The notes below the pieces were generated by a model, which had not been told where the DNA came from, searched no databases, and worked only from the letters and a program-made list of their open reading frames with translations. The position numbers and the translations under genes were made by a program. 51,941 nucleotides of DNA from Candidatus Cryptobacteroides intestinipullorum (lineage in GTDB: Bacteria; Bacteroidota; Bacteroidia; Bacteroidales; UBA932): positions 1 through 51,941 of the forward strand of contig DVIP01000028.1 in assembly GCA_018711225.1 (NCBI GenBank), given 5' to 3'. Of this stretch, positions 1 through 51,941 are shown piece after piece (within the stretch, counting starts at the first letter, position 1; each line of letters opens with the position of its first letter).

Positions 1-2058
1 AAATACGCCTTCGGCTACTGGTGGTGCAGATATTGGCAGTATTCCGATTTCGAACTCATCGACCTGGCCAGACATTTCAAGGACTTCAGCATTCCGATAG
101 ATGTGATGATTATCGACATGGACTGGCACGAGACCTGGTCCGAACTCAAGGCGGCCACACCTCCTCGCGAACCTGGAGGGAAACCGGGCCTGGACGAATT
201 CGGCGAGGGTATCGGCTGGACGGGCTATACATGGAAGAAGGAGCTGTTCCCGAATCCGGCCAACTTTCTGGAGGAACTGCACAGGATGGGGATAAAGAAT
301 TCCCTGAACCTGCATTTCTGCAACGGGATACAGCCATACGAGGAGCCTTATGACAGGTTCGTGAAGGACTATCTGTCCAGGACGGACGACTACGACGGGC
401 CGAAGGGGTATGTCCGCGAAGACGGCACGAAGGCGCCGGTACCGTTCAGGGTGGACCAGATAGAGTGGACGGACGCCTATTTCAATTCGATCATCCATCC
501 TCTGGAGAGCGACGGGGTGGACTTCTGGTGGCAGGACTGGCAGCAGTGGAAGGACAGCCACTACACGAAGGGACTGAGCAACACCTTCTGGCTGAACTAT
601 GTGTTCTTCCAGGACAAGGTGAGACAGACCGCGTCCATGGGCATATATGCACCGCGGCCGATGATCTATCACAGATGGGGCGGAATCGGGAGCCACCGCT
701 ATCAGGTGGGGTTCTCCGGGGACACCTTCGCCACATGGAAAGTGCTGGGCTACCTGCCTTATTTCACCGCCACGGCCTCGAACGTGTGCTACGGCTACTG
801 GGGGCATGACATAGGCGGACATCAGCAGCCGTCAGGAATACGCAGCACCGATCCGGAACTCTATACCCGCTGGCTGCAGTCCGGAGTCTTCACCCCTATT
901 TATAAAACGCACTCTACGAAAGACAGTACGATGGAGAAGCGTTTCTGGGTGTTCCCGGATCACTTCGACGCGATGCGCGAGGCCATAAGGCTGAGGTATG
1001 ACCTGTCCCCGTACATCTACACGGCGGCCAGGCAGGCATACGACACGGGCATATCCATCTGCAGGCCTCTGTACTACAGCCATCCGGAGAGCGAAGAAGC
1101 CTATGCATGGACGGAGGAGTTCATGTTCGGCGACGACATACTGGCCACTGTGGTCTGCGAGCCTGCGGACAGCGTCACGGGGCTTGCATCCCGCAGGATG
1201 TGGTTCCCTGAGGGCAACGACTGGTATGACGTGTCCACGGGAACCATGTACGAAGGCGGTACGGAGCACGAACTGCTCTACACCATAAACGAGAACCCTT
1301 ATTATGTGAAAGCCGGGGCTGTCATCCCGATGGCCGGACCTGAAATCAGGAATCTGCAGGAGCCGGATCCGGAGCTGCGTCTTCTGGTGGTGCCGGGCGA
1401 AGGAGAGAGCCGCACGAGGGTATATGAGGATGACGGTACGACACAGGCCTACGACACTGAATATGCTTTCACGGAGATAGTCCGTCGCGGTGATGCCGAT
1501 TCCCTGACGGTGGAGGTCCTCCCGAGGGAAGGCTCTTACAAAGGAATGCTGCCGATGCGGAAAGTGACCCTGATGCTGGACGGGTTTGCAGTACCTGAGA
1601 AAGTGAAGGTGAATGGGAAGGAGATTCCATATTCAAGGTTTGCGGAATCCGAAGCGGAAGACGGACAGGCAGTATGGGGATACGACGGAAACTCATTGAC
1701 CGTCCAGGTCTATACCGAAGAGGGTCCGGCAGGCTCCGGTCTGGTCGTGGAATGTGTATTCGGCGATGACGGGCGGCTGTTCCGTTCTGGAAGGAAGGGG
1801 CTGATCAGAAGGATGATGGCACTGACTCCGGAGGCCAAGCTGATGGTCGAACACCATGTGATGTCAGGAATGCAGCTCCCGGCAGAATTCCTGAACATAG
1901 CACAGTGCGGGAGCTACATCACTGAGGCTCCGGAGAATGCAGTCCGGCTTCTGGAGAGCATCGACATTCCTGCCATGACCGGATGGTTCGACAGCCAGGA
2001 AAGACTTCCGGAAACATTCAGACAGAAAACAGCCGCACAGACGGCATTCTGGAAATAA
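1..2058 (+). CDS. Glycoside hydrolase family 31 (alpha-glucosidase/alpha-xylosidase-like), 5' end truncated by window
   Basis: The frame is open from base 1 (KYAFGYWWCRYWQYSDFELIDLARHF...IDVMIIDMDWHETW), upstream of the ORF-track start at 103. GH31-like motifs include DFWWQDWQQW and HRWGGIGSHRYQVGFSGDT. Confidence 0.9.
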   Translation, partial: KYAFGYWWCRYWQYSDFELIDLARHFKDFSIPIDVMIIDMDWHETWSELKAATPPREPGGKPGLDEFGEGIGWTGYTWKKELFPNPANFLEELHRMGIKNSLNLHFCNGIQPYEEPYDRFVKDYLSRTDDYDGPKGYVREDGTKAPVPFRVDQIEWTDAYFNSIIHPLESDGVDFWWQDWQQWKDSHYTKGLSNTFWLNYVFFQDKVRQTASMGIYAPRPMIYHRWGGIGSHRYQVGFSGDTFATWKVLGYLPYFTATASNVCYGYWGHDIGGHQQPSGIRSTDPELYTRWLQSGVFTPIYKTHSTKDSTMEKRFWVFPDHFDAMREAIRLRYDLSPYIYTAARQAYDTGISICRPLYYSHPESEEAYAWTEEFMFGDDILATVVCEPADSVTGLASRRMWFPEGNDWYDVSTGTMYEGGTEHELLYTINENPYYVKAGAVIPMAGPEIRNLQEPDPELRLLVVPGEGESRTRVYEDDGTTQAYDTEYAFTEIVRRGDADSLTVEVLPREGSYKGMLPMRKVTLMLDGFAVPEKVKVNGKEIPYSRFAESEAEDGQAVWGYDGNSLTVQVYTEEGPAGSGLVVECVFGDDGRLFRSGRKGLIRRMMALTPEAKLMVEHHVMSGMQLPAEFLNIAQCGSYITEAPENAVRLLESIDIPAMTGWFDSQERLPETFRQKTAAQTAFWK

Positions 2059-2086
2059 TCAGGAAAGACATTAATCTACTGGACAG

Positions 2087-2686
2087 ATGGCAGACAGGAT
2101 CCCGGATTCCATTTTGGTGCAGCGTCTCTCTACGGGAGACGAAGAGGCTTTCTGCGCCCTGTATGCACGGTACTGGAAAAAACTCTGCAATTTCTGCTGC
2201 CGTTTCATCGGGTCATATGACCTGGCCGAAAACTACGCTCAGGACATCTTTCTGAAAATATGGGAAAGCCGGGAACTTCTGGATCCCGACAAGTCGTTCT
2301 CGTCATTCCTATACACCATCGCGAGGAACAAGGCGCTGAACTATCTCAGGCATGTAAGCCGGTCGGAATCCTTGCAGAGGGAATTCATGCAGGGCTATTT
2401 CGGGAAACAGGGCTACGAACCCGAGTGCAGTGTGAAACTGCAGGAGAAAGACTATCTCGGCCTCCTGCAGAATGCGCTGCTCAGGCTGTCTCCGCGGCAA
2501 CGCCAGGTGTTCATGATGAGCAGGGACAGGAACCTTTCCCACAACGAAATAGCGGAAAAACTGGGACTGTCCGTCTATACCGTACAGGAATATATGTCGG
2601 ATTCGCTGAAATCCATAAAGGACTATCTTTCGAAGCATTCCGACGTAGTATTCCCGATGCTGTTTATTATAATGAATATTTTTTAA
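2087..2686 (+). CDS. ECF RNA polymerase sigma factor (sigma-70 family, Bacteroidetes type)
   Basis: Region 2 (DLAENYAQDIFLKIWESRE...FLYTIARNKALNYLR) and region 4 (LSPRQRQVFMMSRDRNLSHNEIAEKLGLSVYTVQEYM). Confidence 0.93.
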   Translation: MADRIPDSILVQRLSTGDEEAFCALYARYWKKLCNFCCRFIGSYDLAENYAQDIFLKIWESRELLDPDKSFSSFLYTIARNKALNYLRHVSRSESLQREFMQGYFGKQGYEPECSVKLQEKDYLGLLQNALLRLSPRQRQVFMMSRDRNLSHNEIAEKLGLSVYTVQEYMSDSLKSIKDYLSKHSDVVFPMLFIIMNIF

Positions 2687-2688
2687 CC

Positions 2689-3693
2689 ATGACTGATGCA
2701 GAATCGACACGGGAACTGATAGTGAAATATCTGAATCATTCCTGCACTGAAGAGGAGCTGAAGGAATTCCTCGAGATGATGAAAGACAGCACGGCATCCG
2801 TACCGGAACTGGACGCCGCCGCCAGAGAATACTGGGAAAAGGAACCGGAGGAAGCACTGACCGACGAAATCTACGGCCGGTATCGGCAGGACGCGCTCAG
2901 ACTCATCCGGAAACATTCTTTCGGAAGAAGGCTGAAAGGAAGATGGAAGGTTTCGCGGCGGATAGCGGCAGTAGCGGCTTCCATAGCGATGGTCGCAGGT
3001 GCAGGGTATTTCATCATATCGGATGTGACGGAAAGGCGGACGGCCATGCAGTTGGCATCGTACAGCACCATGGAGACCCAGCCCGGGCAAAGAAGGATGG
3101 TGGAACTGCCTGACGGGACCCGGGTGACACTGAACGTGGCCAGTTCCATCAGGTACAACGCACGCTACGGAAAGGACACGCGTGATGTCTGGCTTTCGGG
3201 AGAAGCGTTCTTCGATGTGGAGAGCGATCCCGAATGTCCGTTTCTCATACATGCCGGAGATCTGGATGTCCGCGTCACCGGCACGTCATTCAACGTAAAC
3301 GCCTACCCGGAAGACAGGCAGGCCTCGGTGACGGTAAAGTCAGGGAAAGTCGCGGTATCCTACGGAGATGACGATGTCAGGATGAACCTTCATCCGGATG
3401 AACAGCTCGTCATCGACACGGAGAACCAGAGCATATTCAGAGGGAATGCAAAGACCGGGGAGGTGCTTTCATGGATGCGCGGGACACTGACATTAAGACA
3501 GCAGACCCTGCCGGAAATACTGAAGACGCTGCGCAGATACTACTCCTGCAACATCGAACTGCGCGACACGACCTCGAAAGTGAAGCTCTCGGGAACGCAC
3601 GACAACAAATCGCTGGAATCGGTGCTGCAGTCGATATGCTTCTCCGCCGGACTCGAATACAGGAAAGAAGGAAACAAATACATAATTTACTAA
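2689..3693 (+). CDS. FecR-family anti-sigma factor with C-terminal DUF4974-like domain
   Basis: In-frame ATG at 2689 (MTDAESTRELIVKYLNHSCTEEEL). One TM segment (RIAAVAASIAMVAGAGYFII), FecR core (VELPDGTRVTLNVASSIRY...VWLSGEAFFDV) and C-terminal LPEILKTLRRYYSCNIEL. Immediately follows the sigma factor. Confidence 0.93.
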   Translation: MTDAESTRELIVKYLNHSCTEEELKEFLEMMKDSTASVPELDAAAREYWEKEPEEALTDEIYGRYRQDALRLIRKHSFGRRLKGRWKVSRRIAAVAASIAMVAGAGYFIISDVTERRTAMQLASYSTMETQPGQRRMVELPDGTRVTLNVASSIRYNARYGKDTRDVWLSGEAFFDVESDPECPFLIHAGDLDVRVTGTSFNVNAYPEDRQASVTVKSGKVAVSYGDDDVRMNLHPDEQLVIDTENQSIFRGNAKTGEVLSWMRGTLTLRQQTLPEILKTLRRYYSCNIELRDTTSKVKLSGTHDNKSLESVLQSICFSAGLEYRKEGNKYIIY

Positions 3694-3704
3694 CACAAAA
3701 TCAC

Positions 3705-5135
3705 ATGAAAAAGATTCTGTCACTGATTTTACTTGCCGGCTGTCTGATGACAGCCAATGCGAAAGTCACCATGCCGTCGGTATTCGCGGACAACATGGTG
3801 CTCCAGCAGAACACGGACGTAGCATTCTGGGGCACTGCCGACCCTGGGGAAAAAGTCACCGTATCCCAGACCTGGTCTTCGGAAAAGGCGGTCACCACTG
3901 CCGGGAAAGACGGGAAATGGTCCGTGACTGTCCCTACAATATCTGCCGGAGGCCCGTATGAAGTCACCGTGTCCGGCAAAGACGGGAAAACCGTCCTGAA
4001 AAACATACTCCTCGGAGAAGTCTGGATCTGCGCCGGACAGTCGAATATGGAGATGCAGATGAAAGGATTCCAGGGCCAGCCGGTAAAGGATGCGGCGTAC
4101 TATATCAGCGGAGCACGTCCGGAGATACCGATCCGGTCATGCAACCTTCGGAGAATAAAGTCCCTGAAAGTGGAAGAGGACTGCCCTGCCACATGGTATG
4201 TCCATGATTCGGAAGGAGTATCCGAAGCCAGTGCGACAGCATACTTTTTCGCGCTCAGACTGTATGAAACTCTGGAAATACCAGTCGGTATCATAAACGT
4301 ATCATGGGGCGGCACGCCTATCGAAGCATGGATGGACAGGGAACTCCTTGAGAAGGAATTTGCCGGGGAATTCGACCTGAGCAGCTACGAAACAGGCGAA
4401 TTCCGCAAAGACCGGCCCTACAGGACAGCAGCCTGCCTGTACAACGGAATGCTCCACACTGTCATCCCGTTCACTGCGAAAGGCTTCATCTGGTATCAGG
4501 GATGCGACAACAAAGACCGTTTCGAACAGTACAAGAGACTCCAGCCTGCCTTCGTGAAGATGCTCCGCGAACAGTGGGGAAATGAAGATATGCCGTTCTA
4601 CTTCACACAGATAGCACCGTATTCTTACGGCAGACCGCAGGACAGGGCAGCAGGCTACATGATGTGGGCCCAGGCGCAGACTCTGGCTCTGATACCACAC
4701 TCGGGAATGGCGGCCACACATGATGCCGGAGAACAGGAATGCATACATCCGGCAAACAAGAAAGCCGTGGGAGACAGGCTCGCATTCCTCGCCCTGTGCA
4801 ACGACTATGGCATCAGGGGATTCGATCCGAACCCTCCGATCTACCAGAGCGCCGAATTCAAGGACGGAAAGGCTTATGTGAAATTCAAGGTGGACGGCAT
4901 GGGACTGAGTCCTATAAATCTCGACCTGCCGGGCTTCGAACTGGCCGGAGAAGACCAGGTATTCTACCCTGCCACAGCCAGAATATGCCACGACAAGAGC
5001 ATGATAGAGGTTTCATGTCCGGAAGTCACGGCTCCTGCGGCTGTCCGCTACGGCATGAGGAACTGGTCCGAAGCCACAATGTTCAACTGCTACGGCATCC
5101 CTGTCAGTCCGTTCAGATCCGACAACTGGAAATAA
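3705..5135 (+). CDS. Sialate O-acetylesterase-like SGNH/GDSL carbohydrate esterase, secreted
   Basis: Signal peptide MKKILSLILLAGCLMTANA from ATG 3705. VFADNMVLQQN...LGEVWICAGQSNMEMQM...WGGTPIEAWM...GFIWYQGCDN. Confidence 0.9.
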   Translation: MKKILSLILLAGCLMTANAKVTMPSVFADNMVLQQNTDVAFWGTADPGEKVTVSQTWSSEKAVTTAGKDGKWSVTVPTISAGGPYEVTVSGKDGKTVLKNILLGEVWICAGQSNMEMQMKGFQGQPVKDAAYYISGARPEIPIRSCNLRRIKSLKVEEDCPATWYVHDSEGVSEASATAYFFALRLYETLEIPVGIINVSWGGTPIEAWMDRELLEKEFAGEFDLSSYETGEFRKDRPYRTAACLYNGMLHTVIPFTAKGFIWYQGCDNKDRFEQYKRLQPAFVKMLREQWGNEDMPFYFTQIAPYSYGRPQDRAAGYMMWAQAQTLALIPHSGMAATHDAGEQECIHPANKKAVGDRLAFLALCNDYGIRGFDPNPPIYQSAEFKDGKAYVKFKVDGMGLSPINLDLPGFELAGEDQVFYPATARICHDKSMIEVSCPEVTAPAAVRYGMRNWSEATMFNCYGIPVSPFRSDNWK

Positions 5136-5151
5136 CCGAAATCCTGGAATA

Positions 5152-7062
5152 ATGAATAATCTGTTGACAACAATGCTGTCTGTAATGATAGCCGCACCTG
5201 CCATCGCAGGAAACTGGTCTCCTGTCGGAGACAATATCATGTCCCCATGGGCAGAAGACGTAAATCCCGAATGTCCGCTGCCTGAGTACCCGCGTCCCCA
5301 GATGGTCCGCGGGCAATGGATGAATCTGAACGGTCTGTGGGATTACGGCATCACGGATGCCGGTGCGGAAAGGTTCCGCAGCGAAGGAAAGATTCTGGTC
5401 CCGTTCGCAGTGGAATCCGCATTGTCCGGTGTAGGCAAACGTATGGACAGGGAAGATGCTCTGTGGTACGAGAGGACATTCACTGTCCCGAAAGACTGGG
5501 CAGAAGAGAGGATTCTCCTGCATTTCGGGGCTGTGGACTGGGAAACCACCGTATATGTGAACGGTTTCGAGGCCGGCACCCACAGGGGCGGATATGACCC
5601 GTTCTCATTCGACATCACCCCGTATCTGAAAGCGTCCGGAACACAGACACTCCGTGTCAAGGTTCTGGATGCCACGGATGACAGCTTCCAGCCGCGCGGG
5701 AAACAGTGCCATATAAACGGGGGCATCTGGTACACTCCGGTGTCCGGCATCTGGCAGACCGTATGGATGGAGCCGGTACCCCTCTGCAGCATCGGAAGCT
5801 ACTATACGGAAAGTGACATTGAAAACAGCACCCTGACAGTATATGTGGATGCACGCACGTCAGACAGGGATGAAGTGAAAGTCTCGCTTATAGAAGGCGG
5901 AGAAGGCTATTCTGCAGAAAAACCGGGCAATACCGTACTCTGCGAAGCCCTCGCCGTGGACGGAAAGGCCGTCCTTCGGGTCAAGGACATGAAGACATGG
6001 TCTCCTGCATCCCCGTATCTCTACGGACTGCGTATAGAAATATCCCGTGACGGCCGTACAGTCGACAGCGTGGACGGCTACACCGCGATGAGGGAGATAT
6101 CCGTAATACGCGAAAACGGGCTTTATGAATACCGCAGGATGGCCCTGAACGGCGAACCTCTGTTCCATTTCGGCCCGCTTGACCAGGGATGGTGGCCTGA
6201 CGGGCTGTACACCGCACCTACTGACGAGGCACTGAAATTCGACATAGAAAAGACCAGGGAAATGGGATTCAACATGATCCGCAAACATATCAAGGTGGAA
6301 CCTGCGCGCTGGTACTGGTGGTGCGATGTCATGGGTATGATGGTATGGCAGGACATGCCTTGCATCGGAGACTACATGGAAGCCCAGGCCCCTGCCCGCA
6401 GTGAGGAAGTGGTGGCTGCGAACAGGAACACATGGTCTTCCGGCAGTCTTCTCGGAGGTACGGACTGCCGGATTCCCCAGATATGGAAAGAGAACTTCTA
6501 CCATGAGTGGGGAGCCATCATGGACGCGCTCAAGGTATTCCCTTGTATCGTGATGTGGGTGCCGTTCAACGAGGCCTGGGGACAGTTCGACACCCCTGAA
6601 GCAGTGGCATTCACCAGAGCGAAAGATTCCACGAGACTCGTAAACGAAGCCTCAGGAGGGAACTACAGCCTGTGCGGCGATGTCATCGATGTGCACAACT
6701 ACCCGGCACCTGTGGTGAAGTTCTTCGAAAGGAAATTCGTGAATGTACTGGGAGAGTACGGCGGCATAGGCTATGTCGTGCCTGGACATACCTGGAATAT
6801 CGCGGAAAAATGGGGATATGAGGGAGTGAAAGAGTCTCCGGAAGAACTTCTGGACCAATACATAAAATACCTCGATGACCTGAAAGCCATCATCAGGACA
6901 GGCTGTGCGGCAGCAGTCTATACCCAAACTACCGATGTGGAGGGAGAGGTAAACGGACTGATGACATATGACAGAAAAGTCATCAAAGTGGACATTCCGA
7001 AAATCTCGGCAGCCAACGCCGCCCTGATACGGTCCATGACTGAAATGATGCCGCAGAAATGA
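5152..7062 (+). CDS. Glycoside hydrolase family 2 protein (beta-galactosidase/beta-glucuronidase-like)
   Basis: MNLNGLWDYGITD...YERTFTVPKDWAEERILLHFGAVDWETTVYVNG...GFNMIRKHIKVEPARWYWWCDVMGMMVWQDMP...VPFNEAWGQFDT. Confidence 0.92.
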   Translation: MNNLLTTMLSVMIAAPAIAGNWSPVGDNIMSPWAEDVNPECPLPEYPRPQMVRGQWMNLNGLWDYGITDAGAERFRSEGKILVPFAVESALSGVGKRMDREDALWYERTFTVPKDWAEERILLHFGAVDWETTVYVNGFEAGTHRGGYDPFSFDITPYLKASGTQTLRVKVLDATDDSFQPRGKQCHINGGIWYTPVSGIWQTVWMEPVPLCSIGSYYTESDIENSTLTVYVDARTSDRDEVKVSLIEGGEGYSAEKPGNTVLCEALAVDGKAVLRVKDMKTWSPASPYLYGLRIEISRDGRTVDSVDGYTAMREISVIRENGLYEYRRMALNGEPLFHFGPLDQGWWPDGLYTAPTDEALKFDIEKTREMGFNMIRKHIKVEPARWYWWCDVMGMMVWQDMPCIGDYMEAQAPARSEEVVAANRNTWSSGSLLGGTDCRIPQIWKENFYHEWGAIMDALKVFPCIVMWVPFNEAWGQFDTPEAVAFTRAKDSTRLVNEASGGNYSLCGDVIDVHNYPAPVVKFFERKFVNVLGEYGGIGYVVPGHTWNIAEKWGYEGVKESPEELLDQYIKYLDDLKAIIRTGCAAAVYTQTTDVEGEVNGLMTYDRKVIKVDIPKISAANAALIRSMTEMMPQK

Positions 7063-7094
7063 TCAAACCACGTCAAACGGATACGAATTAAAAT

Positions 7095-7130
7095 CAAGAC
7101 GGACGGCCGGTTTTCCGGTCGTCCGTCTTG
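7095..7130. terminator. Bidirectional intrinsic-type terminator between GH2 (+) and rplQ (-)
   Basis: CAAGACGGACGGCCGG-TTTT-CCGGTCGTCCGTCTTG, a 16-bp stem with one G:T pair between convergent genes. Confidence 0.8.
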
Positions 7131-7151
7131 TTCTTGTATGTGCTGACAGAA

Positions 7152-7706
7152 TTACTCTGCCTTCTTTTCCTCTGCAGGAACTTCTGCAGCAGGTGCCTCT
7201 GCGGCAACTTCAGCGGCAGGTGTTGCCTCTTCTGCCTTTGGAGCCTCTGCAGCTGCCTCGGCGGCCGGAGCAGCAGCTTTCTTGGAGCGGCTGCGGCGCG
7301 TAGAGGTCTTCTTGGCCTCTTTCTTCGGAGATGAAGCCAGAGCTGCCTCGTTGAAGTCCACGAACTCGATAAGAGCCATTTCGGCAGCGTCACCCTGACG
7401 GAATCCGACTTTCAGGATACGGGTATATCCGCCCGGACGTGACATTATCTTTGGAGATATAGTGCCGAAGAGCTCCTTCACGGCCTCCTTGTTCTTCAGA
7501 TAGCTGAATACGGTACGACGTGAATGTGTGGTATCCTCCTTGGACTTGGTTACCAGAGGTTCAACATACATCTTGAGAGCCTTAGCCTTGGCAAGCGTAG
7601 TCGTAATCCTCTTATGCTCGATAAGAGAAACAGCCATATTGGCGAGAAGCGCCTTGCGGTGCCCGCTCTTGCGGCTAAGATGATTGATTGATTTATTATG
7701 CCTCAT
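7152..7706 (-). CDS. rplQ: 50S ribosomal protein L17 with Ala/Glu-rich C-terminal extension
   Basis: [45 protein letters not shown]; directly downstream of rpoA. Confidence 0.98.
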
Positions 7707-7709
7707 GTT

Positions 7710-8717
7710 CTATAGGGTCTTTTTCTTTGGTTCAATATTATACTTGGATACATCCATACCGAACGAAAGTTTCATCTTCTCTACCAGAAGATCGATCTCG
7801 TTGAGGGATTTCCTTCCGAAGTTCCTGAACTTCATCAGCTCTGACCTCGAATAGGAAACCAGATCCGCGAATGTATCGATATCCGCTGCCTTCAGGCAAT
7901 TGTATGCCCTCACTGAAAGTCCCATGTCGGAAAGCTTGGTGAGAAGAAGATGTCTCATTCTGAGTGATTCTTCATCCAGCTCCTTGGAATCGGACTCTAC
8001 CGCACTTTCGAGAGAAAGCTTCTTCTCGTCAGTGAACAGCTTGAAGTGATAGATAAGGATGTTGGCGGCCTCCTGAAGAGCAAGCTTAGGAGTAATGGAG
8101 CCGTCGGTTATGATTTCAAGAGTCAGCTTTTCGTAATCGGTCTTCTGCTCGACACGCCAGTTGTCCACAATCCAGTTCACATTCTTGATAGGAGTGTAGA
8201 TGGCATCCACCGGAATGGTTCCGATAGGAGTATCGGAGTCGATATTCTCATCCGCAGGCACGAAACCGCGCCCCTTGCTGATATTGAGAGATATCTCCAG
8301 TTTCACAGACGGTTCGAGCGAACAGATATGCAGCTCAGGATTCAACACCTTGAAAGAAGACAATCCCTTGGAAATATCCTCTGCGGTAAACTCCTGTTTG
8401 CCGCTGATCACGATGTTTGCCACCTCGGAATCTACAGTATCGACCATTCTCTTGAACCTCACCTGCTTGAGGTTAAGAATAATATCCTGCATCCCCTCAA
8501 TCACACCCGGGATAGTAGCGAACTCCTGGTCCACACCCGTGATCTTGACTGAATTGATAGCAAACCCTTCCAGAGAAGACAATAATATGCGGCGGAGGGC
8601 ATTCCCGATGGTCTGTCCGTATCCTGGCTCAAGAGGCCTGAACTCGAACCGGCCGACGGTGTCCGTCCCTTCGAGCATTATCACCTTATCCGGTTTCTGA
8701 AATGCTAAGATTGCCAT
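7710..8717 (-). CDS. rpoA: DNA-directed RNA polymerase subunit alpha
   Basis: [38 protein letters not shown] and alpha-CTD ([40 protein letters not shown]). Confidence 0.99.
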
Positions 8718-8745
8718 ATTATAATTTCTTTATTGGTGTTAACTG

Positions 8746-9348
8746 TTATTTGGAGTACAACTCGACGATAAGCTGCTCGTTGATATTCTCAGGAATCTCC
8801 TCCCTTACCGGAACATTGAGGTATTTTCCGGTGAGTGTCTTCGCGTCAAATTCAAGCCATGAATACTTCGGAGCCGAAGCCACGCTGTTCTGGATAACCT
8901 CAAGGCTCTTGGATCTCTCCCTTACCGCAATCACGTCGCCAGGCTTTACCTGAGCTGAAGGAATGTTGCAGACAGCACCGTTCCTGGTGATATGGCAGTG
9001 TGAGACAAGCTGTCTTGCAGCAGCCCTTGTAGGAGCGATACCGAGGCGGTAAACGAGATTGTCAAGACGTGACTCAAGGAGTGTAAGAAGGTTCTCACCC
9101 TTCTGACCCTTCATACGGGAAGCCTTCTCGTATGTGTTGCGGAACTGCCTTTCAAGAAGTCCGTAAGTGTATTTCACCTTCTGCTTCTCTCTAAGCTGCG
9201 TACCATACTCTGAAGATTTCTTGCGCTTTCTGGCCAGGCCATGCTGTCCCGGAGGATAATTCCTTTTTTCGAAATCCTTGTCTGTCCCGAAAATAGGCTC
9301 TCCGAACTTACGCGCGATTTTAGTAGTTGGTCCAGTATATCTTGCCAT
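8746..9348 (-). CDS. rpsD: 30S ribosomal protein S4
   Basis: [21 protein letters not shown]...NYPPGQHG...[13 protein letters not shown]. Confidence 0.99.
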
Positions 9349-9373
9349 AGTAATTTTCCTTTATCAATAAAAA

Positions 9374-9766
9374 TTAAACTTTACGACGGCCTTTTGGTCT
9401 GCAGCCATTGTGAGGCATAGGAGTCACGTCAATGATTTCAGTGATCTCGATTCCGGCTCCGTGGATAGTCCTGATGGCAGACTCACGTCCGGCGCCAGGG
9501 CCTTTCACGTATGCCTTTACCTTGCGGAGACCGAGGTCGTAAGCTGTCTTGGCAGCATCGGCTGCAGCTACCTGCGCAGCGTACGGAGTGTTCTTCTTGG
9601 AACCCCTGAAACCGCTCTTGCCTGCTGAAGACCAGCTGATAACCTGTCCTATACTGTTGGTAAGGGTCACGATGACGTTGTTGAAGGTCGATGAAATATG
9701 AGCCTCTCCGTATGCGTCAACCTTTACAACCCTCTTCTTGTTTGATGTCGTTGTTTTCTTTGCCAT
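9374..9766 (-). CDS. rpsK: 30S ribosomal protein S11
   Basis: [44 protein letters not shown]...[15 protein letters not shown]. Confidence 0.99.
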
Positions 9767-9779
9767 AATTCATCTCCCG

Positions 9780-10157
9780 TTATTTGGTTGCCTTCTTCTT
9801 GTTGGCAACTGTTTTCTTCTTACCCTTCCTTGTACGGGCGTTGTTCTTGGTGCTCTGTCCGCGTACCGGAAGACCGATACGGTGACGGATTCCCCTGTAA
9901 CATCCGATATCCATCAGACGCTTGATGTTCATCTGGATAGAAGAACGAAGCTCTCCTTCTATCTTGTATTCGGTCGCAATAACATTACGGATGCCCGCGA
10001 TCTGCTCGTCATTCCAGTCACCGACTTTCGTGTCGAAATCGATGCCGAGACCAGACAGGATTTTTCTCGCTGAGCTGCGGCCAATCCCGAAGATATAGGT
10101 CAGACCTATCTCTCCCCTTTTGTTGTTTGGTAAATCAACTCCGGCTATTCTTGCCAT
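9780..10157 (-). CDS. rpsM: 30S ribosomal protein S13
   Basis: [34 protein letters not shown]...[25 protein letters not shown]. Confidence 0.99.
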
Positions 10158-10192
10158 AATTATCTTGCTTTATTATTATACAATTTAACAGA

Positions 10193-10309
10193 TTATCCCT
10201 GACGCATCTTGAATTTAGGATTCTTTTTGCAGATTACGTAAAGACGGCCTTTGCGCTTTACGATCTTGCAGTCCTCGCTGCGTTTCTTTATGGATGCTTT
10301 GACTTTCAT
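10193..10309 (-). CDS. rpmJ: 50S ribosomal protein L36 (not in the supplied ORF track)
   Basis: Manual translation: [38 protein letters not shown] (38 aa), between rpsM and infA. Confidence 0.97.
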
Positions 10310-10321
10310 TTTCGTAAACTT

Positions 10322-10540
10322 TTATTTGTACCTGAATGAAATCCTTCCTTTGGTCAAATCGTAAGGTGACATTTCGACCCTGACCCTGTCTCCAGGCAGA
10401 ATCTTGATGTAGTGCATTCTCATCTTACCTGAAATATGAGCCAGAATCACATGGCCGTTTTCCAGCTCGACCTTAAACATTGCATTCGGCAGTGTCTCTA
10501 TTATGACACCTTCCTGTTCTATTGCTGACTGTTTCGGCAT
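10322..10540 (-). CDS. infA: Translation initiation factor IF-1
   Basis: [72 protein letters not shown]. Confidence 0.99.
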
Positions 10541-10552
10541 TAAAATATCACT

Positions 10553-11329
10553 TTAAAATCCAACACCAGACTTTTCAATATAATCAAATGTCGACAGAAC
10601 CTCAGGAACGCCTTTTCTGACAACAACCGTAAGTTCGAAATGCGCCGATTTCCTGTGATCCGCCGTATGTACCTCCCAACCATTTCTTGCCAGATACACA
10701 CCGCGTGTCCCTGCATTGATCATCGGTTCGATGCAGATGGTCATCCCGTCTATCAGCTTCGGGCCTCTGCCCGGCCTGCCGTAGTTTGGGACTCCCGGAT
10801 TCTCGTGCATCTCCCTTCCGATCCCGTGTCCTTCAAGTTCACGTACTACAGAGAAACCGAACGATTCGGCATACGATTGCACCGCGTGTCCTATATCGCC
10901 GATCCTGTTCCCGTCCACCGCCTTCGCTATTCCCCGGTACAGGGATTCCTTGGTCACTTCCAGAAGTTTTCTGGCTTCCTCATCCACTTCCCCGACCGGA
11001 AAAGTGTATGCGGAGTCACCGTTGTACCCCTTGTACAGAGTGCCGCAGTCCACCGATACTATGTCCCCTTCCTTCAGCACATAGTCTGAAGGAAAGCCGT
11101 GCACCACGACATCATTTACAGAAATGCAGAGAGCGGCAGGAAAGCCTTCATAACCTAAGAAGCTTGGTATAGCTCCGTTGTCCCGGATATAGGTCTCTGC
11201 CACCCTATTCAACTCGAGAGTTGTCACACCTGGGGCGACAGCCTTACCGACCTCAGCCAATGTCTTGGATACGAGAATGGCATTCTCGCGCATCAGCGCT
11301 ATTTCTTCTTCTGTCTTAGGCTTTACCAT
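10553..11329 (-). CDS. map: Type I methionyl aminopeptidase
   Basis: MVKPKTEEEIALMRENAILVSKTLAEV...SVNDVVVHGFPSDYVLKEGDIVSVDCGTLYKGYNGDSAYTF...GHGIGREMHENPGVPNYG. Confidence 0.98.
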   Translation of the reverse strand: MVKPKTEEEIALMRENAILVSKTLAEVGKAVAPGVTTLELNRVAETYIRDNGAIPSFLGYEGFPAALCISVNDVVVHGFPSDYVLKEGDIVSVDCGTLYKGYNGDSAYTFPVGEVDEEARKLLEVTKESLYRGIAKAVDGNRIGDIGHAVQSYAESFGFSVVRELEGHGIGREMHENPGVPNYGRPGRGPKLIDGMTICIEPMINAGTRGVYLARNGWEVHTADHRKSAHFELTVVVRKGVPEVLSTFDYIEKSGVGF

Positions 11330-11349
11330 AACATCAAAGATTACTGAAA

Positions 11350-12687
11350 TTACATTCCTGAACGTCCTTTCAGACGGCCTGTCTTCATCAGTCCGTCATA
11401 GTGACGCATAAGCAGATGACTTTCTATCTGCTGGAGAGTATCCAGGACAACACCCACAAGAATCAGCAGTGAAGTACCGCCGTAGAAACTTGCGAACTGG
11501 TTGTTCACACCCAACAGCATTGCGAATGCCGGCAGGATGGCGATCAGTGCGAGGAAAACCGAACCTGGGAGAGTAACCCTCGACATGATGGTGTCGAGAT
11601 ACTCGACGGTCTTCTTTCCAGGCTTGACGCCAGGGATGAACCCTCCGTTCTGCTTCAACTGCTCGGCCATCATGGTCGGATTCACAGTGACAGCAGTATA
11701 GAAATATGTGAAAATCACAACAAGCAGTCCGAAGATAAGGTTATACCAGAATCCTGTATAATTGCTCAAAGTGGCTGCAAGACCTCTGGTGGCATCGAAC
11801 TGAGAGAAAATCAGAGGGAAGAGCATGAGTGCCTGCGCAAAGATGATAGGCATCACACCTGCCGCATTGATTTTCATAGGGATGTACTGGCGGACTCCGC
11901 CGTACTGCTTGTTCCCGACAATCCTCTTCGCATACTGTACAGGCACCTTCCTTACACCCTGTACGAGGGCGATGGCTGCCACGAACACGAAGAACAGGAT
12001 TACGAGTTCCACAATAAGCAGAAGCACGCCGCCGGCGGTGTTGTTCACCTTTTCTCCGATTTCAGCCGTAAGGGCATACGGGAGACGGGCGATGATACCG
12101 ACCATGATTATGAGGGAAATACCGTTTCCGATACCCCTGTCGGTAATCCTTTCACCGAGCCACATGACGAACATGGTGCCGCCTATCAGGATAATCGTGG
12201 AGACGAAGTTGAACATGAAGTTGCTCCATCCCAGATTATGAACCGCCAGGAAAGCGCTCTCCGGTATCTGGTTATGGAGGGCAGCCATGTAGGCAGGTCC
12301 CTGGATGCAGAGGATGGCGATGGTCAGATATCTGGTCATCTGGTTCATCTTCCGTCTTCCGCTTTCACCTTCCATCTGGAGTTTCCTGAAGTAAGGCACA
12401 AACACACCGAGAAGCTGGATGACAATGGATGCCGAGATATAAGGCATCACACCCAGCGCAAAAATTGAAGCGTTGCCGAAGGCTCCTCCAGAAAACATGT
12501 TGAGAAGGCCGACAAGACCTTCCTGCGTGTTGTCCTGAAGATTGGCCAGCTGGGCCGAGTCTATGCCCGGGAGCACGATGAACGAGCCCAGACGATAAAC
12601 CAGCAGCAAAAGAATCGTATACACGATTCTCTTGCGCAGTTCTTCAATCTTGAAGATGTTTCTGATAGTCTGTATAAACTTCTTCAT
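11350..12687 (-). CDS. secY: Preprotein translocase subunit SecY
   Basis: Multi-TM protein with LGSFIVLPGIDSAQL, LGVMPYISASIVIQLL, GIGNGISLIIMVGI and PGKKTVEYLDTIMSRVTLPGS. Confidence 0.99.
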   Translation of the reverse strand: MKKFIQTIRNIFKIEELRKRIVYTILLLLVYRLGSFIVLPGIDSAQLANLQDNTQEGLVGLLNMFSGGAFGNASIFALGVMPYISASIVIQLLGVFVPYFRKLQMEGESGRRKMNQMTRYLTIAILCIQGPAYMAALHNQIPESAFLAVHNLGWSNFMFNFVSTIILIGGTMFVMWLGERITDRGIGNGISLIIMVGIIARLPYALTAEIGEKVNNTAGGVLLLIVELVILFFVFVAAIALVQGVRKVPVQYAKRIVGNKQYGGVRQYIPMKINAAGVMPIIFAQALMLFPLIFSQFDATRGLAATLSNYTGFWYNLIFGLLVVIFTYFYTAVTVNPTMMAEQLKQNGGFIPGVKPGKKTVEYLDTIMSRVTLPGSVFLALIAILPAFAMLLGVNNQFASFYGGTSLLILVGVVLDTLQQIESHLLMRHYDGLMKTGRLKGRSGM

Positions 12688-13139
12688 TATTTCTCAATTG
12701 TAGTTGCTGTTCCACCCTGGGCCTCGATCTTGGCGATGGCACTCTTGGAGAATGCGTTGGCTGACACTTCCAGTTTGGCTGTCAGTTCACCGTTGCCGAG
12801 AATCTTGACCAAAGCAGTCTTGGATACGATTCCGTTCTGCTTGAGAAGCTCTACATTGATAGCGGTCACTCCAAGTTTCTCAGATATGGTCTGAAGATCG
12901 GAAACATTGAGAGGAATGTATTCCACCCTGTTAATGTTCGTGAAACCGAACTTCGGAAGACGCCTCTGGATAGGCATCTGGCCGCCTTCAAAACCTATCT
13001 TGCGGGAATAGCCTGAACGGGCCTGGGCACCTTTGTGACCACGGGTAGAAGTCCCGCCATGTCCGGAACCTTCACCACGGCCGATCCTCTTCTCTCTTCC
13101 TTTGGAACCCTTTGCAGGTTTCAATTCGTGCAATTTCAT
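12687..13139 (-). CDS. rplO: 50S ribosomal protein L15
   Basis: MKLHELKPAKGSKGREKRIGRGEGSGHGGTSTRGHKGAQARSG...FEGGQMPIQRRLPKFGF. Confidence 0.99.
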   Translation of the reverse strand: MKLHELKPAKGSKGREKRIGRGEGSGHGGTSTRGHKGAQARSGYSRKIGFEGGQMPIQRRLPKFGFTNINRVEYIPLNVSDLQTISEKLGVTAINVELLKQNGIVSKTALVKILGNGELTAKLEVSANAFSKSAIAKIEAQGGTATTIEK

Positions 13140-13157
13140 TTCTAGATTCCTCCCTAA

Positions 13158-13337
13158 TTAAATTTCCTCTACTTTCACAAGGTGGAGAACTTTCTGCAAC
13201 ATGCCGTTGGTCACAGGTGTAAGCTCTACCTCGACAGTCTGGTGCATCTTGCGGAGTCCGAGACCCTGCAGGTTGGCTATCTGCCTCTTTGAAGCACCGT
13301 TCTTGCTCTTGATCTGGGTTATCTTGATTTTTGCCAT
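13158..13337 (-). CDS. rpmD: 50S ribosomal protein L30 (not in the supplied ORF track)
   Basis: Manual translation: MAKIKITQIKSKNGASKRQIANLQGLGLRKMHQTVEVELTPVTNGMLQKVLHLVKVEEI* (59 aa), between rpsE and rplO. Confidence 0.97.
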   Translation of the reverse strand: MAKIKITQIKSKNGASKRQIANLQGLGLRKMHQTVEVELTPVTNGMLQKVLHLVKVEEI

Positions 13338-13350
13338 TCGTCAGTCCTCC

Positions 13351-13869
13351 TTAACCTTTAAACACTCTGCTCATAGGAATACCGCGAAGTCCGGCAATCG
13401 TATAGGCATCCCTCATCTCGGACAAAGCCGCTACTGTAGCCTTTACGAGGTTGTGAGGGTTTGAAGAACCCTTGGACTTGGCCAGGACATTCTGGATACC
13501 CACTGACTCGAATACGGCACGCATCGCACCACCGGCCTTCACACCGGTACCCGGAGCTGCAGGCTTCATGAATACCCTTGCACCGCCGAACTTGGCTTCC
13601 TGCTCATGAGGAATAGTCTTGTTGAGTACAGGGATCTTCACAAGATTCTTCTTGGCATCCTCTATACCTTTTGATATAGCCGTAGTGACCTCGTTAGCCT
13701 TTCCAAGACCATAACCTACGACACCGTTCTCGTCGCCTACCACCACGATGGCTGCGAAACTGAAGTGACGGCCGCCCTTGGTGACCTTGGTCACCCTTTT
13801 TACGGCTACGAGCCTGTCTTTAAGCTCAAGATCAGTCGTCTTTACTCTTTTAACATTTGTATTTGCCAT
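13351..13869 (-). CDS. rpsE: 30S ribosomal protein S5
   Basis: [47 protein letters not shown]. Confidence 0.99.
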
Positions 13870-13876
13870 AGTCTTT

Positions 13877-14239
13877 CTAGAATATTAGGCCACCTTCACG
13901 GGCAGCTTCAGCCAAACTTTTAACTCTACCATGATAAAGGTAACCTCCACGGTCGAAAGATATGGTGGTGATACCCTTAGCGATACTGCGCTCTGCAATA
14001 GCCTTTCCTACCAGGGCTGCAGCTTCCTTGCCGCTCTTTCCCTTGCACTCTGCTGCAAGAGCCTTGTCATTCGATGCGGCAGCCGCGAGTGTAATACCCT
14101 TTGTGTCATCCACGACCTGCACGTAAATCTGCTTGTTGCTTCTGAAGACTACCATCCTTGGCCTTTCAGCAGTACCGTTGACAACCTTGCGGATGCGGTA
14201 ATGGATTCTTTTTCTTCTTTCTATCTTATTCAATGCCAT
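13877..14239 (-). CDS. rplR: 50S ribosomal protein L18
   Basis: [38 protein letters not shown]...[26 protein letters not shown]. Confidence 0.99.
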
Positions 14240-14253
14240 AACTCAATCTCCTA

Positions 14254-14814
14254 TTATTTAGCACCTGCTGACTTGCCGGCCTTGCGGCGGATCTGTTCAC
14301 CGACAAACCTGATACCCTTACCCTTGTAAGGTTCCGGCTTACGCATAGAACGAATCTTGGCGGCTACCTGGCCGACAAGCTGCTTGTCAGCGCTCTTGAG
14401 AACCAGGATAGGGTTCGCACCTTTCTTCACAGGCTCTGCCTCTGCCTTCACTTCTGACGGAAGCATGAAATGCACGTCATGTGAGAAACCGAGGGAAAAT
14501 TCAAGGATCTGGCCTTTGACTTCGACACGGTAACCGACACCGATAAGCTCCTGTCTGATAGTATATCCTTCTGAAACACCGACTACCATATTGTGCACAA
14601 GCGCACGGTAAAGTCCGTGAAGAGAGCGGTGTCTCGGATTGTCGGTAGGACGAGTCAATTTAACTTCATTTCCCTCTACGGTCACAGTAATGTCGGAATC
14701 CACTTTCTGACTGAGTTCGCCGAGAGGTCCTTTAACCTTGACAACATTGCCGGGGAGCACTTCTACAGTGACCTTGGCAGGAAGGTGTACAGGCAATTTA
14801 CCAATTCTTGACAT
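14254..14814 (-). CDS. rplF: 50S ribosomal protein L6
   Basis: MSRIGKLPVHLPAKVTVEV...KGPLGELS...MRKPEPYKGKGIRFVGEQIRRKAGKSAGAK. Confidence 0.99.
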   Translation of the reverse strand: MSRIGKLPVHLPAKVTVEVLPGNVVKVKGPLGELSQKVDSDITVTVEGNEVKLTRPTDNPRHRSLHGLYRALVHNMVVGVSEGYTIRQELIGVGYRVEVKGQILEFSLGFSHDVHFMLPSEVKAEAEPVKKGANPILVLKSADKQLVGQVAAKIRSMRKPEPYKGKGIRFVGEQIRRKAGKSAGAK

Positions 14815-14832
14815 TATTTTATACTTTATAGA

Positions 14833-15228
14833 TTAATAAACATAACACAAAATCTCGCCTCCGACATTCATTTCCTTGGCTTCCTTGTCAGTGATGACAC
14901 CCTTGGAAGTGGAGATGATGGCTATACCGAGACCGTTGAGGACTCTCGGCATGGTTTCCACACCGGCGTATTTCCTGAGACCCGGCTTTGATACGCGCTC
15001 GATCTTCTTGATGGCAGCGGTCTTGGTCTGCGGATGATACTTGAGAGCGATCTTGATAGTGTTTACAGGCTGTCCTTCCACTACCTTGTAGCTGAGGATA
15101 TAGCCCTTTTCGAAAAGAATCCTTGTGATGGCCATCTTCATCTTGGAAGAAGGAACTTCCACGATTTTCTTCCCGGCCATGTAGGCGTTGCGGATTCTTG
15201 TAAGATAATCTGCTATTGGATCAGTCAT
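14833..15228 (-). CDS. rpsH: 30S ribosomal protein S8
   Basis: Start trimmed to MTDPIADYLTRIRNAYMAGK (cat at 15226-15228) within the longer ORF. Ends GLGIAIISTSKGVITDKEAKEMNVGGEILCYVY. Confidence 0.98.
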   Translation of the reverse strand: MTDPIADYLTRIRNAYMAGKKIVEVPSSKMKMAITRILFEKGYILSYKVVEGQPVNTIKIALKYHPQTKTAAIKKIERVSKPGLRKYAGVETMPRVLNGLGIAIISTSKGVITDKEAKEMNVGGEILCYVY

Positions 15229-15304
15229 TTTTTTGTTGTTTTTAAAACCGGCACTGTCGTGCCCGATATCCATTATAAATAATCAAAGTACTTGTATTCA
15301 GTCA

Positions 15305-15574
15305 TTACCAGCTGGCTTTCTTTACGCCTGGGATGAGGCCGTTGCTTGCCATCTCACGGAACTGGATACGGCTTATGCCGAACTTGCGCATATATCCTTT
15401 CGGTCTTCCTGTGAGTGAGCAACGGTTGTGAAGCCTGCACGGGCTGGAGTTTTTAGGGAGCTTGTCAAGGGCTACCCAGTCTCCGGCCTCTTTGAGAGCC
15501 TTCCTCTTTTCAGCGTATTTGGCAACCAGTTTTGCACGCTTCACTTCACGTGCCTTCATTGATTCTTTTGCCAT
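15305..15574 (-). CDS. rpsN: 30S ribosomal protein S14
   Basis: [24 protein letters not shown]...[45 protein letters not shown]. Confidence 0.99.
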
Positions 15575-15585
15575 ACCGTCCTCCT

Positions 15586-16188
15586 TTAGTTGTTATGTTT
15601 CTTGAAAGGCAGACCGAACTCACGCAAAAGGGCGTGTGCTTCTTCATCCGTCTTCGCCGTAGTTACAAATGTGATCTCCATGCCGAGAATCTTGGATATC
15701 TTGTCGATATCAATCTCCGGGAAGATGATCTGCTCCTTGATTCCGAGGGTATAGTTGCCCCTGCCGTCCATCTTCTCAGAGATACCGTTGAAGTCCCTGA
15801 TACGAGGGAGGGAGATACGGATAAGCCTCTCGAGAAATTCGTACATCCTGGTAGAACGGAGAGTCACCTTCACACCGATAGCATTTCCCTTACGGAGCTT
15901 GAAGTTGGAGATATCCTTTCTGGAAAGGGTGGTTATCGCCTTCTGTCCGGCTATGGCAGTGAGTTCCTGCTGTGCATTCTCCACGAGCTTCTTGTCATTA
16001 GTAGCGTCGCCCACACCCTGGTTGATGGTGATTTTCACGAGCTTCGGAACCTGCATGACAGTAGTGTACGAGAACTCCTTCATGAGCTTAGGGACGATAG
16101 TCTCCTTATATAACTTTTTCAGCGTCGGAACATATCCTGCAGGAACTGCAGTGTTCACGGCCTCTGTTGTCTTCTTAGTCTTTGCCAT
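15586..16188 (-). CDS. rplE: 50S ribosomal protein L5 (with short N-terminal extension)
   Basis: [82 protein letters not shown]. Confidence 0.98.
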
Positions 16189-16505
16189 TATTTGATCTCC
16201 TCTCCAGATTTTTTAGAGTAACGGACTTTCTTTCCATCCACCATCTTGTAGCCGATTCTTGTAGGACCGCCCTTCGCAGGGTCTACCAGCTGAAGATTGG
16301 AAATATGGATTCCTGCCTCTTGTTTAACAATACCGCCCTGAGGATTTTTCGCATTGGGTTTGGTATGCTTGCTTACCATGTTGATACCTTCCACGATAGC
16401 GCGGTCCTTTGAACGGACAACCTCAAGCACCTTGCCGGTCTTTCCCTTGTCATTGCCGGCATTGACATAGACTGTATCGCCTTTTTTGATATATATCTTC
16501 TTCAT
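16188..16505 (-). CDS. rplX: 50S ribosomal protein L24
   Basis: [60 protein letters not shown]. Confidence 0.99.
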
Positions 16506-16516
16506 AACGACTTCAA

Positions 16517-16882
16517 TTAAAGGACCTCAGGTGCCAGTGAAACGATCTTCATATAGTTTTCACGGAGTTCCCTTGCCACAGGGCCGAAAATACGTGTACC
16601 GCGGACCTCTCCCTGATTGTTGAGGAGGACACAGGCATTGTCGTCGAAACGGATATAGGAACCGTCCGGCCTGCGGATTTCCTTCTTGGTACGGACTACT
16701 ACAGCCTTGGATACTGAACCTTTCTTGGCATCCCCGCCAGGGATTGCACTTTTCACGGCGACCACGATCTTGTCACCGACCTTTGCATAACGGCGGCGCG
16801 TACCTCCCAGTACACGGATACAAAGCACTTCCTTTGCTCCACTGTTGTCTGCCACCTGTAAACGTGTTTCCTGCTGTATCAT
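16517..16882 (-). CDS. rplN: 50S ribosomal protein L14
   Basis: [48 protein letters not shown]. Confidence 0.99.
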
Positions 16883-16884
16883 TG

Positions 16885-17139
16885 TTATTTGACTTTTTCT
16901 ACAATTTCTACTAATCTCCAGTTCTTAGACTTGCTCAACGGACGGGTCTCCATGATGCGTACTGTATCGCCCTCACTGCACTCGTTCTTTTCGTCATGAG
17001 CAACGAACTTGGTGGTCTTTTTTACGAACTTGCCGTAAATAGGATGCTTTTCTTTAGTTGCTACCGCAACGACTATGGACTTGTCCATCTTGTTGCTGAC
17101 CACGACTCCTATCCTTTCCTTGCGAAGATTTCTTTCCAT
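16885..17139 (-). CDS. rpsQ: 30S ribosomal protein S17
   Basis: [50 protein letters not shown]...[24 protein letters not shown]. Confidence 0.99.
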
Positions 17140-17151
17140 CAGACTGAAATT

Positions 17152-17346
17152 TTAGTTCTGTTTTTCCTTTTCTGCCAGGATCGTCATCATTCTGGCGATA
17201 TCCTTCCTGGTCTTGGCGATTTTAGACGTATCCTCAATAGGAGAAATCGAGTGGTTTATCTTCATGGTGTCAAGAGCCGCCTTCTCCGCATCTATGCGGT
17301 CACGCAGATCTGTGATTGACATTTCGCGAATTTCAGATGCTTTCAT
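17152..17346 (-). CDS. rpmC: 50S ribosomal protein L29
   Basis: MKASEIREMSITDLRDRIDAEKAALDTMKINHSISPIEDTSKIAKTRKDIARMMTILAEKEKQN. Confidence 0.98.
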   Translation of the reverse strand: MKASEIREMSITDLRDRIDAEKAALDTMKINHSISPIEDTSKIAKTRKDIARMMTILAEKEKQN

Positions 17347-17361
17347 TTTTTCTCCTTTTAA

Positions 17362-17781
17362 TTATTCGACATAGTCTCTACGTACAACAAATTTCGTGGT
17401 GACAGGAAGTTTCTGTGCGCCAAGACGGAGAGCCTCTTTGGCAATAGCCATAGGAACACCTTCAGCCTCGATAAGCACGCGCCCGGGAGTTACAGGGCAT
17501 ACAAATCCCTCAGGATTACCCTTACCTTTACCCATACGCACTTCGGCAGGCTTCCTGGTATATGGCTTGTCAGGGAATATCCTGATCCATATCTTTCCCT
17601 CACGCTTCATGTAACGCACGACAGCCTGACGCGCAGCCTCGATCTGACGACCGGTAAGCCAGCAATTCTCCAGGGTCTTGATGCCGAAAGAACCGAACAC
17701 AAGCTGATTGCCTCTCTGGGCAAGGCCTTTCATACGGCCTTTCTGCTGCCTTCTGAATTTTGTTTTCTTCGGTTGTAACAT
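17362..17781 (-). CDS. rplP: 50S ribosomal protein L16, first gene of this operon fragment
   Basis: [94 protein letters not shown]. Confidence 0.99.
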
Positions 17782-17812
17782 TGTCTATTACTTTTAAAAT
17801 TTACTTCAACTT

Positions 17813-17863
17813 CCTTAAATAATTGAGTATCAGCTGGTTGGGCGGACTTATCCTCAATTAAGG
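17813..17863 (-). promoter_or_regulatory. Putative structured 5' leader of the rplP operon (stem-loop)
   Basis: CCTTAAATAATTGAG ... CTCAATTAAGG (CCTT/AAGG plus AATTGAG/CTCAATT with a 4-nt bulge, about 25-nt loop) between the predicted promoter and the rplP ATG. Confidence 0.5.
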
Positions 17864-17868
17864 GACTG

Positions 17869-17898
17869 CAAAGATAGTCAATTTTTCTGAATTGCAAA
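17869..17898 (-). promoter_or_regulatory. Bacteroidetes-type promoter for rplP
   Basis: Minus strand reads TTTG-N18-TATCTTTG, matching the -33 TTTG / -7 TAnnTTTG consensus, about 90 bp upstream of rplP. Confidence 0.65.
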
Positions 17899-18132
17899 TA
17901 TTTTTTCAATAAAATCCGCAATTTTTCGACCGGAAAATCGAATGGTTAAAAAAGGGAAAATCACACAGTTACCGACAATGTTGAAATTTTTTCCGCTACA
18001 ATTTCGACCGACGGCGCGAAAGTACAAATACGCATGTCCGCAGACAGATTCCCGGCCTGCAGACCCCGGACTCCACTCCGATTTGTCAGGATTTTTCATA
18101 AATTTGCAATTCTGTTTCTGAACCAGTACCGA

Positions 18133-18810
18133 GTGAAACACGCCGGACAAATAATGCTCGCCATCGCCGTTGCCGCCGTCCAGTCCGCGGCATGTATGCT
18201 GCATGCCCAGACGCCGGACAGACCGGAAGACATGTTCATGCGCTTCATGGTGGAAGGCAGCGATACGGTATTCACCGACGAACTGCCGCCCGCCCGCGTA
18301 TATTCGAGGATGCCGCGCCAGAAGGGACGCGAATGGAGGAAATACTACAGACTCGTCCACAATTTCAGCAAGACATACCCTTACGCCCTGGCAGCACGGC
18401 ATCTGGTACACGAGGTGGACAGCACCATAGAGGCAGACCATCTGAAACGTGCGAAAAGAGACAGGTTCATAAGCAGCAAGCAGAAAGAGCTGTTCGATGA
18501 CTTCGAAAATCCCATGCGCAATCTCACCGTTTCGCAGGGAGCCCTGCTGATGAAACTGATAGACAGGGAAGTAGGAAAATCGTCCTATCTCATCATAAAG
18601 GACTACAAGAACGGCATGGCCGCAGGATTCTGGCAGGGGATAGCCCGGATGTTCGGGACGGATCTCAAGAAACCGTATGACCCGGAAGGAGAGGACAGGC
18701 CCATCGAAGAACTCGTGACACTTTGGGAGACAGGCCAGTTCGAAAGCCTCTACTTCTCGCTGTTCTGGAAAGATCCTCCGGAAATAGAAATCCCGTCGAA
18801 ATACAGATAA
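18133..18810 (+). CDS. DUF4294 domain-containing protein (exported)
   Basis: KGREWRKYYRLVHNFSKTYPYALAARHLVHEVDSTIEADHLKRAKRDRFISSKQKELFDDFENPMRNLTVSQGALLMKLIDREVGKSSYLIIKDYKNGMAAGFWQGIARMFGTDLKKPYDPEGEDRPIEELV. Start ambiguous: GTG 18133 or ATG 18154. TAAATTTG promoter-like element at 18099-18106. Confidence 0.8.
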   Translation: MKHAGQIMLAIAVAAVQSAACMLHAQTPDRPEDMFMRFMVEGSDTVFTDELPPARVYSRMPRQKGREWRKYYRLVHNFSKTYPYALAARHLVHEVDSTIEADHLKRAKRDRFISSKQKELFDDFENPMRNLTVSQGALLMKLIDREVGKSSYLIIKDYKNGMAAGFWQGIARMFGTDLKKPYDPEGEDRPIEELVTLWETGQFESLYFSLFWKDPPEIEIPSKYR

Positions 18811-19505
18811 GGAGAATCCTTCATCCAGTCTTTCAGGACATACAGGTCGGCACCTTCGGGAGTCCGGATTTTCGCGTCGGTATGATAATGCCCGAAAATG
18901 AAATAATCTACCGGACGCGTCTTCTCATACTCCGAAGCGAACTTGTACAGCGGCTCGTCTTTCCCCCTGAAAAAATACTCGTCCCCCCTCGAAACCCTGT
19001 TGTTGCGGGACCAGTTCTTCCCGAATCGGAAAGCAATCCACGGATGCAGCATACTGAACAGACACTGCAGGAATCTGTTATGATAAATCCATCTCAGAAA
19101 ACGGTAAGTCCCCGACACCGGACCCAGACCGTCGCCGTGACCGAGACAGAACCACGAATCCGCGATACGCACATATTCTGGCTGCTCCAGCTTCACCATA
19201 CCCATTTCCTCGAAATAGCTGTATGCCCAGACATCATGGTTTCCGGGGAAGAAATACACCCGGACCCCGGCATCCATAAGGTCCATCAGGGCAGCAAAGA
19301 CCCGGACATAGCCTTTCGGGACCACGTCCCTGTATTCATACCAGAAATCCCAGATGTCACCCAGCATATACAATGCTTCTGTCCTGTCTGCAGGCAGAGA
19401 ACGGAGAAAGGCTACGAAACGCGCCTCCCTCCCCTCCGGGTCCATATAATCGAGACCCAGATGGACATCCGAAACGAAATATGTCAACGTACGCTTTCCC
19501 GCCAT
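18750..19505 (-). CDS. lpxH: UDP-2,3-diacylglucosamine diphosphatase (LpxH-like calcineurin-type phosphoesterase)
   Basis: TYFVSDVHLGLDYMDPEGREARFVAFLRSLPADRTEALYMLGDIWDFWYEYRDVVPKGYVRVFAAL...YFFPGNHDVWAYSYFEEMGM...FIFGHYHTDAK. Confidence 0.85.
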   Translation of the reverse strand: MAGKRTLTYFVSDVHLGLDYMDPEGREARFVAFLRSLPADRTEALYMLGDIWDFWYEYRDVVPKGYVRVFAALMDLMDAGVRVYFFPGNHDVWAYSYFEEMGMVKLEQPEYVRIADSWFCLGHGDGLGPVSGTYRFLRWIYHNRFLQCLFSMLHPWIAFRFGKNWSRNNRVSRGDEYFFRGKDEPLYKFASEYEKTRPVDYFIFGHYHTDAKIRTPEGADLYVLKDWMKDSPYLYFDGISISGGSFQNSEK

Positions 19506-19523
19506 CGCCGCGCGCTTGCCGTA

Positions 19524-20330
19524 TTATCCGAAAATGAAAATAAGCAGGGAAACGATTGCACAATAGAGTGCGAACCATGTCAATTTGGCCTTCTTCACTA
19601 TGGCAATCATCACCTTGCAGGCAAACAGCCCGGAAAGGAAGGCAGAGACAAATCCCAGGAGCACAGGCAGTACACCCAGTGTGGAACCTGTAAATTCGCC
19701 GCCTACAAGCTGGAGGAACGCTTCCCCGAGAATCGGCACAAGTACCATAAGGAAAGAGAACTGAGCCATGACGTCACGCCTTACACCGCAGATAAGCCCC
19801 ACGGAAATGGTGGTGCCTGAACGCGAAAGTCCGGGAATGACGGCAAAAGCCTGTCCGATTCCCACGGCCAGAGCCTGCCAGTAGGAAATGCCGTTTCGGT
19901 AATTGTTCGCCGGCAGCTGCTCCCTGCGCGGATTAGATGCCCTGTCTGACAGGAAAAGCAGCAATGCTGTCATCAGAAGGGCGACACCCACCACGAAAAG
20001 TGAGGCGAAAAGTCCCTCCACAAAAGATTTGAAGAACACCCCTATAATAAAGACAGGTATCATGGACACGCAGATTTTCAGGATATAGTCGGTCTCGTCA
20101 TTGTACCTGAACCTGAAAAGCCCCTTGAGAAGACTCCAGATCTGGTGTCTGAACACCACTATGGTACTCAATACAGTAGCCGCATGAACAGCGACCTCGA
20201 AAACCAGGTCGCCTGATTCCTCCACTCCGAGAATCTCCCGGCCTATCACAAGATGTCCGCTGCTGCTGACCGGAAGGAATTCCGTCAGTCCCTGCACAAG
20301 TCCGAGAATAATAGCTTCAAACCACTCCAT
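19524..20330 (-). CDS. uppP: Undecaprenyl-diphosphate phosphatase
   Basis: MEWFEAIILGLVQGLTEFLPVSSSGHLVIGREILG...VIPGLSRSGTTISVGLICG. Confidence 0.97.
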   Translation of the reverse strand: MEWFEAIILGLVQGLTEFLPVSSSGHLVIGREILGVEESGDLVFEVAVHAATVLSTIVVFRHQIWSLLKGLFRFRYNDETDYILKICVSMIPVFIIGVFFKSFVEGLFASLFVVGVALLMTALLLFLSDRASNPRREQLPANNYRNGISYWQALAVGIGQAFAVIPGLSRSGTTISVGLICGVRRDVMAQFSFLMVLVPILGEAFLQLVGGEFTGSTLGVLPVLLGFVSAFLSGLFACKVMIAIVKKAKLTWFALYCAIVSLLIFIFG

Positions 20331-20339
20331 GACAATAAA

Positions 20340-20582
20340 CTATTCTGATTTCACATTTCCACTTTCGTCGTTCCTGTTCATTATGCCTGCGATAATCACG
20401 ACCACTCCGCACAGTATGACAACAGGGGCCGCAACCAGGCGTCTGAAATCGAACATCGCATAATTGAACACTTCCGGATCCTTCACTCCGCCACCTGCAA
20501 GCAAGATATATCCCGCCACCATGACAATCAGTCCGGCAAGCACAAATCTGAGCCCCTTACGGGTTATAGGCATATTTTCCAT
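20340..20582 (-). CDS. DUF3098 domain-containing small membrane protein
   Basis: MENMPITRKGLRFVLAGLIVMVAGYILLAGGGVKDPEVFNYAMFDFRRLVAAPVVILCGVVVIIAGIM, located between ftsX and uppP. Confidence 0.8.
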   Translation of the reverse strand: MENMPITRKGLRFVLAGLIVMVAGYILLAGGGVKDPEVFNYAMFDFRRLVAAPVVILCGVVVIIAGIMNRNDESGNVKSE

Positions 20583-20598
20583 AATATTAACCGACTTC

Positions 20599-21477
20599 CT
20601 AATAATACAAATCATCCTTATCCAGGGATATGAGCTTGTTTACGACAAGGCAAGTGCTCACCAGGCATATGACAATGCCCGAAACCATCACAATCCCTAT
20701 GACCGCAAGCAGCAGGTCCAGGCTGAAAATCTCGAACAGGCCCGCAATCTCGTTCCTGATGAAAAACAGAAGCCCGATCAGTCCGAGAACCGCTATCATG
20801 GTCGAGAAAATACCCTGGAAAACCGCCTGCACCATAAAAGGCGACCTGATAAAGCTGCGGGTAGCCCCGACAAGCTTCATTGTATGTATCGTAAACCGCC
20901 TGGCATATACATTCAGACGTATCGTATTGTTTATCAGAACGAAAGATACAAACAGGAGAAGTACGATGAAAATGCCGAGCACAAATGAAATCTTGCTCAG
21001 ATTCGCATTGAGCGCTTCCACGAGGGATCTCTGGTACACGACCTCATCCACCAGCGGAGATGCCGAAATCTCGGTCTTCACCATGTCCAGACTGTCCGCC
21101 GAAACATAGTCCGCCTTGAGGGTGACGTCGATGGATATGGGGATCGGACTGGATTCGAAGACATCCAGGAAGTCTTCCCCGAGCATCTCCGCCATCTCCT
21201 TCTCACCCTGCTCCACAGAAATGAATTCCGTGGACTTTATATACCTCTCCCCGCCCAGTTCCAGAAGAAAAGCCCTGGCCGTCTTCTCCGTGACGTCCTG
21301 TTTCAGCATCACCGAGACCTGCATGTTCTCCTTGAAGTAATCGGACACCGACCTGGCATTCACCAGAAGAAGCGCGGCAATGCCGACCAGCAGCAGCACC
21401 AGACTGATACTAATCACCGTAGACAGGTACGAACTTCTGAGACGCCTGTTGATTATGCCCTTCTCTTCTTTTCCCAT
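20599..21477 (-). CDS. ftsX: Cell division permease FtsX
   Basis: Four-TM topology, FMVQAVFQGIFSTMIAVLGLIGLLFF, NARSVSDYFKENMQVSVMLKQDVTEKTARAFLLEL. Confidence 0.9.
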   Translation of the reverse strand: MGKEEKGIINRRLRSSYLSTVISISLVLLLVGIAALLLVNARSVSDYFKENMQVSVMLKQDVTEKTARAFLLELGGERYIKSTEFISVEQGEKEMAEMLGEDFLDVFESSPIPISIDVTLKADYVSADSLDMVKTEISASPLVDEVVYQRSLVEALNANLSKISFVLGIFIVLLLFVSFVLINNTIRLNVYARRFTIHTMKLVGATRSFIRSPFMVQAVFQGIFSTMIAVLGLIGLLFFIRNEIAGLFEIFSLDLLLAVIGIVMVSGIVICLVSTCLVVNKLISLDKDDLYY

Positions 21478-21570
21478 AATGACACTGCGACCATTTAAAA
21501 GGTCAAAGATAATGAAATATCAAAAATAATTATTATATTTGTTGAGTTTTTGTCTATAATGCCTTGAATA

Positions 21571-22388
21571 TGGGAGATACTGCTAAAAGAATTCTATTTG
21601 TCAACTCGGAGATATTTCCGTATCTGCCGGAGGATGACATTTCGAAGATAGGGCGATTTCTTCCACAGGGGATCCAGGAAAGGAAAAAAGAGATACGTTC
21701 ATTCATGCCCCGGTACGGCTGCATCAACGAAAGGAAGAACCAGCTCCATGAAGTGATCCGCCTGTCAGGAATGAATATCATCATAAACGATGTCGACAGG
21801 CCGCTTGTCATAAAGGTGGCTTCCATTTCCGCAGCCCGCATGCAGGTTTATTTCATAGACAACGAAGACTACTTCCACCGCAAGCAGGTATATCGCGACG
21901 AAAACGGCAGATTCTTCGATGACAACGGGGAAAGGGCCATCTTTTTCGCACGCGGCGTGCTGGAAACCGTGAAAAAGCTCAGATGGGCTCCTGACATCGT
22001 ACATTGCCAGGGATGGATTTCGCACGTGCTGCCTCTGTATCTCAAGAAAGTATATTCCGAAGACCCCATATTTTCCGAAAGCAAGGTTATACTGTCCCTG
22101 TATGACGACATAGGCGAGGAAACCTTCTCGGAAGACTTCAAGGAAAAGCTGCTGTACGGAGATGTCACGGCAGACGATGTGGCGGCCATGGAAAAACCGG
22201 ACGGCATAAATCTTGCGAAGCTGGCGGTCAGCTATGCTGACGGCATCATTCTGGGCTCCCCGGACCTCGACAGCCATCTGGTGGAATATTGCGGCAAGTC
22301 CGGGCTGCCTGTGCTTCCATACGACGGGGAAGCGCTCGAAAGCGGAGCCTACATCGATAATTACAACGACTTTTACGACAAGTTTTAA
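21571..22388 (+). CDS. Glycogen/starch synthase-like protein (GT5 N-terminal catalytic domain only)
   Basis: MGDTAKRILFVNSEIFPYLPEDDISKIGRFLPQGIQERKKEIRSFMPRYGCINERKNQLHEVIRLSGM...WAPDIVHCQGWISHVLPLYLKK. TATATTTG promoter-like element at 21534-21541. Confidence 0.82.
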
Positions 22389-22390
22389 AG

Positions 22391-24091
22391 ATGCAGTTGA
22401 AATTCATTTACCTTGCAGCCGGAATTCTGGCAGGGATATGCTGCCTGCATTCCTGCGTTGAAATCAACGAAGAGCTTGGCAAAGAATATATACCATACAG
22501 GCACCAGTATGATGTCTATATGGACACGCTCTATCTGCAGGACATCCGTCTGGGAAAGACAGACAGTCTGTCCGGCTACAGTTCCTCCAGGATAACCATA
22601 GGTGCAGTCAGGGACAATGTCTTCGGACTCACGAAGAGAAGCAGCGCATTCACCATCATACCGATGAGCCGGGAAATGGATTTCGGGGACAATCCGCGCT
22701 GCACGCAATTCCATTTCAGTATCGTTCGCGACACCCTCTCATGGCCGGACGAAAGCCAGGAGCACATCATCCAGAACATAAACGTCTTCAAGCTTACGGA
22801 GAAGCTCGGCGATGACGCCAATTATCTGGTCAGCGCCGGGAAACTGAAGACTGGAGAACGCGTCGCTCCCGTATTCAGCTATTTCGGGCAGGACACATTG
22901 TCCTTCGATTTCAATACTTCCTTCGGGGACGAATACATAGCCGCGATACGGGAGATGAAACTGGACACGACAAGTGTCAACACATACACGGAGGATCTTC
23001 CCGGCATATACATTACGGTGGACGACCCTATTTCCGAAGGGGGAAGGATAAACATCTTCGAGCTTCCTCTCCAGGTTTCGGACGAGACCTATTATATAAC
23101 GGGGAACTATGCCGAACTCAAGTTCCGCTCCGACTACGGGAACAGACATGACGTCGACAGTTCTTTCCTGTTCTTCTTCGGGGCTGCGGACATGCAGGTG
23201 TACGAAGATACCGAGAACGAATACGTGACACCGAGCCAGACATCGCAGTCTGCCCTGAATCTGGCTGAAGCAGGCGAACTGACGGCAGGTATGGACAAGG
23301 CCGCGGACAAAATCTACATAGAAGGAGGCAGCGGGGTCAAGCCCGTGATTTCGTCGCAGGAGATAAAGGAAAAACTGGAAGCCATTTTTGAAGAAAAAGG
23401 CATAAATCCGGAAAACGTGATTATTCACAAGGCATCAGTAATACTCCCGTACGAATTCGACCAGAGCGAATACGACAAGATGTATCTTTATCCGGACAGG
23501 CTCAGTCCTTCATGCAGGCTTTCCCTCACCAATGATGAAACAGGTGAAGATTATGTCACATTCGCAGGGCTCACCGACTATGGCGTGGAGAGCGAAAACC
23601 AGGGAGACATAAACAAGTCGCTGGAATGCTATGCACCCGATGTCAGCCACCATGTCCAGGAAATACTCAGAAGGGCGGATGAATCCAACTACCGGGATTT
23701 CGACATCTGGATGCTGACCATGGCCAATGAAACGGTGGAAAGCCAGTCACAGGACAACAGCGCCCTCAGCCAGTATTACCAGAACCTGGCATACTACGAC
23801 TACTATAACAGTCTGTATAATCCTTACGGCTACGGCGGGTATTACGGAGGATATTATGGAGGTTACTACGACAGCTACTACGGCATGAGCAATTACTACA
23901 ACTATATGCTTGCCGCACAGTACGCCAGCTCGTCATCTTCTCAGACTACGGTATCAATGCAGCTGGACAAGGACAGGTACTACCGCGGAGTACTCTGCGG
24001 GCCTGAAGCGGCGCCGTCTGCAGACGGGACCGACAAATATCCGAGGCTGACCGTGACCTATTCGGTATCAAAGACGGCCGGGGAGGAATAA
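22391..24091 (+). CDS. DUF4270 domain-containing lipoprotein with Tyr/Gly-rich segment
   Basis: Lipoprotein signal MQLKFIYLAAGILAGICCLHSC, then VEINEELGKEYIPYRHQYDVYMDTLYLQDIRLGKTDSLSGYSSSRITIGAVRDNVFGLTKRSSAF. Starts 3 nt after the GT5 stop. Confidence 0.85.
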   Translation: MQLKFIYLAAGILAGICCLHSCVEINEELGKEYIPYRHQYDVYMDTLYLQDIRLGKTDSLSGYSSSRITIGAVRDNVFGLTKRSSAFTIIPMSREMDFGDNPRCTQFHFSIVRDTLSWPDESQEHIIQNINVFKLTEKLGDDANYLVSAGKLKTGERVAPVFSYFGQDTLSFDFNTSFGDEYIAAIREMKLDTTSVNTYTEDLPGIYITVDDPISEGGRINIFELPLQVSDETYYITGNYAELKFRSDYGNRHDVDSSFLFFFGAADMQVYEDTENEYVTPSQTSQSALNLAEAGELTAGMDKAADKIYIEGGSGVKPVISSQEIKEKLEAIFEEKGINPENVIIHKASVILPYEFDQSEYDKMYLYPDRLSPSCRLSLTNDETGEDYVTFAGLTDYGVESENQGDINKSLECYAPDVSHHVQEILRRADESNYRDFDIWMLTMANETVESQSQDNSALSQYYQNLAYYDYYNSLYNPYGYGGYYGGYYGGYYDSYYGMSNYYNYMLAAQYASSSSSQTTVSMQLDKDRYYRGVLCGPEAAPSADGTDKYPRLTVTYSVSKTAGEE

Positions 24092-24103
24092 TACTATTTC
24101 CGA

Positions 24104-24180
24104 TTCCGGCAGATTGCAAATCTGCCGGAACGAAGGGATTGCCGGAACGGCAACACAAACATAAATGCCGGAACGGCATG
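24104..24180. repeat. Cluster of three short hairpins (REP-like): one 27-bp palindrome plus two GCCGGAACGGC mini-palindromes
   Basis: TTCCGGCAGATT-GCA-AATCTGCCGGAA, then TTGCCG-GAA-CGGCAA, then ATGCCG-GAA-CGGCAT. Confidence 0.8.
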
Positions 24181-24194
24181 GGAGCTGAATAAAA

Positions 24195-24227
24195 AAGTAC
24201 GGCCGGATTTGAAATCCGGCCGTACTT
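24195..24227 (-). terminator. Terminator of acpP
   Basis: AAGTACGGCCGGATTT-G-AAATCCGGCCGTACTT followed on the minus strand by TTTTATTC. Confidence 0.8.
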
Positions 24228-24250
24228 GCAACTGTCTATCTGCAGACTTG

Positions 24251-24493
24251 TTAAGCGTTAAGTTTGCTTTCGATATAATCAATAGCGTCCTTTACAGTAG
24301 ATATCTTCTCTCCTGCATCCTCGTCAGGGATTGTGATATTGAAAGCTTTTTCAAATTCCATGATCAGCTCAACCGTATCAAGAGAATCTGCACCAAGATC
24401 ATTGGTAAAGCTTGCAGTCTCTGTAACTTCTGATTCGTCAACGCCCAATTTGTCAACGATAATTGCTTTTACTTTAGATGCAACTTCTGACAT
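24251..24493 (-). CDS. acpP: Acyl carrier protein
   Basis: [80 protein letters not shown], with the GADSLD phosphopantetheine site. Confidence 0.98.
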
Positions 24494-24557
24494 AATGTTA
24501 AGAATTTAATTAATTAAAAAGTTTATGTTTAAATACACTAAAATTCAAATCTGCGCG

Positions 24558-24565
24558 CAAAGATA
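24558..24565 (-). promoter_or_regulatory. -7 element (TATCTTTG) upstream of acpP
   Basis: Matches TAnnTTTG on the minus strand, 65 bp upstream of the acpP start. Confidence 0.55.
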
Positions 24566-24593
24566 GGAAAAATTTCACGAAAAAACGAATAAA

Positions 24594-26384
24594 TCAGGAA
24601 TTTAACGCATCATGTATCCTCTGCGCGAGTTCCATGCCCACAAGTCCGGCAAGGTCATCGACCGATGCGGAAGCGATGCGCGGGACACTTCCGTAATGGA
24701 GTATAAGTCTCTGTTCTGTCTTCTCTCCCACCCCTTTTATCTCTCGCAGGGCCGACTGTATCTGGGCCTTGCTTCTGAGATTCCTGTGATGTGTGATACC
24801 GAATCTGTGCGCCTCGTCCCTGATATGCTGCATCACTTTGAGGGCCTGCGAATTTCTGTCCAGGAACAGGGGATGAGGGTCCCCTATCCGTATGATTTCC
24901 TCAAACCTCTTGGCCAGGCCCACCACAGTAAGGCTTTCCGCAATGCCGAGCTCGCTAAGGGCTTCGTATGCACTGCCCAGCTGGCCCTTGCCCCCGTCTA
25001 TCACTATCAGCTGCGGAAGATCGTCCGGGTCCTCCCGGAGCATCCTGGAATACCTTCTGTTTACGATTTCCTTCATGGAGGCGAAGTCGTCCGGACCGAC
25101 GACAGTCTTGATATTGAAGTGACGGTAATCTTTCTTGGACGGCACTCCGTCACGGAAGACCACGCATGAAGCCACGGGATTTGTCCCCTGGATATTGGAG
25201 TTGTCGAAACACTCTATATGGACAGGAAGTTCCTTCATCCCCAAAGCCGTCTTCAGTTCCTCCAGGACCTTGCGCCGGAATTCGTCCGGGTCAGTGTGCT
25301 CCTGCTGTTTCAGGGCATTGAATCTCATTTCCTTCGCATTTTTCAAGCTGAGGTCCATCAGTGCCAGTTTGTCTCCCTTGACAGGAATCCTGAACTCCAC
25401 CCCGTCTATTTCCACATCGGGTCTGAAAGGCACCAGAACTTCTTCCGAAAGATTGCCGAATTTGGACTGTATCTCGCCTATGAACATCCCCAGCACTGAA
25501 GACTGGTCTTCTTCTATGTTCATCTTGAAGCCCAGATTAAGGGACTGGATGACCGCCCCGTCCCTGAGACGCATGAAATTTCCGAAAGCTTCGTTGGCAT
25601 CGAAAACCAGGGAGAACACATCCAGACTGCCTATGACCGGACTTACAATCAATGATTTCGCATAATGTTTTTCCAGCGAGGCCATCTTCTTCCTGTATTC
25701 TTCGGCAGCTTCGAAATCCAGCCGTCCGGCAGCTTCGTTCATCTGCTCCTTCAGATGCCGGATCATGTCGCGGCCCCCTCCTTTCAGAAGCCGGACCACC
25801 TCTTCTATATTGTCATTGTATTCCTTAACTGAAATGCCTCCCACGCAGCAGCCGCGGCACCTTCCTATATGGAAATTCAGGCACGGACGGAATTTCTTCC
25901 TCAACACGGCTTCACCGGTAATCTTCAGATTGCAGCTGCGCAGCGGATAAAGCTCGGAGAAAAGTTCCAGAAGATTCCTGGCATGCATCACCGAACTGTA
26001 CGGCCCGAAATATCTTGACCCGTCCCTGACCATGCGCCTGGTAAGGAAGACTTTGGGAAATTCGTCCGCACTGACACATATCCAGGGATAAGTCTTGGAG
26101 TCCTTGAGCAGGATATTGTATCTGGGCTTGTATTGCTTTATCAGATTGTTTTCCAGAAGGAGGGCATCGGCTTCCGAATCCACGACGGAATACTGGGCAT
26201 CGGCTATCTTGGACACCATTATGGCCGTCTTGCGGGTAAGCCTGTCCGGAGACACGAAATACTGCGCCACACGCTTGTGCAGGTCCTTGGCCTTGCCCAC
26301 ATATATGACATTGCCCCCGGCATCATAGTATCTGTAGACGCCGGGGCTATGAGGAAACAGCGATATTTTCTCCTTTACAGTCAA
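24594..26384 (-). CDS. uvrC: Excinuclease ABC subunit C (TTG start)
   Basis: LFPHSPGVYRYYDAGGNVIYVGKAKDLHKRVAQYF (GIY-YIG); CFDNSNIQGTNPVASCVVFRDG; IVIDGGKGQL; C-terminal HhH. Confidence 0.98.
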   Translation of the reverse strand: MTVKEKISLFPHSPGVYRYYDAGGNVIYVGKAKDLHKRVAQYFVSPDRLTRKTAIMVSKIADAQYSVVDSEADALLLENNLIKQYKPRYNILLKDSKTYPWICVSADEFPKVFLTRRMVRDGSRYFGPYSSVMHARNLLELFSELYPLRSCNLKITGEAVLRKKFRPCLNFHIGRCRGCCVGGISVKEYNDNIEEVVRLLKGGGRDMIRHLKEQMNEAAGRLDFEAAEEYRKKMASLEKHYAKSLIVSPVIGSLDVFSLVFDANEAFGNFMRLRDGAVIQSLNLGFKMNIEEDQSSVLGMFIGEIQSKFGNLSEEVLVPFRPDVEIDGVEFRIPVKGDKLALMDLSLKNAKEMRFNALKQQEHTDPDEFRRKVLEELKTALGMKELPVHIECFDNSNIQGTNPVASCVVFRDGVPSKKDYRHFNIKTVVGPDDFASMKEIVNRRYSRMLREDPDDLPQLIVIDGGKGQLGSAYEALSELGIAESLTVVGLAKRFEEIIRIGDPHPLFLDRNSQALKVMQHIRDEAHRFGITHHRNLRSKAQIQSALREIKGVGEKTEQRLILHYGSVPRIASASVDDLAGLVGMELAQRIHDALNS

Positions 26385-28624
26385 TCCAGTCCTATTTCAT
26401 CAAGGATATATCCCATGCCTGCATAATTCTCCAGAACCCAGAGGACATACCTGATATCCACACAGACACATTTCGTGTAGCCGTCCACATAATAGACGTC
26501 CGAAGCCAGGGATTCCTTGTTCCCGTCAAACGCGAGACCTATAAGTTCTCCCCTGGCATTCATCACGGGAGAACCGGAATTTCCGCCCGTAATATCATTG
26601 TCTGTCAGGAAGTTCACATACATTCTGCCGTCTTTTGCAGCCCAGCGGCCCCAGTCGCCTTTCTCCAGGAGGGCCTTCTGCCTGGAGTCGAGACTGAATT
26701 CGTATGACGAAGGGTCGTACTTCTCCAGAATGCCTGCAGAAGTGGAATGCCACGACCATTTCACTCCGTCGTACGGATCAATATCGCCTACCGTACCGTA
26801 TGTGATCCTCATAGTCGAATTGGCATCAGGATACTGTGCGAGTCCGTCTGCCAGAGACTTGCGGTATCTGGCATGGGTGTACTCCCTGTCAAGCGCCAAT
26901 ATGGTCGGAGTCCCTTCTATGGCGGACACACGCCTGTTCAGCGTGATTATTCTGACATCCTGGAAGAAACGGAACATCGGATCGGCGAAATACTCGTCCA
27001 GGGTATGTTCCTGCGTCACGAAAGCCTCCAGTTTAGCCCTGTCCGTCATGAAACTGTTCTCCCACAGCCAGTCCGTCATGGCGTCGAAGTCGCATTTTCC
27101 GTCGTCACCGGTATATTGCGCCAGCAGTTCTTTCTGGTACGGTCCGAGGACAGAACTGTCGATATTGGCATAATACTCGCGGACGGAGTATTTGAAAAGA
27201 TCCCTTTCCACTTCCGGAACTATCTTGTCATAATCATTCAGCAGGCTGGTCCTTATGGCGTTGTAGTCGCGGCCGCAGAACCTGAAACGGCGGCAGCATT
27301 CTATCTCCGTGGAATCAGGCCCGCCCTTGTCGATAAAGGTGTGCATCCTGATATGATTTTTGTTCAGGACTTCCCTTTTCAGCATGTTCAGCCGGGACAT
27401 CATCCTGGATATGGTCGTTCCGCGGACCAGAGTTTCCCTGTAATAGGTTATGTCTCTTTCGGCATCCTCCACTGCCGCATATTTTTCATTCAGAAGCGGG
27501 ATGATACTGCCCCACTCTGCCTTGCGGGCAGGGTCGGCATCTATCCAGGCCTGGAGTTCCTTTTCCTCCGCAGCCTTTTTCCCTACGACATCGAACCTCC
27601 GGATATTCTTCTCCTTGCCGCAGTTCAGCTCCTGGACATTGCTCAGTCCGAAATAATAGTCCGAATATTTGAGCCTTATGGACGGGTCGGTGTTCATCCA
27701 CCGGTTTATGATTTCCATCTGCTCGCCGCGGATTCTGTTGGAAACCGGAAGCGTCACTTTTTCATCGAAGTCCACCTCAGCGGAAGAACTGTATCTGTTC
27801 GTCCTGCCCGGATACCCTATCACCATGGTGAAGTCCCCCGGCTTGTAGCCCTCTGTGGAAACGCGCAGCCTGGCCTCCGGTTTCAGAGGAACATTGGCAT
27901 CGGAATAGTCCGCAGGTGTACCGTCCGGAGCGGTATATATCCTGTACATGGCGAAATCACACTTGTGCTGCGGCCATTCCCAGTTATCAATATCGCCTCC
28001 GTACGCGGAAATGGAAACCGGAGGGGCAGCCACAAGCCTGATGTCAGAATATACCTTGTAGAGCATCATGTAATATTTCTCTCCGCCCCACATCGAAGCC
28101 AGGGACGCTTCCAGACCGTCAGGATTGTCATTGTACTTCTTCTCCATAAGGAAGCTGACCTTTCGCATTCCGAACGGTTTTCCCTGTCTGGACAGTTCCT
28201 CCTGCATCTGAGCCACTTCGTCAGTAACGTCAAAAACCCTTTTCAGAAAATACATCTTCTTCCCGGGTATCGGAACTTCCTCGGCACGTGACATGGCCCA
28301 GAATCCTTCTTCCAGATAATTCTTTTCATCCGTACTCAGAGCGTGGACATCCCCGTAAGCGCAGTGATGGTTCGTAATCACCAGCCCTTCGCCGGAAATG
28401 ACACTTCCCGTACAGCCGAAATCCAGTGAGACCACGGCATCCGAAATCGTGGCGCCTTCCGCATCGGCATTGTAAATCTCGTTTGCAGAAAGCTTAAGGC
28501 CGCGCTTCTTCATCTGCTTCTCCAGAGCCTTGTCGATGCCGTTTATCATCCACATGCCTTCGTCCGCCCAAGACAACGGAGCCAGAAAGCAGCCTAAAGC
28601 CAGTATCAGAAATATTTTTTTCAT
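26381..28624 (-). CDS. S46 family serine dipeptidyl-peptidase (DPP7/DPP11-like)
   Basis: Signal MKKIFLILALGCFLAPLSWADEGMWMINGIDKALEKQMKKRGLKLS; VSLDFGCTGSVISGEGLVITNHHCAYG; NDITGGNSGSPVMNARGELIGLAFDGN. Confidence 0.95.
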   Translation of the reverse strand: MKKIFLILALGCFLAPLSWADEGMWMINGIDKALEKQMKKRGLKLSANEIYNADAEGATISDAVVSLDFGCTGSVISGEGLVITNHHCAYGDVHALSTDEKNYLEEGFWAMSRAEEVPIPGKKMYFLKRVFDVTDEVAQMQEELSRQGKPFGMRKVSFLMEKKYNDNPDGLEASLASMWGGEKYYMMLYKVYSDIRLVAAPPVSISAYGGDIDNWEWPQHKCDFAMYRIYTAPDGTPADYSDANVPLKPEARLRVSTEGYKPGDFTMVIGYPGRTNRYSSSAEVDFDEKVTLPVSNRIRGEQMEIINRWMNTDPSIRLKYSDYYFGLSNVQELNCGKEKNIRRFDVVGKKAAEEKELQAWIDADPARKAEWGSIIPLLNEKYAAVEDAERDITYYRETLVRGTTISRMMSRLNMLKREVLNKNHIRMHTFIDKGGPDSTEIECCRRFRFCGRDYNAIRTSLLNDYDKIVPEVERDLFKYSVREYYANIDSSVLGPYQKELLAQYTGDDGKCDFDAMTDWLWENSFMTDRAKLEAFVTQEHTLDEYFADPMFRFFQDVRIITLNRRVSAIEGTPTILALDREYTHARYRKSLADGLAQYPDANSTMRITYGTVGDIDPYDGVKWSWHSTSAGILEKYDPSSYEFSLDSRQKALLEKGDWGRWAAKDGRMYVNFLTDNDITGGNSGSPVMNARGELIGLAFDGNKESLASDVYYVDGYTKCVCVDIRYVLWVLENYAGMGYILDEIGLD

Positions 28625-28642
28625 ACTATATAAAATAAAATA

Positions 28643-28677
28643 CACCGGACCCGGTATGGAAAAAACCGGATCCGGTG
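28643..28677 (-). terminator. Terminator of the polyferredoxin gene
   Basis: CACCGGACCCGGT-N9-ACCGGATCCGGTG; the minus strand continues into TTTTATTTTATA. Confidence 0.75.
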
Positions 28678-28688
28678 CAATATACTAT

Positions 28689-30704
28689 TTATTTGTCAAA
28701 AGGCTTCACTACTCCTTTCTTCTCGAATCCGAGTTTGGCAGGAACTTCTCTCACATCATCCTTGGCGTATGTGATGGTCCAGTTTTCCATAGTCATCTGC
28801 TTCCAGAGCTCATCTTCGGTCATAGGAGCGGCATAGCGTATCCTGATAGCCGGCACGAGATCCTCGTTAAGATCGAGATATATGCCGATGATACTCTCGT
28901 TGCGGGAAAGATGGTTGCTGAGATACGGCATATTCCTGAGAATTATCGGTTTCTCATAATCCTGGTCGGCAATCTCGTAAATATACTGAGGCTGGTCCGC
29001 ATACTTCTCCACCCTGCTCTTGAACTCAGCCTTGAAAGGTGTGAAAAGCATCCTTATAAGGTCTTCCGTCGGGATATAGCTTACACTGTCCTCCATGTCC
29101 ACAAACTCGAAGTCCACCTCTGTGTCCTTCGTGCCGCCGCCGTGCACAGGCATTGAAAGGACCTTCATTTCCACCACATTCCTGAACCAGTCCTTGTCCA
29201 GGTTTTCTGAAGGGTCCACATACACGTGGACAATGAGCGGGCAGGCAAATTCGGAAGTCAGGCCGTAAATCTTCTTGCCTGTAAGTCTCATCTGGAGACC
29301 GAGATAGTTCAGGTCCAGTTTGTCATACATCTTTTCCGTCCTGATAGTAAGGACCTTCACACTGTCCGTTACGGCAGGGTCAGGGGTATTGACACGGAAT
29401 TTCGAAGGCACGTATATGTTTTCCTGGATCTGCTCAGGAGTGATTTCATCAGGATTGTATGTGATAATCACATAATGATGGTTCACGAATGTCTTCACAC
29501 CGTATACGCCGCGGATTTTTTCGAGCTTTGCCTTGAAAGCCATGGAGCTGCCATAACATTTCACCGAACGGAGTCCGTCTATCCTGATTTCTGCCAGAGA
29601 CTCAGGGTCAACAAGCTGCGTCACCGTGCCGTCCTCCGACACCTGTTCTATTCCCCACTGTTCGTCAATGGTAGGAAGTTCGAACCTGTTCCCTATCCAG
29701 ATGCCGAGGATGATAAGGATAACCGTCAGCAGTGCCGGGAGATATTTGCCGAAGCCGGATTTCTTTTTCTGGCAGGCCCCTATATGGAGGGCATTCGTAG
29801 GGCATGAGGCCACGCATTCTCCGCACAGGGTGCAGTCCACTGCGTCAAGCCGTCCGCCTGCAAGGTCGTCCACGTCTATGCCGTACGGGCAGTTCTTGTT
29901 ACAGATACCGCAATGCGTACATGAACCGGCGGTCTTGATGACATTCAGAATCTGGTACTTCGGCCTCCTGTTCAGAATTTCAAGCAGATAACCCATCAGG
30001 CAGAACAGTCCGAGAAGCACCCACCACGGAATATCTGCCCCGAGGATATCCAGAATCCACCAGATGCCGAAGAGGACAATGACCCATATCCAGAATTTCA
30101 GGGAATTGGATATGGCTCCGAGCGGACAGAGGTACTTGCACCAGAACATGTTTATGAAGAAACCGCCAAGGACCAGAAGAGCTATGGTCACAATGGACAT
30201 CCAGAGGGTTATTTCACCCTGGAATCCGGTAGCGGCAGCATAATAAGGGTCGAGATTCTTGCAGAAAAGTTCGCTGGCGGTAGCCGTCATATAGAATATC
30301 CAGAACACAAGGGCATATTTGAATATCCTGAGGACCGCATCGGCTGCGGAACCGTTTCTTACCGTTATCCCTTTAAAGCCGATACTATTGCGAAGTTTTA
30401 TCAGGAGATCCTGCACTGTCCCGAGAGGACAGATATAGCCGCAGAAAAGTTTGCTGAACAGCACGACAGCAGCCGCAAGCATGATTCCCATCATTATCTG
30501 GAGAGAACTCATGCTGCACGGCAGGGAGCCGTTAACGAAAAATGTTGTCAGAGCCTCGAGTCCGCCCATCGGGCAGTAAGCCTCCGGGTCGGCAGGTTCC
30601 TTGCTCGGGATTATTCCTGTCAGGAATACCACAAGGGCGACGAGCACTCCCCACTGAAGGAGATATTTCGGCCAGTTCTTGATGATGATTGATCTTTTTG
30701 CCAT
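28689..30704 (-). CDS. NapH-like membrane 4Fe-4S polyferredoxin with long extracytoplasmic C-terminal domain
   Basis: CGYICPLG and CKYLCPLG loops; CTHCGICNKNCP and CTLCGECVASCP clusters; TM near residue 320; then HMA-like IDGLRSVKCYGSSMAFKAKLEKIRGVYGVKTFVNHHYVIITYNPDEITPEQI. Confidence 0.85.
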   Translation of the reverse strand: MAKRSIIIKNWPKYLLQWGVLVALVVFLTGIIPSKEPADPEAYCPMGGLEALTTFFVNGSLPCSMSSLQIMMGIMLAAAVVLFSKLFCGYICPLGTVQDLLIKLRNSIGFKGITVRNGSAADAVLRIFKYALVFWIFYMTATASELFCKNLDPYYAAATGFQGEITLWMSIVTIALLVLGGFFINMFWCKYLCPLGAISNSLKFWIWVIVLFGIWWILDILGADIPWWVLLGLFCLMGYLLEILNRRPKYQILNVIKTAGSCTHCGICNKNCPYGIDVDDLAGGRLDAVDCTLCGECVASCPTNALHIGACQKKKSGFGKYLPALLTVILIILGIWIGNRFELPTIDEQWGIEQVSEDGTVTQLVDPESLAEIRIDGLRSVKCYGSSMAFKAKLEKIRGVYGVKTFVNHHYVIITYNPDEITPEQIQENIYVPSKFRVNTPDPAVTDSVKVLTIRTEKMYDKLDLNYLGLQMRLTGKKIYGLTSEFACPLIVHVYVDPSENLDKDWFRNVVEMKVLSMPVHGGGTKDTEVDFEFVDMEDSVSYIPTEDLIRMLFTPFKAEFKSRVEKYADQPQYIYEIADQDYEKPIILRNMPYLSNHLSRNESIIGIYLDLNEDLVPAIRIRYAAPMTEDELWKQMTMENWTITYAKDDVREVPAKLGFEKKGVVKPFDK

Positions 30705-30773
30705 AGTTCAGATATTAAAATTGTTATCGTTCTTTTCCCGAATTGTCCGCGGACTTGCATCCGGGCTGTTTTT

Positions 30774-33599
30774 CTATTCTTCCCGATATATAGTCACGAA
30801 CTTGTCCCCCTTATCCAGCCCGGACACGAACTTGCGTATGTCATCGGCGGTAATCCCCACGATGACTTCCTCATAATCGTAATCATGGGAGACGCCATAG
30901 CGTACGAAATCGCTGCATTCTCTCTTGCGTGCGGCGAGAGAATTCGCGGCCGCCGCATCTTTCTCCGCCCTGTGCTTGACAAGATATTTCTTCGCCTCGT
31001 CAAGTTCGGATTCATCCGGACCTTCCTCCGCCATCCTTGACATTCCGTCCTCAACATCCTTCACGAGCACGTCCACCATTTCCGGCCTGGTCTGGAAATC
31101 CACGAAGGATTCGAACATGCCGTTGTCGGAATAGTCCACTTCCGTACTGAAACTTACATGATAAGTACCGCCGCGGACCTCCCGGATCTGCTGGAGATAT
31201 CTGCCGGACATTATGTAGTCCAATATCTCGATGATGGCGAGATTCTTCGGATCGAGCCTTGTTTTTCCCTTGAAGCAGTACGAAACCTCTGCCTTGGGAA
31301 CTGTCTCCACATCATACGTGCGGTCAAGCACCACTTTCCCCCTGTATGCCGGTTCCGGAGCCGCCGTCCTTGAAAATTCCACGTCATATTCCCCGTCAAG
31401 CGAAGCCATGTATTTGCAGACGAGCGCCTCCACTTCCTCTTTCGGGAAATCACTGGCAATAAAGGCCGTCATGTGCCTGAAATCGCCGAAATTCCTGTGA
31501 TAGACATCCTTCACGAAATCCATGTCCGTCATCTCCACATCGGAACTGTCAATATCCGCCATCCACGGATGATTGCCGTATCTCAGAGCCCTGGCTTCCT
31601 TCTTGAACATGTCCGAATGGCTCTTTTTCTTGCCGAGGGAGCGGAGCTCGCCCTGTTTCAGCTTTTCCAGGTCGGCCGCCTCGGAGAAATACGGGTCGGA
31701 AAGCATCGCATGGACAAGCCTGAAACCTTTTTCCAGGCTCTTGCCGTCCGCAGTAACCGAAAGACTTGAATTTTTCTGTCCGAAATCCAGAGAAATATCG
31801 GCGCCGGAAAGATCCGGACTGTTGCGCAGGGTCGTGAAATCATATTTTCCGAAACCGGCATAACGCTGCATATAGGCAGAAGCCAGTCTGGCAGCCCGCA
31901 CCTTGTCTGAAGGGACAGCCCGGAGTCCCGTATCGAAATATACGGTCATCGACAGGTGTGTATTGGATTTCACCGGTCCGGACGGGATCCAGCAGACTCT
32001 GGCCCCGTTACTGAGAGTCCATTCCTCGCAATCTGTCCCTTTTACCGGTCTGACCTTGACGACAGTTCCCGGCCGTGGATCAGCCCCGAATTGTATCTTT
32101 TCATAACTGAGATATTCCGGCTGTATGTCTTCCGCCTCTGCTGCGGCGATTATCTCTTTCATCTCCGCCGCATCCGGCAGCCCTGCCTCTTCCTTTTCGT
32201 TCATGCACCAGGAATAGATTTTCCCGCTGTCCCGGAACATCTTCTGTTCATAACCCCTGACATCGTCGTATGAAAGGTTCCCGAGTATGATTTTCTGTTC
32301 TTCCTTCAGGTCATACGGGAATGCTGCGGTAAAACCTCTCAGGAAATTTTCCTTGCATGCGTCAACAATCTGCCGGTTCGTGACATCCGAGGCGAAATCC
32401 TCCATGTTCAGACGGTATTTTTTCATTATCTTGAACTTGGCAGCCTCGAACTCGTCCTCACTGATGCCGTAGCGGAGCATTCTCTGCACCTCTCTCGTAT
32501 AGAAGGCCAGCGCCGCCTCCGCATTGTCCGGGCCCTTCATTGACAGAGTAAAAAGCGATATATAGAAGTCATCGCTGTAAGGGTTGGTCACCAGGACAGC
32601 CGACGACACAGGACTGCCTTTCTTCCTGGCATCTTCCGACATTCTGTCTGCCAGGACGGACGTTATGATTTGTCTTGCATAAAGATCCTTGTAGAATGCG
32701 TCCGTATTTCTGATGTCACGTGCAGGGAACGGCTGCTTGTGAATGACTTTCAGGACATGGTATTTGACCTGCGGATCCAGCATGTTCTCGAACAGAGGTT
32801 CATCCAGGGCAGGTATCGGATATGTTTCCTTAGGGGCGGGATTCTCGCTCGCAGGAATGTCTGAAAACATCTTGCGGACCTTCTGCTCCATCATGTCAGC
32901 ATCGAAATCGCCCACAACGACGATTGCCTGAAGGTCCGGCCTGTACCATTTATGATAAAAGTCAAGTATCTCCTGCGGTTTGAAACCGTTTATGACTTCG
33001 AGTGTCCCGAGCACATTCCTCTGCGTGTGTTTCGCTCCCTTATAGACCAGACTGTTCTGCTTCTCCATCATCCTCATACGCGGTTCGTCCTTTCTGCGCC
33101 ATTCCTCGCTTATGACGCCGCGTTCCGCATCGAGGGCTTCCGGCTCGCAAGAGATGTCGCATGACCAGTCGTGCAGGACCATCAGAACCGAATCCACGAA
33201 GGAGTCACGGACAAGAGGCACTGAAGATATGTTGTAGACAGTCTCTGTCCTGTTGGTATAGGCGTTGACATTATAGCCGAACCTCACCCCGTCCTTCGCC
33301 AGAAATTCAAGGATTCCCTTGTCGGGATAATGGCGGGTGCCGTTGAAAGCCATGTGTTCAAGGAAATGGGCAAGGCCGTTCTGGTTGTCTTCTTCCTGCA
33401 GGGAGCCGACATTGTGTATGATATAGAAATCGGCGCATCCTTCCGGATTCCCGTTATGGCGGATATAATAGGTCATCCCGTTGTCCAGCCGTCCCCTGAT
33501 CAGCTGCGGGTCATCCGGGATAATCTCCTGTGCCCCGGCAGGAACGGTCATCAATACCGTAGAGACCGCCGAGAAAATAAATGTCAAAATCCTTTTCAT
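30774..33599 (-). CDS. M16 family zinc metallopeptidase (pitrilysin/insulinase-like), secreted
   Basis: Signal MKRILTFIFSAVSTVLMTVPAGAQ; inverted zinc motif HFLEH in GLAHFLEHMAFNGTRHYPDKG; ERGVISEEWR. Confidence 0.95.
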   Translation of the reverse strand: MKRILTFIFSAVSTVLMTVPAGAQEIIPDDPQLIRGRLDNGMTYYIRHNGNPEGCADFYIIHNVGSLQEEDNQNGLAHFLEHMAFNGTRHYPDKGILEFLAKDGVRFGYNVNAYTNRTETVYNISSVPLVRDSFVDSVLMVLHDWSCDISCEPEALDAERGVISEEWRRKDEPRMRMMEKQNSLVYKGAKHTQRNVLGTLEVINGFKPQEILDFYHKWYRPDLQAIVVVGDFDADMMEQKVRKMFSDIPASENPAPKETYPIPALDEPLFENMLDPQVKYHVLKVIHKQPFPARDIRNTDAFYKDLYARQIITSVLADRMSEDARKKGSPVSSAVLVTNPYSDDFYISLFTLSMKGPDNAEAALAFYTREVQRMLRYGISEDEFEAAKFKIMKKYRLNMEDFASDVTNRQIVDACKENFLRGFTAAFPYDLKEEQKIILGNLSYDDVRGYEQKMFRDSGKIYSWCMNEKEEAGLPDAAEMKEIIAAAEAEDIQPEYLSYEKIQFGADPRPGTVVKVRPVKGTDCEEWTLSNGARVCWIPSGPVKSNTHLSMTVYFDTGLRAVPSDKVRAARLASAYMQRYAGFGKYDFTTLRNSPDLSGADISLDFGQKNSSLSVTADGKSLEKGFRLVHAMLSDPYFSEAADLEKLKQGELRSLGKKKSHSDMFKKEARALRYGNHPWMADIDSSDVEMTDMDFVKDVYHRNFGDFRHMTAFIASDFPKEEVEALVCKYMASLDGEYDVEFSRTAAPEPAYRGKVVLDRTYDVETVPKAEVSYCFKGKTRLDPKNLAIIEILDYIMSGRYLQQIREVRGGTYHVSFSTEVDYSDNGMFESFVDFQTRPEMVDVLVKDVEDGMSRMAEEGPDESELDEAKKYLVKHRAEKDAAAANSLAARKRECSDFVRYGVSHDYDYEEVIVGITADDIRKFVSGLDKGDKFVTIYREE

Positions 33600-33667
33600 T
33601 GTCACTGTACTCCTTAATACCTTTTCCGGACCGTGCCGGAATGTTCTGTTTCACGTTCTGCTCTACG

Positions 33668-33694
33668 TTCTGCCGGATTTGCAATCCGGCAGAA
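33668..33694. repeat. 27-bp REP-like palindrome
   Basis: TTCTGCCGGATT-TGC-AATCCGGCAGAA, same 12+3+12 geometry as the copy at 24104-24130. Confidence 0.8.
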
Positions 33695-33697
33695 CTG

Positions 33698-35311
33698 TCA
33701 GAATGCGCATCCGACAGATACCGTAAACACATTCCTGTAACCGTCCGCCAGAAATTCAGGTTTTTCCAATGTATGCCTGTATGTGTCGCGGACATCTATA
33801 TATGCCGAAATCTTCTTGAAAAGACGGGTATATCTGAATCCCAGTGTCCCTCCGACTCTCGAAGCCGTATCATATTCGAAATCCCTGTTCAGGTAAGTGT
33901 CGTTTGTCCTGTGGTTGTCTGACGAAGTTGAAGCATAAACTCCGTCTCTGTTCCTGGTCCCGAAACCCGTGAAGAAATCCGCTGCCAGACTTACCGTAAA
34001 TATGTTCCTAGCGACTGTAATGTTTTTCCTGCCATGAAGATTCACTTCAATGTCCGTTATTTCCTGCTCGCGGTAATAAGGATAGTAGGTAGCTCTGAAT
34101 ATCCGATAGGAACCATCCGCCGACACGCCATATTCCCACGAAGGACGATAACCGCTGACACCAAGATACCCGTCATAAGCCAGGCCGCCGTCAAATCCGA
34201 CGGAACGGTATATTTCATTCTGCCCGAAATATTCCACTACTGTATTGCCCCCGGGATTGGTGGTCCTCCTGTATATGTTCTCATTATTGACCAGCCCCGA
34301 ATATCCCGCATCAAGCGATATCCTGTGAATATTATCCTGACTGCGGATATCCAAAATACCGCTGTACCCTACACTGCTGCCTCCAAACTCACAATACACG
34401 GCCTCATTTGAAGATCTTTCACCATAGTGCCCGTCCCGGTACTTGTAAGACAATTCATTGAAAAAACGGACATTGTTTTCTCTGCCGAACACCAGCTGCA
34501 GGGAACCTCCATAGAACGTATTTATCATCGGCCGACCCGGAGAAGTCGTCTTTACATAGCCATAATCACCGTCAAGGCCCTCTACCATTCCCAGGTATCC
34601 GCCGTAATCCACGAAAGTATAATACTGCTGGTCAGTCGTGCCGAAAATACTGCAGTCCAGATTCTCGCTCGTCCTTATGTACTGCAGCCCCAGACCGAAG
34701 GAAAAATTGTCGGCAGGAGCATATCTGACACCTGCCGTCATGTCCAGAGACATCCAGCGGCTTCTGGGTCTTGGGTCCTTGCGCTTAGCATAGTCCCCTG
34801 TTTCATAGGCAAACTGCACCCCCAGAGACCATTTGCTATCCAACGCATACGACATGGCCCCCAAAAGAGAATACAATTCCTTCACCTTGATGCCCGGATT
34901 GTCACTTGTACTTTCAAGGAAATTTATAGGATTATAGGAAGGATCCATAAGATAATGCCCGTTCATATTCTTTCCCTGGAAATAAGAATAAGAAAGTTTT
35001 CCATGGAACGCAATCCTGTCAGAAATCCGGACATAGGATTCTGTCAGGGCGCCTGCCTCAAGGCTGTTGTCCGACCCTTCCACAGGAATCAGACCTCCGT
35101 CATCCTTGTCGAAATAAGCCTCTACAAAAGATGTCCGCGGCACCTGCAAAGTTCCAAGACCTGCGGCATTGTCAGAAATCAGCCACGGATTTGTATTCCT
35201 TATGAACTCGAATTCATACGCACTTCCCGGATTTTCCTGTCCGAAAACACTCAGACAGCCAAAAGCCAGAGAAGAAACTATTGTATATATCCTGTATCTG
35301 CACATAATCAC
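33698..35311 (-). CDS. DUF6850-type outer membrane beta-barrel protein
   Basis: Signal peptide (IYTIVSSLAFGCLSVFGQ), FIRNTNPWLISDNAAGLG, aromatic beta-strand repeats, terminal ...YRNVFTVSVGCAF. Confidence 0.75.
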   Translation of the reverse strand: MIMCRYRIYTIVSSLAFGCLSVFGQENPGSAYEFEFIRNTNPWLISDNAAGLGTLQVPRTSFVEAYFDKDDGGLIPVEGSDNSLEAGALTESYVRISDRIAFHGKLSYSYFQGKNMNGHYLMDPSYNPINFLESTSDNPGIKVKELYSLLGAMSYALDSKWSLGVQFAYETGDYAKRKDPRPRSRWMSLDMTAGVRYAPADNFSFGLGLQYIRTSENLDCSIFGTTDQQYYTFVDYGGYLGMVEGLDGDYGYVKTTSPGRPMINTFYGGSLQLVFGRENNVRFFNELSYKYRDGHYGERSSNEAVYCEFGGSSVGYSGILDIRSQDNIHRISLDAGYSGLVNNENIYRRTTNPGGNTVVEYFGQNEIYRSVGFDGGLAYDGYLGVSGYRPSWEYGVSADGSYRIFRATYYPYYREQEITDIEVNLHGRKNITVARNIFTVSLAADFFTGFGTRNRDGVYASTSSDNHRTNDTYLNRDFEYDTASRVGGTLGFRYTRLFKKISAYIDVRDTYRHTLEKPEFLADGYRNVFTVSVGCAF

Positions 35312-35323
35312 GGACTTTTTAGG

Positions 35324-36631
35324 TTACTTCAATGAAGATATTCTTCTCTGATGGAAATCCGCAGAGGAATTGTTGGTTTTCATATAAACTATATGTGCCC
35401 CGTTGGCTATGGAAGCCTCGGCATCTATGCCTGACGGATCAGTCGTCCCGTAAGTCTGGTCATAGCCGTCCGTTCCTCCGTCATAATCGTAGACCAGTTT
35501 GCCCTCGTTTTCCGGCAGGGCTTCGGTAGCATTCTTGTCCACATTGCGGTACAAAGTATAGCCGCGATCTGCCGTATGGTAAATATACCCTGCATCAATA
35601 TCCGAAGTGAGCCTCTTGTTGTTGCTGGATTCATATCCTCCCCGGAAAACGTCTATACCGTCCAGAACCCATTCCCTGCTCACTTTTACGACAGGGAGGT
35701 TAGTACTTTCCGTCCTGTCATAGTTCGTGTCATCCATCGAATATTCCTCTATCCCGTCGTATTCAAGGATATAGAAAGCCGGACTCGTATTTGAAAGCGG
35801 CCAGGCATTGCCCTGTCCGTACAGATATGTCTGCAGATAATGCGACGGATCTATCCTGTCAGACGGATTCGGATAAAATGTAGTGTTGTATTTTTCTCCG
35901 TAAGCCTCCGGATCATACATCGCATAATATGACGCATCACTGAGATCTACGGAATTTGTATAAGTCTCCGAATGATTGATAGCCCCGTTGATAGCCACCA
36001 CTATCTGCGAATACGCAGGCAGTGAAACCTCTGTATTGAACCACCATATATTCCATCCGGCCGGAATCCAGCCTTCGGCATCATAGAGCAGGCTGCCATC
36101 CCGCAACCATCTGTTTCCGGCATTGCTGTTTGCCGGAGTGCAGAACGCAAAGGCCACGTCGCTGATATCCATATCCTCCGCGGAATTATTGTACAATATC
36201 ACATATTTGTCATAATTGTATGTACCGCTTCCGTCGTTATTCTGGCAGCCGCCAATATAAAGTTCCTTTATTACAAGATTACTGGCAAAAGTCCTGGTCA
36301 ATTCCATTTCCATACGGTTGTCCCCTCCGTCAGAAACAACGAACTGGGTATTCAGCCCGTAAATATAATCACTGTCCTTGAACGAAACCGTCGCATTGTA
36401 CAGTCCCGGCATAAGGGAAAACTCAGCGATCCCGGCCTCGGTATCTGCCTGGTAAGACACCGAATTGTTCTGAGTGGAGACAGTCAGCGTAACACCATCC
36501 ACCGCATATACTTCGCCGCCGCTTGTTAACACAAGACTGACATCGACGGATGTAATGCCTGGAGTAATCTCACATGCGGGGAAAACAAGTGAAACTGCGG
36601 CAAGGCATGAATATATGAGAAACTTTTTCAT
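35324..36631 (-). CDS. DUF4876 domain-containing lipoprotein
   Basis: Lipobox MKKFLIYSCLAAVSLVFPAC; NLVIKELYIGGCQNNDGSGTYNYDKYVILYNNSAEDMDISDVAFAF...WNIWWFNTEVSLPAYSQIVVAINGAINHS. Confidence 0.8.
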   Translation of the reverse strand: MKKFLIYSCLAAVSLVFPACEITPGITSVDVSLVLTSGGEVYAVDGVTLTVSTQNNSVSYQADTEAGIAEFSLMPGLYNATVSFKDSDYIYGLNTQFVVSDGGDNRMEMELTRTFASNLVIKELYIGGCQNNDGSGTYNYDKYVILYNNSAEDMDISDVAFAFCTPANSNAGNRWLRDGSLLYDAEGWIPAGWNIWWFNTEVSLPAYSQIVVAINGAINHSETYTNSVDLSDASYYAMYDPEAYGEKYNTTFYPNPSDRIDPSHYLQTYLYGQGNAWPLSNTSPAFYILEYDGIEEYSMDDTNYDRTESTNLPVVKVSREWVLDGIDVFRGGYESSNNKRLTSDIDAGYIYHTADRGYTLYRNVDKNATEALPENEGKLVYDYDGGTDGYDQTYGTTDPSGIDAEASIANGAHIVYMKTNNSSADFHQRRISSLK

Positions 36632-36651
36632 TTGTCTATATGTCATTTCGT

Positions 36652-39639
36652 CTAAAATTTGAGCCTCAATGTCAGCCCGTAATAGAAATTCGTTATATAG
36701 TCTGTCGCCGAAACGTAGTCCCCCGTCCTGGTGGAACGGATCCGGCTGAAATTGTTGAAGAAATTGTTCGCATAAAATGAAACCGATGCAATGTCCCCGA
36801 TTTCCTTTGTCACACTGAAGTTCATAGAAAAATACGGTGTGAGCAGGTCCTTGTTGTAATAATAGTCCAGGCTCGTGCTATATGCCAGGCGCGCCAGGTC
36901 GGAATACCGCTGTGTATTGCCGGTGCGTCTGGCCTGCTGCAGGTCCTCATAAAAATTCCTCAACGTCGTAGGATCATCGTAAGTCGTATAATATTCCGGA
37001 TATACGACCGAATAGCCGTTTCCGTCATATATGGATCCGTCCGTAACGGAAAGTATATCCGCCCCGTCAGACAGTACTAGAGAACGGTCGCCATCGCTCT
37101 TTCCGCTGAGAAAACGGGAATATTTATACAACGTGGCTTCCAGCCTCAGAGAAACAATCATCCTGACTTTGGGGATATTGGTGGTAATAGTCAGATTCGT
37201 ATTCAACTGGCTGTTCTCCCTTCCGTTGGAAAGCGACCTGCCTCCGACATAATAACCTATATACTTGTAAGGTTCACCGTCAGCCCCGGTACCATTGTAG
37301 CTGTAGGCCTCGATATTTTCATCAAGGGAATGATACCCGTAAAAGGATCCGTCCAGACGGATAGTAGTGTTTATCGGCTGGATTCTTTTGAAATCCACGA
37401 CCCATTCCAGACCGTAACGCGTGATGGGATTGACATTGTTGTTTGCATAAGTCAACTCATTGAAGCGCTTCCTTTCACTATATGCCAGCGTGACATCCTC
37501 GCTTGCACCGGTCACGTCCGACACGGTTACAATACCCGTATTCCTGTCCACTGTGAAACGTCTGTTTTCAGCAGGAATAGGACATGCATTCAAAGACTCT
37601 ATAGAGGTATAGTTGTATGTGAACCTTTCATAATCATTGCTGAGCCTGTATGCATCCAATGTCCTGTTGTAATACGCAGCCAGCGATATCTTGTTTCCGG
37701 CAAGATCTATGTCAAAGCCGATTTCAGCCTGCTGGTTCTTCTGCCAGCGCAGTTCAGGATTGTACGCTATGGTCTGCGGTATTATATAGTAGGCGGAATA
37801 GGCTGACCCGTCCGCGGAAGATGTCGAGGTAAAAGTATTGAGATAGGTATATGTAGGGACAGGATACAGGATGGAATACGACGGCAGCTTGGCCGCCACA
37901 CCCCAGCTTGCCCGGAACGACAGTTCTCGGACAGTCTTGTTCCACCTGTTTTTCGGAGACAGGATAGTATATTTCAGATTGAACCGTGGAGAAAGTCCCG
38001 ATGTAGTACCGTATGCCGAGTTCCTTATGATTGTATTGTCATTCCTGAGACCTGCAATGATATTGAGCCTGGTCTCTCCTATGGGAATCGTTATGTTTTC
38101 TTCAATATAAGCAGCCACATTGTTCATGAACGGCACATCACAATAACGGTATTCCCAGAAATCGGGAGCCGTCGACATGTTTTCCGTATACTGGCCGATA
38201 CCGAAATTGCCGTCTCCTGACCAGTCCAAACCGACTTTGAGCTTATTGTTTATATCTCCGAACTGCCGTGCCCAGTTGGCCTTCAGTTTCAGACTGTAGC
38301 TGACAGGGCGGTCATCCACGCACATTGTGCTGTACCAATACCCTCTCGGCCTGAGGATTACCGCCGCATCCGGATTCTCATCATAATACTGGGCCACATA
38401 GTACCCTTCTTCCGTACCATGAATTGCAGGAGAGTCCTGCGCCCAGTCCACATTCTGATGTTCCCGGCTATGTTTGTCGCTATAAACGACAGAACCGCTC
38501 AGTTCCACATTAGTAATCCATTTCTTGCTCAGCAGCCAGTCGAAATCGAAATTCCCCCTGAAGGAATTGTCCCTTACCGTAGTCCTGTTTTCCGAAAAGG
38601 CATCGGGGTCAGCCTTGGTATCCATACCTCCCAGATTCCCGGAAGCGCTTATGGAAAACCGCAGGGGCGTTTCGCTGAGAATCCCGCGGTCGAAAAGGTT
38701 GCTGTACGTAAGCTGTACCTGCTTCCTGTCGTATGATTCGTACGGAGACCGCTGGTCACTTGTAGCCCTCGTGTATTCCAGACTCGCGTTCAGAATCCCT
38801 TTTGAAGCCCCTCTTTTGGTCTCGCCGAGTCCGAAGCCCTTGCTGGCGGAAACCTGCTTCATGTTAGGGTTGGTGGACATGGTTATTATATAAGGTGTCC
38901 GGCCCTTGCGTGTGTTTATCTTTACGACTCCGGAAGTCATGTCCCCGTATTCTACTGAAGGGACTCCTGTTATAACTTCAATAGATTCCACATTCGTAGA
39001 TGCGACATTGTTCACGGCAGCGCCTGAAACTCCAGCCGTACTGAATGATGCGAAACTTCCGTTGTTGGAAAGACGGACTCCGTCGACCTCCACGGCTGTA
39101 CCGAAAGACACGTTTCCTGTTTCTCCGCTGTCTCCTGAACGGATATTGAATATCTGGTCGCTCAGAAGATCCGGATTCCTGGTCGCTCCGCCCGGAAGCA
39201 GACTGGTGGCATCCGCGACATTGAGCATCTGGATATGGTCAAGAGCGGTCTTGTCTATGGTGCGGCTTGTCGTAGCACTGTTGCTGTTGTCCTGAGCGGT
39301 TACGACCACGCTTTCGAGTGTCAGGTTATCCTCGGCAAGATAAATCAGATATTTCGGGATATCCTTGGTTATCACAATCTCTTTCGTATCTGTAACGAAG
39401 CCGAGGCATGATATGCTTATAGTATTCTTGCCCGGCTGTATGTTCTGAATCGTGAAGTTTCCGTTGGCATCTGCCACAGCCCACTGTTCTGTCGCAGTAA
39501 GGACTACGGTAGCATAATCCACCGGCTTGCCCGTGTCCTTGTTCAGGACAACACCGCTGATACTGTATGTGGTCCGGTCCTGGGCATTTGAAACCATGAA
39601 CACGGAGAAAAGGATAAAACCCAAAAAGAACCTTTTCAT
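36652..39639 (-). CDS. TonB-dependent outer membrane receptor with N-terminal carboxypeptidase-regulatory-like domain
   Basis: SISGVVLNKDTGKPVDYATVVLTATEQWAVADANGNFTIQNIQPG; plug IEVITGVPSVEYGDMTSGVVKINTRKG; C-terminal NFYYGLTLRLKF. Confidence 0.95.
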   Translation of the reverse strand: MKRFFLGFILFSVFMVSNAQDRTTYSISGVVLNKDTGKPVDYATVVLTATEQWAVADANGNFTIQNIQPGKNTISISCLGFVTDTKEIVITKDIPKYLIYLAEDNLTLESVVVTAQDNSNSATTSRTIDKTALDHIQMLNVADATSLLPGGATRNPDLLSDQIFNIRSGDSGETGNVSFGTAVEVDGVRLSNNGSFASFSTAGVSGAAVNNVASTNVESIEVITGVPSVEYGDMTSGVVKINTRKGRTPYIITMSTNPNMKQVSASKGFGLGETKRGASKGILNASLEYTRATSDQRSPYESYDRKQVQLTYSNLFDRGILSETPLRFSISASGNLGGMDTKADPDAFSENRTTVRDNSFRGNFDFDWLLSKKWITNVELSGSVVYSDKHSREHQNVDWAQDSPAIHGTEEGYYVAQYYDENPDAAVILRPRGYWYSTMCVDDRPVSYSLKLKANWARQFGDINNKLKVGLDWSGDGNFGIGQYTENMSTAPDFWEYRYCDVPFMNNVAAYIEENITIPIGETRLNIIAGLRNDNTIIRNSAYGTTSGLSPRFNLKYTILSPKNRWNKTVRELSFRASWGVAAKLPSYSILYPVPTYTYLNTFTSTSSADGSAYSAYYIIPQTIAYNPELRWQKNQQAEIGFDIDLAGNKISLAAYYNRTLDAYRLSNDYERFTYNYTSIESLNACPIPAENRRFTVDRNTGIVTVSDVTGASEDVTLAYSERKRFNELTYANNNVNPITRYGLEWVVDFKRIQPINTTIRLDGSFYGYHSLDENIEAYSYNGTGADGEPYKYIGYYVGGRSLSNGRENSQLNTNLTITTNIPKVRMIVSLRLEATLYKYSRFLSGKSDGDRSLVLSDGADILSVTDGSIYDGNGYSVVYPEYYTTYDDPTTLRNFYEDLQQARRTGNTQRYSDLARLAYSTSLDYYYNKDLLTPYFSMNFSVTKEIGDIASVSFYANNFFNNFSRIRSTRTGDYVSATDYITNFYYGLTLRLKF

Positions 39640-39924
39640 AACGGGGGAGTTTGTATCGTTCAGTTGACGAATATACATAAAAAATATGATAGAGTATCAC
39701 CGGTGCCATGTAATTATTTGCGCATATCCGCTATATATGAAACTTATGAAATGAAACGCTCCGGCAGGTTACATTTTCATACGGGAAAGTGCCGGAACAG
39801 GAAAAACAGTAAGCGCAAAAATTTATGGACGGAAAAAAGCCGCGATATGCGATGCAACGATTCTGTTTTTTTATGTATCTTTATATCGTTATGTTAAATA
39901 TATAAACAACTAAACAAATTGGTT

Positions 39925-40896
39925 ATGAAAAAGATTTATTCAATCATGATTGCAGCTGCCGTTGCTTTTGCATTTACAAGCTGCGAAGAAACTACTCCTG
40001 ACAACGGTACAGACGGAACCGAGCAGGGAGGGGGGGGAGAAGGAACCGATGAACCTGGAGATGATACCGAAGAGCCGGGTGGCGAGCCTGAAGATCCTAA
40101 TACGCTTACGTATGGCGGAGTTACTTACAAGACTGTCACGCTTTCCAACGGGCAGACATGGATGGCGGAACCTTTGAGGTATATTCCGGACGGGATGACT
40201 GCTTCCAGCGATCCTGCCGATGATAATGCGCATATTTGGTATCCTTATGAAGTTGTTGACGGGACGGCTACAGCACAGACCGACGAGGACGCCATTGCAG
40301 AAAAAGGCTATCTGTATGACATGTACGCCATGCTTGGAGGAGTGGAAATCACCCCGGAAAACTGCATGAATTTCGAAGGGGCTCAAGGTATTTGCCCTGA
40401 CGGATGGCATATCCCGACTTGGGAAGAATATTTCCTTTTATGCGGTAAATCCAATAAAATGGAAAACGGCAACGGTGCGTCATCAAATACTGAAGCACTG
40501 TTCTATGATGCCGAATACGACGGGGCAAAGATAGCTTCATTCAATGACGCGGGATGGAACTTCATTCAGTCCGGAATCCGGATGAAAGCCAACTATTCCG
40601 GAACAGGATCCTATAATACCCAGCTCACTGAAGCTCTCGGCACGGATGAAGACGGGAAGGTGACAGGCAACTGCTCTGTAGAGGAATTTCTTGGGAAAGC
40701 AAGGATGACATACGTAGCTTCATCAACCTGCAATGCGGCCAACTACAGTTCTTCGGATCCTACCGTTTTGAACCACATTCAGTTCATGTCTCTGATGACG
40801 ACATTCACTTCGACATATCCTGAAGGAAGACTGACGCTGTCTTTTGCCCATTGCGAAATGGGTCAGCAGCTCCGCTGCATCAAGGATGCCGAATAA
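39925..40896 (+). CDS. FISUMP-domain lipoprotein (Fibrobacter succinogenes major paralogous domain)
   Basis: Lipobox MKKIYSIMIAAAVAFAFTSC; Gly/Glu/Asp-rich linker; YGGVTYKTVTLSNGQTWMAEPLRYIPDG; GYLYDMYAMLGG; GICPDGWHIPTWEEYFLL. Confidence 0.85.
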   Translation: MKKIYSIMIAAAVAFAFTSCEETTPDNGTDGTEQGGGGEGTDEPGDDTEEPGGEPEDPNTLTYGGVTYKTVTLSNGQTWMAEPLRYIPDGMTASSDPADDNAHIWYPYEVVDGTATAQTDEDAIAEKGYLYDMYAMLGGVEITPENCMNFEGAQGICPDGWHIPTWEEYFLLCGKSNKMENGNGASSNTEALFYDAEYDGAKIASFNDAGWNFIQSGIRMKANYSGTGSYNTQLTEALGTDEDGKVTGNCSVEEFLGKARMTYVASSTCNAANYSSSDPTVLNHIQFMSLMTTFTSTYPEGRLTLSFAHCEMGQQLRCIKDAE

Positions 40897-40916
40897 CGAC
40901 ATCTCATAATATAACG

Positions 40917-40955
40917 GAAAACGGGATTCTCACGAGTCCCGTTTTCTTTTTATTT
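40917..40955 (+). terminator. Rho-independent terminator of the FISUMP gene
   Basis: GAAAACGGGA-N10-TCCCGTTTTC followed by TTTTTATTT. Confidence 0.85.
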
Positions 40956-40998
40956 AATGTACGGATAAAAGCCGCCTGTCAGTCAGATTTTATAAGAT

Positions 40999-42792
40999 TT
41001 ACCGACACTCAAGGACATCTCCATGGTCCCGCACCACGGCTTCTTTCCACTTTTCCGTATAGCCCGGGTTCGTAATGCCGTCCGGAATCCTGTCTGAATA
41101 GCCGTTGGTAACGAACGAACCGTCAGGATTCTGCGCCTTCACGTTTCCGTCCATGAATTTCAACAGCAAGAAAGTCTCCAATGCCGTCCATTCCTCGAAA
41201 ATCCCCTGTGCGGTCTCCACCGAATAATCGGTAAGAAAATCCTTGACCTCCACGAACGGATCAACGACCTTTGCAGCTTCATCATTCCTCCTTATCTGCC
41301 GTTTCGGGATATCCAGAGCCTTCTGGTAAAGATCCAGTGCATGGCTGTCAATATCAGGAATCACTGCCATCTGGCCTTTTTCGAAACTGTCAGCCTTTTC
41401 ACGCACCACAGGAGCCATGATATTATACATCCTGTAACATGAATTGGCCACCCTGTTGCAAATCCAGAATGCCGAAGTAGGTGAATATTCGAGCATACTG
41501 CCATTGCCCTCGGCAAAACATTCCGGGACTTTCGTGATATTGGTATATATCGGTGTGAGATATGATGTAGCGGCGTCATCAGTACCGAACCACAGAAGTC
41601 CTCCTATGACATCCGGAAGCCAGCCACGTGATTGTCCGACAAACCAGAAACCGGTCTGCTGCGTGGCGATAGCCCTTTCATTGACATACAATTGTCCTTC
41701 ATATTCGAAGTCCATCGGCCTCCAACGGTACGGAAGCGCGTTGCCCCCGGCTCCTATATCTGTCGTCATATCCATCGGAGTGCCTTCGAAATGATCCCTC
41801 ATCACATCTGCCACATCCTTTACGGTAAGCTTGCGTTCCGGTCTGACAAACAGCGGGAAACGTTTGGAGACATCGTACCCCATAGCATAATCAATATAGT
41901 CGTATGAATTCCTGGTGACAAGGTTCCCGTTTTCGTCTTCGAATGTGAACTGTCCGTCACACAATATGTTGAACGCTGCCCACGCCCGGGCCTCGCAGCC
42001 TCTCATCGAACCGAAATTCAGCGGATTATATGCGTCACAAAAACTGAAATCTTCGTCCCTGCCGTCGAAATAGCCCATTTCCCTGGCAAATGAAATCACA
42101 TCCGGAGAATAGAGGCAGTTTTCCGGATCATCCAGAGGAAACGTACTTATCCTGGACTGGTTCGCATGTGCGCAGATATAGCCGTCAGGCAGTCTCCGGG
42201 CCACCCAAACAATACCCTTGCGTGCATTGCCGTCTTCAGATGCTCTGAATCCCTTTCCGATAAGTTCCATGACCCAGACCTCATCCTTGTCCGCTATCGA
42301 GAATGATTCTCCTGAAGAACAATAACCGTACGTATTGGCCAGATCCACTATGATATCTATAGCCTCCCTGGCTGTCCTGGCCCTCTGCAGGGCAACATAT
42401 ATCAATGAGCCGTAATCCATTATACCGGTAGAGTCATAAAGTTCGGGACGGCCTCCGAACGTGGATTCCCCTATTATGAGCTGGTGTTCGTTCATGTTGC
42501 CTACGGTCTGGTATGTATGGCGCACCTGTGGTATCTGACCGAGGTATTTCCCGGTGTCCCATTCGCGGACATCAAGCATGGCACCTTCCGGCCAGTCAGC
42601 GGCAGGACGGAAATACAGTTCTCCGAACAGTGTATGCGAGTCCGCAGCGTAGGAAATCATGCACGATCCATCCGCGCTTGCCCCTTTGGAGACGAGGATA
42701 TTTGTACATGCGTCAGCTTCCGGAACAGACGGAAGGCAAAGCAGTCCGGCTGTCAGACAAGCCGTCAATTTGGTTGAGGATGTGAATTTCAT
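40999..42792 (-). CDS. C69-family dipeptidase (PepD-like), secreted
   Basis: Signal MKFTSSTKLTACLTAGLLCLPSVPEADA followed by N-terminal-nucleophile-type CTNILVSKGASADGS; GESTFGGRPEL. Confidence 0.9.
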   Translation of the reverse strand: MKFTSSTKLTACLTAGLLCLPSVPEADACTNILVSKGASADGSCMISYAADSHTLFGELYFRPAADWPEGAMLDVREWDTGKYLGQIPQVRHTYQTVGNMNEHQLIIGESTFGGRPELYDSTGIMDYGSLIYVALQRARTAREAIDIIVDLANTYGYCSSGESFSIADKDEVWVMELIGKGFRASEDGNARKGIVWVARRLPDGYICAHANQSRISTFPLDDPENCLYSPDVISFAREMGYFDGRDEDFSFCDAYNPLNFGSMRGCEARAWAAFNILCDGQFTFEDENGNLVTRNSYDYIDYAMGYDVSKRFPLFVRPERKLTVKDVADVMRDHFEGTPMDMTTDIGAGGNALPYRWRPMDFEYEGQLYVNERAIATQQTGFWFVGQSRGWLPDVIGGLLWFGTDDAATSYLTPIYTNITKVPECFAEGNGSMLEYSPTSAFWICNRVANSCYRMYNIMAPVVREKADSFEKGQMAVIPDIDSHALDLYQKALDIPKRQIRRNDEAAKVVDPFVEVKDFLTDYSVETAQGIFEEWTALETFLLLKFMDGNVKAQNPDGSFVTNGYSDRIPDGITNPGYTEKWKEAVVRDHGDVLECR

Positions 42793-42982
42793 GTATGTCA
42801 ATAATTTTGTTTGTTACCGGTTTCGCAAGTCAGGAGGCACAGAACCCCCATGACGGGTACAAATTTAAAAAATATTCCGCTCAGACTCCAAGACTTCCCA
42901 TCTGCCCGATCATATTCTTCTGACAATTAAACAATATCGGCAAAAATCCGCCACCCTGCCGGTCAATGAGACGTTAAGCGTT

Positions 42983-43038
42983 CAGCCGGATTTGCAATCC
43001 GGCTGCGAGTGTTTCCCGGCAGATTGCAAATCTGCCGG
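42983..43038. repeat. Pair of REP-like palindromes in opposite orientation
   Basis: CAGCCGGATT-TGC-AATCCGGCTG (42983-43005) and CCGGCAGATT-GCA-AATCTGCCGG (43016-43038). Confidence 0.8.
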
Positions 43039-43074
43039 AACGATATGGTTCTGCCGGGACGGTACCAAAACGAA

Positions 43075-43104
43075 AAGAGGTTGCAGATAATTCTACAACC
43101 TCTT
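43075..43104 (-). terminator. Terminator downstream of the tRNA
   Basis: AAGAGGTTG-N12-CAACCTCTT, then TTCGTTTT on the minus strand. Confidence 0.75.
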
Positions 43105-43115
43105 GATTTTTAATG

Positions 43116-43190
43116 TGGTCCCACTTGGGCTTGAACCAAGGACCCCCTGATTATGAGTCAGGTGCTACTAACCAACTGAGCTATGGGACC
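43116..43190 (-). tRNA. tRNA with CAT anticodon (Met or lysidine-type Ile2)
   Basis: GGTCCCA-TA-GCTC...-CCTGA-CTCATAA-TCAGG-GGGTC-CTTGG-TTCAAGC-CCAAG-TGGGACC-A cloverleaf; CCA not encoded. Confidence 0.93.
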
Positions 43191-43357
43191 AAGACACAAA
43201 ATAAACTTCGTAAAAGAACTTTTAATTTGCGGGTCGTCCGGAGTTCCCGGACAACTCCGCAAATATAGTAATTATTTTTTAATCTACCATAAGAAATCCG
43301 CACCCGCACGCATTAAATGCGGCAAAAGGGAAGAACCAGCCTATGGCAGACTACCGG

Positions 43358-43663
43358 TCAGACCTTGATTTCAACCTCAACGCCACTCGGAAGCTCCAGC
43401 TTCATCAGGGCATCCACTGTCTTCTGTGTCGAATCATAGATGTCAAGCAGACGGCTGAATGAGTTGAGCTCAAACTGTTCGCGGGACTTCTTGTTTACAA
43501 AAGTCGAGCGGTTCACAGTGAAAATCTTCTTGTCAGTAGGAAGCGGAATGGGACCATTCACACGAGCTCCTGTAGAAGCCACTGTATCAACGATCTTCTT
43601 GGCAGACTTGTCTACCAGCATGTGATCGAATGATTTTAGTTTAATTCTTATCTTTTGGCTCAT
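43358..43663 (-). CDS. rpsJ: 30S ribosomal protein S10, last gene of the str-type cluster
   Basis: [66 protein letters not shown]. Confidence 0.99.
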
Positions 43664-43696
43664 AGCAATTATTATCTGAAAATTAAACTTTCAATA

Positions 43697-45808
43697 TTAT
43701 TCGTCCTCATCTACGTTCTTGTAGCCGCTCTTCTCGACAATCTCCTTGGCGAGGTTTGCAGGAACTTCAGCATAGTGGTCGAATGTCATTGTGCTGGTAG
43801 CACGACCGGATGATATGGTCCTCAGGACAGTCACATAACCGAACTGCTCAGCGAGAGGGACGAATGCCTTCACAATCCTGGCACCGGTAGTGGAATCCAT
43901 TGCAGTCACCTGACCACGACGGCGGTTAAGGTCACCGACAATATCACCCATATAGTCTTCCGGAGTCACAACCTCGAGTGACATGATAGGTTCGAGAAGT
44001 ACCGGTTTTGCCTTAGGGCACGCATGACGGAATGCCTGGCGGGCACAAATCTCGAATGAAAGCTGGTCTGAGTCCACAGGGTGGAACGAACCGTCCTTCA
44101 ATGTCACCTTGAGTGAAGGAACCTCATATCCTGCGAGAACACCGTTTGCCATTGCAGACTTGAAACCTTTCTCGACAGAAGGAATGAACTCCTTAGGAAC
44201 ATTACCTCCCTTCACCTCGTCAATGAACTGGAGTCCGGTAACGCCCTCGTCTGCAGGTCCGATTTCTACTATGATATCTGCGAACTTACCGCGGCCACCG
44301 GTCTGCTTCTTGAAGACTTCACGGTGCTGTACGGTAGCTGTAATGGCTTCCTTGTAGTTCACCTGAGGTGCACCCTGGTTGATTTCCACACCGAATTCAC
44401 GGCGGAGACGGTCAACGATGATGTCCAGGTGAAGCTCACCCATACCGCTGATGACGGTCTGGCCTGTCTCGTGATCTGTCTTGACAGTGAATGTAGGGTC
44501 TTCCTCCGCAAGTTTCGCAAGTGCGATTCCGAGCTTGTCAAGATCCTTCTGGGTCTTAGGCTCTACTGCAAGTCCGATAACCGGATCCGGGAATTCCATT
44601 GATTCGAGAGTGATAGGATGATCCTCCACGCAGATGGTATCACCGGTACGGAGATCCTTGAAACCTACAGCCGCGCAGATGTCTCCGGCCTCTACAAACT
44701 CGATAGGATTCTGCTTGTTCGAGTGCATCTGGTACAGACGTGCGACACGCTCTTTCTTGTCAGAACGGGTATTGAGCACGTATGAACCTGCATCCAGACG
44801 GCCTGAATATGCCCTCAGGAAAGCCAGACGGCCTACGAACGGGTCGGTAGCAATCTTGAAGACCAGAGCGCAGAACGGCTCCTTGGCATCCGGCTTACGC
44901 TCTTCCTCATCTCCTGTCTTTGGATTCACGCCCTTGACTGCACCCTTGTCGAGCGGAGAAGGGAGATAACGCATGACAGCATCGAGAAGGAACTGAACGC
45001 CCTTGTTCTTGAATGAAGAACCGCAGCATGCAGGCACTATGGACATGTCGATGGTAGCCTTCCTCAAAGCCGTGATGATTTCGTCCTCGGAAATGGAATC
45101 AGGATCCTCGAAGAATTTCTCCATCAGGGACTCGTCATATTCGGCAGCGGCCTCTACAAGCTTTTCCCTCCATGCGGCGACATCTGCCTTCATGTCTTCC
45201 GGCACATCGGTCACCTTGTAGTTCACGAGCTCTTCACTGCTGTCATATATCAGGGCCTTGTTGGCGATAAGGTCCACAATACCCTGGAATTTGTCCTCAG
45301 CACCGATAGGCAGGCAGATAGGTACAGCCCTTGCTCCGAGCTTTTCCTTGATCTCTTCGACCACAGCCAGGAAATCCGCGCCTACACGGTCCATCTTGTT
45401 CACGTATGCAATCTTCGGGACACCGTACTTGTCAGCCTGACGCCATACCGTCTCGGACTGAGGCTGTACGCGGCCTACTGCGCAGAAAGTGGCTACTGTT
45501 CCGTCCAGTACACGGAGAGAACGCTCCACCTCCACAGTGAAATCCACGTGGCCCGGAGTATCAATCAAGTTAATCTGATAAGTATCCCCTTTATAATGCC
45601 AGAAAGCGGTAGTAGCGGCTGAAGTGATGGTAATACCACGCTCCTGCTCCTGGACCATCCAGTCCATAGTGGCAGCACCTTCGTGAACCTCCCCTATCTT
45701 GTGGGTCTTCCCAGTATAATAAAGGATTCGCTCTGAAGTTGTAGTCTTACCGGCATCAATGTGGGCCATAATACCGATATTCCTGGTGAATTTAAGATCT
45801 CTTGCCAT
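43697..45808 (-). CDS. fusA: Elongation factor G
   Basis: [67 protein letters not shown]. Confidence 0.99.
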
Positions 45809-45830
45809 TTGTTCTTAACTTAATTGGGGA

Positions 45831-46307
45831 TTAGAAACGGAAGTGGGCAAATGCCTTGTTGGCCTCTGCCATCCTGTGCATATCTTCTTTTCTCTTGTAT
45901 GCCGCACCCTCGCAGTTATAGGCAGCGATGATTTCGGCACAAAGTTTTTCTGCCATCGAGTGGCCGGAACGCTTGCGGGCGAATACGATCATATTCTTCA
46001 TAGAAAGTGAAATCTTCCTTTCCGGACGAACCTCGGTAGGCACCTGGAAGTTAGCTCCTCCGATCCTGCGGCTTTTCACCTCTACCTGAGGTGTCACATT
46101 CTCGAGAGCCTTCCTCCAAATATCCAGAGGAGCCTTGTCAGAATCTTTCATCTTCTCGCCTACCATGTCAATGGCATCGTAAAAAATAGAATACGCGATA
46201 CTCTTCTTCCCCTGCAACATAAGATTGTTCACGAAACGTGTAACCATCACATCGTGAAACTTTGGATCTGGAAGTAGAATCCTCTTCTTAGGCTTCGCTT
46301 TTCTCAT
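45831..46307 (-). CDS. rpsG: 30S ribosomal protein S7
   Basis: [49 protein letters not shown]. Confidence 0.99.
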
Positions 46308-46338
46308 TGTTCTGAAAAATTAAATAGGTGGTAAATGA

Positions 46339-46722
46339 TTACTTCTTAGATTTCTTTGGTCTCTTGGCACCATAAAGGGAGCGGGACTGTGTCCTTCCCT
46401 CGACGCCTGCCGTATCCAAAGCTCCTCTAAGGATGTGGTAACGTACACCCGGGAGGTCCTTCACACGACCGCCTCTTACAAGCACGATAGAGTGCTCCTG
46501 GAGGTTGTGGCCCTCGCCCGGAATGTAGGCATTCACCTCTTTGGAGTTAGTAAGACGTACACGGGCAACCTTACGCATTGCTGAGTTAGGTTTCTTAGGT
46601 GTAGTAGTGTACACACGCACGCATACGCCCCTCCTCTGAGGGCATGCATCCAACGCGCGAGACTTGCTCTTGACTTCGATAACCTCGCGCCCCTTGCGAA
46701 CTAATTGTTGAATTGTAGGCAT
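46339..46722 (-). CDS. rpsL: 30S ribosomal protein S12
   Basis: [57 protein letters not shown]. Confidence 0.99.
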
Positions 46723-46774
46723 AAATGATTGTTAATCTTAAATTTATGTATCCTTCCCCATACTTTGGGGGCTG

Positions 46775-46782
46775 CAAATATA
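46775..46782 (-). promoter_or_regulatory. -7 element (TATATTTG) of the str operon
   Basis: CAAATATA on the plus strand, i.e. TATATTTG on the minus strand, 53 bp upstream of rpsL. A small CCCCA/TGGGG hairpin lies in the leader. Confidence 0.6.
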
Positions 46783-46858
46783 CGGATAAAAATTTAATTA
46801 TTAACAATTTTATCAACAAAAACCGAAAATATTGTCCTGCAGGACAATGAAAAAGACA

Positions 46859-49528
46859 TTATTCACTGTCAGGAACATCCGGTTCCCTGACTTTCCGTTT
46901 GGACATTTTCTTCTCGTAACGCTCGATGTACCTCTGCAGCATTTCGGAATCCCTGACAGCCTGTTCCTGCGCCTGTCTCAGGGCCTTGCGTTTCTTTTCC
47001 CTTATTCTGGCGGCCTTCCGGTCTGCCTTGGCCTTCTCCTTCTCCGCATCGGCCTTGTCCATTTCCGCCCATCTGGCCTCGCGGGCTGCAATCCTCTCCT
47101 GCTTCCTGCGTTCCTTTTCCGCTTTCTTCTTCTCGCGGATCTGTTCTTTCGTCAGGACTATGGACGGATCGTTCATGGCCGCTATCGAATCAGCTCTGGC
47201 AATGCTGTCTGCAAGCGCAAGGGAGTCAGACACTGCTTTCAGACTGTCCTGCAATGCCAGAGAATCCGCCTTCACCGTTTCAAGCGAATCGAGTCTGGCT
47301 ATGGCAAGAGAATCCTGAATTTGCTGCCGGCGGATTTCCTCCTGCTGCTCCGCCCTCTGTCTCTCTATCGAGCGCACATGATTCAGCGAATCCCTCAGGG
47401 AAATCTGCAGATAGATATCGTCGATATAACCCGGAAAATAGAGGTTCGTCTGTGCATAGCGCGCTCTCGGACGGGCATTGTACCGGGTCCGTTCCGTCGG
47501 TCGGAGCTCTATTGAGGTCACGGCATGCCTGTCCGCCGGTCTCCTGTCCGGCTGCCAGTTGAAACCTTTCAGCATCCTGTCTTCCTCGCTCATCTGCACC
47601 ACCGGATAGGCATCGCTTACCGCCGTATCAAAATAGTATATCCTGTGTATGGTCCCGTCCCTGAATATGGCGGAAAGCATTTTGGAGTCTTTCTTGTTCA
47701 CCGTCGCCAGGGCGTCATTTTCCTCAATATAGAACAGGGCAGAAGCTCCGCCCAGCGCGTCGAAACGGGAAAGTTCCCCTTCCGGAGAAAAATAGGCCAT
47801 CATTTCCGCCCCTCTTATCTGGTCATAGTGCGTAGTATCCTCTTCTATATGGATAAAGGCGTTGGACATCAGGCTGGCCTTCTCCATAGCGTTGTTTTTT
47901 ATCACTACAGATATGCTGTCCGCATTGTACTGCTGTGTGACTTCATTCCATATCATCGGCTCCTTGAACAGCCTCGCCAGAGAATCCAGGTCGGAATACA
48001 GCAGGGAATCGCATACTACCTGCATCGTACTCCTGTATATTTTCACATTCCTCAACGCGACGACAAAACCTATTTTCGTCGTATCTTTCACCGACGCGAG
48101 AGAGTCCGCGACACCCAGACTATCCGCCAATGACAACGAGTCCGTAACTCCCAGACTATCCGTCAATGACAATGAGTCCGTAACTCCCAGACTATCCGTC
48201 AATGACAACGAATCCGTAACTCCCAGACTGTCCGCCAATGACAATGAATCCGTAACTCCCAGACTGTCCGTCAATGACAATGAGTCCGCAACTCCCAGGC
48301 TGTCCGCCAATGCCAACGAGTCCGCAAGCGTCGCCGCCTTTACGGCAGCCAGAGAATCCGCCTGAGCCTTCGCTCTGGCCCGCTGCTGAGCCTCCATCTG
48401 TGCCTTTTTGTTCGGATCGTTCATCGCCTCTTCGGCAGCCTTCTTGGCAGCTTCCTCTGCTGCTTTCCTGCGGAACTCCGTCACCGGATCAATATTCAGA
48501 TTCGCCTTCCTCACGGCAGCATCCGCAATGGTGACGGAATCTATCTCGAACATCCTGAGAGTATAGTGAATCAGGGTGTCCGCACCGAAATATACCGTAT
48601 CCTTCTTCTGTTCTTCCTCTATAACGGTGACGACAGCAGGATCTCTGGTAAGCGTCACGACGGACAGGGAGTCCACGTAATCGAGTTTCCCGGCAAGCCC
48701 GTGCACATTCCTGGTGGTATCGGTAAGCTGCACATTGCCGTACATTATTATATTGGAAGTATTCCTGTTGAAATACAGCGAATCACACCATGCCTCCTGA
48801 GTATCGGACATCAGATGCACATTCCTGCTGAAAAAGAACTGCTCGCGGCTCCTGTCATACCAGCCGTGCTCGGAAGAAAGCATGTTTTCATCTTTCCAGG
48901 CATTGGTGCCGGTGCCGAATGTAGCCATGGACAAGTCCGACTCGTATTTGAGGGTATTGGTCTTGATGAAAATGGAGTCGGTGAACATATTGACATCCGT
49001 CTCGAAATCGAAAGTCTTGATTTTCGAATCATACGTTCCTGTCTGGCTCTCGATTATCTGTCCGTCCTTGTCCCTCATGGCCCCTCCCCTGAAAAAGACG
49101 GCCACACTGTCTTTCGTGTTGTAATCCAGAAACCTCGTCCTCAGAGTGTTGTTGTCCTTGTCCTGGAGCTGGACCACATTTCCACGGAACTCCGCCAGAT
49201 CCGTGTCTATGTAATATTTCATCTTCTCGCTCTGCAGCTCTGTCTGATCCTGTATGATACGGACGTTCCCGACAGCATCTATGACCCTTGTGTCGACATT
49301 CCACAGGGCAGTATCGCATAGAAGGTAAGTGTTGTTGTGAAGAAATCTCGCCGGGCCTACTATCTTCCTGTAATTCATCCCGTCTATCTCCAGGAGCTGG
49401 GCACTCTTTCCGCTTAACAGCCGCACGAGGCTGTCTTCCGGCTCTTCGGTCTGCCCCTGGGCAAGTATGCCAGGAGAAAACAGAAGAGCGGCAAGGGAAA
49501 GCAGTACAGTACAACAGGCCCTCATCAT
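46859..49528 (-). CDS. OstA/LptA-like outer-membrane biogenesis protein with internal 12-aa tandem repeats
   Basis: Signal MMRACCTVLLSLAALLFSPGILAQ; LLCDTALWNVDTRVIDAVGNVRIIQDQTELQSEKMKYYIDTDLAEFRGNVVQLQDKDNNTLRTRFLDYN; DSLGVTDSLSLT repeats; basic coiled C-terminus. Confidence 0.85.
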   Translation of the reverse strand: MMRACCTVLLSLAALLFSPGILAQGQTEEPEDSLVRLLSGKSAQLLEIDGMNYRKIVGPARFLHNNTYLLCDTALWNVDTRVIDAVGNVRIIQDQTELQSEKMKYYIDTDLAEFRGNVVQLQDKDNNTLRTRFLDYNTKDSVAVFFRGGAMRDKDGQIIESQTGTYDSKIKTFDFETDVNMFTDSIFIKTNTLKYESDLSMATFGTGTNAWKDENMLSSEHGWYDRSREQFFFSRNVHLMSDTQEAWCDSLYFNRNTSNIIMYGNVQLTDTTRNVHGLAGKLDYVDSLSVVTLTRDPAVVTVIEEEQKKDTVYFGADTLIHYTLRMFEIDSVTIADAAVRKANLNIDPVTEFRRKAAEEAAKKAAEEAMNDPNKKAQMEAQQRARAKAQADSLAAVKAATLADSLALADSLGVADSLSLTDSLGVTDSLSLADSLGVTDSLSLTDSLGVTDSLSLTDSLGVTDSLSLADSLGVADSLASVKDTTKIGFVVALRNVKIYRSTMQVVCDSLLYSDLDSLARLFKEPMIWNEVTQQYNADSISVVIKNNAMEKASLMSNAFIHIEEDTTHYDQIRGAEMMAYFSPEGELSRFDALGGASALFYIEENDALATVNKKDSKMLSAIFRDGTIHRIYYFDTAVSDAYPVVQMSEEDRMLKGFNWQPDRRPADRHAVTSIELRPTERTRYNARPRARYAQTNLYFPGYIDDIYLQISLRDSLNHVRSIERQRAEQQEEIRRQQIQDSLAIARLDSLETVKADSLALQDSLKAVSDSLALADSIARADSIAAMNDPSIVLTKEQIREKKKAEKERRKQERIAAREARWAEMDKADAEKEKAKADRKAARIREKKRKALRQAQEQAVRDSEMLQRYIERYEKKMSKRKVREPDVPDSE
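48102..48330. repeat. 36-nt coding tandem repeat (about 6 copies) inside the OstA-like gene
   Basis: Repeated unit of the form gagtccgtaactcccagactatccgtcaatgacaat encoding DSLGVTDSLSLT/A. Confidence 0.9.
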
Positions 49529-49530
49529 GG

Positions 49531-50913
49531 CTATTCTTCGGTTCTGATCTTGTCCATCCATTCCTCATGGGTGAACGGGCAATCCTTGAAAATAGGATCA
49601 ATGACTATGTATGTCTCGGAGATTTTCTTTTTTATGAATTCGTCGATGGCATTCATTGCCCTTTCGTTCTGGGCCTGCTCCGACAGCATGGTGTAGTCCT
49701 CGGAGAATGAAGCAGTATGGGCAGGTATTATCTTGTCCACCTTTATTATCTTATAGACGGTATTGCCGGACCGTCCCTCATTGTCCCTGGACTCGAAAGG
49801 TTCGGAAATCTCGCCTTCCTTGAGATCCTTGATGGCATTGTAGTCCTCAGGCTTGAGCTGGTCTATCTCGAAATAGGAAGAGCCCGTACTGGGATCCGCC
49901 ATCTGGCCTCCGTTTGTCCTGGTGGCAGGGTCCTGCGAATAGAACCTTGCGGCCAGGTCGAAAGACACCGCCCCGTTTGTAAGTTCCGTCTTGAGGCTGT
50001 CCAAGGTCTTGAAAGCCTTCTCCCTGTCCTCAGCCGTGTATTCAGGTTTCAGGAGGATATGCCTTGCATTGAACATGTCGCCCTTCTTCTCCAGCACCTC
50101 TATAATATGGAATCCGTCCGGAGTCTCGACTATCTGCGACACAATACCCGGCTTCAGAGCCATAGCCGCATCGGAAAACGCCGGCCAGAACACGGATTTG
50201 GATGCCATGCCGAGTTCCCCGCCCCTGCGTGCGCTTCCAGGGTCCTGCGAATATATCATGGCCAGGACGGAAAACTTCTCCCCGTTCATTATCCTTTCCC
50301 TGATCGCCAGAAGTCTTTCCTTCACTACCAGATTCGCAGCTTCCCGGTCAGGGTATATGCAGATCTGGCTCAGCTGGTATTTGATCGGGACTACAGGCAG
50401 GTCAAGAGAGTCCATCGCCTCCACATATTTCTGTACGTCGTACGGCGTCATCTCCGATACTGAAGAAGCCACATTCTGCTGCATCTGCTGTGTCAGGCTC
50501 TGGTCCTGCAGCGTCTGTCTCCATTCCTGGCGAAGGCGGTAAAGCGGCTTTCCGAAATATTTCTCGACATTCTCGTCACCTCCGAGCTGGGTCCTGATAT
50601 TGTCCACCCTGTTCCTCAGTTCGGATTCCACCATATCATTGTTCACAGTCAGGGAATCCAGCCTGGCCTGTATCAGAAACAACTTTGCAGTCATCATCTG
50701 CTCCAGAAGTTCGCACCTGATATTCCTGTCCGAAGCCATTCCCTGCGCCCTCATGACCTGGACTTCCTCTTCTATCTGGGAGACGGATATCATCTCGTTC
50801 CCGACTACCGCCACAGTCTTGTCAATAATCCCGTCAGGATATTTCTGGGCTGATACAGGTGCCTGCAAGACCATGAAGGCCAATAAGGCAGCTAGAACTT
50901 TCATCTTTTCCAT
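49531..50913 (-). CDS. SurA/PpiC-type peptidyl-prolyl cis-trans isomerase
   Basis: Start trimmed to MEKMKVLAALLAFMVLQAPVSAQ (cat 50911-50913); KTVAVVGNEMISVSQIEEEVQVMRAQGM; FSVLAMIYSQDPGSARRGGELGM; parvulin HILLKP...TNGGQMADPSTG. Confidence 0.92.
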   Translation of the reverse strand: MEKMKVLAALLAFMVLQAPVSAQKYPDGIIDKTVAVVGNEMISVSQIEEEVQVMRAQGMASDRNIRCELLEQMMTAKLFLIQARLDSLTVNNDMVESELRNRVDNIRTQLGGDENVEKYFGKPLYRLRQEWRQTLQDQSLTQQMQQNVASSVSEMTPYDVQKYVEAMDSLDLPVVPIKYQLSQICIYPDREAANLVVKERLLAIRERIMNGEKFSVLAMIYSQDPGSARRGGELGMASKSVFWPAFSDAAMALKPGIVSQIVETPDGFHIIEVLEKKGDMFNARHILLKPEYTAEDREKAFKTLDSLKTELTNGAVSFDLAARFYSQDPATRTNGGQMADPSTGSSYFEIDQLKPEDYNAIKDLKEGEISEPFESRDNEGRSGNTVYKIIKVDKIIPAHTASFSEDYTMLSEQAQNERAMNAIDEFIKKKISETYIVIDPIFKDCPFTHEEWMDKIRTEE

Positions 50914-50948
50914 TGCCAATAATTTTCCGGCCCGTCCGGGGATGAGCC

Positions 50949-51815
50949 TTAGTAAATCACAAATTTTCCTTTTTCGCGCGCATCTTCCAGCAAGTCCTGT
51001 TCCAGACCGGTCACCAGCTGGTGGCGGCGGATACCGACAAGTATGCCTTTTATCTCCGCTTCGCAATATTCCAGCGGAAGAGGGTCGCCGGTTCCGACCA
51101 TATCATAAATGTAGGCCATGTTCAGCTTGTCGTAGTCATTGTCCTTTATCTGGATGAACGAATTTCTGATTTTCGGCAGCAGGCTGTTGTAATCCGTACC
51201 GAAATCCGCGGCAAGTTCGCTTATCCTTATCCATCTGCCGCCATAGTCGGTATATCTGTCAGCCGAAACGTAAGCCAGGCTGTCCACGTAAATCATGTCC
51301 TCCACATTGTCGGAAGAGAGATTCTTCTTTATGGGTTCGACATTGGGGGAATCCGTGGATATCCTCAAGAACTTGGCCTTCACCATGGGCATGTCGGCTA
51401 TGAACTTCTGCTTGTGGCTTTCATAATACTCTTCAATCTCGGACTCCGTCACGCTTGTATCCAGCCGTTCATTCACATAGCGCTGTTCATATCTGTATTT
51501 CAACACGGCCTTCCTATACTCTTCCAGCTCCTTGGACACATCCTTTTCCTGCTTGGACAGCTGTTCCTCGGCAATATCGGCATACACCAGGTCCGATGCC
51601 CAGGAATTGATATACTGCATCACGAGTTTCAGGCTGTCCTCGTGCGATGTACCGGAAGGAACCAGGGATTCCACCTCGCTCCGGCTGAGCTTGTGCTGGC
51701 CGACACGAGCTATGACCTTGTTGTCATTGCCGAAAAGCGACGAAATCGCCTCACACGATGAAAGCATCGGCAAGGCGACAATCATAATCATTACAGATGA
51801 AATCCAGCTTCTCAT
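50949..51815 (-). CDS. SurA-like/parvulin-related lipoprotein chaperone
   Basis: Lipobox MRSWISSVMIMIVALPMLSSC; VIARVGQHKLSRSEVESLVP...VTESEIEEYYESHKQKF. Adjacent to the PpiC gene. Confidence 0.75.
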   Translation of the reverse strand: MRSWISSVMIMIVALPMLSSCEAISSLFGNDNKVIARVGQHKLSRSEVESLVPSGTSHEDSLKLVMQYINSWASDLVYADIAEEQLSKQEKDVSKELEEYRKAVLKYRYEQRYVNERLDTSVTESEIEEYYESHKQKFIADMPMVKAKFLRISTDSPNVEPIKKNLSSDNVEDMIYVDSLAYVSADRYTDYGGRWIRISELAADFGTDYNSLLPKIRNSFIQIKDNDYDKLNMAYIYDMVGTGDPLPLEYCEAEIKGILVGIRRHQLVTGLEQDLLEDAREKGKFVIY

Positions 51816-51821
51816 CCGCTC

Positions 51822-51941
<120 letters not shown>

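Follow-up and report, generated by a model that had tools for sequence, protein, structure and literature searches.

In a 2023 transcriptome study that starved P. gingivalis and B. thetaiotaomicron of iron, the genes PG1019-22 of P. gingivalis, a conserved outer-membrane transport locus, were up 20.8- to 214.5-fold, with counterparts in B. thetaiotaomicron (BT1938-39) and P. intermedia (PIN17_RS07775-90) (PMC10434189). Under iron limitation, expression in B. thetaiotaomicron rose 3.5- to 7.4-fold for BT1933-39 (encoding a HEAT protein, DUF4876 and a receptor, among others) and 38- to 128-fold for BT3625-33 (DUF4857, ABC, PepSY, DUF4876 and receptor proteins) (PMC10434189), and a DUF4876 gene of P. 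gingivalis ranks among the top responders to haemin supply or limitation (PMC10470040). Two further systems enter the comparison, namely protease-associated import by Fus and by YddB/PqqL of E. coli, where a receptor is paired with a periplasmic M16 peptidase made under iron limitation (PMC6793856), and XusABC, which consists of a receptor, a surface lipoprotein and a PepSY reductase, with a hydrolase in one species (PMC13142918).

The window analysed here is a 51,941-nucleotide stretch of DNA from Candidatus Cryptobacteroides intestinipullorum. Its minus strand carries, from 28689 to 39678, a run of genes for a TonB-dependent receptor, a DUF4876 lipoprotein, a DUF6850 barrel, an M16 peptidase and a polyferredoxin, all supported by Pfam matches. 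The receptor gene stands beside DUF4876, as it does in the iron-responsive loci PG1019-22, BT1933-39, BT3625-33 and PIN17_RS07775-90, and in almost every homologous locus inspected DUF6850 adjoins DUF4876; by gene content (DUF4876 beside a receptor, with DUF6850), the window locus belongs to the DUF4876/TonB-receptor family. The label "uncharacterised", given to it in a sequence-only reading of the window, is too strong, since the core has already been reported as a conserved iron-responsive outer-membrane transport locus, if one with no known ligand (PMC10434189). The published iron-responsive loci are annotated with a HEAT protein (BT1933-39) or with ABC, DUF4857 and PepSY proteins (BT3625-33), and not with M16, S46 or polyferredoxin. 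The novel feature is that the DUF4876/DUF6850 core has an exchangeable back end, either ABC/DUF4857 or peptidases. Our main reading, to which we assign a probability of roughly 0.5, is that the locus serves iron acquisition, as an operon of a family widespread in Bacteroidales whose front end is fixed and whose back ends are exchangeable, and that it handles a peptide- or protein-bound ligand. The iron role of the core is moderately supported by the published expression data from other species; Fur boxes showed no excess over shuffled sequences upstream of 84 receptors, where the local Fur motif may differ.

Like XusABC, the window locus brings a receptor and a membrane redox protein together in an operon with a lipoprotein that is probably surface-exposed, whereas it has DUF4876 in place of DUF4374, a polyferredoxin in place of PepSY, peptidases in place of an esterase, and an extra DUF6850 protein. 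With neither a DUF4374 lipoprotein nor a PepSY protein among the genes scanned, it does not qualify as a XusABC system. The likeness to Fus/PqqL lies in a receptor gene next to one for a secreted, single-chain M16 peptidase whose zinc motif is intact, and in iron-responsive relatives; the DUF4876 lipoprotein, the second barrel and the polyferredoxin, however, have no counterpart in Fus.

Genes of the run and their neighbours

The open reading frame of the receptor (36652..39678, minus strand; 1008 aa; Pfam Plug, TonB_dep_Rec_b-barrel and CarbopepD_reg_2, the last corresponding to a CarbopepD_reg-like extension) opens at 39678, and the ATG at 39639, which fits the signal peptide better, is the likely start. 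In a one-sequence phmmer search, which leaves a distant tie possible, the receptor matched no solved chain at E <= 0.001. Assignment to a classical SusCD polysaccharide utilisation locus was rejected, as the receptor scores 64 bits against a cut-off of 368 with the SusC/RagA NCBIfam model and has no SusD partner; the earlier statement that the run contains neither SusD nor a glycosidase holds. Elsewhere in the same genome (contig C131, 545-13957), a run of genes encodes proteins of 1017 aa, 468 aa, 393 aa (lipoprotein-like) and 1245 aa (M16), sizes that suggest a SusCD-type pair plus M16, a possible second protease-linked uptake locus.

The DUF4876 gene (35324..36646, minus strand) gives a match that is well above the threshold but weak for its family (PF16215, 57.1 bits with a cut-off of 27.9, compared with roughly 100-250 bits in most other loci). 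Its lipobox cysteine, Cys25, is invariant in an alignment of 17 sequences and is followed by acidic residues in most relatives. Acidic residues behind the lipobox cysteine fit surface export in Bacteroidota, and the lipoprotein is probably surface-exposed; its one solved homologue, 4q1z, is titled just "putative lipoprotein". The DUF6850 gene (33698..35311, minus strand) matches the whole of PF21012 (178.9 bits), and an AlphaFold model of its product with barrel strands throughout (pLDDT 85.7, pTM 0.83) predicts an outer-membrane barrel with good confidence. A Foldseek search with this model returned generic barrels only, with TM-scores of at most 0.46 and no close solved relative, and a DUF6850 profile found no match among solved structures.

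The M16 gene (30774..33605, minus strand; 943 aa; Pfam M16 and M16_C) encodes a secreted single-chain metallopeptidase with an intact HFLEH zinc motif and matches 9ldy, PqqL (6ofs) and FusC (6b03) over its full length. The window thus has a FusC/PqqL-type single-chain M16 gene by a receptor gene, although an unlinked M16 paralogue on contig C143 of the same genome is closer to PqqL and 9ldy, and the M16 type is common in this genome. Since the unlinked paralogue matches better, the likeness of the locus M16 to PqqL and FusC carries little weight. The receptor showed no tie to the FusA/YddB family at the sensitivity used, and membership in Fus by way of the M16 peptidase was rejected on these two grounds.

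The polyferredoxin gene (28689..30704, minus strand; two Fer4_5 and one Fer4 match) encodes a membrane protein with two CX3CP motifs, two 4Fe-4S motifs and further invariant cysteines at 44, 63 and 148 in an alignment of 13 sequences. It resembles NapH and CcoG in the CX3CP motifs of its membrane part and in its two 4Fe-4S motifs, whereas it falls far below the curated NCBIfam cut-offs of both (53 vs 213 bits for NapH/MauN and 26 vs 317 bits for CcoG) and differs in its HMA-like domain and long C-terminal region. An AlphaFold model of the polyferredoxin (six sequences) had a pLDDT of 45 and was not used. The proposed HMA-like periplasmic domain was recovered in part: it matches HMA below threshold (16.6 bits, cut-off 24.8) and has weak matches to copper ATPases, but in the alignment of 13 it lacks the CXXC metal motif and carries a single invariant cysteine (K-C-x-G-S) instead. 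The domain might bind metal, and the locus could then serve in the acquisition of copper or another metal, with a copper-peptide complex being imported and the polyferredoxin reducing its Cu(II) and binding or handing on the Cu(I). Along with the weak copper ATPase matches, such a role would agree with the CX3CP architecture common to the polyferredoxin and CcoG, a putative copper reductase, and with the receptor/PepSY copper pair of Bordetella (PMC13038864). Given the lone invariant cysteine and the published response of homologous core loci to iron or haemin limitation (PMC10434189, PMC10470040), we regard a copper role as quite improbable.

Gaps of 5 bp (or 23 bp, depending on the start), 12, 92 and 69 bp separate the five genes, in line with the short gaps and the five gene identities of the sequence-only reading (the HMA-like part being sub-threshold). 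That reading had also placed a terminator ahead of an S46 dipeptidyl-peptidase. A hairpin with a T-rich tail does lie at the junction (28641..28678, minus strand), upstream of a DPP7-like S46 gene (26381..28645, minus strand; PF10459, 641 bits), and possibly acts as a partial terminator or attenuator. It is not conserved in loci L002, L004 and L009; the polyferredoxin and S46 genes of L002 share 4 nt, and the genes from M16 to S46 in L009 are spaced 2 bp apart each. Because of this overlap and these 2-bp gaps, S46 counts as part of the unit, even though the window has a hairpin ahead of it. On the other side of the run lies a C69 peptidase gene (40999..42801, minus strand; PF03577, 280 bits), with a divergent FISUMP-domain lipoprotein-like gene (39919-40896, plus strand) between it and the receptor. 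The C69 gene sits directly upstream of the receptor, 22-261 bp away, in L003-L006, and on account of this position the C69 peptidase is probably a further cluster member. L002, L003 and L004 also have FISUMP-related genes close to the cluster, in varying positions and strands.

Conserved core and exchangeable back ends

Relatives of the locus were collected in a scan of a genome collection with the DUF4876 protein of the window, which gave 27 loci, and in an order-wide sample of 295 genomes spread over the order, of which 48 have DUF4876; modules were counted in a set of 88 loci and scored within 8 kb of the core. The receptor is present beside DUF4876 in 87 of the 88 loci. DUF4876 lies within 4 kb of 58 of the 60 strong DUF6850 genes and, conversely, DUF6850 within 4 kb of 61 of the 68 DUF4876 genes. 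The full order receptor-DUF4876-DUF6850-M16-polyferredoxin-S46 is kept in six loci (L002-L005, L009 and L088, the last from the same genus), all with S46 adjoining the polyferredoxin cluster, whereas S46 stands directly behind DUF6850 in L008, L013-L015 and L017. Gene order is thus conserved far beyond chance, and the absence of conserved co-occurrence, which would have told against the locus as a unit, was not what the gene neighbourhoods revealed. The five genes do not, however, form the unit as had been claimed: the conserved unit is receptor-DUF4876-DUF6850, nearly fixed, and the peptidases with the polyferredoxin make up one back end among several that can replace each other. In the Prevotellaceae loci L018, L020-L024 and L026, a DUF4876-like open reading frame of about 130 aa and a gene for a 170-aa protein with a weak match to the Por secretion tail are found between receptor and DUF4876, possibly a split DUF4876 and a secreted protein.

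An ABC ATPase together with a DUF4857 protein occurs within 8 kb of the core in 31 of the 88 loci, usually with a small membrane-protein-like product (c5); a small lipoprotein and a PepSY protein are frequent companions. Peptidases (single-chain M16, S46 or a HEAT-repeat protein) without the ABC module are found in 43 of the 88, and the two kinds of back end meet in a single locus (Fisher p = 1.8e-11 for all loci and p = 2.6e-6 for the order-wide set, relatedness being ignored). Judged from published annotations and not from sequence, BT1933-39 resembles the HEAT-type loci and BT3625-33 the ABC-type loci (e.g. L029), which places both kinds of back end among the iron-responsive genes. By annotation, likewise not by sequence, PIOMA14_I_1877-79 of P. 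intermedia (a receptor and a "peptidase", 9- to 72-fold up under iron limitation; PMC10434189) could be a Prevotella receptor/M16 version.

At least two and probably three unrelated peptidase families recur at the core, the third being the HEAT-repeat protein (c11). This protein has no match in Pfam or among solved structures; its H-G and D-A-C positions, invariant across 15 sequences, suggest a clan CD cysteine peptidase, an assignment made by eye. The c11 proteins (L051:5713-7908 and 14 others), with up to three tandem copies behind DUF6850, may represent an unrecognised family of that clan.

Among the 34 polyferredoxin genes of the order sample, 10, in 10 genomes, lie within 12 kb of DUF4876, and the two families occur together in 13 of 32 genomes (p = 0.0004, relatedness ignored). 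The other 24 are away from DUF4876, mostly alone or in mixed contexts, and the polyferredoxin family therefore also works outside DUF4876 loci. The polyferredoxin is found with either type of back end and in none of the 88 loci with a PepSY protein, a pattern that fits substitution of one for the other and is not significant (p = 0.12). In one locus without DUF4876 (L109:6114-10831), a polyferredoxin gene is followed directly by genes for an ABC ATPase, a small protein and DUF4857.

The neighbours of the core could also be chance or lineage-inherited housekeeping genes, with receptor-DUF4876-DUF6850 as the only functional unit. Module labels are indeed clustered on the receptor tree (FastTree), the tree-corrected exclusivity test points in the right direction with a median p of 0.25 and too few pairs, and M16 paralogues and stand-alone polyferredoxins exist. 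Yet at least 9 label changes are needed on starred branches, and within each of the genomes G165, G166, G277 and G106, core copies carry different modules; because these genomes hold both kinds, relatedness alone is unlikely as the cause of exclusivity. The overlaps or few-base gaps in L002 and L009 also speak against mere neighbourhood, as does the comparison set of 25 loci around polyferredoxins away from DUF4876, of which just one (L089) has M16 and S46 and none the HEAT protein. A core acting alone is thus rather unlikely. In L089 itself (G224:C1:2108000-2127700, from a genome of the same family), the genes for polyferredoxin, S46 and M16 are grouped at a distance of about 17 kb from a DUF4876 locus, which looks as if the back end might exist as an independent unit.

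Another possibility is peptide scavenging for carbon and nitrogen, whereby the receptor and lipoprotein would import oligopeptides for digestion by M16, S46 and C69, next to an unrelated polyferredoxin. The presence of three peptidase families within or next to the cluster is consistent with such a function, as are the polyferredoxins that often stand alone elsewhere, and S46 enzymes of Bacteroidota are peptide-feeding enzymes. However, non-peptidase back ends occur at the same core in 30 of the 88 loci, homologous core loci respond strongly to iron, and linkage of the polyferredoxin to DUF4876 exceeds chance, which makes peptide feeding an unlikely purpose of the locus.

How the proposed iron-acquisition operon may work

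For the preferred reading, an iron-acquisition operon, we propose a working model in which ligand entry, proteolysis and reduction are drawn by analogy with Xus and Fus/PqqL. The DUF4876 lipoprotein would capture an iron-bearing ligand at the cell surface and hand it to the TonB-dependent receptor; for the protease version, iron or haem bound to a peptide or protein is the likeliest ligand. The M16 peptidase would open this ligand in the periplasm, and the S46 and C69 peptidases would finish the peptides. The membrane polyferredoxin would supply electrons by which the iron is reduced and released, and the iron could then pass to an inner-membrane importer such as FeoB, which is present in the source genome. 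The DUF6850 barrel may be a second outer-membrane pore, perhaps the exit for spent ligand. Here we infer the type of ligand, the periplasmic proteolysis, the direction of electron flow, the role of DUF6850 and the regulation by iron in this organism. The idea first suggested from the window alone, that a peptide-bound metal or haem-like ligand is taken up and reduced, gains from the conserved co-occurrence and from the iron or haemin response of homologous loci, whereas the peptide ligand and the reduction stay at the level of proposals.

A bolder version, which we put forward tentatively and consider doubtful, holds that the core is a general outer-membrane platform whose periplasmic half has alternated repeatedly between an ABC/PepSY module and proteases of unrelated kinds, and that its protease version is an independent counterpart of Fus in Bacteroidota, importing an iron-bearing polypeptide, with a polyferredoxin replacing the haem-based PepSY reductase.

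In Bacteroidales of mouth and gut, DUF4876 loci belong to the genes with the strongest iron induction, and still have no known ligand. The exchangeable back ends lead to the prediction that copies bearing peptidases take up a ligand that needs proteolysis, and copies with ABC/PepSY a ligand that needs reduction only, which is testable in one strain because both types are present, by annotation, as one copy each in B. thetaiotaomicron. Should the polyferredoxin prove to be a metal reductase, the PepSY ferric reductases, which are haem-based, would gain an iron-sulphur counterpart.
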